NCBI GenBank assembly: GCA_026196575.1
Contig: JAPHSX010000029.1
Location: 1-64,000, forward strand
DNA length: 64,000 bases
Source of the DNA: Gammaproteobacteria bacterium
GTDB lineage: Bacteria; Pseudomonadota; Gammaproteobacteria; Thiohalomonadales; Thiohalomonadaceae
Reading direction: 5' to 3'
Part shown: piece by piece, positions 1 through 64,000 of the stretch
Numbering within the stretch: position 1 is the stretch's first letter
Layout of the letters: each line of letters opens with the position of its first letter
The notes under the pieces: generated by a model
Told to the model about the DNA's origin: nothing
The model's database searches: none
What the model saw: the letters and a program-made list of their open reading frames with translations, nothing else
Made by a program: the position numbers and the translations under genes

Positions 1-810
1 ATCGGCGTGACCCAGCAGTTCCTGCACCGCGCGCAGGTCGCCGCTTGACTCCAGGATGTGGCTGGCAAAGGAGTGGCGCAGCATGTGCGGGTGTACCCGC
101 GAGGCGATCCCCTGCCTGATACCCCACTCCTGCAGCCGCTGCTGCACGCTGCGCGCCGAGAGGCGGTTACCGCGCTGGCTGACAAACAGCGCCCGCTCCT
201 CTGGTGGCGCCAGCTGGGGGCGCACCTGCAGCCAGCGCTCCAGCGCCTTGAGCGCCTCGCGCCCCACCGGCACCACCCGCGCCTTGCTCCCCTTGCCTAC
301 CACCCGCACTGTGGCGTCGTGGCGATCGATGCTGTCGAGGTCGAGCCCCAGCGTCTCGGCCAGACGCAGCCCGGAGGAGTAGATGAGTTCCAGCAGCGCC
401 CGGTCGCGACGCACCAGCGGTGCATCACCGGCGATCGCCACCAGGTGGCCGGTCTGCTCCACATCCAGGGCGTTGGGCAGCCGCCTCTCGCTGCGGGGGG
501 CGGGGATGTCGAGACCGGGATTGTTCACCACTACCCCCTCGCGCTGCAGAAAACCAAACAGGCCGCGCAATGCCGAGAGCTCCCGTTGCAGGGTGCGTCC
601 CCCCACCCCCTGGCGGTGGCGCCAGGCGACAAAGGTGCGCACCGCGTGGGGGTCAAGCTCGGGCCAGGTGCCGATGCCGGCACCCTCGCAATAGGCCATC
701 AGCTGCTCAAGGTCGCGCCGGTAGGCACTGAGGGTGTGGGGTGAGAGGCGACGCTCGTCGCGCAGGTGGTCGAGGTAGCGCGCCAACCACTGTGCGGCCG
801 CCGCCTCCAT
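1..810 (-). CDS. xerC: Tyrosine recombinase XerC (3' end runs off the window start)
   Basis: Minus-strand reading gives [34 protein letters not shown]...[15 protein letters not shown]...[33 protein letters not shown], the integrase/XerC catalytic signature; followed by DUF484 and dapF as in many gammaproteobacteria. Confidence 0.93.
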   Translation of the reverse strand, partial: [270 protein letters not shown]

Positions 811-811
811 G

Positions 812-1531
812 TTACGCCCCCAGATGTGCGCGAAAGATGCGGTTCATCACCGCGCCAAGGTGGTTGACGAACATCGTCCCCATCTGCGGGTGGTAGCGGT
901 TGGCGTCGATGCTGCCGATGGCGAGCAGCCCCAGGCAGGGCTCGCTCCCCTCCTCGCACAGCGGGATCACCACGGCGGAGGCGATATCGAGGCTCCCCTC
1001 ACCAAACAGCAGCGCCAGCTGCTCCGGGCGCAGGTGGCCACAGACGGTGCGGCGCCCCTCAAGGATACGGGCCAGGGGTTGGAGACGGGCATCGTCGCGC
1101 GCGATACGGTTGTCTCGCTCGGTGGCATCGAACAGCAGCAGCTCCACCTTGTCGGCGTGAAAATCCTCGTGCAGGGCGTCACGGATGTAGCTAATCGCCT
1201 GTTCCAGGTCGTCGCTGTCGATGAGGCAGAGGATCATCTGCTGAAAGCGTCCCATCAGTTGCTCGTTGGTGCGCGCCGCCAGGGTCAGTCGTTGCAGCTG
1301 CTCACGCAGTTGCTGTTTTTGCTCGCGCATCACCGAGAGCTGACGCTCCACCAGCGAGATCGCCTGGCCGTTTTGCGGGTGTGGCAGGGTCATCTGCAAC
1401 AGCAGTGCCTCGTGGCGACTGAAGAAGTCGGGATGGTGGTGCAGGTACTCCGCCACCTCGCGCTCATTCCGCTTATCCAGCTCACCCGGATCATCCTGGC
1501 CCTTCTCCAACTGCTCCGTCCGTTCTTTCAT
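812..1531 (-). CDS. DUF484 family protein
   Basis: 239 aa [23 protein letters not shown]...[22 protein letters not shown] typical of DUF484; position between dapF and xerC. Confidence 0.92.
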
Positions 1532-2367
1532 ATCGTGATGGTCCCCTCAAAAACCGTAACCGCCGGGCCACTCATCCAGAGCGCCTCCCCCTCGCCCGGC
1601 CAGCGGATGCGCAGCTCGCCGCCGGGCAGGGTGACCGTCACCTCCTCGCCGAGGAGTCCCCAGCGGCGCCCCACCGCCACCGCCGCGCAGGCGCCAGTGC
1701 CGCAGGCCAGGGTCTCGGCGGCGCCGCGTTCGTAAACCCGCAGGCGGATCTGCTGGCGGGAGATCACCTGCATGAAGCCGACATTCACCCGCTCGGGAAA
1801 GAGCGGATGCGCCTCCAGTTGCGGTCCCAGAGTCGCTACCGGGGCGCGCGCGATATCCGCTACCTCCAGCACCACATGGGGGTTACCCATGGAGACCGCG
1901 CCGAGGGGCAGGGTGTCGCCCCCAAGCTCCAGCTCGTAGACCAGCTGCTCGCGGGCGGCGTGAAACGGCAGACTGGCCGGGGCGAAGTTGGGCACCCCCA
2001 TATTGACCCGTACCATGCCGTCGCCCTCGATATAGAGGGTGATGATGCCGGAGGCGGTCTCCACCACGATCTCATCCTTGCCACTGAGCCCCTTGTCACG
2101 CACGAAGCGGGCAAAACAGCGGGCGCCGTTGCCGCACTGCTGCACCTCGGAGCCATCGGCGTTAAAGATACGGTAGCGAAAATCGACGCCGGGGTTCAAG
2201 GCGTGCTCGACCAGCAGCAGCTGGTCACAGCCTATGCCCAGGCGGCGATCCGCCAGTGCGCGCACCTGACGGGGGGTGAAGGTGATCGGCTGGCTGATCG
2301 CGTCAACCACCACGAAATCATTACCCAGACCGTGCATTTTGGTGAAATTGATCAACATCTTGTCCAC
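1528..2367 (-). CDS. dapF: Diaminopimelate epimerase
   Basis: [19 protein letters not shown]...[21 protein letters not shown]...[13 protein letters not shown]; both catalytic Cys motifs present. Confidence 0.97.
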
Positions 2368-2465
2368 ACCATCCTCTGCGATAACTGACGGAGGGTAGCC
2401 TGTGGCCGCAGCACTCAGTAGTCCGCCCCCTACCGGCGCATCTTCTCACAGCATTCAAAGTAACG

Positions 2466-3371
2466 CTATGAATCCACTACGGAATTGCCGGTCACTGCCA
2501 CCACCTCGCGGCCCAGCCGGGCGAAGGTCTCGGCACGATAACTCCCCTTGCGGTAGAGCATGCCGATGCGCCGGCTGGGGGCCGGTGGCGCAAACGGCAG
2601 ATAGTGCACCGCATCGTCGGCGCGAGGGTGGCGCGGCACCGCCAGTTGCGGCATCAGGGTCACCCCCATCCCCTCACCCACCATGTGGCGCAGGGTCTCC
2701 AGACTGGTGGCGTGAAAGGCGCCATACTCGCTGGCGCCGGCGCCAAGACAGACATCGAGGGCGTGTTCGCGCAGACAGTGTCCCTCCTCCAGCAGCATCA
2801 CCTCGCGCCCTTTCAGCTCGGCGATCTGCACCTGCCCCTGCCGCGCCAGGGGATCGCCCCGCGGTACCGCCAGCTGAAACGGCTCGCGAAACAGCGCCAC
2901 CTCGACAAAGTCGTGACGCGGCACCGGCAGTGCCAGCAGCAGCAGGTCCAGCTCGGCGTTGCGCAGCCGCTCCATCAGCACATGGGTCTGCTGTTCGTGC
3001 AGCCAGAGCTTGAGTTGCGGATAGGCCGCCTGCAGGCGCGGCATGATCAGCGGCAGCAGGTAGGGGGCGACGGTGGGGATGAGCCCCAGCTGCAGCGCAC
3101 CGGCCATCGGGTCGTGAAAGCCCTCGGCGATCCCCTTGATCTCGCGCGCCTCGGCCAGCACACGGCGCGCCTGTGCCGCCACCGCCCGTCCCGCCCCGGT
3201 CATCGCTACCTGTCGGCTGCTGCGCTCCACCAGCACCACCCCCAGCTCCTCCTCCAGCTTCTTCAGCTGGCCACTGAGGGTGGGTTGACTGACAAAACAG
3301 CGTCCTGCCGCGCGGGCGAAGTGCCCCTCCTCGTCGAGCGCCACCAGGTACTCCAGATCCCGCAATTTCAT
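2466..3371 (-). CDS. oxyR: LysR-family hydrogen peroxide-responsive regulator OxyR
   Basis: MKLRDLEYLVALDEEGHFARAAGRCFVSQPTLSGQLKKLEEELGVVLVER; LLEEGHCLREHALDVC redox Cys region; divergent from a peroxiredoxin gene. Confidence 0.92.
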   Translation of the reverse strand: MKLRDLEYLVALDEEGHFARAAGRCFVSQPTLSGQLKKLEEELGVVLVERSSRQVAMTGAGRAVAAQARRVLAEAREIKGIAEGFHDPMAGALQLGLIPTVAPYLLPLIMPRLQAAYPQLKLWLHEQQTHVLMERLRNAELDLLLLALPVPRHDFVEVALFREPFQLAVPRGDPLARQGQVQIAELKGREVMLLEEGHCLREHALDVCLGAGASEYGAFHATSLETLRHMVGEGMGVTLMPQLAVPRHPRADDAVHYLPFAPPAPSRRIGMLYRKGSYRAETFARLGREVVAVTGNSVVDS

Positions 3372-3394
3372 CCGCCACCGCCCTGCCTATAATG

Positions 3395-3431
3395 ATAGGT
3401 ATTTTCTATCAAAGTAATCGAAACAAACAAT
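3395..3431. promoter_or_regulatory. Predicted OxyR operator
   Basis: ATAG-N7-CTAT-N7-ATCG-N7-CAAT in the oxyR/peroxiredoxin divergent intergenic region; spacing equals the OxyR ATAG-N7-CTAT-N7-ATAG-N7-CTAT consensus. Confidence 0.75.
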
Positions 3432-3512
3432 TTTATCTATATTAAAAATCTTGCCATACTGTACGGGAATTCAAAACAGGGCAATGCCCTACACCAGCAA
3501 AGGAGCGAAATC

Positions 3513-4241
3513 ATGTTAGAGAACCGCGAAGGACAAAAGGTGCCGAGCGTCACCTTCAAGACCCGCCAGAACAACGCCTGGGTCGCTGTCACCACCGATG
3601 AGCTGTTCAAGGGCAAGACCGTGGCGGTCTTCTCACTGCCCGGCGCCTTCACCCCCACCTGCTCCTCTACCCACCTGCCGCGCTACAACGAGCTGGCCGG
3701 TGTGCTGAAGGAGAACGGGGTCGACTCCATTGTCTGCATCTCGGTCAACGATGCCTTTGTGATGAACGCCTGGGCCAAGGATCAGGAGGCGACCAACGTC
3801 ACCCTTATCCCCGATGGCAACGGCGAGTTCACCGCCGGCATGGGGATGCTGGTCGACAAATCGGCCATCGGCTTTGGCAAGCGCTCCTGGCGCTACTCGA
3901 TGCTGGTCAAGGATGGGGTGGTGGAGAAGCAGTTTATCGAGCCGGAGATCGAGGGTGATCCCTTCGAGGTCTCCGACGCCGACACCATGCTGCGCTACAT
4001 CAACCCTGAGGCGAAGGCCCCGGCCTCGGTGACCCTCATCACCAAGCCTGGCTGTCCCTACTGCGCCAAGGCCAAGTTGCTGCTGGAGAGCAAGAAGATG
4101 CCGTTCGAGGAGATCGTCCTCGGCCGTGACGCCACCCTGCGCTCACTGCGTGCCATCACCGGCAGTGAGATGGTGCCGCAGGTCTTTATCAACGGTGAGC
4201 ACATCGGCGGCTCCGATGAGCTGGCGAAGCGCCTGGGCTAA
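3513..4241 (+). CDS. Hybrid peroxiredoxin-glutaredoxin (Prx5-Grx fusion)
   Basis: Prx5-like [23 protein letters not shown] plus C-terminal glutaredoxin [20 protein letters not shown]...[18 protein letters not shown]. Confidence 0.96.
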
Positions 4242-4260
4242 ATAGCACCACGGTAGCGGT

Positions 4261-4290
4261 AAAAAGGCGGAACACTGTTCCGCCTTTTTG
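4261..4290. terminator. Rho-independent (bidirectional) terminator
   Basis: AAAAAGGCGGAACACTGTTCCGCCTTTTTG: GC stem flanked by A and T tracts, between convergent genes. Confidence 0.85.
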
Positions 4291-4313
4291 CTTTTTACCT
4301 ACGGTTACAGCGC

Positions 4314-5801
4314 TTAGCGCACCAGCGCGTTGAGCCATGCCTCGGCGGCGACGCGGCTGGTGTCGAGCACGAGAACCGGATAGAGGCCGCCAGCCAGGAT
4401 AATCACGGCGAAGAGGGTGAGCAGCCACAGCTCGCGGCGAAGCAGGTCGGGGGCGGTGGCCACCACGCGGTGGCTGAGCGGGCCATAGAAGGCGCGCCGG
4501 TAGTAGGCCAGCAGGTAGCCGGCCCCCAACACCACGCCGAACAGGGCGGCGAGTCCTGCGCCGGTGTGGCTCTTGAGGGCGCTGAAGATGAGGAGCAGCT
4601 CGGCGGGGAAGCCGTTGGTGCCGGGGATCCCCATGCTGGCCAGGCCGAAGAGAAAGAAGAGGGCGGCCAGCAGTGGCATGGTGTTGGCGACACCGCCAAG
4701 CTGAAGCATCTCGGTGGAGCCGAGGCGCTGGTGCAGCATCCCGGCGATAAGCATCATGCCACCGCTGATCACGGTAAAGTTGAGAAGCTGAAAGAGCGCC
4801 CCCTGCACCCCCTCGATGCTGAAGGCGGCCAGCCCCAGCAGCACCAGCCCGACGTGACTGATGCTGGAGAAGGCGAGCATGCCACGCAGATTGCTCTGCG
4901 CCAGTGCCAGCAGCGCGCCATAGAGGATGCCGAACACCCCCATCCCGGCCAGCAGCCAGTGGTACTCCTGTGCCGCCTGCGGCGCCAGCGGCACGGCAAA
5001 GCGCAACAGGCCGTAGGCGCCCAGCTTGAGTCCCAGAAGAATGGCGGAGAGGGCAATCGGCCCCTCGGACACCACGGTCGGTAGCCAGGTGTGCAGCGGA
5101 AAGATGGCGGTCTTTACCGCGAAACCGAGCAGCAACAGCAAAAAGACGGTGCCTTGCAGCTCGACGGAGAGCGTGCCGCTGAGCAGCGCGGGGTAGTCAA
5201 ACTGGCTCGTCGCCTCGCCGTGCCCCAGCGCCAGCAGCACAAAACCGAAGAGCAGCGGCACCCCGCCGACGAACATGTGCAGGGTATAGCTGGTGGCGGC
5301 AAAGCGGCGTTGCGGGCCAATCCCCCAGAGGCTGATGAGAAAGTAGGCGGGGATGAGCGACAACTCCCAGAAGAGGAAGAAGAGCATGGTGTCGAGGGCG
5401 GTGAAGATTCCCAGCGTGGTCGTCAGCAACAGTAGCAGCAGGGTGTAGTAGAGCTGCGGCATGGTGCGCACGCTGTTCCAGGAGAGGAGGATCGCACCGA
5501 GAAAGAGCAGCAGCGTCAGCGGCAGGAAGAGCAGCGAGATCCCGTCCACCCCCAGCAGATAGTGAATGTGCAGTGTCGGGATCCACTGTGCCCGCTCGAC
5601 AAACTGAAAGCCGCCAAGGGTGTTGTCAAAACCGAGCAGCAGGGTGCCGGCCAGCAGCAGCTCCAGCAGCACTGCCCATAGCGCCACCCAGCGCGCCCAT
5701 GCGGCATCGGCCGCCCAGATCAGCAGCGCCGCCAGCGGCAGCCCCAGTAGCATCAGGCTGAGCAGGGGGAGCTCCCCGGCCGAGGTGAGCGGCTCCAGCA
5801 C
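4314..5801 (-). CDS. NuoM-like complex I/Mrp-type antiporter subunit of the DAB operon
   Basis: 495 aa, multi-TM; LFFLFWELSLIPAYFLISLWG (TM5 Glu) and AVKTAIFPLHTWLP (TM7 Lys) motifs. Confidence 0.9.
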   Translation of the reverse strand: MLEPLTSAGELPLLSLMLLGLPLAALLIWAADAAWARWVALWAVLLELLLAGTLLLGFDNTLGGFQFVERAQWIPTLHIHYLLGVDGISLLFLPLTLLLFLGAILLSWNSVRTMPQLYYTLLLLLLTTTLGIFTALDTMLFFLFWELSLIPAYFLISLWGIGPQRRFAATSYTLHMFVGGVPLLFGFVLLALGHGEATSQFDYPALLSGTLSVELQGTVFLLLLLGFAVKTAIFPLHTWLPTVVSEGPIALSAILLGLKLGAYGLLRFAVPLAPQAAQEYHWLLAGMGVFGILYGALLALAQSNLRGMLAFSSISHVGLVLLGLAAFSIEGVQGALFQLLNFTVISGGMMLIAGMLHQRLGSTEMLQLGGVANTMPLLAALFFLFGLASMGIPGTNGFPAELLLIFSALKSHTGAGLAALFGVVLGAGYLLAYYRRAFYGPLSHRVVATAPDLLRRELWLLTLFAVIILAGGLYPVLVLDTSRVAAEAWLNALVR

Positions 5802-5802
5802 G

Positions 5803-7329
5803 TTATAACCCCTCCAACGAATCGGACCCCTGGGCGTAGAGTTCGCCCAGCGGCCGTAGCGAGTGATCCACCAGCTCCAGCCACGGCTCGGAGTGGAAAC
5901 CGGCGCTCAGTAGGCAACCGAGCACGATGAGCGACAACAGAATTTCGGCACGGTTGACCGGCTCCAGTTCGCGCAGCCCCTCCGGGCGCGGGCCGAGGAA
6001 GGCACGCTGGAATGCCCACAGCAGAAAGCCGGCGGCGACCACGTTGCCTAGCGCCGCGGCGATAGTGACCAGCGCGCCGTAGCGGTGCATCGCCGCCTCA
6101 AGGAGTAAATGGGCGGCGTCAAAACCCGGGGTGCCGGGCATGCCGACAATGGAGAGGCCGGCAAGAAAGAAGGTGATACCAATGAGCGGGATCGCCTCGA
6201 ACAGGCCGCCCAGCTGCCCCAGCAGCGGGGTGCGGGTACGGCGAAACACCATGCCGGTCATGAACAGCAGCCCAGCGGCGGCGAGGCCGAAATTGACCGA
6301 GAGCAGCATCGTCCCCTGAAAGGCGGCGTGGCTCAGGCTGAAGAGGCCGATAATGAGAATGCCCGAGTGGCTGATCACGGCAAAGGCGAGCAGGCGGCGC
6401 AGATTGACCTGGGTCAGCGCCAGCAGTGCCGCGTAGAAGACCCCGGCCACGGCGAAGGCGACCACATAGCCGTGCCACTGCAGCACCCCCTCGGGCAGCA
6501 GCGGCAGGACGAAGCGCACCATGCCGTAGATCCCACTCTTCAGGCCGATGAGAAAGACCGGTGCCACTGCCACCGAGCCGTGCTCGGCCACCTTCGGTAA
6601 CCAACCGTGCAGCGGGAAGAGCGGGATGCGCACCGCCAGCCCGTAGAAGAGCAGAAAGAAGATCACCGACTGCCAGCCCGAGGCCACCGGCTGGCGCAAC
6701 AGCTCCTGCAACTCGAAGCTCCAGCGCCCGCCGTGGGCATCGGCATACTGCCAGCCCAGCATCAGCGTCCCGGCAAAGAGCAGCAGCAGGCCGCTGCCCA
6801 TAAACTGCAGAAAACGCGCCAGTGCCTCATCCTTGGCCGCCGAGGTGGACCAGCGGTGCAGCAGGTAGCTGACCGGCAGCAGCTGCAGCGCCGTCACCAG
6901 CACAAACCAGAGCAGATCCACCGTCACCACACTGGAGAGCAGCGCCGCTTGCACCGCGAAGACCACCGCCAGAAAGAGCCCCTGCGGCGGAAAGGGGCGC
7001 ACCTGGCCATAGATCACCACCAGCAGTGTCAGCAGTGTCGTCAGCAGCACAAAGAGCACACTGACCCCGTCCACCGCCGCGTGGTAAACCAGCGGCCCGA
7101 GGAGCGCCACCCGCTCGGCGAACTGGAAGGCGCTGGTGGCGTGGTCCAGCCGCTGATAGAGCTCCACCGCCAGCAGCAGTTGCAGCAGCGCGGCGATCAG
7201 GGCAACGGGGAAGAGCGCCCGGCTGCGCCGGTGCAGCGCCAGCAGCAGCACCATCGTCGCCAGCGGCAACAGCTGTAGCGTCGCCAGCAGCGGAAAATCG
7301 CCCGTCATTGACCAGTGAATCTCCTGCAT
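5803..7329 (-). CDS. Divergent NuoM/NuoN-like membrane subunit of the DAB operon
   Basis: Start MQEIHWSMTGDF overlaps the stop of the upstream gene (the ORF-track start at 7584 is too early); AVRIPLFPLHGWLPKVAEHGSVAVAPV and multi-TM pattern; TM5 Glu absent. Confidence 0.82.
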   Translation of the reverse strand: MQEIHWSMTGDFPLLATLQLLPLATMVLLLALHRRSRALFPVALIAALLQLLLAVELYQRLDHATSAFQFAERVALLGPLVYHAAVDGVSVLFVLLTTLLTLLVVIYGQVRPFPPQGLFLAVVFAVQAALLSSVVTVDLLWFVLVTALQLLPVSYLLHRWSTSAAKDEALARFLQFMGSGLLLLFAGTLMLGWQYADAHGGRWSFELQELLRQPVASGWQSVIFFLLFYGLAVRIPLFPLHGWLPKVAEHGSVAVAPVFLIGLKSGIYGMVRFVLPLLPEGVLQWHGYVVAFAVAGVFYAALLALTQVNLRRLLAFAVISHSGILIIGLFSLSHAAFQGTMLLSVNFGLAAAGLLFMTGMVFRRTRTPLLGQLGGLFEAIPLIGITFFLAGLSIVGMPGTPGFDAAHLLLEAAMHRYGALVTIAAALGNVVAAGFLLWAFQRAFLGPRPEGLRELEPVNRAEILLSLIVLGCLLSAGFHSEPWLELVDHSLRPLGELYAQGSDSLEGL

Positions 7330-8894
7330 TAGATAATCACCACGAAGGTCGCCATTACCATCAGCCACAGGTAGCGTGGCCGTTCCAGCAGCTGTTCGAG
7401 CAGCTGCGCCTGCCGGCCGACACGGCCGATCATCCCCTGCAACCCCTCGCCGCCAAGCCGCAGGATGAGGTTCTCCTCCAGCCACGCCAGGCGCGAGGCG
7501 AGCCACTCCATGCCGTGCCCGGCCACGCCGTGACCCGTGCCGATCCCGCCCGTGCCGCCGCCACCATGCTGCCGCCGCTCCCACTCATTGAGCGAGGAGA
7601 CGGTATCGGCGCTCTCCATGCGGCCGATCAGCCGGTTCACCACCCGGGTATCGAAACGCTCCACCTCCTCGGCGAGTTGCAGGGTGGGGCGTACCAGCAG
7701 GCCGTCGCTCAGGTTTTCCAGCCAGAAACGCTCCCGCGCCGCGTGATAGATCCCACGGCGACGGCGTAACCATTCGGGGAGCGGGCGCGGCGGCTGGCTG
7801 ACCTGCTGCAGTATCGACGGCGCGCCGAGAAACTGCAGGGCACGCCAACTGGCGTGGGCCAGCAGATGCCAGCTTGCCAGCTCATACCAGCCGAGGCCGC
7901 AGGCGATGAACATCAGCCCCACCTGGGCGGTGGTGGCGAACATCAGCGCCGACTTTATATCGCTCTGCACCTGCGCGCCGAGCAGGCCGTAGAGTGCTGA
8001 GAGTACTCCCAGCAGTACCAGCAGGGCCGAGAGGGCCGGCACCTGCATGAAGAGCGGTTCCAGGCGGATTAACAGATAGACCCCGGCGTGCACCATCAGC
8101 GAGCCGTAAAAGATCGCCGAGGAGGGGGTCGGCCCCTCCAGCGCGCGGGCGATCCAGGGGGCGAATGGCAGCTGTGCCGACTTGGCCAGCGCGGCGACAA
8201 GAAAACCGCCCGCCAGCAGCCCCGCCGCCAGGCTCTCCAGCCCGCTGGCGCCACCGAGCAGGGCGGGCCACTCGGCGCTGCCGAACCAGTAAAAGGCGAG
8301 AAACAGTGCTAGCAGAAAACCGGCATCGCCGACACGGTTGGTGACAAAGGCGCGGGTGGCGTTGAGCGCGGCGGCGGGGCGCTCAAAGGAGTAGGCGATC
8401 AGCAGATAGGAGCTGACCCCCGCCAGCTCCCAGCCGACGAACATCAGCCACGCGCTGCCGGCGCAGACGATGAGCAGCATCGCCGTGTTAAACAGCAACA
8501 TCACCAGGAAAAAGCGCTGAAAACCGGCCTCGCGGTGCAGGTAGTTGACCGAGAAGCGCAGCGTGAGGAAGGCGATGAGCGCCACCAGCGTGCCCATTGC
8601 CAGCCCCAGGGGGTCGAGGGTGAAGCTGAGCAACAGTCGATAGTCGCCCACCACCAGCCACTCCCCCAGCACCACCTGCCCCGGGGTGGCGCCCGCCAGC
8701 AGCGCCTGCAGATCGAGCCCCAGCAGCCCCAGCAGCGACAGCCCCGAGGCAGAGAGGGCGAGGCGGCTGGTGCCCCGCTCCCCCGCCTCGCCGTGATTGC
8801 CGCCAAGGAGATACCCGACGCCAATGGCCAAGGCGGCCAGCAGCGGCAATACCACTGCCAGCACGACCACCGGCGCGATCCACTCAGCGCCCAT
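7329..8894 (-). CDS. dabB: DabB: NuoL-like proton-conducting subunit of the DAB inorganic-carbon transporter
   Basis: LMFVGWELAGVSSYLLIAYSFERPAAALNATRAFVTNRVGDAGFLLAL and ALAKSAQLPFAPWIARALEGPTPSSAIFYGSLMVHAGVYLLIR; overlaps dabA by 11 bp. Confidence 0.9.
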   Translation of the reverse strand: MGAEWIAPVVVLAVVLPLLAALAIGVGYLLGGNHGEAGERGTSRLALSASGLSLLGLLGLDLQALLAGATPGQVVLGEWLVVGDYRLLLSFTLDPLGLAMGTLVALIAFLTLRFSVNYLHREAGFQRFFLVMLLFNTAMLLIVCAGSAWLMFVGWELAGVSSYLLIAYSFERPAAALNATRAFVTNRVGDAGFLLALFLAFYWFGSAEWPALLGGASGLESLAAGLLAGGFLVAALAKSAQLPFAPWIARALEGPTPSSAIFYGSLMVHAGVYLLIRLEPLFMQVPALSALLVLLGVLSALYGLLGAQVQSDIKSALMFATTAQVGLMFIACGLGWYELASWHLLAHASWRALQFLGAPSILQQVSQPPRPLPEWLRRRRGIYHAARERFWLENLSDGLLVRPTLQLAEEVERFDTRVVNRLIGRMESADTVSSLNEWERRQHGGGGTGGIGTGHGVAGHGMEWLASRLAWLEENLILRLGGEGLQGMIGRVGRQAQLLEQLLERPRYLWLMVMATFVVII

Positions 8895-11800
8895 GACACA
8901 CCTCCGGCTGGTCGATCAGGCTCACCGCCAGCGGCTCGCGCCGTCCGCTGTACCAGTCGGTCGAGCAGCTCACCTGCGCCAGCGCCTGCCGCTCCCCCTC
9001 CCAGCGCCGCCAGCCGCTGGCGGGGTTGAAGAGATGAATCGCCTCGGAGTCGGGCTCCTTGGCGGCCAGCAGCAGCCACCCCTTGCCGATCAGCTCCTGC
9101 AGCGGCGGCTGGCGCTGGTAGATTTGGGTCAAGATCCCAGTGGTGGACTCCACCACCACCAGCAGGCGCATCGCCTCGTGGATCTCGACCATCTGCCACG
9201 GCAGCCCGGTGCGCAGGTCATCGTTCGCGCCGTGCATCACCCCCAGCAGACCGGTGATGTTGTGGGTCACCTTGGAGCCGCAGCCGTAGCCGGCGTTGTT
9301 GACGGTGGAGAAGTAGTACTCCAGGTTGATCCCCGCCCCCACCGGCCCGACCGCCAGCAGCACCGACTCCAGCACCCGGCCATCCGCATCCTGGGTGGGG
9401 TCGTAGGAGATCAGGAAGGGGCGGCGGTCGAAAAAGGCGCCACGGGTAACCGCGCGGCGCCCGACCACGGCGAAGGCGTTGGTGGCGTGGCCCAGCTCGG
9501 GGCGCGCCTGGCTGAAGTCGCGGGAGCGGCCGACGCTGTGGCGCCACGCCTGCTCGGGGGTGAGCCGCGCCGTATCGGGGGCCGAGGCGAAGCGGCGCGC
9601 CCGTTCGTGGGCCGAGAGGCGGGCGGCGCTATCGAGCACCTCGCGCAGCGCGGCAAACGGCTCGTGCAGTCCCTCGGGGACAAGGTCAGGGTCGTACCAC
9701 TCAATCGACTCATCACAGGTGTTGTGCTCCGCCCCCACCACCCAGCTATCCTCCGGCAGCAGTAGCCCGCGCGCAGCCAGCAGGGCACGCACCGCCGGAC
9801 GGTTGGCCATCGCCGCAAAGACGCGGGCGGTAGGGCCGCCGTGGCGCCCGGAGCAGGCGCCGCAATCGTAGGCGGAGAGGTGCGGATTGTTCTGGCTGCC
9901 GGAGCCGTGGCCCATCATCACGACCAGCTGCCCCAGCCCCTGGTGCAGACCGATGCCGCGCAGAAAACCCTCCACCCGATCCGCCTGCTCGCGGTCGCTA
10001 AAACCGAGGCGCGGCCGCTCGGGTGTGGGGGCGTCGGCCTCGGCGTCGACCTCGGCGGTAACAATGACACGGGTCGGCACCGCCGGTTCAAGGTGGCGCC
10101 GCCACCGCGCCAGCCACTCGCCGCTACGTTGCGGGGCCAGCACCCGGCCCAGCAGGGTGAGCAGCGCCAGCGGGGCGCTTAGCAGTTGCAGCAGCGCCGC
10201 CTCCAGCAGGCGTTGGCGCATCTCCTGATGCAACAGGTGTTGCAGCCTCAGGCGCCGGGTGCGCCCCCGGTTGTGTTGCACCAGCCGCTCCTCCGCCCCC
10301 GCCTGCGCCACCTCGTCAATCTGGTGTGCCGGGGTGACCACCACCGGGCAGAGTGGCGTCACCTGCTCATCGTCCAGCCCGCGCCAGTTGATCGGCACGC
10401 CGAAGAAGCCAGCGGCCCCCAGGGTCTCGATCTCGGGGTTGAGCTCCTCGAGGTGGCGCCGGATCCCCTCTTCGCGATCGTCGATGCAGAAGACCACCTG
10501 CGCGGCGGGGCGTGTCTGGCGGCTGGCCCAGCGGCCGCGTCCGTGGTTGAGGGTGAGGGCGTTGTAGATCTGCTCGTGGTAGTGGCGCTCATAGGCCTGC
10601 AACCAGAGAAAGCCGCTGCTCTCGTCGTCCAGCTCCAGGGCGCTGAAGAGGGCGGCCAGCTGCCCCTCATCCAGTGCGCGCAGCTCCTCGCCACTCAGCC
10701 CCAGGTGCTGCGCCAGCAAGAAGAGGCGCCAGCCGCTGTCTGCCACCGTGTAACCGCGCCGCGTGTCGGAGGCGGGGCTCTGCTTCCAGGTCCAGATCTT
10801 GTCGGCCAACCCCTGCCACTCCTGGTACTCGTCGCCCACCGCGTAGTGCCCCAGCAGGCGCTGCGCGGCGGTGACCAGATATTCGGGCAGCTGCTGGTTG
10901 AACAGGGTGTGGCGCACATAGAGTTCGGAGCGGCGGCGGTGGAAATACCAGTGCAGCACCTCGATGCTCGCCTCGATACGCCACAGCCGGCGGCAGAGGC
11001 GCTGCGCGTAAATACGCTCCAGCACCAGCCGCACCGCCAGGTAGTCCATCATCTCCACCCGCGCCGGGGTGAGTCCCTGATAGCCGGGGTGGCGGTGGCG
11101 CCACAGGAACATGCCGGACCAGCCAGGCAGCTCCAGCGCGAGCCGCTCCAGGTAGCTGCCCCATTGTGCTTCGGGCAGGCCGAGGCGCTGCAGCTCATCG
11201 CACACCGCGTCGAGCGCCTCATCCGGCAGCAGCTCCAGCTCGTCGCGCCACTCGGGCAGGTCGTCAAACAGCCAGCCGTGATCCTCCTCCGCGCTGTCTC
11301 GCCACTGCCGGTAGAAGCCCTCACCACGCACATCGCCATGCCAGGCGGCGAGCCCCTGATCAAGGTAGGCCCCGAGCTGGCGAATCAGTGCCGGGCGCAG
11401 CTCCTCCATAATGTCATGGCCGGTCAGCGCCAGCAGCAGACCGCGCAGGGTCAGCTCCTCGCCGACGCGCCCCAGCAACCCATCGAGCAGGCGGGTGGCG
11501 GCGCGGCGCATCAGGGTGTGGCACAGCGCCTCATCACCGCCAACCTGGTGGATGGCCTCGGGACCCGCCTCGCTCGCCGCCGCCCCCTGCACATCGAGCA
11601 GGGTGGCCGCCCCCTCGGCGCCAAGGTCGGTCAGCTCCTCCGGATGGAGCAGCTGGTGCTGCAGCCCCAGCCGCTGCAGCGCCGCCTGCCACAACTCGGC
11701 TACCGCCTGCGGCTCGGCCCGGCGACTGCGGTCGAGGATGCGTTTACGGCTGGCGTAGGCAACCCCGTCACGGAAGCGGCCCAATGCCTGCTGCTCCTCC

Positions 11801-12204
11801 ATCTGCCAGTTGAGCTGGCACTGGGTCAGCGCCTCGATCGGCTGCACCATCGCCGCCAGCACCACCTCGGCCTGGGTGAGTTGTAACCCCGCCGCCTCAA
11901 TCAGCGGGGTCTGATGATCAAAGCGCCCGTCCGCCGCCAGCACCGCCAGCAGATCGGCGTGGCTGATCCGCCCCTGCCGATAGTAGGCGCGGAACGCCTC
12001 GCCACTCTGGTAACCGTAGGCCCCGGTCACCTTGCGCGCCGCCGCCAGCGCCTCGGGAAAGTCGAGGTGCTGAAAGCCGTGCAGGGTGTTGTGGTGGATG
12101 AAGTCGCGGATCGGTGCCTGACCCGGCAGCAGGTGTTCCAGATGATCCACTGTCTGGCGCAGCGCCTCGCGGATGGTGCCGGGGATCGGGTGATCGTCGC
12201 TCAT
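8884..12204 (-). CDS. dabA: DabA (DUF2309/UPF0753) inorganic-carbon transporter subunit
   Basis: 1106 aa; VVFCIDDREEGIRRHLEE (Cys-x-Asp), MMGHGSGSQNNPHLSAYDCGACSGRHG (His and Cys): the beta-CA-like Zn/Asp ligand set known for DabA. Confidence 0.95.
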   Translation of the reverse strand: MSDDHPIPGTIREALRQTVDHLEHLLPGQAPIRDFIHHNTLHGFQHLDFPEALAAARKVTGAYGYQSGEAFRAYYRQGRISHADLLAVLAADGRFDHQTPLIEAAGLQLTQAEVVLAAMVQPIEALTQCQLNWQMEEQQALGRFRDGVAYASRKRILDRSRRAEPQAVAELWQAALQRLGLQHQLLHPEELTDLGAEGAATLLDVQGAAASEAGPEAIHQVGGDEALCHTLMRRAATRLLDGLLGRVGEELTLRGLLLALTGHDIMEELRPALIRQLGAYLDQGLAAWHGDVRGEGFYRQWRDSAEEDHGWLFDDLPEWRDELELLPDEALDAVCDELQRLGLPEAQWGSYLERLALELPGWSGMFLWRHRHPGYQGLTPARVEMMDYLAVRLVLERIYAQRLCRRLWRIEASIEVLHWYFHRRRSELYVRHTLFNQQLPEYLVTAAQRLLGHYAVGDEYQEWQGLADKIWTWKQSPASDTRRGYTVADSGWRLFLLAQHLGLSGEELRALDEGQLAALFSALELDDESSGFLWLQAYERHYHEQIYNALTLNHGRGRWASRQTRPAAQVVFCIDDREEGIRRHLEELNPEIETLGAAGFFGVPINWRGLDDEQVTPLCPVVVTPAHQIDEVAQAGAEERLVQHNRGRTRRLRLQHLLHQEMRQRLLEAALLQLLSAPLALLTLLGRVLAPQRSGEWLARWRRHLEPAVPTRVIVTAEVDAEADAPTPERPRLGFSDREQADRVEGFLRGIGLHQGLGQLVVMMGHGSGSQNNPHLSAYDCGACSGRHGGPTARVFAAMANRPAVRALLAARGLLLPEDSWVVGAEHNTCDESIEWYDPDLVPEGLHEPFAALREVLDSAARLSAHERARRFASAPDTARLTPEQAWRHSVGRSRDFSQARPELGHATNAFAVVGRRAVTRGAFFDRRPFLISYDPTQDADGRVLESVLLAVGPVGAGINLEYYFSTVNNAGYGCGSKVTHNITGLLGVMHGANDDLRTGLPWQMVEIHEAMRLLVVVESTTGILTQIYQRQPPLQELIGKGWLLLAAKEPDSEAIHLFNPASGWRRWEGERQALAQVSCSTDWYSGRREPLAVSLIDQPEVCHGR

Positions 12205-13679
12205 CGTATGGATTCTCCCATGCCGAGAAAGAGGGCACCCAGCTGTGCCACCGAGGCCCCCATCAGCTGCAGCAACGGCGCCGGCACAAAGCCGATGCCG
12301 AGAAAGCCGGCAGTCAGCGCCGAGGCGGCAAACAGCTCGCCGCGCTGCAGGTCGGCCACGCCCTGCATCGAGGGGCGCACCGGCCCGGTAAAGAGGTGGC
12401 CCACGGTGCGCACCGCGTAGGCGGCGCTAATCAGCACCCCGAGGCTGATCACCACCACCCACCAGCCCCAGCGCTCGAAGCCGCCAATAAGGACGTGCAG
12501 CTCGGCGACAAAGCCGGCGGTGCCCGGCATACCCACCGCGCCGATAAAGGCGAGGGAGGTGAAGAGGGCGAAGCGCGGGGTGATGCGCACCAGCGAGCTG
12601 TAGTCATTAATGTCGCGGCTGCCGGTGCGCTCGTAGAGCAGGCCGACCAGCAGAAACAGCGCCGCCGCCACCAAGCCATGGGCCACCATGTGCAACACCG
12701 CACCGGTCAGGCCGATGGTGGAGAGGGTGGCGATACCGAGCAGCACCACCCCCATGTGGCTGACCGAGGAGTAGGCGATCATCCGTTTCAGATCACTCTG
12801 GCGCCACGCCAGCAGGCCGCCATAGAGGATCGCCGTCAGCGCCAGCACCAGCAGCACCCCCTGCATCATCTGCGCCGCCTGCGGCAGCATGGCGCTGACG
12901 CGGATCAGGCCGTAGGCCCCCATCTTCAGCAGCGCCCCCGAGAGCAGGAGGGAGACCGGGGAGGGCGCCTCCACATGGGCCAGCGGCAGCCAGCCGTGCA
13001 GCGGGAAGATCGGCATCTTCACGCCGAAACCAAGCAGAAAACCGAGAAAGATCAGCAGCTGTGTCTCGGCCGAGAGCGCCTGGCCGCCGCGCAGTAGATC
13101 GGCGGCGGCAAAACTGTGGAGCCCCACCACATCGAACACCAGTAGCAGCGACAGCAGCATGAAGACCGAGCCGCCCATGGTGTAGAGCACAAAGTTGAGT
13201 GACGCCCCCTGCCCCCCCTTGCCGCCCCAACCGTTAATGAGGAAGAAGAGCGGGATCAGGGTCAGCTCCCAGAAGACATAGAACAGCAGCCAGTCCTGCG
13301 CCATGAAGACCCCCAGCATCGCCGCCTCCAGCAGCAGCAGCAGGGCGTAGTAACCCCTGGAGCGCTCCGTGATGGAGGCCGAGGCGAGGACGGCGATAAA
13401 ACTGAGCAGTGTCGCCAGCAGCACCATGGGGAAGGAGATACCGTCGATACCGAGGGCGAAATTGGTGCCCAGGCGCGGATTCCACGGCACCGTCACCGCG
13501 AACTGCATCGTCGCCAACGAGCTGTCGAAATGCCACAGCAGGACCCACGCCGGGACAAGCGTCAGCCCCGAGGCCATGATCGCCACCCGGCGCAGCAGCA
13601 CGCGATTGTCGCCCGGCAGCAGGGCGATGAGCAGCGCGCCGAGGAGCGGCGTCAGCAGCAGCAGTGTCAGGCTAGCCAT
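12201..13679 (-). CDS. NuoM-like complex I/Mrp-type subunit, first gene of the DAB operon
   Basis: 492 aa; LLFYVFWELTLIPLFFLINGWGGKGGQGASLNFVLYTMGGSVFMLL and FGVKMPIFPLHGWLPLAHVEAPSPVSLLLSGALLKMGAYGLIR; 4-bp overlap with dabA. Confidence 0.93.
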   Translation of the reverse strand: MASLTLLLLTPLLGALLIALLPGDNRVLLRRVAIMASGLTLVPAWVLLWHFDSSLATMQFAVTVPWNPRLGTNFALGIDGISFPMVLLATLLSFIAVLASASITERSRGYYALLLLLEAAMLGVFMAQDWLLFYVFWELTLIPLFFLINGWGGKGGQGASLNFVLYTMGGSVFMLLSLLLVFDVVGLHSFAAADLLRGGQALSAETQLLIFLGFLLGFGVKMPIFPLHGWLPLAHVEAPSPVSLLLSGALLKMGAYGLIRVSAMLPQAAQMMQGVLLVLALTAILYGGLLAWRQSDLKRMIAYSSVSHMGVVLLGIATLSTIGLTGAVLHMVAHGLVAAALFLLVGLLYERTGSRDINDYSSLVRITPRFALFTSLAFIGAVGMPGTAGFVAELHVLIGGFERWGWWVVVISLGVLISAAYAVRTVGHLFTGPVRPSMQGVADLQRGELFAASALTAGFLGIGFVPAPLLQLMGASVAQLGALFLGMGESIR

Positions 13680-13705
13680 TACCCCTTCCCATTACCCCTT
13701 CCCAT
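13677..13705 (-). repeat. 13-bp tandem duplication containing SD-like sequence and ATG
   Basis: CATTACCCCTTCC repeated at 13677-13689 and 13690-13702 followed by CAT; minus strand reads ATGGGAAGGGGTAATGGGAAGGGGTAATGGCT. Confidence 0.9.
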
Positions 13706-13839
13706 CCCCGTCCTTTATCATAAATTTATTTGTTGCCGGATTTTCCTGGCTACCGGCGGGGAAACTACCATGAACGGCAGCCACTGTCATGGATCGCCGG
13801 ATAGACGCCGGGGGAATTTCTACCCCGCGGAAAAGCGTT

Positions 13840-13918
13840 TAGCCCGGATGTTTCATGAATTCGCTGTGTGATCAAGAGACAAGCGAGGGCATGTGTAATT
13901 TATGAAATATCCGGGCTA
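13840..13918. repeat. MITE/REP-like element with 22-bp imperfect terminal inverted repeats
   Basis: TAGCCCGGATGTTTCATGAATT (13840-13861) vs reverse complement of 13897-13918 TAGCCCGGATATTTCATAAATT, 20/22 identical. Confidence 0.85.
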
Positions 13919-13955
13919 GGGTAAGAGGCAGAACAGTCGCCACGCGAGTCACGCC

Positions 13956-14381
13956 ATGAGCTACCACTATCGCCACCCTGACCCCGACGCCCTGCGCACC
14001 CTGCTGCAGCAGGTGAAGAGCATCGCCGTGGTCGGCCTCTCCCCCAACCCCTCACGCCCCAGCCACCGCGTGGCCGCCGCAATGCAGGGCTTTGGCTATC
14101 GCATCATCCCGGTACGCCCGGCAGTGACCGAGGTACTGGGCGAGCGCGCCTACCCCGACCTCTACGCCCTGCCGGTGAAACCCGACCTGGTCGATGTGTT
14201 TCGCGCCCCCGAGCATGTGCCGCCGCTGGTCGACGCCTGCATCGAGCTGGGGATCAGGGCGCTCTGGCTGCAGGATGGGGTAATCAGCGAGGCGGCGGCC
14301 GAGAGGGCAGCCGCCGCCGGCATCACCGTGGTGATGGATCGCTGCATCTATCGTGACTATGTGCGGCTGCTGGGGTCATAG
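13956..14381 (+). CDS. CoA-binding protein (YccU-like)
   Basis: KSIAVVGLSPNPSRPSHRVAAAMQGFGYRIIPVRPAVTEVLGERAYPDLYALP...ALWLQDGVISEAAAERAAAAGITVVMDRCIYRDY. Confidence 0.92.
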   Translation: MSYHYRHPDPDALRTLLQQVKSIAVVGLSPNPSRPSHRVAAAMQGFGYRIIPVRPAVTEVLGERAYPDLYALPVKPDLVDVFRAPEHVPPLVDACIELGIRALWLQDGVISEAAAERAAAAGITVVMDRCIYRDYVRLLGS

Positions 14382-14482
14382 AGCCAATCATTTATCCACA
14401 CAAACTGCGCCAGATTAACGGTGGAAATCCTTTCCCCCGGCGACCACAGTTACCGTACCACCCGTTACCCGAGGAGCCGATC

Positions 14483-14902
14483 ATGAACATCAGTCGAGAA
14501 GAACTTATTGCCGAGCTGAACAAGGATCTGGAGTGGGAGTATGCCGCCGCGGTGCAGTATGTGCAGCACGCCGCCGCGCTGACCGGCGCCCAGTACGACG
14601 CCATCAAGAAGGAGCTGGTGATCCACTCCCAGGAGGAGATGCAGCACGCGGTGATGCTGGCCGAACAGATCGACTTTCTCGGCGGTGTTCCCACCGTCGA
14701 GGTAGAGCGACGCGAGATCGCCAAGGATCCCCGTCAGATGCTGACCCAGGATCTCGGCGGCGAGGACAACGCCATCGCCCGCTACAAGGCGCGTATCGCC
14801 CAGGCCGAGGCGCTGCAGGAGTACGGCCTGCGCCGTGTCATCGAGGATATCCTCATCCAGGAGGAGGAGCACAAGCGTGACCTGCAGGATGCGCTGGGGT
14901 AG
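14483..14902 (+). CDS. Ferritin-like domain protein (bacterioferritin/rubrerythrin-type)
   Basis: ELNKDLEWEYAAAVQYVQHAA...IHSQEEMQHAVMLAEQIDFLGGVP...EDILIQEEEHKRDLQ; four-helix iron-ligand ExxH patterns. Confidence 0.88.
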   Translation: MNISREELIAELNKDLEWEYAAAVQYVQHAAALTGAQYDAIKKELVIHSQEEMQHAVMLAEQIDFLGGVPTVEVERREIAKDPRQMLTQDLGGEDNAIARYKARIAQAEALQEYGLRRVIEDILIQEEEHKRDLQDALG

Positions 14903-15989
14903 CGCCGCGGCGCTGCTGCTCTGCCTCGGTGGCGCCGCCGCGCCCGGCGCCGAGCCGCCCTTTCGCGTCACTGTCGTTGCCCAGGGGCTGGAGCACCCCT
15001 GGGGCATGGCCTTTCTGCCGGATGGTGGGATCCTGGTAAGTGAGCGGCCCGGACGCCTGCGGCTCATCGAACAGGGAAGGCTCGCGCCGGAGCCCATTGC
15101 GGGCCTGCCGCCAATTGCCGCCGAGGGACAGGGTGGATTGCTCGACGTGGCACTGCACCCGCGCTACGCCGAGAACGGCTGGCTCTATCTCTCCTTCAGC
15201 GCGCGCGGCGAGGGCGGCCTTGGTACCGAGGTGGTGCGCGGTCGGCTGCGGGGTAGGCGCCTGACCGGGGTTGAACCCATCTTCAAGGTGGCGAAGAAGA
15301 GCCATGGCGGACGCCACTTCGGCTCGCGCCTGCTGTTTGACCGCGCCGGCTACCTCTACATCACCCTTGGCGATCGGGGTGATGGGGCGCGGGCGCAACG
15401 CCTGGACGACCACGCCGGCTCCCTCGTTCGCCTGCACGACGATGGCCGCATCCCGCACGACAACCCCTTCATCGGCAAGACGGGGGCGCGCCCCGGGATC
15501 TTCAGTTACGGTCACCGCAACCCGCAGGGGCTTGCCCTGCACCCGCAAACCGGCGAGGTGTGGAGCCACGAACACGGCCCGCAAGGGGGGGACGAGATTA
15601 ACCTTATCCGCGCCGGTCGCAACTACGGCTGGCCGGTGATTACCTACGGCGTCAACTACGGCTGGGGCACGAAAATTGGCGAGGGGACGCACAAGGAGGG
15701 GATGGCGCAGCCGCTCCACTACTGGAACCCCTCCATCGCCCCCTCCGGCATGACCTTCTACAGCGGCGACAAATTCCCGCAATGGCGCGGCAATCTGTTC
15801 GTCGGGGCGCTCAAGTTCCAGCTGCTGGCGCGTCTCGAACTGGATGGCGACCGGGTAATCAGGGAGGAGCGGCTGCTCCAGGGCGAGTTGGGGCGGATCC
15901 GCGACGTGCGCCAGGGACCCGACGGCTACCTTTACCTGCTCACCGACGAGCAGGTGGGCAGGTTGTTGCGCCTGGAACCGCACCCCTGA
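14889..15989 (+). CDS. PQQ-dependent sugar dehydrogenase (YliI/Asd-like beta-propeller), exported
   Basis: Signal peptide then VVAQGLEHPWGMAFLPDGGILVSERPGRLRLI...SHGGRHFGSRLLFDRAGYLYITLGDRGD...YGHRNPQGLALHPQTGEVWSHEHGPQGGDEIN; start taken at internal Met near 14889. Confidence 0.93.
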   Translation: MRWGSAAALLLCLGGAAAPGAEPPFRVTVVAQGLEHPWGMAFLPDGGILVSERPGRLRLIEQGRLAPEPIAGLPPIAAEGQGGLLDVALHPRYAENGWLYLSFSARGEGGLGTEVVRGRLRGRRLTGVEPIFKVAKKSHGGRHFGSRLLFDRAGYLYITLGDRGDGARAQRLDDHAGSLVRLHDDGRIPHDNPFIGKTGARPGIFSYGHRNPQGLALHPQTGEVWSHEHGPQGGDEINLIRAGRNYGWPVITYGVNYGWGTKIGEGTHKEGMAQPLHYWNPSIAPSGMTFYSGDKFPQWRGNLFVGALKFQLLARLELDGDRVIREERLLQGELGRIRDVRQGPDGYLYLLTDEQVGRLLRLEPHP

Positions 15990-16107
15990 TAATCCCGACC
16001 CCCGCACCCGGTTATCTGGCCTATACTTGAGGAAAGTCAGGGAAACCCTGGCGAGGCGCCTGCGGCTCATGCGGCAATGCGCCCCATCCACAACGGGAGG
16101 TACAGCC

Positions 16108-16320
16108 ATGACAACCACGACAACGCGATTACCCGTGGAGGGTCCAAATCTCGTCTCCTGCAACATCTGTCACCGCGAGGTACCCCATGCCGAAAGCCTG
16201 GGCGTCGAGGGGCAGGATTATCTCCTCTATTTCTGCGGCCCCGACTGCTACGAGCAGTGGCGGCACGGCACGGAGGGAAAGGGGTCGCCAACAACCGGGC
16301 AGAGGGGTCAGGACAAATAA
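16108..16320 (+). CDS. DUF3330-type small Cys-rich (YHS-like) protein
   Basis: VSCNICHREVPHAESLGVEGQDYLLYFCGPDCYEQW; CxxC plus CxxxC metal-binding pattern; start at internal Met. Confidence 0.75.
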   Translation: MTTTTTRLPVEGPNLVSCNICHREVPHAESLGVEGQDYLLYFCGPDCYEQWRHGTEGKGSPTTGQRGQDK

Positions 16321-16415
16321 TCGCGGCCAGCCTGCGCTGAACCGTTGCCGCCTCTCTCCCCTGGAGGGGATGAAGGGGGAGGAGTTACACGATCTCTCTT
16401 TTAAGGAGTGCAATT

Positions 16416-18734
16416 ATGGAGATGGAAAAACCTGATGATGTCCAGCCGCCCGGGCTGATCGACCCGGTGTGCGGCATGAGCGTGACCGCTGCGAGTGAAC
16501 ATCACCATCTGCATGAGGGCACCGATTATTATTTTTGCAGCGCGGGCTGTCAGCAGAAATTTTCCCGCCATCCCGAGCAGTATCTCCAGCCCTCCTCGAA
16601 GGCGGAAGCTCACGACGAAGAAGCGCTCTATACCTGCCCCATGCACCCCGAAGTGGAGCAGCTCGGCCCCGGCAGCTGCCCCAAATGCGGCATGGCGCTG
16701 GAGGCCAAAACCGTTTCGCTGGTAGAAGACAACACCGAACTGAACGACATGAGCCGCCGCTTGCGCATCAGCGCCGCGCTGGCGTTGCCGGTGTTCGTGC
16801 TCGCCATGGTGGCTGACCTGGCGCCGACCATACTGCCCGAACTGCTCACCCTGAAAACCGTGCAGTGGTTAGAATTCATCCTGGCGACGCCGGTGGTGCT
16901 CTGGGGTGGCTGGCCGTTTTTTGTGCGCGCCGTGCAATCGGTGATCAGCTGGAACCTGAACATGTTCACCCTGATCGGCCTCGGCGTGGCGGTGGCCTGG
17001 AGCTACAGCGTGGTCGCGCTGTTGTTTCCGCAGATCTTCCCCGTGGTGATGCAGATGCACGGTGGGCTGGTCGCGGTCTATTTCGAAGCCGCCGCGGTCA
17101 TCACCGCGCTGGTATTGCTGGGGCAGGTGCTGGAACTGCGTGCGCGCAGTCAGACCAACAGCGCCATCAAGATGCTGCTGGGGCTGACGCCCGATACCGC
17201 GCGCATAGTGCGCGCGGATGGCAGCGAAGAGGATATCGCGCTGCAACAGGTCGCAGTGGGCGATCTGCTGCGCGTGCGTCCCGGCGAAAAAATCCCGGTC
17301 GATGGCGAAGTCACCGAGGGCGGCAGTGCGGTCGATGAATCCATGATCACCGGCGAAGCCATGCCGGTAGAAAAGGGCGTGGGCGACAAGGTCATTGGCG
17401 CCACCGTCAACACCACCGGCACGGTATTGCTGCGCGCCGAGAAGGTCGGTGCCGATACCCTGCTGTCGCAGATCGTGCGCATGGTCAGCGAAGCCCAGCG
17501 TTCACGCGCGCCCATCCAGAAACTCGCCGATGTCGTCGCCGGCTACTTCGTGCCCGCGGTGGTGCTGGTTGCCGTGCTGGCCTTTCTGGTGTGGTGGATA
17601 GTCGGTCCGGAACCGAAACTGGCACACGCCGTAGTCAACGCCGTGGCGGTATTGATCATTGCCTGTCCCTGCGCACTCGGTCTGGCCACGCCGATGTCGA
17701 TCATGGTCGGCACCGGCAAGGGCGCGAGCATGGGCGTGCTGATCAAAAACGCCGAGGCGCTGGAGATCATGGGAAAAGTCGATGTGCTGGTAGTGGATAA
17801 AACCGGCACCCTGACCGAAGGCAAACCCAGGCTGGTGAATGTCGAAATGCTGCCCGGTTTCAGCGGCGATGAGATCCTGCGCCAGGTCGCCAGTCTGGAG
17901 CGCGCCAGTGAACACCCGCTGGCCGAGGCCATCGTCGCCGGTCTGAGCAAACACGGCGAGGCACTCGCTCAGGTACAGGCCTTCGAATCAATTACCGGCA
18001 AAGGTATCACCGGCCAGATCGAAGGCCGGCGCATCGCCTTGGGCAATCGCGCGCTGTTGCAAGGCCTGAACATTGACAGCCGCGCACTGGAACCGAGCGC
18101 CGAAGCCGAACGACTCAAGGGGCGCACGGCAATGTTTATCGCCGTCGATGGCCAGGCCGTCGGCCTGATTAGCGTCGCCGACCCCATCAAAGCCTCCACC
18201 GCGCAAGCCATCACCGAACTCACACAACAGGGCGTCACCGTGGTCATGCTCACCGGCGACAGCCGCACCACTGCCGCTGCCGTGGCAAGAACACTCGGCA
18301 TAGAGCGGGTGGAAGCGGAGATATTGCCCGAGCAGAAGGCCGAAGTGGTCAAACAGTTGCAGGCTGAAGGCCGCATCGTTGCCATGGCCGGTGACGGCAT
18401 TAACGATGCCCCGGCCCTGGCGCAGGCCCACGTCGGCATCGCCATGGGCACCGGCACCGACATCGCCATGGAGAGCGCCGGCGTTACCCTGGTAAAAGGC
18501 GATTTGCAGGGCATTGTCAGGGCCATAAAACTGAGCCGCGCGGTAATGAAAAATATTCGACAGAACCTCTTCTTTGCCTTCGTCTACAACTCGGCAGGCG
18601 TCCCGATAGCCGCCGGGGTTTTATATCCGGTGTTCGGCCTGTTGCTGTCACCCATGATCGCGGCGGTAGCGATGAGTTTCAGTTCGGTATCGGTGATCGT
18701 GAATTCATTGAGACTGCGTAAGCTGAATCCGTAG
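16416..18734 (+). CDS. copA: Copper-translocating P1B-type ATPase with N-terminal YHS and CPMHPE heavy-metal-binding domains
   Basis: IDPVCGMSV...[12 protein letters not shown] (YHS), YTCPMHPEV...[55 protein letters not shown]. Confidence 0.93.
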
Positions 18735-18937
18735 AGGTGAATTCATGGGCACAAGGTTCCTTGCTGCGGTCGGTCAAACCCGAGAGGCCACTGGGCGAGT
18801 GACCTGACCACGGCCACCCTTCCGTACCAAATGGCCACTCGGCATGGGATGGCGTGGTGGCGGCAACTCTTCAACCCTGTGGGTTCGTGTCGCCCCACTA
18901 TGGTATGGTGCCCCCATCTTTCTGACGGGACGGCGAC

Positions 18938-20389
18938 ATGGCACAGAACACCCTCTACTGGCACGATTACGAGACCTTTGGCGTCGATACGGCGCGTGAC
19001 CGGCCGGTGCAGTTTGCCGGGGTGCGCACCGATGAGGAGCTCAACATCATCGGCGAGCCGCTCAACATCTTCGCCCGCCCGGCCCCCGATACCCTGCCGC
19101 ACCCGATGTCGTCCTATATCACCGGTATCACCCCGCAACAGGCGCTGGAGCGCGGACTGCCGGAGGCGGAGTTTATCGCCCGCATCCTGGCGGAGCTCTC
19201 CCAGCCCGGCACCTGCGGGGTTGGTTACAACAGCCTGCGCTTTGATGATGAGGTGACGCGCCACACCCTCTATCGCAACCTCTACGACCCCTATCTGCGC
19301 GAGTGGCAGCACGGCAACTCGCGCTGGGACATCATCGACATGGTGCGCACCTGCCGCGACCTCAGGCCCGAGGGGATCGTCTGGCCGCAGCGCACGGATG
19401 CCGAGCGCAGCAGCTTCAAGCTGGAGGAGCTGACGGTGGCCAACGGTATCGGCCACGAGCAGGCGCACGACGCCCTCTCCGATGTTTACGCCACCATTGC
19501 GATGGCGCGGTTGATCAAGGAGAAGCAGCCCAGGCTGTTTGATTTCTGCTACAAACTGCGGCGCAAGAACGAGGTACTGAAATATCTCGACCTCAAGGAG
19601 ATGACGCCTATCCTCCACACCTCGGGGATGTACGGCAGCGACTTTGGCAACACCCGCATGGTGGTGCCGCTCGCCAACCACCCCACCAACAAGAACAGCG
19701 TCATCGTCTTCGACCTGGCGCAAAGCCCGCAGATGCTGCTGGAGCTGAGCGCGAAGAGGCTGCGCGAACTGCTCTACACCCCCAACGCCGAGCTGCCCGA
19801 GGGGGTGGAGCGCCCGGCGCTCAAGCAGGTGCTGATCAACAAGTGCCCGGTGCTCTCCCCCTCATCGATCCTCACCGGCGAGACGGCGAAGCGGCTCAAT
19901 ATCGACCTGATGCGCTGTCAGCAGAACCGCCAGGCACTGCTCGCGGCGCGCAAGGCGATCCAGGCGAAGCTGGTCAAGATCTTCGAACCGCAGGTGTACG
20001 AGGCGAAAACCGACACCGACCTGCTGCTCTACGGCGGCGGCTTCTTTACCGATGGCGACAAGCGGCAGATGGCGGCGATCCACAACACTCTCCCCGAGGA
20101 GCTGGGCGGCCAGAGCTGGGGCTTTGAGGACAAGCGGCTGCCGGAGATGCTGTTCCGCTTCCGCGCGCGCAACTACCCCGAGAGTCTCACCGCCGAAGAG
20201 CAGGCACAGTGGCTGGAGCACTGCCGGGCGCGGCTCATCGAGGGCGAGGCGGGACACCTCACCTTCGAGGGCTTTTATGCCGAGCTGGCGCAGCTGCGCG
20301 CCGAGCAGGAGCTGGATGCGCGGCAGGCGCAGATCCTCAACGAGGTGGAGCAGTTCGGGCGCGAGCTGGAGGCCTATCTGCGAGGGTAG
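18938..20389 (+). CDS. sbcB: Exodeoxyribonuclease I
   Basis: TLYWHDYETFGVDTARDRPVQFAGVRTDEELNIIGEP...GYNSLRFDDEVTRHTLYRNLYDPYLREW. Confidence 0.97.
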   Translation: MAQNTLYWHDYETFGVDTARDRPVQFAGVRTDEELNIIGEPLNIFARPAPDTLPHPMSSYITGITPQQALERGLPEAEFIARILAELSQPGTCGVGYNSLRFDDEVTRHTLYRNLYDPYLREWQHGNSRWDIIDMVRTCRDLRPEGIVWPQRTDAERSSFKLEELTVANGIGHEQAHDALSDVYATIAMARLIKEKQPRLFDFCYKLRRKNEVLKYLDLKEMTPILHTSGMYGSDFGNTRMVVPLANHPTNKNSVIVFDLAQSPQMLLELSAKRLRELLYTPNAELPEGVERPALKQVLINKCPVLSPSSILTGETAKRLNIDLMRCQQNRQALLAARKAIQAKLVKIFEPQVYEAKTDTDLLLYGGGFFTDGDKRQMAAIHNTLPEELGGQSWGFEDKRLPEMLFRFRARNYPESLTAEEQAQWLEHCRARLIEGEAGHLTFEGFYAELAQLRAEQELDARQAQILNEVEQFGRELEAYLRG

Positions 20390-20432
20390 CCACCGTCCCG
20401 GCGCGCAGGCCGCTTTCTGGTAGAATCGGCGC

Positions 20433-22778
20433 ATGGATATCAGCGACCTTATCGACCCCCTGAATGACGCCCAGCGCAACGCAGTTTGCGCCGTGCCCGG
20501 TCACCATTTAATCCTCGCCGGGGCGGGCAGCGGCAAGACGCGGGTGCTGACCCACCGCATCGCCTTTCTCATCCGCACCGGGCAGGCCTCATCCTGGAGC
20601 ATCCTCGCCGTCACCTTTACCAACAAGGCGGCCAACGAGATGCGCGGCCGTTTGGAAAAGTTATTGGAGCAGCCGATCGGCGGCATGTGGGTCGGCACCT
20701 TTCACGGTATCGCCCACCGCCTGCTGCGCAGCCACTGGCGCGAGGCGGGACTGTCACAGACCTTCTCCATCCTCGACAGCGACGATCAGTACCGCCTGGT
20801 GCGGCGCATCCTGCGCGAGTTCCAGCTCGACGAGGCGAAGTGGCCGCCGCGCCAGCTGCAGTGGTATATCAACGGCCAGAAGGATGAGGGGCACCGCCCG
20901 CAGCACATCGACACCTACGGCGACCACTACGCCGAGCAGATGGTGAAGCTCTATGCCGCCTATGAGGAGGCGTGTGCGCGCAACGGGGTGATCGACTTTG
21001 CCGAGCTGCTGCTGCGTGCCCACGAGCTGCTGCGCGACAACCCGGAGATCCTCGCCCACTACCAGCGCCGCTTCTCGCACATCCTGGTCGACGAGTTTCA
21101 GGACACCAACGCCATCCAGTACGCCTGGCTGCGGATGTTTGCCGGGGAGCGGGGGGAGATCTTTGCGGTGGGTGATGATGACCAGTCGATCTACGGCTGG
21201 CGCGGCGCCAAGATCGAGAACCTCCACCGCTTCCAGCAGGAGCTGCCGGGCGTGGAACTGATTCGCCTGGAGCAGAACTACCGCTCCACCGCCACCATCC
21301 TCGCCGCCGCCAACGCCCTCATCGCCCACAACAGCGAGCGCCTCGGCAAGGAGCTCTGGACCGACGGCGAGAAGGGGGAGGCGATCAAGCTCTACACCGC
21401 GATTAACGAGCAGGACGAGGCGCGCTACGTCGCCGGTCAGATTGAGTCCTGGGTGCGCGGCGGCGGGCGCCACGAGGAGTGCGCCATCCTCTACCGCTCC
21501 AATGCCCAGTCGCGGGTGCTGGAGGAGGCGCTGATGATGGCCGGTATGCCCTACCGCATCTACGGCGGGTTGCGCTTTTTTGAGCGCGCCGAGATCAAGG
21601 ACGCGCTCGCCTATCTGAGACTGCTGGTCAACCGCAGCGACGACCCCAGCTTCGAGCGCATCATCAACACCCCCACCCGCGGCATCGGCCTGCGCAGCGT
21701 CGAGGCGATCCGTGAACAGGCGCGCGGCCGCGGCCTCTCGATGTGGCAGGCGGCCGAGGAGCTGGTTGCCGGCAAGGGGCTGGCGGCGCGCGCCGCCAAC
21801 GCCATCGCCGCCTTTCTGCAGCTGATTGAACGGCTGAGCCGCGAGAGCGCGGGGCAGCTGCTCGATGAACGGGTGGAGCATGTGGTGGCGCAGAGCGGCC
21901 TTATCGACCACTACAAAAAGGAGAAGGGGGAGAAGGGGCAGGCGCGCATCGAAAACCTGGAGGAGCTGGTCTCCGCCGCCAGACAGTTTGAGTATGACGA
22001 CTACCTCGATGTGGGAGGCCCGTCCCCGGGCCGAATAGATGGTGGTGGAAATCGCGGCGGGGACGCCGCTCCCACAGTTGGGGGGAGGGTTCCAGCTGGT
22101 GAAGACGAAAATTCAGATGCTTTCTCTGAAATTGGCTATGCAACTGAGTTGAATGTTGAAAGTACTCCGTTGCTTCGATATGAAAATGATTTTGACGACC
22201 TCTCCGCCTTCCTCGCCCACGCCGCGCTGGAGGCGGGCGAGGGACAGGCCGACGAACACCAGGACGCGGTGCAGTTGATGACCCTGCACAGTGCCAAGGG
22301 GCTGGAGTTCCCGCAGGTCTTTCTGGTGGGGCTGGAGGAGGGACTCTTTCCGCACAAACTCTCCAGCGACGACCCGGCACGGCTGGAGGAGGAGCGGCGC
22401 CTCGCCTACGTCGGCATGACCCGCGCCATGCAGCGCCTCACCCTCTGCCATGCCGAGGTGCGCCGCCTCTACGGCGAGGAGCGGTACACCCGCCCATCGC
22501 GCTTCATCGGCGAGGTCCCGGCCGAATATCTCGAAGAGGTGCGGATGCAGGGCACCATCAGCCGCCCGGTCTACCGGCGCCAGGCCCCCGTTGGTGACCT
22601 CGATCAAAGCGCCGAGGGCCGCCTCTCGCTCGGCTCCCAGGTGGTACATCCCAAGTTCGGGGCGGGCGTGGTCCTCAACTGCGAGGGGGCGGGTGCCCAG
22701 ACGCGGGTACAGGTGAGCTTCGATGAGTTCGGCACCAAGTGGCTGGTGCTGGCCTATGCCAATTTGCAGATAGCGTAA
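20433..22778 (+). CDS. uvrD: DNA helicase II UvrD (with about 59 aa internal insertion)
   Basis: LILAGAGSGKTRVLTHRIAFLI (Walker A), ILVDEFQDTNAIQY, GDDDQSIYGWRGA, VQLMTLHSAKGLEFPQVFLVGLEEGLFPH, RLAYVGMTRA. Confidence 0.96.
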   Translation: MDISDLIDPLNDAQRNAVCAVPGHHLILAGAGSGKTRVLTHRIAFLIRTGQASSWSILAVTFTNKAANEMRGRLEKLLEQPIGGMWVGTFHGIAHRLLRSHWREAGLSQTFSILDSDDQYRLVRRILREFQLDEAKWPPRQLQWYINGQKDEGHRPQHIDTYGDHYAEQMVKLYAAYEEACARNGVIDFAELLLRAHELLRDNPEILAHYQRRFSHILVDEFQDTNAIQYAWLRMFAGERGEIFAVGDDDQSIYGWRGAKIENLHRFQQELPGVELIRLEQNYRSTATILAAANALIAHNSERLGKELWTDGEKGEAIKLYTAINEQDEARYVAGQIESWVRGGGRHEECAILYRSNAQSRVLEEALMMAGMPYRIYGGLRFFERAEIKDALAYLRLLVNRSDDPSFERIINTPTRGIGLRSVEAIREQARGRGLSMWQAAEELVAGKGLAARAANAIAAFLQLIERLSRESAGQLLDERVEHVVAQSGLIDHYKKEKGEKGQARIENLEELVSAARQFEYDDYLDVGGPSPGRIDGGGNRGGDAAPTVGGRVPAGEDENSDAFSEIGYATELNVESTPLLRYENDFDDLSAFLAHAALEAGEGQADEHQDAVQLMTLHSAKGLEFPQVFLVGLEEGLFPHKLSSDDPARLEEERRLAYVGMTRAMQRLTLCHAEVRRLYGEERYTRPSRFIGEVPAEYLEEVRMQGTISRPVYRRQAPVGDLDQSAEGRLSLGSQVVHPKFGAGVVLNCEGAGAQTRVQVSFDEFGTKWLVLAYANLQIA
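22011..22075. repeat. REP-like inverted repeat pair located inside the uvrD reading frame
   Basis: GTGGGAGGCCCGTCCCCGGGCCGA ... TCGCGGCGGGGACGCCGCTCCCAC; each half contains its own hairpin and the two GTGGGAG ends face each other. Confidence 0.8.
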
Positions 22779-22804
22779 ACAGCGCAGCAAGAGAGGGGAG
22801 AGTG

Positions 22805-23884
22805 ATGAGAAGACGTGACTTTATCAAGGGTGCCGCCGTGGCCTCGGTGGCGGCCGGTGCGGGCGTGGCCGCGCCGATGGCGCAGGCGCAGGAGAAGATC
22901 CAGTGGAAGATGGTCACCACCTGGCCGAAGAGCTTCCCCGCCCTCGGCACGGGCGCCAACTATCTGGCGGAGCTGATCACCACGATGTCGGGGGGGCGTC
23001 TGGAGGTGAAGGTGTACGGTGCCGGTGAGCTGGTGCCGGCCTTTGAGATCTTCGATGCGGTGTCGCGCGGCACCGCGCAGATGGGTCACGGCGCGGCCTA
23101 CTACTGGAAGGGCAAGAGCGAGGCGGCGCAGTTCTTCTCCGCCGTCCCCTTCGGCCTCACCGCGCAGGAGATGAACGCCTGGCTCTACCACGGCGGCGGC
23201 ATGGCGCTGTGGGAGGAGGTCTATGCCCCCTTCGGGCTGGTGCCCACGGCGGCGCTCAATACCGGGGTGCAGATGGGCGGCTGGTTTAACAAGGAGATCA
23301 ATACGCTTGCGGATCTGAAGGGGTTGAAGATGCGTATCCCCGGCCTTGGCGGTGAGGTGCTGCGCCGCCTCGGCGGTACCCCGGTGAGCCTGCCGGGTGG
23401 CGAGATCTACTCCTCGCTCAAGTCGGGGGCGATCGACGCCACCGAGTGGGTCGGCCCCTACAATGACCTCGCCTTCGGCCTGCACAAGGCGGCGCAGTAT
23501 TACTACTACCCTGGCTGGCACGAGCCGGGCACCACCCTGGAGTGCTTCATCAACAAGGAGGCGTTCGAGGCGCTGCCCGGGGATCTGCAGGCCATCGTGC
23601 TGACCGCCAGCAAGGCGGCCAACCTCGATGGCCTCTCCGAACTCACCGCGCGCAACAACCAGGCGCTGCATACCCTGGTGTATCAGCACAAGGTGGCGCT
23701 GCGCCAATTTCCCGCCGAGGTGCTGGCGCAGCTGAAAAAGGTCTCCGATGAGGTGGTGGCGGAGATCGTCAGCAAGGACCCGCTGGGCAGGAAGGTCTAT
23801 GACTCATTTACGGCCTTTCGCGAGCAGGCGGCGGCCTGGCACGATATCTCGGAGCGCGCCTATCTCAATGCGCGCCGGGGGTAA
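22805..23884 (+). CDS. TRAP transporter substrate-binding protein (DctP family), Tat-type signal
   Basis: MRRRDFIKGAAVASVAAGAGVAAPMAQAQEKIQWKMVTTWPKSFPALGTGANYLAELITTMSGGRLEVKVYGAGELVPAFEIFDAVSRGTAQMGHGAAYYW. Confidence 0.93.
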   Translation: MRRRDFIKGAAVASVAAGAGVAAPMAQAQEKIQWKMVTTWPKSFPALGTGANYLAELITTMSGGRLEVKVYGAGELVPAFEIFDAVSRGTAQMGHGAAYYWKGKSEAAQFFSAVPFGLTAQEMNAWLYHGGGMALWEEVYAPFGLVPTAALNTGVQMGGWFNKEINTLADLKGLKMRIPGLGGEVLRRLGGTPVSLPGGEIYSSLKSGAIDATEWVGPYNDLAFGLHKAAQYYYYPGWHEPGTTLECFINKEAFEALPGDLQAIVLTASKAANLDGLSELTARNNQALHTLVYQHKVALRQFPAEVLAQLKKVSDEVVAEIVSKDPLGRKVYDSFTAFREQAAAWHDISERAYLNARRG

Positions 23885-24102
23885 TAGGGGGGCATGGCAA
23901 CCCACCCACGGGGTGGGTAACCATTCGGGATAGGGATTTCCCGAAATGCTTCACGAGGTAGCGGCACATTTGAACGCCTATTTGTATCGTGCTCAACACC
24001 TCACGACGAGACAGGCCACGCTTAACCGCGCGCTGCATGATTCCATCAATTGGCGTTACAGGTGCGGCACCTTTAATCATAATAACGTAACAAGGAAGCA
24101 CC

Positions 24103-26232
24103 ATGTCTAGCCCTCATGACCATCGTCAAAAGGACGATAACGCGTTCGCCCCTATTGCTCTGGCCTTTCTTCTGGCCGCATCACCTCTGGCATTTTCAGC
24201 CGAATCATCATCACCCCTCGCCCTTTTATTACAGCAGGGTGCTATAGCCGATTATGGTGCCTCCCCCTGGTATACGGAGACTATCACTCTGGGAAACAGT
24301 TCAATGAAACTGGCCCTGGACTCGGGTGCCAACTTTATCTGGGCTACCTCTGACCTCTGCACCACCGATGCGTGCAACAACCATCAAAAGGTAAGTACCA
24401 CTCAAACGGGATTTAGCTGGATCGATCAGACTACCTCCGTTCGCTCTTTCGGGCCCTGGGGGTCAATGACCACCGAAACCGGCAGTGTCACTTTTAATAC
24501 CACCGGAACGACCGGCATGAGCATGGATCTGTTTGCCTCGACCAACTATAGCGGTGGCCAGTTTAAATACCTGGCTTGGGGTGGTGGCATCGGTTTCCCC
24601 TCAACCAGTAGCGGACTGGAGCAGGGCAGCAGTTTCTATTTTGCCAACCTCTATCACAGCGGCGCCATTAGCCAGCCCAGCTTCTCTCTGGTGACAGAGC
24701 CGACCACCGGCTATGGTTTTATGCTGCTGGGTGGTGATGACCCCGCCCTCTATAAACCAGAAACCAGGATTGAGCTTAAACCCAACACCACCGGTCAGAT
24801 CGACTACATATGGGGCACCGATCTCTACTCTTTTGATGTGGGCAGTCAAAGCATTCCAGCGCTGACCAATGCCCGTTTCTACCTTGATAGCGGCTCGTCA
24901 CTATTCAAGGGCGATGAGATCTATATCACCCCCATTCTGCAACAACTGGTCGCTCTTACAGATAAGAGCGGCAAGCTGATCTTTGATAAGGTCTATGACG
25001 CCGATAAGAAGTGGGTAAGCCTTGTCTATGCCAATGGTCAGGGGCCGGGTCACTATACCGGCATGCTCCCCGATATCACCCTGACCCTTGGCCAGAGTTG
25101 TGCTGGCAGTAGTGGCCAATCTGCGCAGATTACCCTAAGCCCTGCGCAGTACTCATACCTTGTTGCGGAGGGCGACCGGGCCGGTAGCTGGGTGCCTGCT
25201 TTTAGTGTACTCAATGGCGTTGGCGGTCTGCTTGTCGGCTCTACCTTTATGGACCTGCTCTACACCAACTTTAACTACGTGGATAATGGCACGGGTACAT
25301 TAACTCAGGGGAATATGTACCTTTACCAGAAATCTACCGGTTCGAGCCCTGCGCAGATGAGCTGTGTCGCTACGCCGCACCCAATTGAGGGGACCTGGGT
25401 CAACTCATACTGCTCTCAGGTCACTCTCGCCCTGACGCCTGATAATTCCATTATTGGCACCTACACTTCGTATACCGGTTCTACCGGATCATCCAATGTG
25501 GTTGGCTGGCTTTCTGGCTCACCAGTTAATGTTAATCACCAGCAGCTTCCGGTCAATCCAGAGGGCACCCCAATTGCACTGGGGATACAGTGGCGTCTGA
25601 TTAACGACCCAGTTAGTGCTGCGGATGGTTCGTGGCACTGGGTTTCAAATTTTTCAGGGCAATTTCATCCTCAACAGATCGTCCGTGAAGGGGGACAGCA
25701 GGACTACCAGCTTAACCAGACACTGGAGGTGACCAACGGACTACTTGCCACCGCGACTGTTGCCGGACTGACCAGCAAGGTGCCACAAATGTGGCCGCAA
25801 ACGCTGACCTTTGGCAGGATCCCTCCCCCCTACTGTGAGGCCGTCACGCCACCACCGGCCATCCCCTTCAGTGGTACCGCAACGGACAATATTTCGGGTA
25901 CATGGCGCTCGGCCTCTGGCGCTATGCTGACACTGATTGCTGATATTGCTAGCGGTAACGTTTTTGGCAACTACGCCAGCGGCACTCAAACCTATGATGT
26001 GATTGGCCTTGTGGATGCCATTACCGCTACTCCAGGATCAACCCTGGTAGAGCAGGGGCTTGCACTGGCGATAAGAAATACAACGGGTGATGTGTTCTCT
26101 ATGTCTGGCGGTGTCAACCTTGCCGCAACAAACACCATGACGCTATGGGTGGATGATCTGACCGTAACCACATGGACCGACCGTTTTATGCAATCGGATT
26201 ATGACAAGACGACATGGAGTCGGGTCCAATAG
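24103..26232 (+). CDS. Secreted pepsin-like (A1) aspartic protease with two C-terminal avidin-like domains
   Basis: Signal peptide; LALDSGANFIWATSDLCTTDACNNH (first catalytic Asp plus pepsin-type C-x4-C loop), SFGPWGSMTTETGSVTF (flap), ARFYLDSGSSLFKG (second Asp), GGLLVGSTFMDLLYTNFNYVDNGTGTL; then IEGTWVNSYCSQVTL...IGTYTS...IALGIQWR...FSGQF and ISGTWRSASGAMLTL...FGNYASG avidin-like repeats. Confidence 0.85.
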   Translation: MSSPHDHRQKDDNAFAPIALAFLLAASPLAFSAESSSPLALLLQQGAIADYGASPWYTETITLGNSSMKLALDSGANFIWATSDLCTTDACNNHQKVSTTQTGFSWIDQTTSVRSFGPWGSMTTETGSVTFNTTGTTGMSMDLFASTNYSGGQFKYLAWGGGIGFPSTSSGLEQGSSFYFANLYHSGAISQPSFSLVTEPTTGYGFMLLGGDDPALYKPETRIELKPNTTGQIDYIWGTDLYSFDVGSQSIPALTNARFYLDSGSSLFKGDEIYITPILQQLVALTDKSGKLIFDKVYDADKKWVSLVYANGQGPGHYTGMLPDITLTLGQSCAGSSGQSAQITLSPAQYSYLVAEGDRAGSWVPAFSVLNGVGGLLVGSTFMDLLYTNFNYVDNGTGTLTQGNMYLYQKSTGSSPAQMSCVATPHPIEGTWVNSYCSQVTLALTPDNSIIGTYTSYTGSTGSSNVVGWLSGSPVNVNHQQLPVNPEGTPIALGIQWRLINDPVSAADGSWHWVSNFSGQFHPQQIVREGGQQDYQLNQTLEVTNGLLATATVAGLTSKVPQMWPQTLTFGRIPPPYCEAVTPPPAIPFSGTATDNISGTWRSASGAMLTLIADIASGNVFGNYASGTQTYDVIGLVDAITATPGSTLVEQGLALAIRNTTGDVFSMSGGVNLAATNTMTLWVDDLTVTTWTDRFMQSDYDKTTWSRVQ

Positions 26233-26282
26233 GTAGTTCGCAACGGTTAAAACAGCAGAGTGATTACGGCCCGCTCTATTGG

Positions 26283-27854
26283 TTAAAGCGAAGAGACCCG
26301 CTCTACCATGGCTAATAGAAGGGTAATATCGATGGGCTTGGTAATATATTCATCAAATCCATCCTGCAACGCTTTTGTTTTCTCCTCTGCCGTTGCATGC
26401 CCAGTCAGTGCCGTGATGTAACTTTTACTGCGCCCGGTTGATGCCTCAAATTTTCTGATCTGCCGCATCGCAGTATGCCCATCCATCTCGGGCATCTGGA
26501 TATCCATCAGCACCAGATCATAATGTGCACCTTGATACTGCTCCAGCGCCTGCCTGCCGTTACCCGCTACATCGATGGTGTGCGGAAAATCTTTGAGAAA
26601 TGATTTGATAACGAAGACGTTAAGATTATTGTCATCTGTCAACAGAATGCGCAGTACGCGTTGGGCACCCTGGGGTACAACCTTCAAGCTATTTTCACTA
26701 TCCTCCTTAGGCTCTGAAATTCCTTCAGTAAACGGTAGCTCAATAGTAAATGTGGTGCCTTCGCCAACGATGCTTGATACCTCAATCCGTCCCGCCATAA
26801 GCTCAACCAGCTGCGAGACAATGGAGAGCCCCAGACCGAGACCACCATATTCACGGGTAATTGAGTTGTCTGCCTGCTCGTAGGGTTGGAATATGGTCTC
26901 TATCTTTTCGGCAGGTATTCCCATGCCGGTGTCGCTGACCATAAAGCGGAGGGTTGCCGGCCTCTCCTGCAGCAGCTGGACATGCAATGTAATGTGACCT
27001 GCGCTGGTAAATTTGATGGCGTTGTAACCCAGGTTGATCAGCACCTGTTGCAGTCGCGAGTGATCGGTAATTATTATTTCGGGAAGGTTTTCGCCCTTCT
27101 CCAGGCGGAATTCCAGCCCCTTTTTACCAGCATCACAACGGAGGACATTGGCGGTATTTTCCAGTAAAAAGATGAGATCTCCCGCACTCTGCTGCAACGA
27201 GTATTGGCCGTTTACCAGGCGTGCAACATCCAGGATATCTTCGACTGTGGTATGGAGAATATTGGTGGCGGCACGCGCTACCCCAAGATATTCTTTCTGT
27301 TGTTCCGACAGCTCTGTTTTGCTCAGCATGTCGAGCATACCCATGATGGCCGTAAAGGGGGTGCGGATCTCATGACTGGTGGCTGCAATGAATTGGTCCT
27401 TGGCCTTGCTGCCCGCCTCTGCCCTTTCCAGCGCGCGCTCCAGTTTCTCCTCGCTGTTGCGAATATCGGTAACGTCCCTGGCCAGGGCCAGTGAGCCTGT
27501 CACCTCACCCTGCGAATCGGTTAAATTGTGTGAATTCCAGGAGAGCACGCGATGGCTGCCATCCTTGCACTGGATGGTGGTTTCGAAGTCCTCGATCTCC
27601 TTACCCTGCTCGATAATTTCGAGCGCCCTGGCGAAGACGAAGTTTCGATACGCCTCATCCGGGTATAACAACTCCCAGATGTTCTCCTTTCCAAGAACCT
27701 CTTCCTTGCGGTAGCCGCTGATGCGCTCAGCCGCCCTGTTCCACATAACCACCCTGGCATTATTATCCAGCGCATTCAGCCACATGGCCGTATTATTCAT
27801 AATAATACGGTGAAACTCTTTGAGTGTAGCTGAATCTATATTACTGTCTGTCAC
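26283..27854 (-). CDS. Hybrid sensor histidine kinase (PAS-HisKA-HATPase-REC)
   Basis: PAS region NARVVMWNRAAERISGY; KDQFIAATSHEIRTPFTAIMGMLD (H box); QVLINLGYNAIKFT; GLGLGLSIVSQLVELMAGRIEV; REC LVLMDIQMPEMDGHTAMRQIR. Confidence 0.95.
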   Translation of the reverse strand: MTDSNIDSATLKEFHRIIMNNTAMWLNALDNNARVVMWNRAAERISGYRKEEVLGKENIWELLYPDEAYRNFVFARALEIIEQGKEIEDFETTIQCKDGSHRVLSWNSHNLTDSQGEVTGSLALARDVTDIRNSEEKLERALERAEAGSKAKDQFIAATSHEIRTPFTAIMGMLDMLSKTELSEQQKEYLGVARAATNILHTTVEDILDVARLVNGQYSLQQSAGDLIFLLENTANVLRCDAGKKGLEFRLEKGENLPEIIITDHSRLQQVLINLGYNAIKFTSAGHITLHVQLLQERPATLRFMVSDTGMGIPAEKIETIFQPYEQADNSITREYGGLGLGLSIVSQLVELMAGRIEVSSIVGEGTTFTIELPFTEGISEPKEDSENSLKVVPQGAQRVLRILLTDDNNLNVFVIKSFLKDFPHTIDVAGNGRQALEQYQGAHYDLVLMDIQMPEMDGHTAMRQIRKFEASTGRSKSYITALTGHATAEEKTKALQDGFDEYITKPIDITLLLAMVERVSSL

Positions 27855-28002
27855 CTGTGCCGAACCCTTTTTATCTAATTATTAACCCATTCACCCCGGA
27901 CGAGGTGTAGCGGTAACCAATATTATGCATATCTTTCCCTGCATGGTCGCTATAGAAGCAATGGTCAGAGTAAGGAAGCAGTGGAGTAATGAAGAAGAGG
28001 TG

Positions 28003-28653
28003 TCATAGTAAGTCGCTTTCACCCAGATCGTGTGGGTGATTCTCACTCTCCGATACGGCCTTCTGTATAAGCGGAACCAGCGGCTCCGGCAGTTTGATGC
28101 CGCCCGCGAGGGCAAACTGGTGGGCACGGTCGGACATCTTCTTCCAGGTCTTGCGGATGATGTCGATCCACTTGGACTCATCGTATTCGGGATGTCGGGC
28201 TGCGAAATCCAGCATGTAGTGCTCGATGAAGGTCAGGGCGGCCACGTCCTCCAGCAACTGGGTATCGCGGTTTACCTTGAGCGCACGCTTGCCCACTGCC
28301 TGTTTTACCCGCTCGATGATGTCCTCGCCGCAGCCGGCCTGCGCCAGCAGCGCCCCGGCTGTCTCTGCATGAAATTTGTAGAGGTTGGTACGCCACTGGT
28401 GATAGCCCTGCCGATCCATCGGGTAGTCGCTGCGCGGTGACTTCCAGCGTTGGATGTGTTGTGCGTGGATCGCCAGCCGTTGTGCCTCATCAGCCTCCGG
28501 CGTATAGCGTTGCAGGATGGCGGACATGCGATGGGAATACAGCAGCTCTTTCGGCCACGTCTTGCCATCGGCCGTTTCGGTATTGGTGTCTTCGGTATTG
28601 GCCGCATCGATGAGTGCGATGGCCTTCTCGAATGCCTCTGTTTGCTGTGACAT
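28003..28653 (-). CDS. DUF4202 family protein
   Basis: LYSHRMSAILQRYTPEADEAQRLAIHAQHIQRWKSPRSDYPMDRQGYHQWRTNLYKFHAETAG. Confidence 0.85.
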   Translation of the reverse strand: MSQQTEAFEKAIALIDAANTEDTNTETADGKTWPKELLYSHRMSAILQRYTPEADEAQRLAIHAQHIQRWKSPRSDYPMDRQGYHQWRTNLYKFHAETAGALLAQAGCGEDIIERVKQAVGKRALKVNRDTQLLEDVAALTFIEHYMLDFAARHPEYDESKWIDIIRKTWKKMSDRAHQFALAGGIKLPEPLVPLIQKAVSESENHPHDLGESDLL

Positions 28654-28798
28654 GGTGATTTCCTGGTTGGTAGAATATGTTTGCTTGTAGGCCGTACATT
28701 TCATGTTTCATGTTAAAGCGGTAACTACCCGCACCCTAAAACATTTCACCGCACCAGAGCTTTGCTGGGTGTGAGGCCTGCTTTTGTGCATTGACTGC

Positions 28799-28885
28799 CC
28801 CCCTCACTCCAACCCCTCTCCCCGCGGGGAGAGGGACTTTTTGCTCCCTTCTCCCCCTGGGGGAGAAGGGCTGGGGATGAGGGGG
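28799..28885. repeat. Intergenic nested palindromic element
   Basis: Outer arms CCCCTCACTCCAACCC / GGGCTGGGGATGAGGGG enclose perfect CTCTCCCCGCGGGGAGAG (28816-28833) and CCCTTCTCCCCCTGGGGGAGAAGGG (28846-28870). Confidence 0.88.
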
Positions 28886-28978
28886 CGAGTAGTTGCTTAA
28901 AACAGTTCTTTAATTTCCCCGTCGCCGCTTGTACAAGTCAGCGCATGCCTCGTCGTGAAGAGCGGCACAGCCTCCCTG

Positions 28979-30445
28979 TTACCCGATCCCCAACTCCTCC
29001 CACAGAGCATCCACCCGCGCCTTTACCGCCTCATCCATGATGATGGGGGTGCCCCATTCGCGGTCGCTCTCGCCGGGCCATTTGTTGGTGGCGTCCATCC
29101 CCATCTTGGAGCCGAGGCCGGAGACCGGTGAGGCGAAGTCGAGATAGTCGATGGGGGTGTTGGCGAGCAGGGTGGTGTCGCGCAACGGGTCCATGCGGGT
29201 GGTGATGGCCCAGATCACATCCTCCCAGTTGCGGGTGTCGATGTCGTCGTCAACGACGATGACGAATTTGGTGTACATGAACTGGCGCAGGAACGACCAG
29301 ATGCCGAGCATCACCCGCTTGGCGTGGCCCGGGTACTGCTTCTTGATTGAGACCACGGCGAGGCGGTAGGAGCACCCCTCTGGCGGCAGGTAGAAGTCGA
29401 CGATCTCCGGGTACTGCTTTTGCAGGATGGTGACGAAGACCTCGTTGAGGGCGACGCCGAGCACCGCCGGTTCATCGGGCGGGCGGCCGGTGTAGGTGGA
29501 GTGGTAGATGGGGTTTTTGCGATGGGTGATGCGCTCGATGGTGAAGACCGGGAAGCGGTCCACCTCGTTGTAGTAGCCGGTGTGATCGCCAAAGGGGCCC
29601 TCGTCGGCGAATTCGTCGGGGTAGATAAAGCCCTCCAGCACGAACTCGGCGTAGGCGGGGGCCTGCAGTTCGTTGCCGATACAGTTGGCTACCTCGGTCT
29701 TGGCACCGCGCAGCAGACCGGCGAAGCCGTACTCGGAGATGGCATCGGGGATGGGGGTGACGGCGCCGAGGATGGTGGCGGGGTCGGCCCCCAGCGCCAC
29801 GCTCAGCGGGAAGGGCTCGCCGGGGTGTTTCTGCTGAAAGTCGCGCAGGTCGAGCGCGCCGCCGCGGTGGGAGAGCCAGCGCATGATCACCTTGTTTCTG
29901 GCGATCACCTGCTGGCGGTAGATGCCGAGGTTCTGCCGCTCCTTGTGCGGGCCTTTGGTAATGACCAGTCCCCAGGTGATGAGGGGGCCGGCATCGCCGG
30001 GCCAGCAGGTCTGTACTGGCAGCTGGTAGAGGTCGACCGCCTCGCCCTCCAGCACCACCTCCTGGCATGGGGGGTTGCTCACCACCTTGGGCGACATGTT
30101 GAGCACCTGCTTCAACACCGGCAGTTTGGACCAGGCGTCGCGCAGCCCCTTGGGCGGCTCCGGCTCCTTTAGATAGGCGAGCAGCTTGCCCACCTCGCGC
30201 AGCGCCGCCACCGACTCCTCGCCCATCCCCAGCGCCACCCGTTCGGGGGTGCCGAAGAGGTTGGCCAGCACCGGGATGTCGGAGCCCTTGGGGTTCTCGA
30301 ACAGCAGTGCGGGGCCGCCGGCGCGCAGGGTGCGATCGGCGATCTCGGTCATCTCCAGATAGGGGTCGACCTGCTGGCGGATGCGCTTGAGCTGGCCGCG
30401 TTGCTCCAGCTGGGCGATGAAGTCGCGAAGGTCTAGGTATTTCAT
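28979..30445 (-). CDS. ubiD: 4-hydroxy-3-polyprenylbenzoate decarboxylase UbiD
   Basis: [22 protein letters not shown]...[84 protein letters not shown]; start at 30445 rather than 31036. Confidence 0.96.
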
Positions 30446-30529
30446 GCGGGATTTCATGCGAGTTTTGCCTTGGTGCGGTTTTGGTGTGATTATGCGGTGC
30501 GTCAGGGGAACAGGCAAACAGGGTGGCGT

Positions 30530-31096
30530 ATGAAGGGGCAGGAGTTTATCTATCGGCGCGAGGGGGAGTGCTACCTCATCGATATCAATCTGGGCAGTGT
30601 GCAGCAGCTCTTCAATTCCCTGGACCCGGCACCGTTTCGCGAAAAGGATCTGGAGCAGGCGGCGGAGGATTACATCGTCAGTGCCGCCGCTGACTTTGCC
30701 CGGCACACCCCGCTCAAGCTGGTGATCCACCTGCCACGGGAGATCCACGCCGGCGAGCAGGCGCAGAGTGTGCCGCAGGCGGTGCATAAATATTTCAATT
30801 ACCGCATGTTGGTGATGGCTCATCAGTTGCGCCAGACCCTGCTGCAGGGGCGTCGTGCGCTGGTGATTGGTCTGGGTTTTCTCTTCTTCTGTATCCTGCA
30901 GCAGCAGATGATCGCCGCGCTGGGCAAGGAGGGGCTGTTTTGGTCGATTCTGCAGGAGGGTTTTCTGATCAGCGGCTGGGTGGCGATGTGGTACCCGATC
31001 AACCTCTACCTTTACGAATGGTGGCCGATTCGCCACCGGCAGCGCCTCTACGCCAAGCTGGCGCGAATGCCGATAGAGATCCGCGCCCCCGATTGA
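30530..31096 (+). CDS. Hypothetical membrane protein
   Basis: 189 aa, two hydrophobic segments [14 protein letters not shown] and [22 protein letters not shown]; start at internal Met. Confidence 0.6.
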
Positions 31097-31123
31097 GCGG
31101 CGCCTTACAGAGACAGGGTCACG

Positions 31124-31987
31124 ATGTCGATTTCATTTTCAAACCGTTTGCTGGTCATTAGCGGCCTTACACTGCTCTCTTTCGCGGCACTGGGTGGTGA
31201 GGCGGAGCCTTCTGCTATTGATCAGCGTATTGCCCTGGAGTGGGAGACCTACGACAACCCCTTTGCCATTACGCCGCACCGCCCGACCTATATCCTGCCG
31301 CTTACCTATAACGACAGCCCCAACAACACCCCCTACGCCGGTCTGCCACTGGAGGTGGAGAACAGCGAGATCAAGATGCAGTTCAGCTTCAAGGTGCCGC
31401 TGCTCGAAAAGGTGCTCTTCGGCCAGGGGCTGCTCTCCTTTGGCTATACCCAACTCTCACTCTGGCAGGCCTATAACAGCGGCTACTCCTCACCGTTTCG
31501 CGAAACCAACTACGAGCCGGAGATGCTGCTCACCTTTCCCAGTGAGTACCGCTTCGGCAAGTTTCGCGGGCGGCTGATCACCCTCGGGCTCAACCATCAG
31601 TCCAATGGCCGCGCCGAGCCGCTGTCGCGCAGCTGGAACCGGGTGATGCTCGATTTTGTGCTGGAGCGCGACGGCAGCTACCTCAGCTTCAAGCCGTGGT
31701 GGCGCATCCCGGAGTCGGGGGACGACAACCCCGATATCGAGGAGTATCTGGGGAATTTCGAGCTGCGGGGGCTGCGCAAGTTCAGTGACCACACGGTGGG
31801 AGTGATGGTGCGCAACAACCTGCGCAGCGACAACAAGGGGGCGGTACAGCTGGACTACACCTATCGCCTCAACAGGCGGCTGTGGGGCTACGTGCAGCTG
31901 TTCAACGGCCACGGCGAGTCGCTGATTGACTATAACCATTATAATCGCAGCATCGGCATTGGGGTGATGCTGGCCAACTGGTTGTAG
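31124..31987 (+). CDS. pldA: Outer membrane phospholipase A
   Basis: [20 protein letters not shown]...[13 protein letters not shown]...[12 protein letters not shown]...[20 protein letters not shown] (catalytic His/Ser region). Confidence 0.93.
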
Positions 31988-32155
31988 GCATTCCTGCGTG
32001 GGAATGCCGGTGGCGGGGGATAACGCAGCCTGCGGCAAGTAGACAACCTGTGATGGCGATATATACTTTTTAAGGGTGGGTTAATTGACTATTTTCAACC
32101 CGAATATTTCATTGATTCGTATATGAATGCACACTCTGAGAAAGGGAATCACCAC

Positions 32156-32392
32156 ATGCCTGATATTAAACTTGCTGATGTAACTGTCCATATTGATCGT
32201 GATGTTGATGATGCTACCCGTAGCAAGGTAGAAGCCGCATTGCGTAGTATGGATGATGTTGTAAGCGTGCATATGCCCGAGGACAAGCGCCATTTGGTGG
32301 TCGTTGAGTACAATCCCGACAAGGTTAGCTCGGGTGCGGTGTTGGCGGCCGTTCGCGAGATGGCCGGTCACGCCGAGCTGATCGGCCTGTAG
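32156..32392 (+). CDS. Small HMA-like ferredoxin-fold protein lacking CxxC
   Basis: MPDIKLADVTVHIDRDVDDATRSKVEAALRSMDDVVSVHMPEDKRHLVVVEYNPDKVSSGAVLAAVREMAGHAELIGL. Confidence 0.6.
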   Translation: MPDIKLADVTVHIDRDVDDATRSKVEAALRSMDDVVSVHMPEDKRHLVVVEYNPDKVSSGAVLAAVREMAGHAELIGL

Positions 32393-32531
32393 TCCAGGCC
32401 CCTTGTCTGTCACGCTATCTGCAACGATAGCGTGGCAACCCTCCTTTCCCTGATCCTGCTTGGGGCATGTTCATTCCCTGGCGGTGCCGCCGGCAGACAC
32501 CATTACGCCTGGGGTGTTGTGCGGTGAAGCC

Positions 32532-32768
32532 ATGAGGGGTCTCCTGTTTGCGGTGCTCTTCTGTGCCGTCTCGCTGTTATTTGCTGAAACCCTGGCAACT
32601 ATTCTTGTTGATTTAGCTATTATTCAGCAGCACGAATTTGATGAGGTACACAGCCTGATCATGTTTATAATGCTGGCGCTCTACTTGGGCTTTGGTCCCA
32701 CCTTTTCCAAAGATTTCAGGCAGCATCATCATGATGATGACACTAACAATGATAAAAAGCCTTCATAG
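32532..32768 (+). CDS. Small membrane protein with His/Asp-rich C-terminus
   Basis: MRGLLFAVLFCAVSLLFAETLATILVDLAII...LIMFIMLALYLGFGPTFSKDFRQHHHDDDTNNDKKPS. Confidence 0.5.
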   Translation: MRGLLFAVLFCAVSLLFAETLATILVDLAIIQQHEFDEVHSLIMFIMLALYLGFGPTFSKDFRQHHHDDDTNNDKKPS

Positions 32769-32781
32769 TTAACGAGTTTGA

Positions 32782-33378
32782 TTACTCTTCCGGCTGTTCA
32801 GCATGGCTGTCGTGATGACTTGATGGTGGCTCATCGCCAAGAGCCTCCTTGAGAACGACACTTTCTGTGAATAATCTGCTGTTGGGAATGAAAACGCTTC
32901 GTTGTTCCAGCTGCAGTGTAGTGTAGCGCAGGTCGATAGAGGTAACCCGCCCCTCATAACCGCCAATCACAATCTCATCACCGACGCCAAAAGGGCGGTA
33001 GAGAAGTAATAGTACCCCGGAGATGAGATTAGAGAGGGCATCCTTGAGGGCAAATCCGAGGGCAAACCCGACCAGTCCCAGACTGGTAACCAGGGCGGAG
33101 ACATCAACACCTGCGGTGCCCAGGGCGGTAACAAGGCCGACGATAAGCAGGCTGACATAAACGAGTTGTTGAATCAGCCGCAGTACATTCTGTCTTTCCG
33201 CATCGCGGTGCTGGGCAATGTGGCGTAGCAGGCTACGTACTCCTGTTGCCACTAGCCAGAAGAGTAGAAAAATCATGATGCCGGTAAACAGGGCTGGCAC
33301 TAGTTCGCTTATGCTGCCAAAGGTTGTCTCCATCATCGCCAATATCCCACCGGACTTCGGTTCACTTATCTCTTTCAT
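32782..33378 (-). CDS. MscS-family mechanosensitive channel (short)
   Basis: ALVTSLGLVGFALGFALKDALSNLISGVLLLLYRPFGVGDEIVIGGYEGRVTSIDLRYTTLQLEQRSVFIPNS. Confidence 0.93.
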   Translation of the reverse strand: MKEISEPKSGGILAMMETTFGSISELVPALFTGIMIFLLFWLVATGVRSLLRHIAQHRDAERQNVLRLIQQLVYVSLLIVGLVTALGTAGVDVSALVTSLGLVGFALGFALKDALSNLISGVLLLLYRPFGVGDEIVIGGYEGRVTSIDLRYTTLQLEQRSVFIPNSRLFTESVVLKEALGDEPPSSHHDSHAEQPEE

Positions 33379-35438
33379 GGATGAGTGGTGATACCACTGT
33401 GACGCAGCAGCGCGTCGATAGCCGGCTGGCGGCCGCGAAATTCGATGAACAGCTCCATCGGATCGCGTGAGCCGCCCTGCTCCAGGATATTCTCCATAAA
33501 GGCGCTACCGGTGGCGCGGTTGAAGATCCCCTCCTCCTCGAAGCGCGAGAAGGCATCGGCGCTGAGCACCTCGGCCCACTTGTAGCTGTAGTAACCGGCG
33601 GCGTAGCCCCCGGCGAAGATGTGGGAGAAGCCGTGCTGGAAGCGGTTGTACTGCGGCGGGTGGACCACCGCCACCTCGGCCCTGACCTCGTCGAGGATCT
33701 GCTGGATGCGCCCGCCCTCGGCCGGGTCGTACTCCAGGTGGAGGCGAAAATCGAACAGCGCCAATTCCAGTTGACGCACCATCTGCATCCCTGACTGGAA
33801 GTTCTTCGCCGCGATCATCTTGTTGAACAGCTCATCCGGGATCTTCTCGCCGCTCTGATAGTGGGCGGCAAAGAGGTCGAGCGCCTCGCGCTCCCAGCAC
33901 CAGTTCTCCATAAACTGGCTCGGCAGCTCCACCGCATCCCACGGCACGCCGTTAATGCCGGAGACCCCGGCATAGTCGACCTGGGTCATCAGGTGGTGCA
34001 GACCATGGCCGAACTCGTGGAACAGGGTCTGCACCTCGTCGTGGGTGAAGAGGGCCGGGTCGTTGCCGACCGGCGGGGCGAAGTTGCAGACCAGATAGGT
34101 GGCCGGGGTCTGCACGGCGCCGTCGGACAGGCGGCGCCGGCTGATGCATTCGTCCATCCAGGCGCCGCCGCGCTTGTGGGGGCGGGCGTAGAGGTCGAGG
34201 AAGAAGTGGCCGCGCAGCTGATCCTGGTTGTCGAAGATCTCGAAGAAGCGCACATCGTCGTGCCACACCTGCACCTCGGTGCACTCGTAGATGTCGAGGC
34301 CGTAGAGCCGCTTTACCACCTCGAACAGCCCCTTGAGAACCTGCTCCTCCGGGAAGTAGGGCTTGAGGTCCTCCTGCGAGATGGCGTACTTGGCCTGGCG
34401 CAGCTTCTCGCTGTAGTAATTGAGGTCCCAGGCGTCCAGTTTGTCGCGACTGTACTGTTCACGGGCGAAGGTGTGGAGCTCGGCCAGCTCCTTGCGGGCC
34501 AGGTCAAGGGAGCGGGCGGCGAGGTCGCGCAGGAAGTCGATCACCTGCTGCGGCTCGCTGGCCATCTTGGTGGCGAGCGAGCGCTCGGCGTAGCTCTGGA
34601 AGCCGAGCAGGTCGGCCAGTTCGTGGCGCCGGCGCAGGATCTCCTCCATCACCGGGCCGTTGTCCCACTTGCCGGCGTTGGGTCCCTCCTCGGAGGCGCG
34701 GGTGACGTAGGCCTCATAGACACGCTGCCGCAACTCGGGGCTGTCGGCATAGGTCATCACCGCAAAGTAGCTGGGATACTCCAGCGACACCCACCATCCC
34801 TTCTTGTGCCCCTCGCGCTCGGCGGCCTGGCGCAGCATGCCCATGCTCGACTGCGGCAGACCGGCCAGGTCGCTGCGCTCGGTGAGCAGCATGTTCCACT
34901 CGTTGGTGGCATCGAGAACGTTATTGCTGAAAGTGGTGGTGAGGGTGGAGAGTTCGGACTTCAGCGCCTTGTAGCGCGCCTGTTTCGCGGCGGGGAGGGC
35001 GACACCCGAGAGGTGGAAGTCGCGTAAGGTGTTGTCGATCAGCTTCTGCTGTGCGCTGTCGAGCAGCGTGTATTCGCTGCCGTGGCGAATCGCCTCAAAG
35101 GCCTGAAACAGCCGCTGGTTCTGCCCCATCTCGGTGGCGTAGTCGGAGAGTTTGGGCAGGCACGCCTCGTAGGCGGTGCGCAGCTCCGGCGAGTTGACCA
35201 CCGAGTTCATGTGGCTTACCGGCGACCAGATGCGGTTGAGACGGTCGTCCAGCGTCTCCAGCGGGGCGACTAGGTTGTCCCAGCCGGGTTCGCTTACGCT
35301 TTCCAAAAGCTGTGCCACCGCAGCACGGTTCTCCGCCAGCACGGTGTCGATGGCGGGCACCACATGCTCGGGTTTAATCGCATGGAACGGGGGCAGGTCG
35401 GTCATTACTAGCAGTGGATTGGGCAGCGGGTTGGGCAT
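33375..35438 (-). CDS. prlC: Oligopeptidase A (M3 family)
   Basis: HDEVQTLFHEFGHGLHHLMTQVDYAGVSGINGVPWDAVELPSQFMENWCWE (HExxH). Confidence 0.97.
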   Translation of the reverse strand: MPNPLPNPLLVMTDLPPFHAIKPEHVVPAIDTVLAENRAAVAQLLESVSEPGWDNLVAPLETLDDRLNRIWSPVSHMNSVVNSPELRTAYEACLPKLSDYATEMGQNQRLFQAFEAIRHGSEYTLLDSAQQKLIDNTLRDFHLSGVALPAAKQARYKALKSELSTLTTTFSNNVLDATNEWNMLLTERSDLAGLPQSSMGMLRQAAEREGHKKGWWVSLEYPSYFAVMTYADSPELRQRVYEAYVTRASEEGPNAGKWDNGPVMEEILRRRHELADLLGFQSYAERSLATKMASEPQQVIDFLRDLAARSLDLARKELAELHTFAREQYSRDKLDAWDLNYYSEKLRQAKYAISQEDLKPYFPEEQVLKGLFEVVKRLYGLDIYECTEVQVWHDDVRFFEIFDNQDQLRGHFFLDLYARPHKRGGAWMDECISRRRLSDGAVQTPATYLVCNFAPPVGNDPALFTHDEVQTLFHEFGHGLHHLMTQVDYAGVSGINGVPWDAVELPSQFMENWCWEREALDLFAAHYQSGEKIPDELFNKMIAAKNFQSGMQMVRQLELALFDFRLHLEYDPAEGGRIQQILDEVRAEVAVVHPPQYNRFQHGFSHIFAGGYAAGYYSYKWAEVLSADAFSRFEEEGIFNRATGSAFMENILEQGGSRDPMELFIEFRGRQPAIDALLRHSGITTHP

Positions 35439-35521
35439 GGGTCACGCATCCGATAGTCGTATTTTCAAACGGGTAGACATCTTACAATAGGGGGCACTGA
35501 CCTAAAATAAAATATCCAGTC

Positions 35522-36526
35522 ATGACTGCTGCCGACAGCCACCCCTACAGCGCCTTGTTGCCCGACCTCATCCTTGATGCGATTGATGCCATCGACAATC
35601 GGCGTTACCGCACCTCGGGCTCAATGCTGGCGCTCAACAGCTATGAGAACCGGGTCTATCAGGTCGGCTTGGAGTCGGGACAGTTTATCGTCGCCAAGTT
35701 CTACCGCCCCGGGCGCTGGAGTGATGCGGCGATCAGGGAGGAGCACGCCTTTGCCGCGCAGCTGGCCAAGGTAGAGGTGCCGGTGGTCGCCCCGCTGGCC
35801 GATGACAACGGCGAGACCCTGCATACCTATGAGGGCTTTCGCTTCGCCCTCTTTGCGCGCCGCGGCGGCCACTGGCCGGAGCTGGATGACCCGGATACCC
35901 AGTATCGGCTGGGGCAGTTTCTGGGGCGCATCCACGCGATGGGGGCGACGCGCCCCTTTGCCCATCGTCCGGCCATCACCCCCGAGACATTCGGTGATGA
36001 GAGCCTCAGTTTCCTGCTGGCAAATGGCTTTCTGCCGCGTGACTATGAACAGCAATACCGGGATTTGGCCGAGGGGCTACTGGCCGAGGTGCGAGCGCGT
36101 TTTGCCGCCGTCCCCTATACCCCGATCCGCCTGCACGGTGACTTTCATCCGGGCAATATCCTCTGGACCGACCGTGGCGCCCATCTGGTGGACCTGGATG
36201 ACTGCCGTATGGGTCCCGCGGTGCAGGATCTCTGGATGCTGCTCTCGGGCGAGCGGGCGCAGATGAATGGCCAGTTGAGTGAACTGCTGGCCGGCTATGA
36301 GGAGTTTTACGATTTCGACCACCGTGAGCTGGCGCTCATCGAGTCGTTGCGTACCCTGCGCCTGCTCCACTACTCGGCGTGGCTGGCGCGGCGCTGGGAT
36401 GACCCCGCCTTCCCCCAGGCCTTCCCGTGGTTTAACACGGTCCGGTACTGGGAGGAGCAGGTGCTTACGCTGCGGGAGCAGCAGCTGCGGCTGACGCAAC
36501 CGGCGTTGTTATCGAGCGGGGAGTAG
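35522..36526 (+). CDS. srkA: Serine/threonine protein kinase SrkA (YihE/RdoA)
   Basis: RTSGSMLALNSYENRVYQVGLESGQFIVAKFYRPGRWSDAAIREEHAFAAQL...IRLHGDFHPGNILWTDRGAHLVDLDDCRMGPAVQDLWM. Confidence 0.94.
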   Translation: MTAADSHPYSALLPDLILDAIDAIDNRRYRTSGSMLALNSYENRVYQVGLESGQFIVAKFYRPGRWSDAAIREEHAFAAQLAKVEVPVVAPLADDNGETLHTYEGFRFALFARRGGHWPELDDPDTQYRLGQFLGRIHAMGATRPFAHRPAITPETFGDESLSFLLANGFLPRDYEQQYRDLAEGLLAEVRARFAAVPYTPIRLHGDFHPGNILWTDRGAHLVDLDDCRMGPAVQDLWMLLSGERAQMNGQLSELLAGYEEFYDFDHRELALIESLRTLRLLHYSAWLARRWDDPAFPQAFPWFNTVRYWEEQVLTLREQQLRLTQPALLSSGE

Positions 36527-36539
36527 GTACGCAAAAAAA

Positions 36540-36562
36540 AGGAAGGCGGGGGATGCCTTCCT
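36540..36562 (-). terminator. Probable rho-independent terminator
   Basis: AAAAAAAAGGAAGGCGGGGGATGCCTTCC: stem GGAAGGC/GCCTTCC preceded on + by an A tract, so terminator-like on the minus strand. Confidence 0.55.
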
Positions 36563-36737
36563 GAAGGGTTGGGGTAAACCACTACCGGGTTCTCCAAAAG
36601 CCTAGGAAAGCCTAGCGCAGCTGTCAAGTATCGGACGGGAAAAATATCACGATTTTTGCCGTGTTCAAGCTAACCGCTTGAAGATAAAGGACTGTTTGGG
36701 TCGGGTTGAATCCGGCTGCGGGCCTTGGCCCAAGCCA

Positions 36738-37445
36738 TCAGGTCAGCTCCGCGACGATATAGGGGGTGAAGAGCGGCTTCAGCTCCGCCAGGGTTTCGTC
36801 CAGCAGCATCGGCATGCTCTTGACGAACATATCGAGCAGGACGATGGCGTTGACGCTGCCATCCTCGCGTTTTTCGTGGCGCAGGCGGCCGGCCACCCCC
36901 TTGTTGACGATGGCCACCTGCTCGTAAAACTTGTGGATCCCCGTCAAATCCATATCCACGCTCTTGCCCGCCTGCCAGCGGTAGAACTGGCCCAGCATGT
37001 ACATCGAGGCGGCGCGGTAGAAGGTCTCCTCGGTGTTGGCGAAGGGGAGATGGAAGCGCGCCATCGGCTTGAAGAAGACGGTGTGCGGGCAGCCGGAGGT
37101 GGCGGTAATGATCCCCATTAGCGCACTAATCCCCTCCTGTGCCGTGGCGTCACGGGTGACAATGCGCTCGTCCAGCGTCACCTCGACCTTAAGCTCGTCG
37201 ATGGAGATCACATCGCTCATCTTCTCCACCAGCGGCAACAGGCGCGCCGCCAGCGGGCAGTAGAAGGTTTCCAGCGGATCCAGGGTGCAGTTGGGACATT
37301 TATTGAACTCCAGACGGGTCCACTCCGGCAACTTGTCGGGGAGCGGCTCCAGCGGCGCCAGCTTGATCCCATCCAGCTTGATATCAAATACCTCTTCACG
37401 GCCACCCTTGAAGTTAAAGCGGTATCTGTAGTTGATCACGTGCAT
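36738..37445 (-). CDS. Conserved hypothetical protein with CPNC...C motif
   Basis: 235 aa ORF; MHVINYRYRFNFKGGREEVFDIKLDG...EFNKCPNCTLDPLETFYCPLAARLLPLVEKM. Confidence 0.8.
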   Translation of the reverse strand: MHVINYRYRFNFKGGREEVFDIKLDGIKLAPLEPLPDKLPEWTRLEFNKCPNCTLDPLETFYCPLAARLLPLVEKMSDVISIDELKVEVTLDERIVTRDATAQEGISALMGIITATSGCPHTVFFKPMARFHLPFANTEETFYRAASMYMLGQFYRWQAGKSVDMDLTGIHKFYEQVAIVNKGVAGRLRHEKREDGSVNAIVLLDMFVKSMPMLLDETLAELKPLFTPYIVAELT

Positions 37446-37633
37446 GACATATTCACTTCCACATCGTTATTGTGATTCTGGAGCCTATTATTGTTCCATC
37501 AGAGATTACGGTATTTCATGTGGCGATAGCAAACGGCGCCGTACTCGCCCAGGTAGGAGGCGGGGTGGCTTGCTGGTAGACTTCAACCGATTGACAGAGT
37601 GTGGCCATTCGGCCGAAACGACGGGGAACAGAG

Positions 37634-38983
37634 ATGAGCAAACATTACGATCTGCTTGCCATTGGTGGCGGTAGCGGTGGTCTTTCAGCGGCGGAGCGGG
37701 CCGCGATGTATGGCAAGAGGGCCGCAGTGGTGGAGATGGGGCGCATGGGCGGTACCTGCGTCAATGTTGGCTGCGTGCCGAAAAAGGTGATGTGGAACGC
37801 CGCCTCTATCGCCCATGCGCTGCGTGATGCCAGGGGCTACGGCTTCGACGTGCTGGTCAACGACTTCGACTGGGCGCAGCTGGTGAAGGGGCGCGAGGGG
37901 TACATTCAGGGAATTAACGACTGGTACGGCACCTACCTCAAGGACTCCGAGATCGACTGGCTCAAGGGGCAGGCGCGTTTTGTCGATGGCCACACCCTGG
38001 AGGTGGCGGGCAAGCACTACACCGCCGACCATATCGTCATCTCCCCCGGTGGTACGCCGATGGTACCGGCCATTCCCGGTGCCGAATACGGTATCACCTC
38101 TGACGGTTTCTTTGCGCTTACCGAGCAGCCGCAGCGGGTGGCCATTGTCGGTGCCGGCTACATCGCGGTGGAGCTGGCGGGACTGCTCAACGCGCTGGGC
38201 TCCGAGGTGGATCTGCTGCTGCGCCGCCAGCACTTCCTGGCCAGTTTCGATGCGATGCTGCGAGACAGCCTGATGGAGGAGATGGTCAGCGACGGGGTCA
38301 ACATCCTCCCCAACATCAACCTGGAGCGGGTGGAGAAGGGGGCTGACGGCAAGCTCACCCTCACCGCCCAGGGCGGCCACACCCTCAGCGGCTTCGATGC
38401 CCTGATCTGGGCCATCGGTCGCGCCCCCAACACCGCCGAGCTCAACCTGGCGGCGGCGGGGGTGGCGATGGATGAGCATGGCTTCATCCCCAGCGATGCG
38501 TTCCAGAACACCAACATCCCCGGCATCTATGTGGTGGGTGATGCCACCGGCCGCGCCCAGCTCACCCCGGTGGCGATTGCCGCGGCGCGCCGCCTCGGCG
38601 ATCGCCTCTTCAACAACCAGCCGGAGCGCCGTCTCGACTACGAAAACATCCCCACCGTAATGTTCAGCCACCCCCCCATCGGCACCGTGGGGCTGACCGA
38701 GGACGAGGCGCGGGAGCAGCACGGCGACGCGGTCAAGGTCTACCAGACCCGCTTCACCCCGATGTACCATGCCCTCACCGCCCACAAGAGCAAGACCGCG
38801 ATGAAGCTGGTCTGCGTCGGCGCCCAGGAGCGCATTGTCGGCATCCACATGATCGGCCACGGCGTCGACGAGATGCTGCAGGGCTTCGCCGTGGCGCTGA
38901 AGATGGGTGCCACCAAAAAGCAGTTCGATGACACCGTTGCCATCCACCCCACCAGCTCCGAGGAGCTGGTGACGATGCGCTAG
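37634..38983 (+). CDS. gor: Glutathione-disulfide reductase
   Basis: [50 protein letters not shown]...[12 protein letters not shown]...[12 protein letters not shown]. Confidence 0.96.
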
Positions 38984-38992
38984 GAGGCGACG

Positions 38993-39517
38993 ATGGCGAT
39001 ACGACCGTTTCAGGGGCAGCTGCCGCAAATTGCCGAGGGTGCATTTGTAGACGAGCAGGCGGTGGTGATCGGTGATGTGCAGATCGGTGCCGACAGCTCC
39101 ATCTGGCCGATGGCGGTGCTGCGTGGCGACGTCAACCATATCCGTATTGGCGCCCGTAGCAGCGTGCAGGACGGCTCGGTGTTGCATGTCACCCACGACC
39201 ACGCTGCACAGCCTGGTGGCTTCCCGCTATTGGTGGGGGATGATGTCACCATTGGCCACAATGTCACCCTGCACGGCTGCACCATTGGTAACCGTTGCCT
39301 GGTGGGGATGGGTTCCACGGTGCTCGACGGGGCGGTGCTGGAGGAGGGGGTGTTCCTCGCCGCCGGCTCCCTGGTGCCGCCGGGCAAGAGACTGGAGGGG
39401 GGGTTCCTGTGGGTCGGCTCACCGGTGAAAAAGGCGCGCCCCCTCACCGAGGCCGAGGAGCACTGGCTCGGCTATTCGGCCCAGCACTACCTTAGGCTTA
39501 AGGACAAATACCTCTAG
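38993..39517 (+). CDS. Gamma carbonic anhydrase-like protein (YrdA family)
   Basis: Left-handed beta-helix hexapeptide repeats; VIGDVQIGADSSIWPMAVLRGDVNHIRIGARSSVQDGSVLHVTHDH...IGHNVTLHGCTIGNRCLVGMGSTVLDGAVLEE. Confidence 0.94.
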   Translation: MAIRPFQGQLPQIAEGAFVDEQAVVIGDVQIGADSSIWPMAVLRGDVNHIRIGARSSVQDGSVLHVTHDHAAQPGGFPLLVGDDVTIGHNVTLHGCTIGNRCLVGMGSTVLDGAVLEEGVFLAAGSLVPPGKRLEGGFLWVGSPVKKARPLTEAEEHWLGYSAQHYLRLKDKYL

Positions 39518-39570
39518 TCCCGGGTATTTTCCGGGGCTATAGTGGAAAAAACAAAAGCAAGGAGCGGTAG

Positions 39571-40029
39571 ATGGAACTTTTTATCGGCAACCTGACACCC
39601 GGCACCACGCTTGGCGAGCTGATCGCCCTGTTCAAGGGCTTCAGCAAGATGGCCCGCTTTCGGCTGGAGCAGAAGAGGCTGGAGGATGGCACCACGGTAC
39701 GCTACGCCGTGGCGGTGTTCGACAACGAGAAATACGCGCACAAGATGGTGGCAAGATTCCACGGCACGCTGTTTCATGGCCAGGCGTTGCATATTCGTGA
39801 GTACCTGCATCGCAGCTACACCAATGAGCGCCGTGCGTTGAACTGGCGCGATAAGCCGTGGCGCGCCGGCGAACGTCGCCGCGACGATCGTCGCTATAAA
39901 GAGGCGGCAAAACCGCGGGATGAGTTCGAGGAGATCCTCGCCGCCTCACGGGAGAGGGAGCAGAGCCTGGACGAGCAGGCCGACAGCGTCCAGGTGCGGG
40001 CCTATGCGAATTTTGCCCGCAAGGACTGA
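39571..40029 (+). CDS. RRM-type RNA-binding protein with basic C-terminal tail
   Basis: MELFIGNLTPGTTLGELIALFKGFSK...VRYAVAVFDNEKYAHKMVARFHGTLFHGQALHIREY then Arg-rich tail. Confidence 0.85.
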   Translation: MELFIGNLTPGTTLGELIALFKGFSKMARFRLEQKRLEDGTTVRYAVAVFDNEKYAHKMVARFHGTLFHGQALHIREYLHRSYTNERRALNWRDKPWRAGERRRDDRRYKEAAKPRDEFEEILAASREREQSLDEQADSVQVRAYANFARKD

Positions 40030-40056
40030 GCTGACCGCCTGTTAGTTAACGGCGCG

Positions 40057-40911
40057 CTACGCCCGCTGGAGGCTGGCGCGCACCGCCGTGATCACCGGGG
40101 CGGTTTGCGGTTTTACGCCGCGCCAGATCAGAAACGACTCCGCCGCCTGCTCCACCAGCATCCCCAGTCCGTCCGAGATATGGGCACTGTTGTGGTCATC
40201 CGCCCACACCATGAATGAGGTGGGTTCGGCCCCATACATCATGTCGTAGCAGAGCGCGCCGCTTGCCAGCAGGGTGTCGGGCAGCGGCGGCACCTCGCCC
40301 TTGAGGCTGGCGGAGGTGCCGTTAATCACGATATCGAAGCGGTAGCTGTCGAGGTCATCAAAGCCGCACCCCTCGGTGTTTCCGTGATCCTCGAAGGCAT
40401 CGGCCAGCTCCTGCGCCCGCGCCGGGGTGCGGTTGGCAATAACCACGGTACTAGGTCCCTCCTGCAGGAGGGGGCCGAGCACCCCGCGCACCGCGCCCCC
40501 CGCCCCCAGCCACAACACCTTTTTGCCCGCCAGGGTGATGCCAAGATTGTCGCGAATGTCGCGCACCAGTCCGACGCCGTCGGTGTTGTCGCCAAAGAGG
40601 GTGCCATCCTCGCGCATGACGATGGTGTTGACCGCCCCCGCCAGTTCGGCACACGGGCTGCGCTCGTCCACCAGCTTCCAGGCGTCGCGCTTGAAGGGAA
40701 CGGTAACATTCAGCCCCTTGCCCCCTGCGGCACGGAACGTCGCGACCGCACCGCCAAAGGCCCCAATCTCCACCAGGATCGCCTCGTAACTCAGATTCTG
40801 GTCGGTCTGCTCGGCGAACAGGGCGTGGATCAGCGGCGACTTGCTGTGGCCTATGGGATTACCCATCACGCCATAGCGCGGCTTGACCTTATCAGGGGTG
40901 GGCTGGGACAT
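40057..40911 (-). CDS. aroE: Shikimate dehydrogenase
   Basis: YGVMGNPIGHSKSPLIHALFAEQT...GLNVTVPFKRDAWKLVDE...GDNTDGVGLVRDI...VLWLGAGGAVRGVLGPLL. Confidence 0.97.
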   Translation of the reverse strand: MSQPTPDKVKPRYGVMGNPIGHSKSPLIHALFAEQTDQNLSYEAILVEIGAFGGAVATFRAAGGKGLNVTVPFKRDAWKLVDERSPCAELAGAVNTIVMREDGTLFGDNTDGVGLVRDIRDNLGITLAGKKVLWLGAGGAVRGVLGPLLQEGPSTVVIANRTPARAQELADAFEDHGNTEGCGFDDLDSYRFDIVINGTSASLKGEVPPLPDTLLASGALCYDMMYGAEPTSFMVWADDHNSAHISDGLGMLVEQAAESFLIWRGVKPQTAPVITAVRASLQRA

Positions 40912-40952
40912 GTTGAACTCCGGAGGTGCGTTAACGGCGCATAGAGTATACG

Positions 40953-40987
40953 AAGAAAAAAAGAAAAGCTCGCGTAAATACGCGAGC
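40953..40987 (-). terminator. Rho-independent terminator of the Pit operon
   Basis: Minus strand: GCTCGCGTATTTACGCGAGC followed by TTTTCTTTTTTT; lies just downstream of the Pit gene. Confidence 0.8.
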
Positions 40988-41016
40988 CTTTTGGCGCTAT
41001 TTGGGCCTCTGGCGGG

Positions 41017-42267
41017 CTAGGAGAAGAGTCCCTTGAAGAGGAAGAAAAAGGCAATGGCGAGGATTGCTCCGGCAGGCAAGGTGACGATCCAGGAGAGAAA
41101 GATGGTACGCACCACGGTGAGGTTGAGCGAGGCGATACCACGCGCCAGCCCCACCCCCAGCACCGCCCCCACCAGGGTGTGGGTAGTGGAGATGGGGAGG
41201 CCGGTACCCGAGGCGATCACCACGGTGATGGCGGCGGCCAGGGTGGCGGCGAAGCCGCGGCTCGGGGTGAGTTCGGTGATGCCGGTGCCGACGGTGGCGA
41301 TCACCTTGTGGCCGTAGGTGACCAGGCCGATAACGATGCCCGCGCCGCCCAGCAGCAGGATCCAGCTGGGCATCACGCTCTTCTGCACCACGGTGCCGCT
41401 CTCGGCGATGCCGACCACCGCGGCCAGTGGGCCGACTGCATTGGCCACGTCGTTGGAGCCGTGGGCAAAGGCCATGGCGCAGGCGGTGAAGATCATCAGC
41501 ACGCCGAACACCTTCTCCACGTTGGCGAAGTGGAAGTCACGGTCGGCTGCCGGGTCGAACTTGAGACGCCTGATCAGGGCCACACCGATAACGGCCACTA
41601 TCACACCAACGACCGCAGCGATGCCGTAGCTCTGCAGGGTGCTCAGGTGCAGGCCGACATGCTTCAACCCCTTGAACATTGTGACCAGGGCGATGATGAA
41701 GCCGACCAGGAAGATGTAGAAGGGGACATAGCGCTTGGCATTCTGCAGCGGGTGTGGGGTGTCGAGGATCAGCCGCTGTACGCTGACGAAGAGCCAGTAG
41801 GCGATGATCCCGGCGAGGGCCGGGGAGACGATCCAGCTCATGACGATGGTGCCGACCTTGCCCCACTTGACCGCATCCATGCCGACCCCCACGGCGGCGA
41901 AACCGACGATGGCACCGACGATGGTGTGGGTAGTGGAGACCGGCCAGCCGGCGCGCGAGGCGATGAGCAGCCAGATCCCCGCCGCCAGCAGCGAGGCGAG
42001 CATGCCGTAAACCACCAGTTCGGGGCTGCCCGCCAGCACCGTAGCGTCGATCATCCCCTTGCGGATCGTCTCGGTTACCGCACCACCGGCGAGATAAGCC
42101 CCGGCGAACTCGAAGATGGCGGCGATGATGAAGGCCTGCTTGATGGTCACTGCCCGCGAGCCGACCGAGGTGCCCATGGCGTTGGCGACGTCATTGGCAC
42201 CGACGCCCCAGGCCATGAAAAAGCCGAAGAGGCAGGCGAGGATGATGAAGATTGTTGCGTATTCCAC
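41017..42267 (-). CDS. Inorganic phosphate transporter (PiT family)
   Basis: GVGANDVANAMGTSVGSRAVTIKQA and AHGSNDVANAVGPLAAV, with paired GWPVSTTHTIVGAIVGFA / GLPISTTHTLVGAVLGVG signatures. Confidence 0.96.
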   Translation of the reverse strand: MEYATIFIILACLFGFFMAWGVGANDVANAMGTSVGSRAVTIKQAFIIAAIFEFAGAYLAGGAVTETIRKGMIDATVLAGSPELVVYGMLASLLAAGIWLLIASRAGWPVSTTHTIVGAIVGFAAVGVGMDAVKWGKVGTIVMSWIVSPALAGIIAYWLFVSVQRLILDTPHPLQNAKRYVPFYIFLVGFIIALVTMFKGLKHVGLHLSTLQSYGIAAVVGVIVAVIGVALIRRLKFDPAADRDFHFANVEKVFGVLMIFTACAMAFAHGSNDVANAVGPLAAVVGIAESGTVVQKSVMPSWILLLGGAGIVIGLVTYGHKVIATVGTGITELTPSRGFAATLAAAITVVIASGTGLPISTTHTLVGAVLGVGLARGIASLNLTVVRTIFLSWIVTLPAGAILAIAFFFLFKGLFS

Positions 42268-42279
42268 AGAGTGCCCCTC

Positions 42280-42960
42280 TTATCGTGCCAACATCAGCTC
42301 GAGGCGGCTGCCCACGCGCTGCGCCAGGTCGGCGAGGTCGCCGACCCACTCAACGATGCGATAGATAAACATCACGTCGACCGCGTGCAGCTCCTTCTCC
42401 ACGGCGAACATCTTGTCGCGCACCTCGACCTGAATCTTGTCGGTGATCCCCTCGAGTTCGTCGAGGCGGGTGATCATCGACTCCACCAGCTCTACCTCGC
42501 GGCCGCGAAAGCCGGTCTCGACCAGCTCGTCGAGCTCATTGATCACGGTCTGCGCCATGGCGGAGGTGTCGACACAGCTCTTCACGAACTCCAGCATCAG
42601 CGGGCCGACGTCGGCGGGGAAGGTCATGCGGCGGCCCATCATCAGTCCGGCGATATCCTTCGCCTTGTTGGCGATACGATCCTGCATCGAGAGGGTCTCC
42701 AGCAGGTCGGTGCGCGACATCGCCATCATCAGGCCGCTGGGCAGGTTGAGGCGGATCTTGCGCTTGAGGGCATCGGCATCCCCCTCCAACCTGGCGATCT
42801 CCTTCTGGATCTCGCGGGCCTTCTGCCAGTCGTTGGCGAGGGCCGCCTCGAAGAAGGGGATCAACTCATTGGCACAGACCTGAACCTCGGCCATGTGCTT
42901 TTGCATCGGGCTGATCGGCGAGGTGCCGAACATACTGAAGATGTGACTCTTGCGGGACAT
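42280..42960 (-). CDS. DUF47/PhoU-like Pit accessory protein (TIGR00153 family)
   Basis: MFGTSPISPMQKHMAEVQVCANELIPFFEAALANDWQKAREIQKEIARLEGDADALKRKIRLNLPSGLMMAMSRTDLLETLSMQDRIANKAKDIAGLMMGRRM; adjacent to Pit. Confidence 0.95.
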   Translation of the reverse strand: MSRKSHIFSMFGTSPISPMQKHMAEVQVCANELIPFFEAALANDWQKAREIQKEIARLEGDADALKRKIRLNLPSGLMMAMSRTDLLETLSMQDRIANKAKDIAGLMMGRRMTFPADVGPLMLEFVKSCVDTSAMAQTVINELDELVETGFRGREVELVESMITRLDELEGITDKIQVEVRDKMFAVEKELHAVDVMFIYRIVEWVGDLADLAQRVGSRLELMLAR

Positions 42961-43063
42961 GGGATCGCTCCTTGCCGTGGGAATTGCGCGGATTATAGTG
43001 GGCCCGGAGCGTCAGGCCCAGAGTTTATGACAGAGTTATGACGTTTTTGTTACGGCGCGGGGG

Positions 43064-44164
<1,101 letters not shown>

Positions 44165-45487
44165 CTAGAGGTTCTTCGCCAGCAGTGCCCGCTCGTAGTC
44201 GCCCGGTGGCAGCGGGATCTGCACCCGGTAGCCGCCGCCGGGGGCCTCGGCCATGGCATGACCCTTCAGATCTGCCATCCCTTCGAGGGTGAGGATGCGG
44301 TTGCCCCGGGGGGTCATCAGCTCCAGCGAGTCACCGACGGCGAACTTGTTCTTCACATCGATCAGCGCCATGCCGCTTACGGCATCATAGCTCTCAATTT
44401 CACCGACAAACTTCTGCTGCAGGCTGTCAGAGTGGTTGGAGAGGTAGTTCTGGTACTCCTGGGTGTGGTGGCGCTGGTAGAAGCCGTCGGTGTAGCCGCG
44501 GTTGGCGAGGTTTTCCAGCACCCCGAGCAGGCTCGGGTCGAAGGGGCGACCGGCCACCGCATCGTCGATGGCGCGCCGGTAGACCTGGGCGGTGCGCGCC
44601 GCATAGTAGTGGGACTTGGTGCGCCCCTCGATCTTCAGCGAGTCGACGCCGATCTCCACCAGCCGCTGCACATGCTCCACCGCGCGCAGGTCCTTGGAGT
44701 TCATGATATAGGTGCCGTGCTCATCCTCCTCCACCGGCATGTACTCGCCGGGGCGCTCCTGCTCCTCCAGCAGGTAGAGCTGCTGCGAGGCAGGGTGGCG
44801 CGCCCCGTTGCCGGTGGTCGAACTGGTTAAATCTTTCATCACCACCTCGCCGCTCTCGTTCTCCTCGGCCGGCTTGAGGTCGTACTCCCAGCGGCAGGAG
44901 TTGGTGCAACTCCCCTGGTTGGCGTCGCGGTGGTTGAAGTAGCCGGAGAGCAGGCAGCGCCCGGAGTAGGCGATGCACAGCGCCCCGTGGACAAAGACCT
45001 CCAGCTCCATCTCGGGGCACTGCTGGCGGATCTCGCTGATCTCATCCAGCGAGAGCTCGCGCGAGAGGATCACCCGGCTGAGCCCCATCGACTGCCAGAA
45101 CCTTACCGTGGCGAAGTTGACGGTGTTGGCCTGCACCGAGAGGTGTACCGCCATCTCGGGCCACCGCTCGCGCACCAGCATGATGAGGCCGGGGTCGGCC
45201 ATGATCAGGGCATCGGGACCCAGCGCGACGATGGGTTCGATATCCCGCAGGAAGGTCTTTACCTTGGTGTTGTGCGGGAGCACATTGGTGGCGAGGAAGA
45301 ATTGCTTGCCCGCGGCATGCACCTCGTCGATGCCGCACTTCAGCTGCTCACGGGTGTCGAAATCGTTATTGCGCACCCGCAGCGAGTAGCGCGGCATGCC
45401 GGCGTAGACCGCGTCGGCGCCGTAGGCGATGGCGTAGCGCAGGTTGCGCAGGTTGCCGGCGGGGGCGAGGAGCTCGGGGATCTTCAT
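44165..45487 (-). CDS. trhP: U32-family protein, tRNA hydroxylation factor TrhP/YegQ-like
   Basis: PELLAPAGNLRNLRYAIAYGADAVYAGMPRYSLRVRNNDFD...EVFVHGALCIAYSGRCLLSGYFNHRDANQGSCTNSCRWEYDL. Confidence 0.92.
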   Translation of the reverse strand: MKIPELLAPAGNLRNLRYAIAYGADAVYAGMPRYSLRVRNNDFDTREQLKCGIDEVHAAGKQFFLATNVLPHNTKVKTFLRDIEPIVALGPDALIMADPGLIMLVRERWPEMAVHLSVQANTVNFATVRFWQSMGLSRVILSRELSLDEISEIRQQCPEMELEVFVHGALCIAYSGRCLLSGYFNHRDANQGSCTNSCRWEYDLKPAEENESGEVVMKDLTSSTTGNGARHPASQQLYLLEEQERPGEYMPVEEDEHGTYIMNSKDLRAVEHVQRLVEIGVDSLKIEGRTKSHYYAARTAQVYRRAIDDAVAGRPFDPSLLGVLENLANRGYTDGFYQRHHTQEYQNYLSNHSDSLQQKFVGEIESYDAVSGMALIDVKNKFAVGDSLELMTPRGNRILTLEGMADLKGHAMAEAPGGGYRVQIPLPPGDYERALLAKNL

Positions 45488-45623
45488 AAACTAATCGGGG
45501 AAAGCTCTGTCCAACGGTTGCACGAATCGGGTCACGAGGTTCGCATTCTAGCATGGCGCTTGCCAAAACATCTTTGCCAACGGCGCGGCAATTGGCCAGA
45601 ATCGAGCCACAACCAGCGATAAA

Positions 45624-46334
45624 ATGAGGACGATAGGTATGTTTAAGTGTGTTAAAGAGTGGCTGCGGTACGGAGTGCTCCTGCTTGGCGTCAGCACCTT
45701 CGCCGTCTCGGCGCAGGCCAATGTGCCGCCGCACCAGATGCTGGAGGAGGTGACACAGCGGCTGATCACGACACTCAAGAGTGAGCAGGCCGCCATCGAG
45801 CAGCAACATGAGTACCTCTATGAGCTGGTGGAGCGGGTGCTGCTGCCCCATGTCGACCTGGATGTGATGTCACGCTATGTGCTGGGCAAGTACTGGCGCA
45901 ATGCCAGCGCGACGCAGCGCCAGCGCTTCAGCCACGAATTCAAGAACCTGATGGTGCGTTTCTACGTCTCCGCCCTGCTGGATGACCCGCAACAGCTCGG
46001 TGAGCTGCTGGCCAACAGCGACAACCTCATCCGCTATCTGCCGGCGGAGATTGACGAGAGCACCAACAAGACGCGGGTGCGCGCCGAGGTGCATATGCCC
46101 AACGGTGGGCCGCGGGTGCCGGTCAGTTTCAACCTCTTTCTTAAGGAGGGGCACTGGCTCATCTACGACGTCAATGTCGATGGCATCAGCCTGGTCAGCA
46201 ACTACCGCAGCAGCTTTGCCACCGAGATGCGCGGTGGCGGCATCGACAAGCTGATTGAGAATCTGGCGGTGCGCAACGAGGAGCTGTTACAGGCGACCCG
46301 TGACCGCCAGGCGCAGGCGCGCCAGCCTGAATGA
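45624..46334 (+). CDS. MlaC/Ttg2D-like periplasmic phospholipid-binding protein
   Basis: Signal peptide; LVERVLLPHVDLDVMSRYVLGKYWRNASATQRQRFSHEFKNLMVRFYVSALLD...EGHWLIYDVNVDGISLVSNYRSSFATEMR. Confidence 0.92.
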   Translation: MRTIGMFKCVKEWLRYGVLLLGVSTFAVSAQANVPPHQMLEEVTQRLITTLKSEQAAIEQQHEYLYELVERVLLPHVDLDVMSRYVLGKYWRNASATQRQRFSHEFKNLMVRFYVSALLDDPQQLGELLANSDNLIRYLPAEIDESTNKTRVRAEVHMPNGGPRVPVSFNLFLKEGHWLIYDVNVDGISLVSNYRSSFATEMRGGGIDKLIENLAVRNEELLQATRDRQAQARQPE

Positions 46335-47362
46335 TCGCCGAGTTTCTCGGCACCACCCTTGCCCTCTATCTTGATGCCGCCCCCTGGCTGTTGCTGGGGC
46401 TGGCCGCCGCCGGGGTGATTAGGGTGTGGCTGCCGGACGCGCTGCTGGCCCGCTGGCTCGGGGGCAGTGGGCTCTGGCCGGTGACCAAGGCCGCCCTCAT
46501 CGGTGCCCCCCTGCCGCTCTGCTCCTGCGGCGTGCTGCCCGCGGCGCTGGGGCTGCACCGTGGTGGCGCCTCGCGCAGTGCCACCGTCTCTTTCCTCATC
46601 GCCACCCCCGAGACCGGCGCCGACTCCATCGCCGTCAGCTACGCCCTGCTCGGCCCCTTCATGACCGTGGTGCGCCCCGTCGCCGCCATCCTCGGCGCCA
46701 TCTTTACCGGCCTGCTGACCGCCCTGTTGCCCGAGGCGGAGCACAAACCGCTCGCCGCCGCCGCCGCTTGCGGTTGCGCTAACCGTTGCAGTGCGCCGCC
46801 CGTAGTGCCAGACGGTGTGATCGCAACGAGCCGGCGCGGGGTGCGCTACGCCGCCGTCGAGATTCTTGATGATATCGCCGTCTGGCTCGCCGTCGGCATC
46901 GTGCTGGCCGGTATGGTTGCCACCGTGATCCCGAGCCAGGCGCTGGTCGCGTGGGGCAGCGGTCTGCCGGCGATGGTGCTGATGCTGCTGGCCGGCATCC
47001 CGATGTATATCTGCGCCACCGCCTCCACCCCGGTGGCCGCCGCCCTGCTGCTGGCCGGGATCTCCCCCGGCACCGTACTGGTCTTTCTGCTCGCCGGGCC
47101 CGCCACCAATATTGCCACCCTGTCGGTGGTAAGAAGAGAGCTGGGACTGAGGGTACTGCTCACCTATCTACTCGGTATCGCCGTGGCCAGCATCGGACTG
47201 GGGCTGCTTACCGATCTTGTCGCCACAACCCTGGCCATTGATATTCAGGTCGAGCTGGGGCGCGGGGCGGAGCTGCTGCCGTCGTGGCTCGCCTGGGGGA
47301 GTGGGGTGCTGCTGGCCGTGCTGGCCATCAAGCCGCTAAGAGGGCAGCTGATTGACGCTTAG
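46331..47362 (+). CDS. SO_0444-family Cu/Zn efflux permease
   Basis: APWLLLGLAAAGVIRVWLP...GAPLPLCSCGVLPAALGLHRGGASRSATVSFLIATPETGADSIAVSYALLGPFM; Cys-containing loop CGCANRC. Confidence 0.88.
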   Translation: MIAEFLGTTLALYLDAAPWLLLGLAAAGVIRVWLPDALLARWLGGSGLWPVTKAALIGAPLPLCSCGVLPAALGLHRGGASRSATVSFLIATPETGADSIAVSYALLGPFMTVVRPVAAILGAIFTGLLTALLPEAEHKPLAAAAACGCANRCSAPPVVPDGVIATSRRGVRYAAVEILDDIAVWLAVGIVLAGMVATVIPSQALVAWGSGLPAMVLMLLAGIPMYICATASTPVAAALLLAGISPGTVLVFLLAGPATNIATLSVVRRELGLRVLLTYLLGIAVASIGLGLLTDLVATTLAIDIQVELGRGAELLPSWLAWGSGVLLAVLAIKPLRGQLIDA

Positions 47363-47500
47363 CCGGCTGCTGAAATTTTCCTCATGCGGCACGATGGAGT
47401 GTTAAAAACGGGCTCACCATACCCATTTCCTCCCGTAAACGGTGTTTTCATCCCATTTTTGCCCTCTCTTGCCGTCGCCTGAGCGAATGTCAACCACCTG

Positions 47501-49183
47501 TCAGGTTTTGCCCCGTCGCCCGTTTACCCCCTGCACCGCGCCACGATTGAGTGCCGCCATCACCGCCAGCAATGAGGCGTTCACGGTGTCGTGATCCAGC
47601 GCCGCGCCGCTGATACGCCGCCCGTCGATGTTGAGCTGCACATAGGCGGCGGCCTCGGCGTCGGTGCCGCTGCCGATGGCGTGTTCGCTGTAGTCGACCA
47701 CCACCACGCGCTGGCCGCTGTGCTGCTGCCAGGCGTCGATAAAGGCGGAGATGGCCCCCTCACCCGCACCCCGGATGGTGGTCGCTATGGCGCCCTCGTT
47801 GATCTCGGCCTCGACGCTGTCGCTGCCGCCGCGCCGTTGCAGGCGGTAACCGTCGAGGCGCGGGCTGCCGGCGGTGGCAATGAAGTTACGCACAAAGATC
47901 TGATGGATGGTGGCGCTCTGCACCTCGCCACCGCACAGCTCGCTCTCGCGCTGCACCAGCTGCGCCAGCTCCATCTGCATCCAGCGCGGCAGGGTAAGTC
48001 CGTAATCGCGCTCCAGTATGAAGGCGACACCCCCCTTGCCCGACTGGCTGTTGACGCGGATCACCGCCTGGTAGTCGCGCCCCAGGTCGGCCGGATCGAT
48101 GGGCAGATAGGCGACCTGCCACGGCTCATCGGCCTGCTGGCGTGCCAGCGACTTGCGGATTGCGTCCTGATGCGAGCCGGAGAAGGCGGTGTAGACCAGC
48201 TCGCCGACCCAGGGGTGACGCGGGTGCACCGGCAGGCCGGTGCACTGGCTGTAGGTCTGGATGATCTCGTCCGGGTTGGAGAGGTCGAGTTTGGGGTCGA
48301 CCCCTTGGCTGTAGAGGTTCATCGCCAGGGTGACGATATCCATGTTGCCGGTGCGCTCGCCGTTGCCGAGCAGCGTCCCCTCGATGCGATCGGCGCCGGC
48401 CAGCAGCCCAAGCTCGGCGGCGGCCACCGCGGTGCCGCGGTCGTTGTGGGTGTGCAGCGAGACGATGATGCTGTCACGGCGCGCCACATGGCGGCAGAAC
48501 CACTCCACCTGGTCGGCAAAGCGGTTGGGGGTGGCGCTCTCCACCGTGGCGGGGAGGTTGATGATGCACGGTTTTTCCGGGGTCGGTTGCCACACTGCGG
48601 TGACCGCATCGACCACCTCGACGGCGTACTCCATCTCGGTCTGGCTGAATGACTCGGGGGAGTACTGAAAGGTCCAGGCGGTGTCGGGGTAGCGGACCGC
48701 CTCACGTTTGAGCAGCTCGGCGCCGCGCACCGCAATGGCGGTGATGCCGTCGCGATCGAGGTTGAAGACCCGCTCGCGCTGCACCGTGGAGGTGGAGTTG
48801 TAGACGTGGACGATGGCCCGCTTCGCCCCGCGCAGCGCCTCGAAGGTGCGCACCACCAGCTCTTCACGCGCCTGTACCAGCACCTGGATGGTGACATCGT
48901 CGGGGATCTGCCCCTCCTCGATGAGCCAGCGCACAAAGTCATAGTCGGGCTGGCTCGCGGCGGGGAAGCCGACCTCAATCTCCTTGAAGCCGAGTTTGAC
49001 CAGCAGCGCCCAGAGGCGGCGTTTCTGTGCCACGTTCATCGGCTCCAGCAGCGCCTGGTTGCCGTCGCGCAGGTCGACACTGGCCCAGATGGGGGTCTGG
49101 TCGAGGGTGCGGTCGGGCCACTGGCGGTGCGCCATCTTGATGGCCGGGGCGGGGCGGTATTTGCCGTGGTTGAAGCTGCTCAC
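47501..49183 (-). CDS. leuA: 2-isopropylmalate synthase (LeuA type 2)
   Basis: PDRTLDQTPIWASVDLRDGNQALLEPMNVAQKRRLWALLVKLGFKEIEVGFPAASQPDYDFVR...VSLHTHNDRGTAVAAAELGLLAGADRIEGTLLGNGERTGN. Confidence 0.97.
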   Translation of the reverse strand: MSSFNHGKYRPAPAIKMAHRQWPDRTLDQTPIWASVDLRDGNQALLEPMNVAQKRRLWALLVKLGFKEIEVGFPAASQPDYDFVRWLIEEGQIPDDVTIQVLVQAREELVVRTFEALRGAKRAIVHVYNSTSTVQRERVFNLDRDGITAIAVRGAELLKREAVRYPDTAWTFQYSPESFSQTEMEYAVEVVDAVTAVWQPTPEKPCIINLPATVESATPNRFADQVEWFCRHVARRDSIIVSLHTHNDRGTAVAAAELGLLAGADRIEGTLLGNGERTGNMDIVTLAMNLYSQGVDPKLDLSNPDEIIQTYSQCTGLPVHPRHPWVGELVYTAFSGSHQDAIRKSLARQQADEPWQVAYLPIDPADLGRDYQAVIRVNSQSGKGGVAFILERDYGLTLPRWMQMELAQLVQRESELCGGEVQSATIHQIFVRNFIATAGSPRLDGYRLQRRGGSDSVEAEINEGAIATTIRGAGEGAISAFIDAWQQHSGQRVVVVDYSEHAIGSGTDAEAAAYVQLNIDGRRISGAALDHDTVNASLLAVMAALNRGAVQGVNGRRGKT

Positions 49184-49370
49184 TCTCTCATCCTCTCAGA
49201 TTGAATATGGCGGCCCGCTCTGGTGTGGGGGCCGATGTCGGCGCGGCCGTTGTGGGGCCGTTGTTCGGGGGGGTGGCGCCGGTAGGCGGCAGCCCCGTAG
49301 CTGACGATGAAAGAATAAGCCCTTTCTTGCGCTATTTTCTTTTTACTTAGCGCAATTATGCAAAATATTC

Positions 49371-49383
49371 GCAATTAAATTGC
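49371..49383. promoter_or_regulatory. Candidate Lrp/AsnC-type operator
   Basis: Perfect 6-1-6 palindrome GCAATTAAATTGC, with further GCAATT/GCAATA half-sites at 49352 and 49402, in the leuA/Lrp divergent intergenic region. Confidence 0.45.
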
Positions 49384-49430
49384 CAGTATGATTATAATCT
49401 CGCAATAAACAGCTTCAGACGGGGTGTGGG

Positions 49431-49892
49431 GTGAAACTGGACAGATATGACAGGGCAATCTTGCAGCGGCTACAGCGCGAGGGGCGGCTCAGTAACCAGG
49501 AGCTGGCCGAGCGCATCGGCCTCTCCCCCTCGCCCTGCCTGCGCCGGGTGCGGGCGCTGGAGGAGTCGGGCCTCATCAGCGGCTACCGGGCGCTGCTCGA
49601 TGCCAAACAGCTGGGACTCAGCCTGATGGCGCTGATCCACATCTCGATGGATCGCCACACCCCGGAGCGTTTCGATAATTTTGAGCAGCGCATTCGCGAA
49701 CTGCCCGAGGTGCTGGAGTGCCTGCTGGTGACCGGCCATGATGCCGACTATCAGTTGAAGGTGGTGGTGCGCGACATGGAGGCCTACCAGGCGCTGTTGC
49801 TGAACCGCATCACCCGCATCGAGGGGGTGAGCGGGGTGCACTCCAGTTTTGTGCTGCGCCGGGTGGTGGATCGCACCGAGCTGCCGGTTTGA
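49431..49892 (+). CDS. Lrp/AsnC family transcriptional regulator
   Basis: LDRYDRAILQRLQREGRLSNQELAERIGLSPSPCLRRVRALEESGLISGYRALLDAKQLG. Confidence 0.95.
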   Translation: MKLDRYDRAILQRLQREGRLSNQELAERIGLSPSPCLRRVRALEESGLISGYRALLDAKQLGLSLMALIHISMDRHTPERFDNFEQRIRELPEVLECLLVTGHDADYQLKVVVRDMEAYQALLLNRITRIEGVSGVHSSFVLRRVVDRTELPV

Positions 49893-49907
49893 GCGGCGAG
49901 GCGGCGG

Positions 49908-50888
49908 TTACGACCCCAGGACGCCAAACCAGAAGTTGGTGTTCTTGGCGAGAAATTCGTCATAGCGCATGTAGTGTGAGCCGTCGCAACTGAAGTTGAG
50001 CCCCACCATGCCGTTGATAATGTTGAGCGAACCGGCGCGCAGGTAGACGTTTTCGTCGGCAAAACGCAGCTGCTTGAAGATCTCGAACACCTCGCGTACC
50101 TGCCCCGGCGGCACGATGGCGCGCTCGTGGTAGGGGCGGCGCGGGTAGGCGAGGCAGATGTCCGGTGCGGTGAGCTCGTCGATGGTGAGCAGGCGGTAGA
50201 CGAAGGGGTCATCCGCGTGCCAGAGGGTGGCGCGGTTGCTGGAGAAGTGGAATTTGCCGTGATAGACGCCGCGCTCCAGGATGAGCTCGTTCATCACCGA
50301 GAGGACGTTATCGATCTGCTGATCCATCAGGCTGTCGATGCGCTGCTGCTGGAACACCCCGCCGCGAATCGCCGGGTCGCCCTTGATCTGGCGCCAGTCC
50401 TCCGGCTCCTTGTAGAGCCTCTCGGTGTGCGGCAGTTCACGCAGGTCGAAGTCGGCGCCGAGAAAGCCGAGCTGCTCCCCCGCCGCACCGCGGATCACCT
50501 GCACTGCAGTGAGCGAGGGGCGTTTCTTGTTGCGGCTGATGTAGGCGTCGGAGAGCTTGAAGTCGGTCACGCCGACAATCCCCTGCATGTAGGGGCGCGC
50601 CATGCGCTGGCGATGCAGGTGGCTCGCGTCACTGCCGTGCTGGGTGATATTGGCCGTGAGCTGCTGCCCCTCGTCATCCAGCACGTAGAGGTGCTTGCAG
50701 TAGGAGAGGTGGGGCAGCGCCTCGGTGAGCACCGACTCCAGGGCGTGCCGGTCGCTCATCACCTCGCGGCAGAGCCCGGCCAGACGCAGCAGCGCGTGCC
50801 CCATGATCTCGCTCAGCACCTGGCGCTGCAGCCGCACGCTCTCTTTAAGATTGTTACCGGTCACGGGGTGATCATCATACGAATTCAT
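49908..50888 (-). CDS. PDC/Cache sensor-domain protein without recognised output domain
   Basis: CKHLYVLDDEGQQLTANIT...QGIVGVTDFKLSDAYISRNKKRPSLTAVQVIRGAAGEQLGFLGADFDLREL; no TM or HAMP/GGDEF/MCP motif seen. Confidence 0.75.
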   Translation of the reverse strand: MNSYDDHPVTGNNLKESVRLQRQVLSEIMGHALLRLAGLCREVMSDRHALESVLTEALPHLSYCKHLYVLDDEGQQLTANITQHGSDASHLHRQRMARPYMQGIVGVTDFKLSDAYISRNKKRPSLTAVQVIRGAAGEQLGFLGADFDLRELPHTERLYKEPEDWRQIKGDPAIRGGVFQQQRIDSLMDQQIDNVLSVMNELILERGVYHGKFHFSSNRATLWHADDPFVYRLLTIDELTAPDICLAYPRRPYHERAIVPPGQVREVFEIFKQLRFADENVYLRAGSLNIINGMVGLNFSCDGSHYMRYDEFLAKNTNFWFGVLGS

Positions 50889-50906
50889 GGAACATCTGCG
50901 CTAGCG

Positions 50907-51185
50907 CTAGCGCTGGAGCAGCGAGCCCGCCTCGTCAACAAGATTTTCCGCCTTGCCCCTGCCCTCTTCATAGGTAGCCTTCGCGTCGGCGTAAACTCCC
51001 TTAGCCAGATCCTGCAGGTAGTAACCGTAGGCCAGGTTAAGCAATGCAGCGATGATGGCCAGCTTGAGCATCCGTTTAACCAGGGCGATGATCAGCAACA
51101 ACGCGCCTGCGGCCATGCCAAAACCATAGAGTGGATTTTGTGTCACAAAGTCGGTAATCGCTTCCACCAGAATCCCCTCCGTCAA
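50907..51185 (-). CDS. Small hypothetical protein with hydrophobic segments
   Basis: 92 aa; YGFGMAAGALLLIIALVKRMLKLAIIAALLNLAYGYYLQDLAKGVYADAKATYEEGRGKAENLVDEAGSLLQR. Confidence 0.6.
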   Translation of the reverse strand: MTEGILVEAITDFVTQNPLYGFGMAAGALLLIIALVKRMLKLAIIAALLNLAYGYYLQDLAKGVYADAKATYEEGRGKAENLVDEAGSLLQR

Positions 51186-51378
51186 TTACGATTGGTGCGC
51201 CTTTCGGTCGCCTTGCAGTCTACCCCAGCACCGTGACATCACCAACAACTTGCAACCCGCGTTACCCACAGTGGCGGCCAGCAACTTGAAAAACCATTAT
51301 TTTTGCTGTACTTAAGACGACAAACAATAAAATGAAAAGTCGTTCTGATAAACACCGCACGCTAATAGGGGGAAAGGT

Positions 51379-51780
51379 ATGAACAAGTTATTTTCAAGTG
51401 TCTGGATGAAACAGCTGCAGGAGAGATGGAACGCCACCACCGAGATCACCGCGCCGCTGGCCGCGGCCGGTTTCTCGGCACGCATCGGCTATGGATTCAA
51501 GGGTGAGCAACGGGCCATGGGTATGCTGGTGATTAAAAACGGGCGGGTGGTCGAGGCGGGTGACTACGATGGCGCTGCGCTGGACTGGGATCTGCGTGCC
51601 GCCCCCGAGAAGTGGGCCTCCTGGATTGAGGAGGGCTTTGGTCTTACCAAGCTCGGCCCCGCCGTGGCCACCGGCGCCCTGCAGTTTGTTACCGGCAACT
51701 ACCGTCAGATGATCCGCAATCCCTCGCTGGCCAACCCCTTCATGAACCACTTTCAGTTGATGCAGGAGATTGGCGATTAG
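51379..51780 (+). CDS. Hypothetical protein (possibly SCP2-like)
   Basis: 133 aa ORF with good start context (GGGGAAAGGTATG); WDLRAAPEKWASWIEEGFGLTKLGPAVATGALQFVTGNYRQMIRNPSL resembles SCP2-type domains only loosely. Confidence 0.6.
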   Translation: MNKLFSSVWMKQLQERWNATTEITAPLAAAGFSARIGYGFKGEQRAMGMLVIKNGRVVEAGDYDGAALDWDLRAAPEKWASWIEEGFGLTKLGPAVATGALQFVTGNYRQMIRNPSLANPFMNHFQLMQEIGD

Positions 51781-53105
51781 CCATTTGGCAGGTGAAGGTG
51801 AAGCGCCGCGCCGCCCAGCTCGGCGCGGGTGATCACCAGTCGGCCACCATAGGCGGCGACGATCTCGCGCACTATAGGCAGGCCGATGCCGTGCCCCGGG
51901 GTCTCCTCGTCGAGCCGCACCCCGCGCTGCAACACCGCCGCCGCGTGCGCCTCGTCGATCCCCGGCCCGTCATCCTCGACAGTGAGTCGTAGCCCATCGC
52001 GCCCGCCCTGCGCGCTGATGCGCACGGTGCCCGCCGACCACTTGAAGGCGTTGTCCAGCAGGTTGCCCAGCAGCTCCATCAGATCCCCCTCGTCGCCGTG
52101 AAAGACCACTCCTGGCTGTAGCGCCAGCTCCACCTCTACCCCCTTGTCACGGTAGACCTTGCGCAGGCTCGCCAGCAGGCGCTCCAGTGTCGGGCGCAAC
52201 GCCAGCGGCGGTGCCAGCGCCCGGCGCCCGGCAGTGGCGGCGCGCTGTAGCCGGTACTGCACGATGTTGTCCATGCGCGCGATCTGTTCGCGTAGCGAGC
52301 GTGAGTGTTCACTCTGCCCCTCGGTCAGGCCGTGCAGGACCGCCAGCGGGGTCTTCAGGCTGTGCGCTAGGTCACCCAGGGCATTTTTGTAACGCTCCTG
52401 CTGTGCACGCTCGTGCCGCAGCAGGGTGTTGATATTGTCGGTGAGGCGCTGCAACTCCCTCGGGTAGTTGCGCTCCAGCCTCTGCTGGGTGCCGCTCTCG
52501 ATAGCGCTTACCTCGGCGGCGACGGTGCGCAGCGGGCGCAGCCCCCACGCCAGCGCCCCCAGCAGGGCCAGCAGTGAGAGCAGTGCCATGGCGCCAAGCC
52601 AGCCCCAGAGGGTGCGGCGGTAGCGGCTCATCTGTTGCGTAAAGCTCGCGCTATCCTCCATAACGCTGAAGTTGAGCGGGACGTTGCCGTCAATCGTCTC
52701 CCACTCTACCCCCAGCGCGGCGAGGAAGTAGTCGCCATCGTTGATGCTTAGGCGGGAAAAGCTCTCGTGCTCCCCGGCGTTGGCCGGGTGGGGCGGCAGC
52801 TCCAGACCGAGGGCGGAGGGGGAGTGCCAGCGAACCTCGCCAGAGGGTTTGCTGATGCGGGCGTAGAGGCCGGAGCCGGGCAGCTCCAGCCGTGCCTCGG
52901 CCAGGTGCCCGGGCATCATCAGCATCCCGCTGTCACTCACCTCGGCGGCGGCCATCACCAGGTAGAGCTGGGCGAAGAGGCGTTCGCGCATCGCCGAGCG
53001 GGCGCTCTGCTCGAAGGCCTGCTCCAGCGCCAGTGCGGTCAAACCGATAAAGACGGTGAGCACCAGGGCGCTGGCCAGGGTGACGCGACGGGAGAGCGAG
53101 ATCAT
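51777..53105 (-). CDS. Sensor histidine kinase (PhoQ-like)
   Basis: N-terminal TM, periplasmic domain; ALGDLAHSLKTPLAVLHGLTEG (H box), LGNLLDNAFKWSAGTVRIS (N box), GHGIGLPIVREIVAAYGGRL. Confidence 0.95.
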   Translation of the reverse strand: MISLSRRVTLASALVLTVFIGLTALALEQAFEQSARSAMRERLFAQLYLVMAAAEVSDSGMLMMPGHLAEARLELPGSGLYARISKPSGEVRWHSPSALGLELPPHPANAGEHESFSRLSINDGDYFLAALGVEWETIDGNVPLNFSVMEDSASFTQQMSRYRRTLWGWLGAMALLSLLALLGALAWGLRPLRTVAAEVSAIESGTQQRLERNYPRELQRLTDNINTLLRHERAQQERYKNALGDLAHSLKTPLAVLHGLTEGQSEHSRSLREQIARMDNIVQYRLQRAATAGRRALAPPLALRPTLERLLASLRKVYRDKGVEVELALQPGVVFHGDEGDLMELLGNLLDNAFKWSAGTVRISAQGGRDGLRLTVEDDGPGIDEAHAAAVLQRGVRLDEETPGHGIGLPIVREIVAAYGGRLVITRAELGGAALHLHLPNG

Positions 53106-53779
53106 GCAGGGGTGAGGGTAAAGCGGTAGCCGCGGCCGCGCAGGGTTTCGATCGGTTTGAGGCGGCCAGCGGGGTCGAGTTTGCGCCGCAGCCGACCAAT
53201 CAGCACCTCCAGCACATTGCTGTCACGCTCATCGTCATGTGGGTAGAGGTAGTCGCCTAGCTCGCTCTTCGACACCACCTTGTCCCGGTGGCGCACCAGG
53301 TAATCGAGTAACCGGTACTCAAAGGCGGTCAGCTCCAGCACCGAGCCGTTGAGGCTGACCTGTTGCGACCCGCTATCGAGGGTAAGCGGGCCGAAGCGCA
53401 GCGCCTCCTGGCCGTTGCCCCCGGCGCGGCGCAGCAGCGCCTTGATGCGTGCCAGTAGCTCCTCCATGTGAAAGGGCTTGACCAGGTAGTCGTCGGCCCC
53501 CGCCTCCAGCCCGGTCACCTTCTCCTCCCACTTGCCGCGGGCGGTGAGGATGAGGATAGGCAGGGTGTGGCCCTTGGTGCGCAGGGTGCGGATGATCTCC
53601 AGCCCCGGCATGCCGGGCAGCCCCAGGTCCACCACCGCCAGATCCTGCGGGTATTCGCTGGCCAGATAGAGCCCCTCCTGGCCATCACTGCTGGCATCCA
53701 CGGTGTAGCCCTCGCGGCCAAGCCGTTCCACCACCTGCTGGCGCAGCGCCGCTTCGTCTTCAATGATCAGGATGCGCAT
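53102..53779 (-). CDS. OmpR/PhoP-family response regulator
   Basis: MRILIIEDEAALRQQVVERLGREGYTVDASSDGQEGLYLASEYPQDLAVVDLGLPGMPGLEIIRTLR...EVLIGRLRRKLD..IETLRGRGYRF. Confidence 0.96.
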   Translation of the reverse strand: MRILIIEDEAALRQQVVERLGREGYTVDASSDGQEGLYLASEYPQDLAVVDLGLPGMPGLEIIRTLRTKGHTLPILILTARGKWEEKVTGLEAGADDYLVKPFHMEELLARIKALLRRAGGNGQEALRFGPLTLDSGSQQVSLNGSVLELTAFEYRLLDYLVRHRDKVVSKSELGDYLYPHDDERDSNVLEVLIGRLRRKLDPAGRLKPIETLRGRGYRFTLTPA

Positions 53780-53787
53780 GGTCTTGC

Positions 53788-54096
53788 TTAACGGGCCAGA
53801 CCCGCCTCGACCTCGTGGATCTGTACCTGGTTTTGCGGGGTGAGTACCTTGATGCGATGCACGAAGAGGCCGCCTTCACGCACCGTGCTGGCCGACAGCA
53901 CCCGCCCACCGGTTTCGCGCCGTACCGTTGCCGTTGCCTGATCCAGGGTGATCTGCAGTCGCGGGTCGTCGCTGCCCATCAGATCCTCGACGGTTACGGT
54001 GCCGTTCTGTGCGTTCTGCCAGCTGCCGCCCCACGGCTGGGCCGAAGCGCCAGAGGCCAACAGGCAGAGGAGCAGGGCAAGGGTGAGTCGGCGCAT
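53788..54096 (-). CDS. Exported PepSY-like small protein
   Basis: MRRLTLALLLCLLASGASAQPWGG signal peptide; ITLDQATATVRRETGGRVLSASTVREGGLFVHRIKVLTPQNQVQIHEVEA. Confidence 0.75.
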   Translation of the reverse strand: MRRLTLALLLCLLASGASAQPWGGSWQNAQNGTVTVEDLMGSDDPRLQITLDQATATVRRETGGRVLSASTVREGGLFVHRIKVLTPQNQVQIHEVEAGLAR

Positions 54097-54162
54097 GGGG
54101 CGATCTCCGGTAACAGGGTAGGGTACAAGGGTACACGCTGCGCGCCGCCTCAATCCAGCGGC

Positions 54163-54507
54163 CTACAGCACGATCTCGTAACCGAGTGAGAGATGAAGCG
54201 GCCAGAGGTGGTGAATGTCGCGCTGATCACGATGGCCGTGACGATCATGGCGCTCGCGCGGCATGCGATGCTGGTGCCCGTGATTTGCGGGTAGTCGCAC
54301 AGGGTGGCCGTGGTGGCGCCCCTCACCCCGATAGGGCATGGCCCACTTGCCGGCATGCTGCCGGGTGTGCATCTTCTGGTGTGGATGCGAAGGTTGATGC
54401 TGTTGCATGGCGCACTGGTTGTGTGCCGAGGCGGTGGCCGGGGCCAGCAGCCCCCCGCCAAGCAGTACGACAAGGCTGAGTGCAAGGGTGAGTGATGCGT
54501 TTTTCAT
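54163..54507 (-). CDS. Exported histidine-rich protein
   Basis: MKNASLTLALSLVVLLGGGLLAPATASAHNQCAMQQHQPSHPHQKMHTRQHAGKW...HHGHPVRLPANHGHQHRMPRERHDRHGHRDQRDIHH; about 18 His after the signal peptide. Confidence 0.65.
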   Translation of the reverse strand: MKNASLTLALSLVVLLGGGLLAPATASAHNQCAMQQHQPSHPHQKMHTRQHAGKWAMPYRGEGRHHGHPVRLPANHGHQHRMPRERHDRHGHRDQRDIHHLWPLHLSLGYEIVL

Positions 54508-54749
54508 GGTGTGCCTCCTTACGAACGCTAGAGGGCGAAATTGCCCTGAGCACACCTGCAGGGTACGCACTGATGGCTGAACCACGGCTGAACGGTGGAT
54601 AAGCGCGTGTGATGTTTGGCCGCCACGCTGCGGTGTCATGGTCAAACTCTACAGGCTCCTGGGTGCGGTATCGCAAGATTGAGTCTAGACTTATCTCCAC
54701 TTCGAAGGGCACGATTTCGGGCAGTGATTTACCACAACGGGGGATAAAC

Positions 54750-55271
54750 ATGAGTCAGCCTGGCAACACACACTTCACGCGCAAAGTCTCGGACGTAAGC
54801 GATGGAAAAATGGGGGGTACGGCAGAGCCGTCTCAAACCCGGCAGGTCGCCAGGGGCGCACCGCTTTTAATTGCCGCGCTGTCGTTCAGTCTGTTGACCG
54901 GCGCCAGTTATGGTGAAACGTCCATGGAACGTGGTGAGGCCATGTATCTGCAGCATTGCGCGGCGTGTCATCAGCCTGACGGGAAGGGGATCCCCGGATT
55001 CTTTCCCTCCCTGGCTGGACATCCCCGTGTTAACTCGGACCATCCAGAGAAGATCCAGGAGTATCTGGCCGCCATTATCTTCGGTTATCACGGTGGCCTC
55101 ATCGTCAATCGTCAACTCTACTCCGGGCGGATGCCCCCCATCGGCCAGCTGGGGCGTCTCAATGACGGTGAATTACTGGATCTGATCAACTATCAGCGTC
55201 AATCGTGGGGTAACAGTGCCAGGGCTGTTACGGCAGCTGAACTTGCCGAGGCCCGCAGCAAGAAAAGGTAG
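54750..55271 (+). CDS. Class I c-type cytochrome
   Basis: MERGEAMYLQHCAACHQPDGKGIPGFFPSLAGHP (CxxCH), SGRMPPIGQLGRLNDGELLDLINYQR (axial Met). Confidence 0.9.
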   Translation: MSQPGNTHFTRKVSDVSDGKMGGTAEPSQTRQVARGAPLLIAALSFSLLTGASYGETSMERGEAMYLQHCAACHQPDGKGIPGFFPSLAGHPRVNSDHPEKIQEYLAAIIFGYHGGLIVNRQLYSGRMPPIGQLGRLNDGELLDLINYQRQSWGNSARAVTAAELAEARSKKR

Positions 55272-55288
55272 GTGGCGGGGCCAGGAAA

Positions 55289-55327
55289 AGTCGCTTCCAC
55301 GAAACAGTGCGAGTCGTGGGAGCGGCT
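55289..55327. repeat. Degenerate REP-like inverted repeat
   Basis: AGTCGCTTCCACGA ... TCGTGGGAGCGGCT, 12/14 complementary; arms resemble the GTGGGAGCGGC motif seen in uvrD. Confidence 0.5.
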
Positions 55328-55404
55328 CTGGCGTGACAGGTTGGTGATATTATTCCCCCTCCGTAGTCGTGCCTTTTTTGTTGAGCCGGGAACGGCTGGT
55401 GGGA

Positions 55405-56022
55405 TTAGTTGTACTTCCTTGCCCTCTTCTCCTCGGCCTCTCTCTTCGCTGCTCCCCTCTTCACATCATCCCCTCTTTTTTCCGAATCGCTCGCAGGGTC
55501 AATCCTTGCCTCGTCTCTCCTCGAAGATGCCGGGCGCACACTTTTTGATGTCTGTTCTGGTTTTGGCGCTGGGGTGACCTGCGTGGCGGGGGGCTGTCGC
55601 AGGGCATGGGGCGTGCGGCTGGCGCCTTGCGGTGCGACGACTTGGGCCTGCCCTGGCTCGCGCTGTGGCAGGGCGTGTGGTCGCCCTTGTGGCCTCTTCC
55701 TGTCGTTGAAGTTATCGCTCCGCAAGGCGCGACCCGCACGCCCTTCATGTCTCTTATGAGAGGGCGGCTCGATGACCGTCACCCGCTGGTGCCGGATGAC
55801 GGGGCGTGGCGCTGCCACCCGGTGGCGTTCGTCATAGTCCTTGTGGCTGTGTCGGGCTCGAGGGCCACCTTCATGTTGATGCACGATCACCACCTCGCCG
55901 TGGAGATGGCGGTGCTCCGAGACCACTATCGGCAGGTATACCGAGTGGCGTACCGTGGCATGCTGGCAACCGCCGAGCAGTGCCGCGCTAATCAGCAGTG
56001 GAATAATCAGCTTGTTCATCAC
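55405..56022 (-). CDS. Histidine-rich predicted lipoprotein
   Basis: MMNKLIIPLLISAALLGGCQHATVRHSVYLPIVVSEHRHLHGEVVIVHQHEGGPRARHSHKDYDERHR; lipobox LLGGC. Confidence 0.6.
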   Translation of the reverse strand: MMNKLIIPLLISAALLGGCQHATVRHSVYLPIVVSEHRHLHGEVVIVHQHEGGPRARHSHKDYDERHRVAAPRPVIRHQRVTVIEPPSHKRHEGRAGRALRSDNFNDRKRPQGRPHALPQREPGQAQVVAPQGASRTPHALRQPPATQVTPAPKPEQTSKSVRPASSRRDEARIDPASDSEKRGDDVKRGAAKREAEEKRARKYN

Positions 56023-56226
56023 GCTCTCTCCCTTCGATACGCAGGGGCGAAGGCCCCGTAACGCCTGCAGGCTATCGCGGGGGAGCTGAACGATGGCTGA
56101 ACGGAGGGCATCGGTTACAGTTCAACACCGCTTCTCCCGGCAGCCGATCCCCCGTAGCCATAACGGTGAGAACAATTTCAATGGGTGCCCGCACACGGTG
56201 AAATGGGCAGATGGTAGAATGCGGAG

Positions 56227-57480
56227 GTGAACAATAACTCTGCAACTCCCCCCTCTGTGGCGATCATCGGCGGCGGCCCGGCGGGGCTGATGGCCGCCGA
56301 GGTGGTGAGCGCGGCCGGCCTTCAGGTCGACCTCTATGACACCATGCCCTCGCTGGGGCGCAAGTTCCTGCTCGCCGGCAAGGGTGGCCTCAACCTTACC
56401 CACGCGGAGCCCTATCACGACTTTCTCGCTCGTTACGGTGAGCGGCAGGCGGAGCTGACGCCGCTGCTCGCCGCCTTCGGCCCCGAGGCGCTGCGCGCCT
56501 GGGTGCATGGGCTTGGTGTCGAGACCTTCGTTGGCAGCTCCGGGCGTGTATTCCCCACACAGATGAAGGCGGCCCCGCTGCTGCGCGCCTGGCTGCATCG
56601 CCTGCGTGCCGCCGGAGTGCGCATGCATGTGCGCCACCGCTGGCTTGGCCTTGATCACGACGGCAAGCTGCGCCTGGCCACCCCGCAGGGAGAGTGCCGG
56701 CGACAGGCCGATGCGCTGTTGCTGGCACTGGGCGGTGGCAGCTGGGCACGGCTCGGCTCCGACGGCGCATGGGTGGAGCTGCTCGCGGCACAGGGGGTCG
56801 AGGTCGCCCCGCTACGCCCGGCAAACTGCGGCTTTGAGGTGGCGTGGAGCGACCACTTTCGTCAGCGTTTTGCCGGGGTGCCGTTAAAGGGGATCGCCCT
56901 CGCCCACGGCGGGCCCGATGGGCGATGGGAGGGACGGCGCGGGGAGTTGATGATCACCGAACACGGCATCGAGGGGGGGCTGGTCTATGCGGTGGCGGCG
57001 CCGCTGCGCGATACTATCGAGGCCAATGGCCACGCACTGCTCCGGCTCGATCTCGCCCCCGACCGGTCGCTGGAGCGATTGCGTGATGAGTTGGCGCGGC
57101 CGCGTGGCAAGCTCTCGCTGGCCAACCACCTGCGCAAGCGCGCCGGTATCGAGGGGGTCAAGGCGGGGTTGCTGCGCGAGTGCCTTGCCGTTGAGTGCCT
57201 CGCCGATCCGGCACAACTGGCCGCCGCCATCAAGGTGTTGCCGCTGCGGCTTAACGCCACCCGCCCCCTTGATGAGGCGATCAGCACTGCCGGCGGGGTG
57301 CGCTTTGAGGCGCTGGACGAGCGGTTGATGGTGCGTGCCCTGCCCGGCCTTTTCTGTGCTGGCGAGATGCTCGACTGGGAGGCGCCGACCGGCGGCTATC
57401 TGCTTACCGCCTGTTTTGCCAGCGGCCGTGCGGCGGGAGAGGGGGTGGTGGCGTGGCTGCGGGGTCGGGCCGCGGAATAA
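56227..57480 (+). CDS. HI0933/YhiN-type FAD-dependent flavoprotein (TIGR03862-like)
   Basis: VAIIGGGPAGLMAAEVVSAAGLQVDLYDTMPSLGRKFLLAGKGGLNLTH...GLFCAGEMLDWEAPTGGYLLTACFASGRAAGEGV. Confidence 0.95.
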   Translation: MNNNSATPPSVAIIGGGPAGLMAAEVVSAAGLQVDLYDTMPSLGRKFLLAGKGGLNLTHAEPYHDFLARYGERQAELTPLLAAFGPEALRAWVHGLGVETFVGSSGRVFPTQMKAAPLLRAWLHRLRAAGVRMHVRHRWLGLDHDGKLRLATPQGECRRQADALLLALGGGSWARLGSDGAWVELLAAQGVEVAPLRPANCGFEVAWSDHFRQRFAGVPLKGIALAHGGPDGRWEGRRGELMITEHGIEGGLVYAVAAPLRDTIEANGHALLRLDLAPDRSLERLRDELARPRGKLSLANHLRKRAGIEGVKAGLLRECLAVECLADPAQLAAAIKVLPLRLNATRPLDEAISTAGGVRFEALDERLMVRALPGLFCAGEMLDWEAPTGGYLLTACFASGRAAGEGVVAWLRGRAAE

Positions 57481-57518
57481 TCGGGCGTACGCCCCGTCGT
57501 AACCGGGATGTTGCCGTA

Positions 57519-57905
57519 CTACTCGGCTCCTGCCGGTGCCCCCTCGCGGATCTCCATGCGTTCGTTGTCTGCCAGATGGATCAGATGGCCGTCAATGGTG
57601 CGAAAGCTGCGCCCGTTAATCTCGTGTTGATAGACGGTATAGCGCTGCAACTTTTCGCCATTGCCATTGGTTACCAGGACGGTGAACAGGCGGTGTTCCT
57701 GCTGCCAGTGCGTGTAGTAGATACCGGCGGAGGCCAGCAGCGTGAGCAGCACCAGGACAGTGGCGATCACCATGGCGCGGCGCCGATCCGCGGCCTCTTG
57801 TTGGCGTGCCGCGCCGCCATCCTGCCGCCGCCGCCCGCTCCGGTGACGGATAAAGACCAGCGCCGCAATGATGACCAGCAGGGTGAAGAGAATCTTGGTA
57901 ATCAT
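57519..57905 (-). CDS. Hypothetical membrane protein
   Basis: 128 aa, TMs ILFTLLVIIAALVFI and VIATVLVLLTLLASAGIYY. Confidence 0.65.
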   Translation of the reverse strand: MITKILFTLLVIIAALVFIRHRSGRRRQDGGAARQQEAADRRRAMVIATVLVLLTLLASAGIYYTHWQQEHRLFTVLVTNGNGEKLQRYTVYQHEINGRSFRTIDGHLIHLADNERMEIREGAPAGAE

Positions 57906-57922
57906 GCGTTAGTGTTCATCGC

Positions 57923-58255
57923 TCAAGAGACAATGGTGAAGGTGGTCTCGGCGGTGGCCTTGTCGATCACCACGCGCATTTCGCAATAGGCCTCATCAAT
58001 GGGTGGCGACTCGCCGCAGCTGCAGCAGGAGACAATCTCGGCAAAGTAGACCCCGACCTGGGCCTGAATGAAGCCCTCCTCCTCCGCCACACCCAACACC
58101 GTCGCCCCCAAATCACTGTCCAGTACCCGGTTGCCCTCACCGATCACCTCGGCCAGTGGCAGGACACCGCCGCGCAACGCCTCGATCTCCCGGCACAGAA
58201 CCGGTACAAAGTTATCGCTCTGCCATGCCTGCACAGCGTGGGGTAATGTCACCAT
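57923..58255 (-). CDS. Conserved hypothetical protein
   Basis: MVTLPHAVQAWQSDNFVPVLCREIEALRGGVLPL...YFAEIVSCCSCGESPPIDEAYCEMRVVIDKATAETTFTIVS; CCSCG motif. Confidence 0.65.
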   Translation of the reverse strand: MVTLPHAVQAWQSDNFVPVLCREIEALRGGVLPLAEVIGEGNRVLDSDLGATVLGVAEEEGFIQAQVGVYFAEIVSCCSCGESPPIDEAYCEMRVVIDKATAETTFTIVS

Positions 58256-58358
58256 CTCGATATTTCCTGTCGTTCGTTGCCGCCGGCCGCGATCCAAGGG
58301 GGCGCCATGTTACTACAGAATGGCCACTCTATGGGCTGACGGCCGCCACCCAAGGCTG

Positions 58359-58889
58359 TCAGGGGTTGTGCCGGTCGTCCCGCTGCGCCGCGCTGTTCCA
58401 CAGCGGATTATTCCGGTCCTCCGGGTGGAGCCGTTCCTGCTCCGCGAGGTGCAGGTGCCAGTAGGAGCGATCCACCGCGCCCTCGCCATAGCCCGCCTTT
58501 TTGTCGTGGCCGAAGGGACACCACCAGTTTTCGACCACCTTCACCAGATAACTCAGATAGCTGAAGAGCGCCACACTCAGCGGGCAGTAGAGCTTGCAGT
58601 TAAATAACCAGTAGAGACGATAGCTGCGCACATTGTACCAGGCGGCACCGCTTCGGTAGGTGATCTGATCGGCGTAGCGGTAGCGATGCGATGCCCAGCT
58701 CGGTACAAAGCTTGCGTAGCTACGCAGATTGACCGCGCCGATGTAGTTGAGATGCGTCCTGACCAGCAGCACCGTAATAACGGCAAAGGGCACGGTGAGC
58801 AGCAGCGGCAGGTAGATGAGGGGGACGCCGATAATAATCTTCCAGCGTGGCTGGCGGGAAAAGCCTCTGGCAATGATGACCCGTTCCAT
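58359..58889 (-). CDS. Hypothetical membrane protein
   Basis: MERVIIARGFSRQPRWKIIIGVPLIYLPLLLTVPFAVITVLLVRTHLNYIG...VENWWCPFGHDKKAGY. Confidence 0.65.
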   Translation of the reverse strand: MERVIIARGFSRQPRWKIIIGVPLIYLPLLLTVPFAVITVLLVRTHLNYIGAVNLRSYASFVPSWASHRYRYADQITYRSGAAWYNVRSYRLYWLFNCKLYCPLSVALFSYLSYLVKVVENWWCPFGHDKKAGYGEGAVDRSYWHLHLAEQERLHPEDRNNPLWNSAAQRDDRHNP

Positions 58890-58955
58890 TCTCCTCTCCT
58901 TCGTTCAGCCGCGGCCGTTGTTATGGGTAAACCCGTGGAGGGGCGTCAGAGAGAT

Positions 58956-59417
58956 CTATTCCGGACGGTACTTGCGCTGTATTGCATGGATAAAATTGCG
59001 CAACACCTGGTCCTTGCATTCACGGTAATGTTTATGCCCCGACTTGCGGAAAAAGGCGCTTAATTCATGTGTGCTCAACGGCACATCGACAGTGGCCAGA
59101 AGCGTCAGGATCTCCTCGGACTTCAGGTCGAGGGCGATCTTTAGTTTTCTGAAAATGTCATTATTGGTCAGGCGCTTCTCCGCCACGGCAGGCGGCCCCT
59201 CCCTCTTGCCGCGCCGATCGATGATCAGGCCGTTGAGAAAAGAGGCCAGTTCGCTATCGCTGCAGCTATCAAAAGCCGGGTCATCCTCCCTTTTCAGCCA
59301 GGCGCTGATCTGTGCCCGTGTTGCCGGTGCCTCCGCCAAGGAAAACAGCGCCATCATCTTCGAATCGTCAAAATCGAAGGTGTAGCGAAGACGGCGTAAC
59401 ACATCGTTATTGTTCAC
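58956..59417 (-). CDS. DUF1456 family protein (YehS-like)
   Basis: Duplicated NNDVLRRLRYTFDFDDSKMMALF / NNDIFRKLKIALDLKSEEILTLL repeats. Confidence 0.92.
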   Translation of the reverse strand: MNNNDVLRRLRYTFDFDDSKMMALFSLAEAPATRAQISAWLKREDDPAFDSCSDSELASFLNGLIIDRRGKREGPPAVAEKRLTNNDIFRKLKIALDLKSEEILTLLATVDVPLSTHELSAFFRKSGHKHYRECKDQVLRNFIHAIQRKYRPE

Positions 59418-59447
59418 AATAAATAATTTCCCGATCGGCTAAAAATG

Positions 59448-59498
<51 letters not shown>

Positions 59499-59602
59499 GT
59501 ACACACTATTCATTTTGCCTGCTTGCTGCCTGTAGCCGTCGCGATCCTGTGGCGCTGTATGGTGTTGACCACGCAAACCACAGAAATGTTAAGGCGCTGG
59601 GA

Positions 59603-60493
59603 TTAATCGAATGTGTAACTGTGATGTTGTTTAACCAGGGAGTGAAAGCCGGCCGCCCGTGCCTGCTCTACATACCGTTGCCAGTCATCGCTATAGTGCA
59701 TCAGCACTATTTTCTGCTTCAGTCTTGCGGGCAGTTGGCTCAACTCCGCCAGCGAGGCGTGAACGCCGCCGGTGTGAAACTGACAGTCGTGAAAGATGAT
59801 CTCCACTCCGTAACGCGTATCAAACTCGTGCAACAGCTCCGGGTCAAAGCGTGTGTCGGAGGTGAACAGCACGCGCTCATCGAGCAGTACACCGCAGCTC
59901 CAGAAGGAGTCGTGCCACGAGGTGGCGTTATCCGGAAAGTGCTTGGTGCGCGGCATCTTGATGTCGAGCTCGCCGAGCCGCGTCTGCCAGGTCTCGCGCT
60001 CAAGCCCTGCCACCCTGGTGGGGCGAATCACCCGCCAAAAGTCACTAAACGCCAGCGGCTTGCCGTCGCGCAGCTCGGAGTAAGCGCTGCCACCGCGCAG
60101 TGAGTGCTCCCAGAGGATCGCCTCGTACTCCTCGGTGATGATGATATTCGGCCTCCTGCCGGTGAGGTAGCGGTTGACCATCATCATCTCCTCCAGGCCG
60201 CCGATGTGGTCGGCGTGGCTGTGGGTCACCAGAAAATTTTCGATCGCTGCGGGTTCGATATGCAATTCGTGCAGCGCCTGTGGCAATTTGGTACCGCAGT
60301 CGATGAGCAGGTGCTGCTCCCCCTTCACCACCAGCAGGTTGGTCTGGTTCATGGTGCGGCTGAAGGCCGAGCCGCAACCGATAAAGAAGAGCTCCAGCTC
60401 GCCGTGGTTGGTCAGTGTGAGTGACCCCGGTCTTTTCGACTCTTCTCTCATGCCTGTCTCGACAACTATTCTGGGGTCTGTGTGTATGGACAA
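59603..60493 (-). CDS. MBL-fold metallohydrolase (RNase Z-like); start codon uncertain
   Basis: LELFFIGCGSAFSRTMNQTNLLVVKGEQHLLIDCGTKLPQALHE...FLVTHSHADHIGGLEEMMM...EIIFHDCQF. Confidence 0.92.
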   Translation of the reverse strand: MSIHTDPRIVVETGMREESKRPGSLTLTNHGELELFFIGCGSAFSRTMNQTNLLVVKGEQHLLIDCGTKLPQALHELHIEPAAIENFLVTHSHADHIGGLEEMMMVNRYLTGRRPNIIITEEYEAILWEHSLRGGSAYSELRDGKPLAFSDFWRVIRPTRVAGLERETWQTRLGELDIKMPRTKHFPDNATSWHDSFWSCGVLLDERVLFTSDTRFDPELLHEFDTRYGVEIIFHDCQFHTGGVHASLAELSQLPARLKQKIVLMHYSDDWQRYVEQARAAGFHSLVKQHHSYTFD

Positions 60494-60522
60494 AGGTCAT
60501 GCTAACCCGGTGTGGGGACAAA

Positions 60523-61236
60523 TTAAAGCGCCCCGGCGGCGGCCCGATCAAGCAGTAGTTCGATTGGCGAGGGCGGGTTGAGCAGGGCCAGTGGCAGCCT
60601 CTCGCCCGCGCCCCAACGCTGTAGCGCCGCCCGCTTTCCCTCTCCGGTGACCAGCAGCAGCAGGGCGCGGGTGGCGGAGAGGGCGCGTGGCGAAAGGGAG
60701 ACACGCTGTGGCGGCGGCTTGGGGGCATCCAGCACCGTCACCACCCAGGCAGCGGGGTCATAGTGCTGGCCGGGAAAGAGGCTGGCGGTGTGGCCATCCT
60801 CGCCCATGCCGAGCAGCACCAGATCGAACGGCACCACCGTCGGCAGCAGTGCGCCATAGTCGCGGGCGGCGCGTGCCGCGCCCTGTTCGGCCGCAATCGG
60901 GTGGATCTGCGCAGGGGGGATGGGCACCTGATCGAGCCACGCCGCCGCGGCCATGCGGCTGTTGCGCTCGGGGTTATCGGCGGGCAGGCAGCGTTCGTCA
61001 CCGAAGTAGATGTGCCACTGCGACCAGGGGGCGTCGGCGCTGTCGGCGTTGGCCAGCAGGCGGTAGGCCGCCTGCGGCGTGGTGCCGCCGGCCAGCACCA
61101 GCTTGAATTGGCCGCGCGCGGCGATCGCCGCCCGCGCCGCAGCGAGGATGCGTACCGCCGCGGCGCGGGCGACGGCCTCGCCATCCGCCAGCACCTGGGC
61201 GTGGATGTGTTCGCCAAGTCGTGCCAGCGGTGTCAT
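60523..61236 (-). CDS. pgl: 6-phosphogluconolactonase
   Basis: FKLVLAGGTTPQAAYRLLANADSADAPWSQWHIYFGDERCLPADNPERNS...FDLVLLGMGEDGHTASLFPG; ATGA overlap with zwf. Confidence 0.95.
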   Translation of the reverse strand: MTPLARLGEHIHAQVLADGEAVARAAAVRILAAARAAIAARGQFKLVLAGGTTPQAAYRLLANADSADAPWSQWHIYFGDERCLPADNPERNSRMAAAAWLDQVPIPPAQIHPIAAEQGAARAARDYGALLPTVVPFDLVLLGMGEDGHTASLFPGQHYDPAAWVVTVLDAPKPPPQRVSLSPRALSATRALLLLVTGEGKRAALQRWGAGERLPLALLNPPSPIELLLDRAAAGAL

Positions 61237-62762
61237 GTGTTGCAGTCGATGCTGCAATCCTTCCAGCGGCGCCCGTCCCGCTCCAGCAGCTCATCGGCCC
61301 CCTTCGGTCCCCAGCTGCCCGCCTCGTAGTTGGGGAAGTTGCGCGTCGGCAGGGCCGACCAGACGTCGAGAATGGGTTCGACGATCTCCCAGCCGATCTC
61401 GATGTTATCGGCACGCTTGAACAGGGTGGCATCGCCGTTCATGCAGTCGAAGAGCAGGGTTTCGTAGCCGGTGGTCGGCTCGCTGCCGAAGTGATCCTCG
61501 TAGTGAAACTCCATGGTGACAGTGCCGAGTTTCATGCGGTGCCCCGGCACCTTGGCGTTAAAGGTCATGTCGATCCCCTCACGCGGTTGCAGCCGCAGCA
61601 CCAGCATATTGGCGGGCAGGTCACGGTGGCCGAAGGAGGCGTCGCGGAACATCGCGTTGGGGGCGTGTTTGTAGACCACCGCCACCTCGGTGTAGCGCCC
61701 CGGCAAGCGTTTGCCGGTGCGCAGGTAGAACGGCACCCCGACCCAGCGCCAGGAGTCGATCAGCACCTTGAGGGCGACATAGGTCTCGGTTTTGGAGTCG
61801 CCGCCTACCCCCGGCTCCTGACGATAGCCCGCCACCTCGCGCCCGCCGAGCTTGCCCGGGCCGTACTGGCCGCGCACCGTCTGGGTCAGCACATCCTCGG
61901 GGGTGAAGGGGCGGATGGCACGTAGCACCTTGGTCTGCTCGTCGCGCACCGCGTCGGCCTCGAAGGAGTTGGGCGGCTCCATCGCCACCACCGAAAGTAC
62001 TGCCAGCAGGTGGTTGGGGATCATGTCACGCAGCGCGCCGGTAGCGTCGTAATAGTTGGCACGATTCTCCACCCCCACCGATTCGGCCACCGTGATCTGC
62101 ACATGGTCGATGTAGCGGTGGTCCCAAATCGGCTCCACCGTGCTGTTGGTAAATCGGTAGGCGAGGATGTTTTGCACCGTCTCCTTGCCCAGATAGTGGT
62201 CGATGCGGTAGATCTGGTGCTCCTCCAGATTGGCGTGCAGCAGACGGTTGAGTACCCGCGCCGACTCCAGATCCTGGCCGAACGGTTTTTCGATAATCAC
62301 CCGGCGCCACACCTCGCCGCTCTCCTCGGTCAGCCCCGCCTCCTTGAGCCGGGAGGCGATCGGGCCGAAGAAGCGCGGCGGGGTGGCCAGGTAGAAGAGG
62401 TAGTTGGCGGGGATCGCCAACTGCGCGCCGATCCGCCGCAACACCTCGCCCAGCTCCAGGTAACCGTCCGCTTCGCCAAAATCGAGGGCGGTGGCGAAGA
62501 TGTGGGAGCGAAACGTCTCCCACTGCTGGCAACCAAAATCACCGCCGGTGATCTCGGGCAGCTCCGTTTTCAGGTAGTCGCGGTAGGCCTCGTCGCTAAT
62601 CGGCTGATGGGTGATGGCGACCACGGCGAAGCCCTCCGGCAGCAGTCCATCGCGCTTCAGGTTGCAGAGCGCAGGGAAGAGTTTGCGCTTGGCCAGGTCG
62701 CCGCCGGCGCCGAAGATGACGAAGATCGAGGGCGGGGCGACATCGGGTTTTTTGCGTGCCAT
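61233..62762 (-). CDS. zwf: Glucose-6-phosphate 1-dehydrogenase
   Basis: FVIFGAGGDLAKRKLFPALCNLKRDGLLPEGFAVV...YRIDHYLGKETVQNILAYRFTNS. Confidence 0.97.
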   Translation of the reverse strand: MARKKPDVAPPSIFVIFGAGGDLAKRKLFPALCNLKRDGLLPEGFAVVAITHQPISDEAYRDYLKTELPEITGGDFGCQQWETFRSHIFATALDFGEADGYLELGEVLRRIGAQLAIPANYLFYLATPPRFFGPIASRLKEAGLTEESGEVWRRVIIEKPFGQDLESARVLNRLLHANLEEHQIYRIDHYLGKETVQNILAYRFTNSTVEPIWDHRYIDHVQITVAESVGVENRANYYDATGALRDMIPNHLLAVLSVVAMEPPNSFEADAVRDEQTKVLRAIRPFTPEDVLTQTVRGQYGPGKLGGREVAGYRQEPGVGGDSKTETYVALKVLIDSWRWVGVPFYLRTGKRLPGRYTEVAVVYKHAPNAMFRDASFGHRDLPANMLVLRLQPREGIDMTFNAKVPGHRMKLGTVTMEFHYEDHFGSEPTTGYETLLFDCMNGDATLFKRADNIEIGWEIVEPILDVWSALPTRNFPNYEAGSWGPKGADELLERDGRRWKDCSIDCNT

Positions 62763-62765
62763 AAA

Positions 62766-63776
62766 CTACGATTTTTCCTTGTGACCGCCAAACTCGTAAC
62801 GCATCGCCGAGAGCAGTTTGCCGGCAAACTCATTCTCACCGCGCGAGCTGAAGCGGCTGAAGAGGGCGGCGCTCAGTACCGGTGCCGGGGTGCCAGACTC
62901 CACGGCGGCGATGGCGGTCCAGCGCCCCTCGCCCGAGTCGGAGACCTGGCCGGAGAACCCCCCCAGCTCCCGATCACCGTGCAGCGCATTGGCGGTGAGG
63001 TCGAGCAGCCAGGAGGAGACCACGCTGCCACGGCGCCACAGTTCGGCGACCGCCGCCACGTCGATCTCGTACTGGAACGCCTGCGGGTCGCCGAGCGGCG
63101 CCGTCTCCGCATCCTGCGCCCGTCCCTCCTGTCCGATATTGGCGTGTTTGAGGATATTCAGCCCCTCGGCGTAGGCGGCCATCAGCCCGTACTCGATACC
63201 GTTGTGCACCATCTTCACGAAGTGGCCCGCGCCGTAGGGGCCGCAGTGCAGGTAACCTGTCTCCTCGGCAGTCGGCGTCCCCTCCCGGCCACGACTGCGC
63301 TCGATGGTGCCAAGGCCTGGAGCCAGCGCACTGAAGATCGGGGTGAGCCGCGCCACCGGCTCGTGCTCACCGCCGATCATCAGGCAGTAGCCGCGCTCCA
63401 GCCCCCACACCCCGCCACTGGTACCGACATCGAGGTAGTGGATGCCGCGCTTGGCCAGGCGGCGTCCGCGCACCATGTCGTCCTTGTAGTAGGAGTTGCC
63501 GCCGTCGATGAGAATATCGCCCGGCTCCAGCAGCGGTTCGAGCTGGGCGATCACCGCGTCGACCGTCGCCGCCGGAACCATCAGCCAGACAGTGCGCGGC
63601 GCCTGCAGCTGGGCGACCAGCTCGCCCAGTTCACTGCTGCCGTGCGCCCCCTCGGCCACCATCTGTGCCACCGGGGCGGGGCTGCGGTTATAGACCACGC
63701 ACTCGTGGCCAGCGCGCAGCAGGCGCCGTGTCATGTTGGCGCCCATGCGCCCGAGGCCAACCATTCCTATCTGCAT
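62766..63776 (-). CDS. gnd: 6-phosphogluconate dehydrogenase (decarboxylating, short GndA-like form)
   Basis: MQIGMVGLGRMGANMTRRLLRAGHECVVYNRSP...DGGNSYYKDDMVRGRRLAKRGIHYLDVGTSGGVWGLERGYCLMIGG...GAGHFVKMVHNGIEYGLM; start at 63776. Confidence 0.95.
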   Translation of the reverse strand: MQIGMVGLGRMGANMTRRLLRAGHECVVYNRSPAPVAQMVAEGAHGSSELGELVAQLQAPRTVWLMVPAATVDAVIAQLEPLLEPGDILIDGGNSYYKDDMVRGRRLAKRGIHYLDVGTSGGVWGLERGYCLMIGGEHEPVARLTPIFSALAPGLGTIERSRGREGTPTAEETGYLHCGPYGAGHFVKMVHNGIEYGLMAAYAEGLNILKHANIGQEGRAQDAETAPLGDPQAFQYEIDVAAVAELWRRGSVVSSWLLDLTANALHGDRELGGFSGQVSDSGEGRWTAIAAVESGTPAPVLSAALFSRFSSRGENEFAGKLLSAMRYEFGGHKEKS

Positions 63777-63927
63777 AATCTGAAAGCTCTCCCATTGGCT
63801 ATGCGTGGCTGACAACCCCGCATGGTAATCAGGGATTAAGCTTAGTAGCATGAGCGCCCGCCGGCCATGGGTAGAGGGCGGCGGGCAGTGATCACACAAG
63901 GGATAATACGAAAAGGGTAACACTATC

Positions 63928-64000
63928 ATGACATGGGCCGTTCTTGCGGTACTCGCTGGCCTGGTGCTGCTGGTCTGGAGCGCAGACCGTTTTGTCGACG
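63928..64000 (+). CDS. Start of a probable calcium/sodium antiporter (truncated by window end)
   Basis: MTWAVLAVLAGLVLLVWSADRFVD resembles the N-terminus of YrbG/CaCA antiporters. Confidence 0.55.
   Translation, partial: MTWAVLAVLAGLVLLVWSADRFVD

Follow-up and report, generated by a model that had tools for sequence, protein, structure and literature searches.

The five genes described here are clustered in many bacteria that oxidise sulfur, ammonia or methane. They probably specify a single membrane complex, an enlarged form of the two-protein CO2 pump DAB with a complex-I-like arm; judging from sequence, we give this reading a probability of roughly 70%. In it, additional membrane proteins resembling those of respiratory complex I seem to substitute for a proton-handling residue that is essential to the two-protein pump.

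The operon and its host

Within the window, that is, the whole 64,000-nt stretch of DNA analysed, the ORF coordinates confirm five minus-strand reading frames between positions 4314 and 13679, in the order M5-DabA-DabB-M2-M1 (Table 1). Successive genes overlap by 4 bp, 11 bp and 1 bp, and the last two are separated by a 1-bp gap. These coordinates and junctions bear out the single operon postulated in an earlier note on this DNA. M2 starts at a coupled ATG at 7329, and the GTG at 7584 given by the ORF finder is an upstream artefact; M1 has a GTG start with GGAGG nearby. A promoter and terminator scan upstream of the operon found none, and an Rfam search gave no match. All four proteins other than DabA match PF00361 (136-246 bits), and NuoM and NuoL models score far above Mrp models for the operon subunits. 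Against the NdhF3 model DabB scores 151 bits, with a cut-off of 589 bits.

Table 1. Genes of the operon and selected codons and segments, in window coordinates
Feature	Position	Strand	Description
M5	12201-13679	-	NuoM-like, 492 aa, first gene of the operon; PF00361 246 bits, TIGR01972 479 bits
DabA	8884-12204	-	long-form zinc subunit resembling beta-carbonic anhydrases, 1106 aa; PF10070 788 bits (cut-off 25)
DabB	7329-8894	-	NuoL-like, 521 aa; PF00361 (positions 3-225 of 294 only) and PF00662
M2	5803-7329	-	divergent NuoM-like, 508 aa; PF00361
M1	4314-5801	-	NuoM-like, 495 aa, last gene; PF00361 200 bits
DabA C573 codon	10486-10488	-	DAB2 zinc ligand C351; D575 and R577 next; conserved in 67/67 five-gene and 52/52 two-gene DabA
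DabA H766 codon	9907-9909	-	DAB2 zinc ligand H524; conserved in every DabA tallied
DabA C781 codon	9862-9864	-	aligned to DAB2 C539
DabA finger hairpin	10138-10293	-	residues 638-689; two helices in the AF2 model
DabB E156 codon	8427-8429	-	equivalent to the TM5 Glu of the antiporter-like subunits in complex I; DAB2 has Ile151

A SulP gene lies directly upstream of M5 and a gene for a CsoSCA-like carbonic anhydrase adjoins M1, so that the neighbourhood of the operon points to inorganic carbon. The host carries RubisCO and one DabA. No PF00484 beta-carbonic anhydrase was detected in the host, and the CsoSCA_cat profile matched nothing in it and none of the control sequences either.

The host also has a complete, separate nuo L/M/N set on another contig (C29). 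This bears on the idea that M1, M2 and M5 serve respiratory complex I, of the '2M' type, as surplus or alternative subunits, with DabA and DabB as mere neighbours. Such an origin would fit M5, whose score is well over the TIGR01972 (NuoM) cut-off and whose closest neighbour in the tree is NuoM. However, M1, M2 and M5 each form clades of their own that span distant taxa and accompany DabA, and the operon is without any other nuo gene: no match to NuoA, H, J, K or N, or to the peripheral arm of complex I, was found among the ORFs examined in or beside it. We rejected the spare-parts explanation in view of the complete nuo L/M/N set elsewhere, and regard it as highly improbable.

Catalytic subunit, membrane subunits and a residue switch

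The window DabA matches the DabA chain of DAB2, the DabA2-DabB2 system of Halothiobacillus neapolitanus (PDB 9rd0; chain 9rd0_A, E=6.5e-70). Its C573, D575, R577, H766 and C781 correspond in the alignment to C351, D353, R355, H524 and C539 of DAB2, which have been tested by experiment (PMC13144422), and the Cys-Asp-Arg/His/Cys zinc site is conserved in 66-67 of 67 five-gene DabA sequences. The zinc ligands and motifs recognised in the earlier note are thus confirmed by alignment to tested residues and, together with the PF10070 match, they uphold its assignment to a DAB-type system. The AF2 model of DabA (pLDDT 79.8) has a beta-carbonic anhydrase as its top Foldseek match (E=9.5e-4); 9rd0 was absent among the matches listed.

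The finger Glu of DAB2, E444, is essential (PMC13144422). A finger hairpin carrying this Glu is a feature of DAB2, not shown to define the whole DAB family. The corresponding position in the window DabA is L674, with no carboxylate. A Glu occupies it in all 52 two-gene DabA sequences versus none of the 67 from five-gene loci, one third of which (22/67) retain Asp there, a point against our reading.

DabB retains the region of TM1-11, and its last ~3 helices give way to a polar tail (about 7395-7796) and a C-terminal hydrophobic segment. By hydropathy, all 87 five-gene DabB proteins have 0-1 TM-like segments after TM11, whereas the mode in two-gene DabB is 4 (44/52). The TM5 Glu, present as E156 in the window, is found in 85/87 five-gene and 0/52 two-gene sequences. 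Among the DAB2 proton-path residues, S256, K310, H339 and H343 are kept in the window DabB, H260 is replaced by Tyr and K347 by Arg. In the tree, DabB groups with two-gene DabB and NuoL. Read from the alignments, the difference between the two groups is a class-wide switch, in which the DabA finger Glu and the C-terminal helices of DabB are replaced by the TM5 Glu and the extra subunits. The switch maps to one split in the DabA tree and therefore represents one evolutionary event, not replicated support; the p-values of this analysis treat related sequences as independent.

The extra subunits differ in their residues. In the alignment, none of the four proton-path residues of NuoM (TM5 Glu, TM7 Lys, TM8 Lys and TM12 Glu) is missing from M5 or M1. 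M2, which forms a sister clade to M1, is without the TM5 and TM12 Glu and has Arg in place of the TM7 Lys; its signature is TM7 Arg234, TM8 Lys264 and GFDAxHL at TM12. By these predicted proton-path residues, only M5 and M1 are canonical among the four antiporter-like subunits. The 'four ion-conducting modules' of the earlier note were therefore an overstatement, given the residues lost from M2 and a DabB without its last helices, H260 and K347.

Conservation across genomes and the DabB-M2 fusion

The synteny search proposed in the earlier note recovered the five-gene order far beyond chance. A scan of a genome collection yielded 80 loci, of which 50 have every gene in this order and most of the remainder are truncated contigs; the median gaps between genes in the five-gene loci range from 3 to -4 bp. 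An assembly artefact was rejected, the same gene order being present in many independent records. DabA occurs in 16 of the 17 genomes with M2 (the 17th is 77% complete) versus 83 of 369 overall (hypergeometric p=1.8e-10, with no correction for phylogeny).

In five Competibacteraceae-type loci (L053, L055, L168, L176 and L198) DabB and M2 form a single protein of ~1040 aa, with M2 joined to the C-terminus of DabB; L168, L176 and L198 each come from a public record under its own name, and the L176 contig is apparently that of L053. Because the two are fused, M2 is very likely part of the DAB complex, an argument that is limited to DabB-M2 and does not extend to M1 or M5. In the AF2 model of the natural fusion both halves fold, one NuoL-like and one NuoM-like. 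The pTM is 0.58 and the pLDDT of the linker is below 50, so the relative placement of the halves is not confident and we make no claim about a DabB-M2 interface. In G068, G199, G330 and G074 the operon is broken up, and all five genes persist at different sites in the genome, except that no DabB gene was found in the stretches of G330 examined.

These patterns also bear on whether DabA and DabB are an ordinary two-protein DAB, with M1, M2 and M5 forming a cation transporter of their own, Mrp-like or complex-I-like, in the same operon. An independent transporter would suit three observations: in E. coli, the two proteins of DAB2 suffice (PMC13144422); M5 and M1 are NuoM-like over their full length; and at one locus (L241, in G248) a DabA-DabB pair of the five-gene residue class has no NuoM-like neighbour in view. 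Nevertheless, DabB is fused to M2, the genes are retained when dispersed, and the five abutting genes leave no room between them for the small Mrp partners (MrpB, C, E, F and G). Moreover, the five-gene pair is without H260, K347, the finger E444 and the last DabB helices, and with these DAB2-required residues and helices missing it looks incomplete alone. We therefore consider a separate transporter unlikely. That the additional antiporter-like subunits noticed earlier go with DabA and DabB, not with complex I, is supported by fusion, co-retention, co-occurrence and the separate nuo L/M/N.

Proposed mechanism and known relatives

In the multi-subunit complex that we favour, DabA would be the cytoplasmic zinc beta-carbonic-anhydrase-like catalyst converting CO2 to bicarbonate, and the membrane arm would comprise DabB as a shortened NuoL-like subunit, M2 as a re-tooled NuoM-like subunit and the canonical NuoM-like M1 and M5. 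Cation flow through this complex-I-like arm would drive CO2 hydration. M1 and M5 would be physically assembled with DabA and DabB and would carry the ions, which DabB and M2 would couple to DabA. The ion is presumably H+; its entry down the gradient through the arm would possibly allow more than one ion per CO2. A more tentative suggestion is that five-gene DABs might form a class of their own, by mechanism, among vectorial carbonic anhydrases. The ion path would then bypass the position of the DabA finger Glu inside DabB and run through the complex-I-like row of M5 and M1, which M2 would link to DabB as a fixed adaptor; the outcome would be more ions per CO2 and a complex I-type gate.

Operation in the opposite direction, with an exergonic DabA reaction pumping several ions out, would suit the presence of several pump-like subunits per soluble subunit and of a TM5 Glu gate as in the pumping complex I. 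However, CO2 hydration near neutral pH yields little free energy, too little to export several ions. The zinc site also matches the carbonic-anhydrase-like site that serves CO2 uptake in DAB2 (PMC13144422). Reverse operation, proposed in the 2017 COGNAT paper (PMC5700660), thus seems very unlikely.

If the complex is as we propose, a single type of CO2 pump occurs in versions that have either one antiporter-like subunit or four. This would open an old question to direct testing, namely how the ion-to-substrate ratio depends on the number of complex-I-type subunits, in a system without redox chemistry. The choice of carbon-uptake proteins from nitrifiers, methanotrophs and sulfur oxidisers would also be affected, as dabA-dabB alone may fail.

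The vectorial carbonic anhydrase NDH-1MS of cyanobacteria ties CO2 hydration to complex-I-like NdhD/NdhF antiporter subunits, is redox driven and has CupA as its catalytic subunit. In contrast, the catalytic subunit in the window belongs to PF10070, not CupA, and the operon encodes no redox subunit. We know of no extra NuoM-like subunits in MpsAB of Staphylococcus aureus. This two-gene system, related to Tcr_0853/0854, can replace carbonic anhydrase (PMC6689103) and has been argued to be Na+-linked (PMC13144422). DAB2 resembles the five-gene class in its DabA family, zinc residues and NuoL-like DabB with K310 and H343; its own features are two subunits, the essential finger Glu444, DabB Ile151, H260 and K347, and 15 TM helices (PMC13144422). 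In the five-gene class the finger Glu is absent, DabB has a Glu in TM5, Tyr and Arg in place of H260 and K347, and fewer helices, and there are three more subunits. Gene order differs as well, being dabA-dabB in the five-gene class and dabB-dabA in the two-gene relatives compared here.

Part of the interpretation in the earlier note is not new. COGNAT had in 2017 reported NuoM and SulP genes beside ybcC/dabA, together with the multi-ion idea, in which the number of ions rises with that of membrane subunits (PMC5700660). In its 'clade C' operons of ybcC (COG3002), which also hold SulP (COG0659) and NuoM (COG1008), DabA lies upstream of the NuoL homologue and there are extra NuoM-like genes (PMC5700660). 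The main text of that paper, written when the function was unknown, contains no five-gene core, M2 family, DabB-M2 fusion or residue switch (PMC5700660). A literature search for five-gene DABs returned only the COGNAT and DAB2 papers as directly relevant, and we found no description of these four features there, as far as the COGNAT main text goes. SulP, a member of the clade C operons too (PMC5700660), adjoins M5 in several five-gene loci.

Layout and distribution of the five-gene operon

Open reading frame calls in the window recovered a minus-strand operon of five genes, with the positions and junctions given in the earlier note. Besides the zinc beta-carbonic anhydrase-like DabA, assigned to PF10070, it encodes the NuoL-like DabB and three NuoM-like proteins (M5, M2 and M1), all four assigned to the NuoL/M antiporter family (Pfam, NCBIfam). 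For M2 the start codon is the ATG at 7329, 1 base within the DabB stop codon; a GTG start at 7584 suggested by the ORF finder was taken as an artefact.

Features of the window
Feature	Position	Strand	Remarks
M5	12201-13679	minus	first in transcription order
DabA	8884-12204	minus	second
DabB	7329-8894	minus	third
M2	5803-7329	minus	fourth
M1	4314-5801	minus	last
Exact 13-bp tandem duplication	13676-13705		2.3 copies; M5 start codon and ribosome-binding region
OxyR-like regulator and peroxiredoxin-glutaredoxin fusion gene	2466-4241		mutually divergent; fusion gene convergent with the operon at its end
Protein with eukaryotic-type pepsin-like domain (PF00026)	24103-26232		surrounding GC 0.50-0.54 vs ∼0.64
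CGTTGC hexamer	59448-59498		8.5 copies, zero mismatches

The host genome (2.74 Mb, 74 contigs) contains one DabA copy and a RubisCO large subunit divided between two contig ends; a search of it for PF00484 beta-carbonic anhydrases, with positive controls, found none. Its complete nuo L/M/N set lies on a different contig from the operon, which excludes the extra NuoM-like genes as the cell's missing complex I subunits. Two more PF00361 genes lie on a third contig, one within a 1070-aa frame.

Using M2 as the query against 369 genomes of the same class (the window's own genome left out of the counts), we found strong orthologues in 17 genomes of many families, with ∼44–63% identity. An M1-like gene adjoins M2 in 15 of the 17 and is located elsewhere in two, both of one genus. 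DabA is present in 16 of the 17, the other being 77% complete, and in 83 of the 369 overall (hypergeometric p=1.8e-10, a statistic that ignores phylogeny). Every M2 genome examined for DabA lacked a second copy; two pieces in G094 are both ends of one gene. A collection-wide scan with an M2 alignment detected at least 80 loci. The full M5-DabA-DabB-M2-M1 order is found in at least 50 (50 of the 80 listed), and the incomplete loci among those listed are mostly interrupted by contig ends. Hosts named among the matches listed include Thiodiazotropha, Thiohalomonas, Thiothrix, Thiobacillus, Accumulibacter, Competibacter, Magnetococcales, Methylobacter, Methylovulum, Nitrosomonas, Nitrosospira and Nitrotoga; many host genomes are MAGs. 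In Thiothrix fructosivorans (L157, 467-9921) the operon contains two tandem copies of the DabA-DabB pair: M5-DabA-DabB-DabA-DabB-M2-M1.

Fusion and retention of the subunits

DabB and M2 form a single open frame of ∼1040 aa at five loci of Competibacteraceae-type genomes (L053, L055, L168, L176, L198); L053 and L176 are apparently one contig from two collections, and L168 and L198 are distinct records. The AF2 model of the fusion has two folded halves, the first ∼370 residues matching NuoL and the other half NuoM (TM-score 0.89 by target), with unreliable relative placement. Genomes with a scattered operon still carry its parts: in G068 and G199, M5, DabA, the DabB-M2 fusion and M1 occupy separate sites; in G074, M5-DabB-M2-M1 stay side by side and DabA is on another contig; and G330 has M5-DabA on one contig and M2-M1 on another (DabB was not located within the stretches fetched). 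The fusion and this retention suggest that the five proteins are one functional unit; for M1 and M5, the evidence consists of retention and order, not fusion.

Residues of the coupling machinery

DabA and DabB from five-gene loci were aligned with two-gene (DabA plus DabB) relatives of the same class, and we counted residues at the sites examined in the structural study of DAB2 from Halothiobacillus neapolitanus (PMC13144422). The position of E444, on the DabA hairpin or finger, is Glu in 52/52 two-gene and 0/67 five-gene sequences. Of the 67, 22 have Asp instead, from nitrifiers, most methanotrophs, two Competibacteraceae-type genomes and one other. The remaining sequences have no carboxylate there, the window DabA (L674) among them. 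In DabB, the residue aligned with I151 is the TM5 Glu of complex I in 85/87 five-gene and 0/52 two-gene proteins, H260 is His in 52/52 two-gene vs Tyr in 85/87 five-gene proteins, and K347 is Lys in 52/52 vs Arg in 86/87. Hydropathy indicates four TM-like segments after TM11 in most two-gene DabB and 0–1 in five-gene DabB. The zinc ligands are intact in both forms, and the AF2 model of the window DabA (pLDDT 79.8) has beta-carbonic anhydrase as its top structural match and a helical hairpin at residues 638–689.

In DAB2, E444A and E444Q abolish activity, and growth yield falls by half with I151E (PMC13144422); therefore these positions matter. A single split in the DabA tree sets the five-gene clade (SH-aLRT 100) and four odd relatives apart from two-gene forms, so the residue switch is one event, and neither its near-perfect counts nor the Fisher p-values computed for it amount to independent evidence. 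By catalytic subunit and partner the five-gene system belongs with DAB and would work like it; however, it differs from DAB2 in features essential to the latter.

Every M5 and M1 sequence shown retains the NuoM set, with Glu in TM5 and TM12 and Lys in TM7 and TM8. In M2 both Glu are gone, Arg stands in place of the TM7 Lys, and of the four only the TM8 Lys remains; it also carries its own signature, GFDAxHL. No more than two of the four membrane proteins therefore resemble ordinary ion pumps, and the four conducting modules per DabA proposed earlier are an overstatement. M2, sister to M1 in the tree (M5 is closest to NuoM; DabB groups with NuoL), more probably serves as a specialised subunit for coupling or as an adaptor. 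The broader multi-ion reading is plausible and was partly anticipated by the suggestion that subunit number sets ion number (COGNAT 2017, PMC5700660). We consider it probable, at roughly 0.7, that the proteins form one complex, with CO2 hydration at DabA driven by cations entering through a complex-I-like membrane arm. The genes and their order, the fusion, the retention, the intact zinc site and the altered coupling residues are seen in the sequences; the assembly of M1 and M5 into the complex, the ion, its direction and the stoichiometry we infer.

Divergent relatives and neighbouring genes

Two divergent loci share the residue class of the five-gene forms. The NuoM-like gene beside L220 is very divergent; L241, with no NuoM-like gene seen nearby, is the main evidence against a strict requirement for extra subunits.

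In several loci M5 is preceded, at a distance of 50–170 bp, by a gene for a SulP-family permease in the same orientation. At 13 loci among the matches listed, a protein scoring just above the cut-off for the catalytic domain of CsoSCA (carboxysomal carbonic anhydrase) flanks the cluster, in most cases adjoining M1. Both neighbours are consistent with a role in inorganic carbon; neither is among the window operon neighbours examined. At L046 (2806-3903) such a protein adjoins the five-gene cluster, and no carboxysome genes were seen there.

NuoM and SulP beside ybcC were already noted in COGNAT 2017 (PMC5700660), whose clade C neighbourhood fits G051 (SulP-M5-DabA-NuoL-like, then the contig end) and G025 (SulP-DabA-NuoN-NuoL-NuoM), both with the finger Asp and TM5 Glu. 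The G025 cluster (L117, 1-11781), with DabA, SulP and NuoN-, NuoL- and NuoM-like genes, is a possible intermediate form.

Follow-up and report, generated by a model that had tools for sequence, protein, structure and literature searches.

Protease-avidin fusions were found by sequence in the Extended and beta6 avidin clades by Laitinen et al. 2021 (PMC8033661), who presented a homology model and no experiment, and who noted in some Extended-clade members a C-terminal extension of ~150 residues with no InterPro or CDD assignment. In the later papers found, within an incomplete coverage of the literature, there was no follow-up of these fusions. On the protease side, the pepsin homologue of Marinomonas sp. 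MWYL1 is an A1 enzyme with Phe at position 75 and Ser for Asp303, for which no signal peptide was reported (PMC2761423). Marinomonas-type A1 enzymes were thought probably inactive on account of the Tyr75 to Phe change and an altered first psi-loop motif (Rawlings and Bateman 2009, PMC2761423); according to the same paper, Phe75 is a common replacement of the flap Tyr for which activity has not been demonstrated in any natural enzyme, while a Tyr75Phe mutant of rhizopuspepsin, cited there, retained some, weakened activity. Shewasin A and D (PMC4814920), in turn, are bacterial pepsin-type A1 peptidases with an Asp-Asp dyad that are biochemically active and mainly cytoplasmic.

The window, by which we mean the whole 64-kb stretch of DNA that was analysed, encodes a protein in which an A1 domain precedes avidin within the same chain, as in the fusions of 2021; the first-pass annotation, which knew of no described A1-avidin fusion, had thus overlooked an architecture already in print. 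The 709-aa open reading frame that it had read is present at 24103-26232 and free of internal stops, and the full protein is modelled by AlphaFold2 (AF2) with a pLDDT of 82.4 and a pTM of 0.78. While the fusion itself has been known since 2021, the present analysis adds a second barrel, a secreted clade, a pattern of fusion, adjacency and loss, and a hydantoinase neighbourhood. The features of the locus are as follows.

24092..24098, + strand: Shine-Dalgarno-like AAGGAAG with the ATG 4 nt downstream (sequence read directly)
24103..26232, + strand: fusion gene, 709-aa A1 peptidase, avidin barrel 1, avidin barrel 2 (ORF, Pfam, AF2)
24103..24201, + strand: probable Sec signal peptide, residues 1-33, AFSA/E34 (hydropathy)
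24220..25374, + strand: A1 (pepsin-type) bilobal peptidase domain, residues 40-424 (PF00026, Foldseek, motifs in 24 relatives)
25384..25818, + strand: avidin barrel 1, residues 428-572, biotin-type pocket kept (PF01382, profile against PDB, invariant columns)
25885..26229, + strand: avidin barrel 2, residues 595-709, pocket lost (AF2, PDB matches, profile-profile comparison, pocket columns)
26283..27854, - strand: PAS hybrid histidine kinase-REC, convergent with the fusion gene (Pfam, low GC)

Relatives and inheritance of the two modules

The family is rare, being present in 5/399 genomes of an even sample of the phylum; a search of the class genomes with PF01382 alone gave no match even in the window genome and has no bearing on absence. 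A Mariprofundus MAG encodes a homologue of 752 aa with the same three parts, the best segment of which is 44% identical. In G012, a genome of the same family as the window's, we found a fusion of 494 aa with a single avidin (P0003, L002; PF01382 E value 1.7e-20), which shares with the window protein an FGPWG-type A1 domain fused to avidin but differs by its one barrel, a retained Trp at the W120 position and the lack of a signal peptide. A further relative (G022) is a protease alone, with a signal peptide. The three-part fusion is present in four Pseudomonas-type genomes and the tandem avidin only in a fifth, whereas in a Marinomonas-like genus the A1 gene is followed on the same strand, 2-55 nt away, by a separate tandem-avidin gene in 16 of 51 species. 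The labels "Marinomonas-like" and "Pseudomonas-type" are inferred from protein length, D49/F95 and the literature; the 51-species genus is presumably Marinomonas, as the D49 and F95 described for MWYL1 recur in its 406-aa G804 protein.

Whether built from the A1 domain or from avidin, the tree shows the same three groups, namely the window with Mariprofundus, the Pseudomonas-type members and the Marinomonas-like members; its branches are long and its deeper nodes are weakly supported. In one Marinomonas-like genome (G769) the A1-avidin pair has been deleted, and what remains is the beginning of A1 and the last part of avidin, while in another (G791) only avidin fragments are left; in both cases the neighbouring kinase is retained.

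L089 5449-5825 and L037 1199-1614: deletion scars, A1 and/or avidin remnants beside the retained kinase

As read from these sequences, the A1 and avidin modules are co-inherited, either fused or adjacent, and can be lost together.

The A1 domain and export

Residues 57-395 match PF00026 with an E value of 1.1e-15 and pass the curated Pfam cut-off, and the whole AF2 model matches chymosin, renin and pepsin in Foldseek (E about 1e-18), which together give the bilobal pepsin fold by which peptidase family A1 is recognised. The catalytic residues are D73 and D262, and sequence and relatives agree with the first-pass annotation on the place of both, as well as on that of C86/C91. In 24/24 relatives, at identities as low as about 30%, both aspartates sit within D[S/T]G. 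F116 replaces the pepsin flap Tyr75, hence the usual flap Tyr of A1 is absent, and all relatives compared have the FG[P/S]WG flap motif with Phe in the Tyr place. The second psi loop keeps the hydrophobic-hydrophobic-Gly motif as LVG; the first reads GIG instead, in a region where alignment is uncertain also in the literature (PMC2761423), and G-G-[I/F] among relatives with one exception. The "full bilobal A1 pattern" announced earlier is therefore borne out for the fold and the two aspartates but not for the flap or the first psi loop. The window protein shares the Phe75-type A1 domain and the Ser for Asp303 with the MWYL1 homologue, and the dyad with the shewasins, from which it differs in that these have a Tyr flap (Y69) and no reported avidin. 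Since both aspartates persist, we lean towards the A1 lobe being an active, possibly slow, acid protease.

Of 14 N-termini compared, only those of the window protein and its Mariprofundus and G022 relatives are signal-like, with a best 15-residue hydropathy of 2.07, 2.19 and 2.53, respectively, whereas the others do not exceed 0.75; the n-region of the window protein has a net charge of -1. Secretion, which had been proposed for the window protein, is thus probable, and is not general in the family because by hydropathy most of these N-termini, including the Pseudomonas-type and Marinomonas-like ones, have no signal peptide. Concomitantly, cysteines equivalent to C333 and C421 are common to the same three proteins, and C437 and C578 to the window and Mariprofundus proteins, which would fit export. 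The window protein is probably a member of a secreted, cysteine-rich clade with Mariprofundus, and its likely secretion together with two extra cysteine pairs sets it apart from the fusions of Laitinen et al.

The two avidin barrels

The first-pass annotation had described several biotin-binding domains from residue 425 on. Both parts of this region have an avidin fold, yet only the first keeps the pocket. In a single-sequence Pfam search barrel 1 falls just short of recognition, with a PF01382 match at residues 428-473 of 23.9 bits against a cut-off of 24 (E value 5.8e-5); a profile built from the window protein and five relatives, in contrast, finds streptavidin, avidin and tamavidin structures at E values of 8e-15 to 4e-9, so that the match is not due to chance. 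The AF2 model of this part has eight strands, as do the barrels of streptavidin and rhizavidin. We aligned it to streptavidin, avidin and rhizavidin. N434, S438, Y454, S456 and W497 are indeed the counterparts of N23, S27, Y43, S45 and W79 of streptavidin, as had been read, and these ureido-binding residues are kept in 20/20 members with pairwise identity down to 26%; rhizavidin has Asn for S45. Invariant columns are concentrated in the pocket (9/12, against 7/124 elsewhere; Fisher p 6e-8, kinship ignored). Phe at position 92 (F517) also agrees with the first reading. In contrast, W564, which had been taken for W120, aligns with L124, and the W120 column holds Ser558; W120 is missing in all members except the single-avidin protein of G012.

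The remainder of the pocket departs from streptavidin. S88, which contacts the carboxylate in streptavidin, is replaced by Trp in 20/20 members (W513 in the window), T90 by Ser and W108 by Asn, His or Tyr (N545), and the column aligned with D128 does not keep the Asp (L568). Not all avidins keep the S88, W108, W120 and D128 of streptavidin. Judged by the known roles of the streptavidin pocket residues, barrel 1 would recognise the ureido head as streptavidin does and not the tail end. It probably binds biotin or a biotinyl group, and because of the changes at S88, W108 and D128 its affinity or its ligand may differ from those for biotin. Unlike streptavidin and rhizavidin, barrel 1 also shares its chain with a protease and with a barrel devoid of the pocket.

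Residues 595-709 match PF01382 only weakly (E value 0.13), while a profile made for this part from five relatives matches barrel 1 at a probability of 96.4 (E value 1.2e-9). When modelled alone by AlphaFold2, this part forms eight strands (pLDDT 87, pTM 0.79), and the top 50 PDB matches of the model are all streptavidin, with TM scores of 0.68-0.78. The pocket residues are lost and their columns are variable in 17 members, on which ground barrel 2 was rejected as a biotin binder. The W120 position, however, is Tyr or Phe in 17/17 members (F695 in the window), and a HMMER alignment of the barrel-2 profile with streptavidin agrees on an aromatic residue there; the loop that carries F695 is modelled at low confidence, with a pLDDT under 50 in the full-length model. 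In streptavidin, W120 is the Trp that caps the biotin of the neighbouring subunit. Tentatively, barrel 2 would pack on barrel 1 and may supply an aromatic lid through F695. Two other barrel-2 residues, D638 (26014-26016) and Q651 (26053-26055), are invariant in 17 relatives within GFTD and LQS motifs; they have no evident role in the lost pocket, and an interface or another ligand are options. A second, pocketless barrel is likely to be the identity of the ~150-residue C-terminal extensions reported by Laitinen et al. 2021.

Gene neighbourhoods and proposed role

At a GC of 0.53 and a GC3 of 0.57, the fusion gene stands out from most surrounding genes (about 0.65 and 0.85), as does the convergent kinase gene (0.51, 0.59), on which grounds both may be recent arrivals. 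Only short or imperfect repeat pairs were found to bound the fusion gene, and no phage records were found. The kinase, for its part, could also be native to the family of the window genome, since in same-family G005 a PAS part is 74% identical to that of the window kinase over residues 3-150, on a contig of 50% GC. In Marinomonas-like loci (L017, L021-L036, L055, L056) the order is A1, tandem avidin, PAS hybrid histidine kinase and then, where read, REC-GGDEF; the kinase follows A1-avidin in 16/16 carriers and is found in 6/35 non-carriers, two of which have more distant copies. This conserved gene order would be a signalling link for an avidin. PAS signalling genes also adjoin the A1-avidin gene in G012. 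We did not accept the window kinase as an established partner, as the genome has 51 matches to it and the adjacency could be chance; the shared low GC and the Marinomonas-like cassette nevertheless keep it as a possible partner of the fusion protein.

A different neighbourhood is seen in five Pseudomonas-type loci, where HyuB and an MFS transporter, and also HyuA where read, adjoin the fusion or tandem avidin, the fusion standing at the end of the cluster. An Asp/Glu/hydantoin racemase is present in four of these loci, and in the fifth a longer antisense ORF hides the stretch. The row on a Novosphingobium plasmid is tandem avidin, LuxR, TonB receptor, racemase, HyuA, HyuB and Xaa-Pro peptidase, and an M24 peptidase occurs in 3/6 loci when this plasmid is counted with the five. 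On the same plasmid (NZ_CP039697.1, 355000-375000, L094), two hydantoinase/racemase/TonB/LuxR sets lie abreast, one of them with the tandem avidin. The solitary A1 gene of G022 is divergent from HyuA-HyuB. The HyuB near A1 or avidin is the sole one of the genome in G709, G603 and G022, whereas the sole HyuB of the window genome is on another contig (C68) and none was found in the Marinomonas-like genomes tested. The head of biotin is a cyclic ureide, which makes the hydantoinase neighbourhood suggestive. BioB was found in all avidin carriers tested, which therefore probably make biotin; the A1-only G022 gave no BioB match over the cut-off. Other neighbours include an AAA_16-TPR ATPase of 892 aa, 32 nt after the fusion gene of Mariprofundus (L003 12145-14823), and an AAA_16 LuxR protein of 915 aa directly after the Novosphingobium avidin. 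Elsewhere in the window, a large DUF2309-like gene (8887-12204) lies beside a NuoL-like gene (12204-13679) as judged by eye, perhaps a DAB-type inorganic carbon pump.

We propose, with a probability of about 0.45, that the window protein is a secreted A1 aspartic endopeptidase whose C-terminal tandem-avidin module sets where or when the protease acts. Barrel 1 would hold biotin or a biotinyl group, barrel 2 would be a pocketless scaffold packing on it with F695 as a lid, like W120 of the neighbouring subunit in streptavidin, and the A1 lobe, with both Asp kept, would cut a protein substrate. That ligand binding by the avidin module would tether the protease to a biotinylated protein, or switch it on, is a more tentative step. 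Capture of biotin or of biotinylated protein, and release of a biotin sponge, the roles guessed at in the first-pass annotation, are both compatible with the present data. A narrower version, in which barrel 1 would read protein-attached biotin under a same-chain lid and A1 would cut the biotinylated target, draws on the kept ureido residues and on the invariant Trp in place of the carboxylate contact S88, and we think it a long shot.

The avidin could instead be the active part, as a biotin-sequestering weapon or as self-protection against biotin-pathway antimetabolites, with the protease processing, releasing or protecting it. Biotin is sequestered by streptavidin, which also binds acidomycin (PMC13336041), the window protein is likely to be secreted and BioB accompanies avidin in the carriers tested but not A1 alone in G022; such a role is nevertheless unlikely, given that a signal peptide is lacking in the Pseudomonas-type and Marinomonas-like members, that the protease has retained both Asp across wide divergence and that no antimetabolite genes were recognised by eye in the 64-kb window. 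Doubtful, too, is a non-cutting A1 domain that would act, for the two avidin barrels, as a scaffold that binds peptides: the Phe flap and the G-I-G of the first psi loop are the type for which inactivity was predicted (Rawlings and Bateman 2009, PMC2761423), but both Asp in 24/24 sequences, the kept second psi-loop motif and the residual activity of Tyr75Phe rhizopuspepsin speak for cutting. The hydantoinase clusters raise the idea that the pocket holds biotin or another cyclic ureide, which A1 would free from a peptide and HyuA/HyuB, racemase and transporter would process. This finds some footing in the recurrence of HyuB, with MFS transporter or racemase genes in Pseudomonas-type and Novosphingobium loci and with HyuA in G022, at times as the genome's sole HyuB, yet HyuAB has many substrates, and the placement of HyuB in the window genome and its absence from the tested Marinomonas-like ones render it improbable. 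The likeliest reading of the fusion protein is an aspartic peptidase directed to biotin or biotinyl groups.

This family joins bacterial avidins and bacterial pepsins through fusion, adjacency and joint loss. It suggests that the extension of a known avidin clade is a dead second barrel, and the window protein is a probably secreted member with disulphides and a pocket open to direct study. If it is true that the avidin guides or gates the protease, the family would provide a natural ligand-directed protease.
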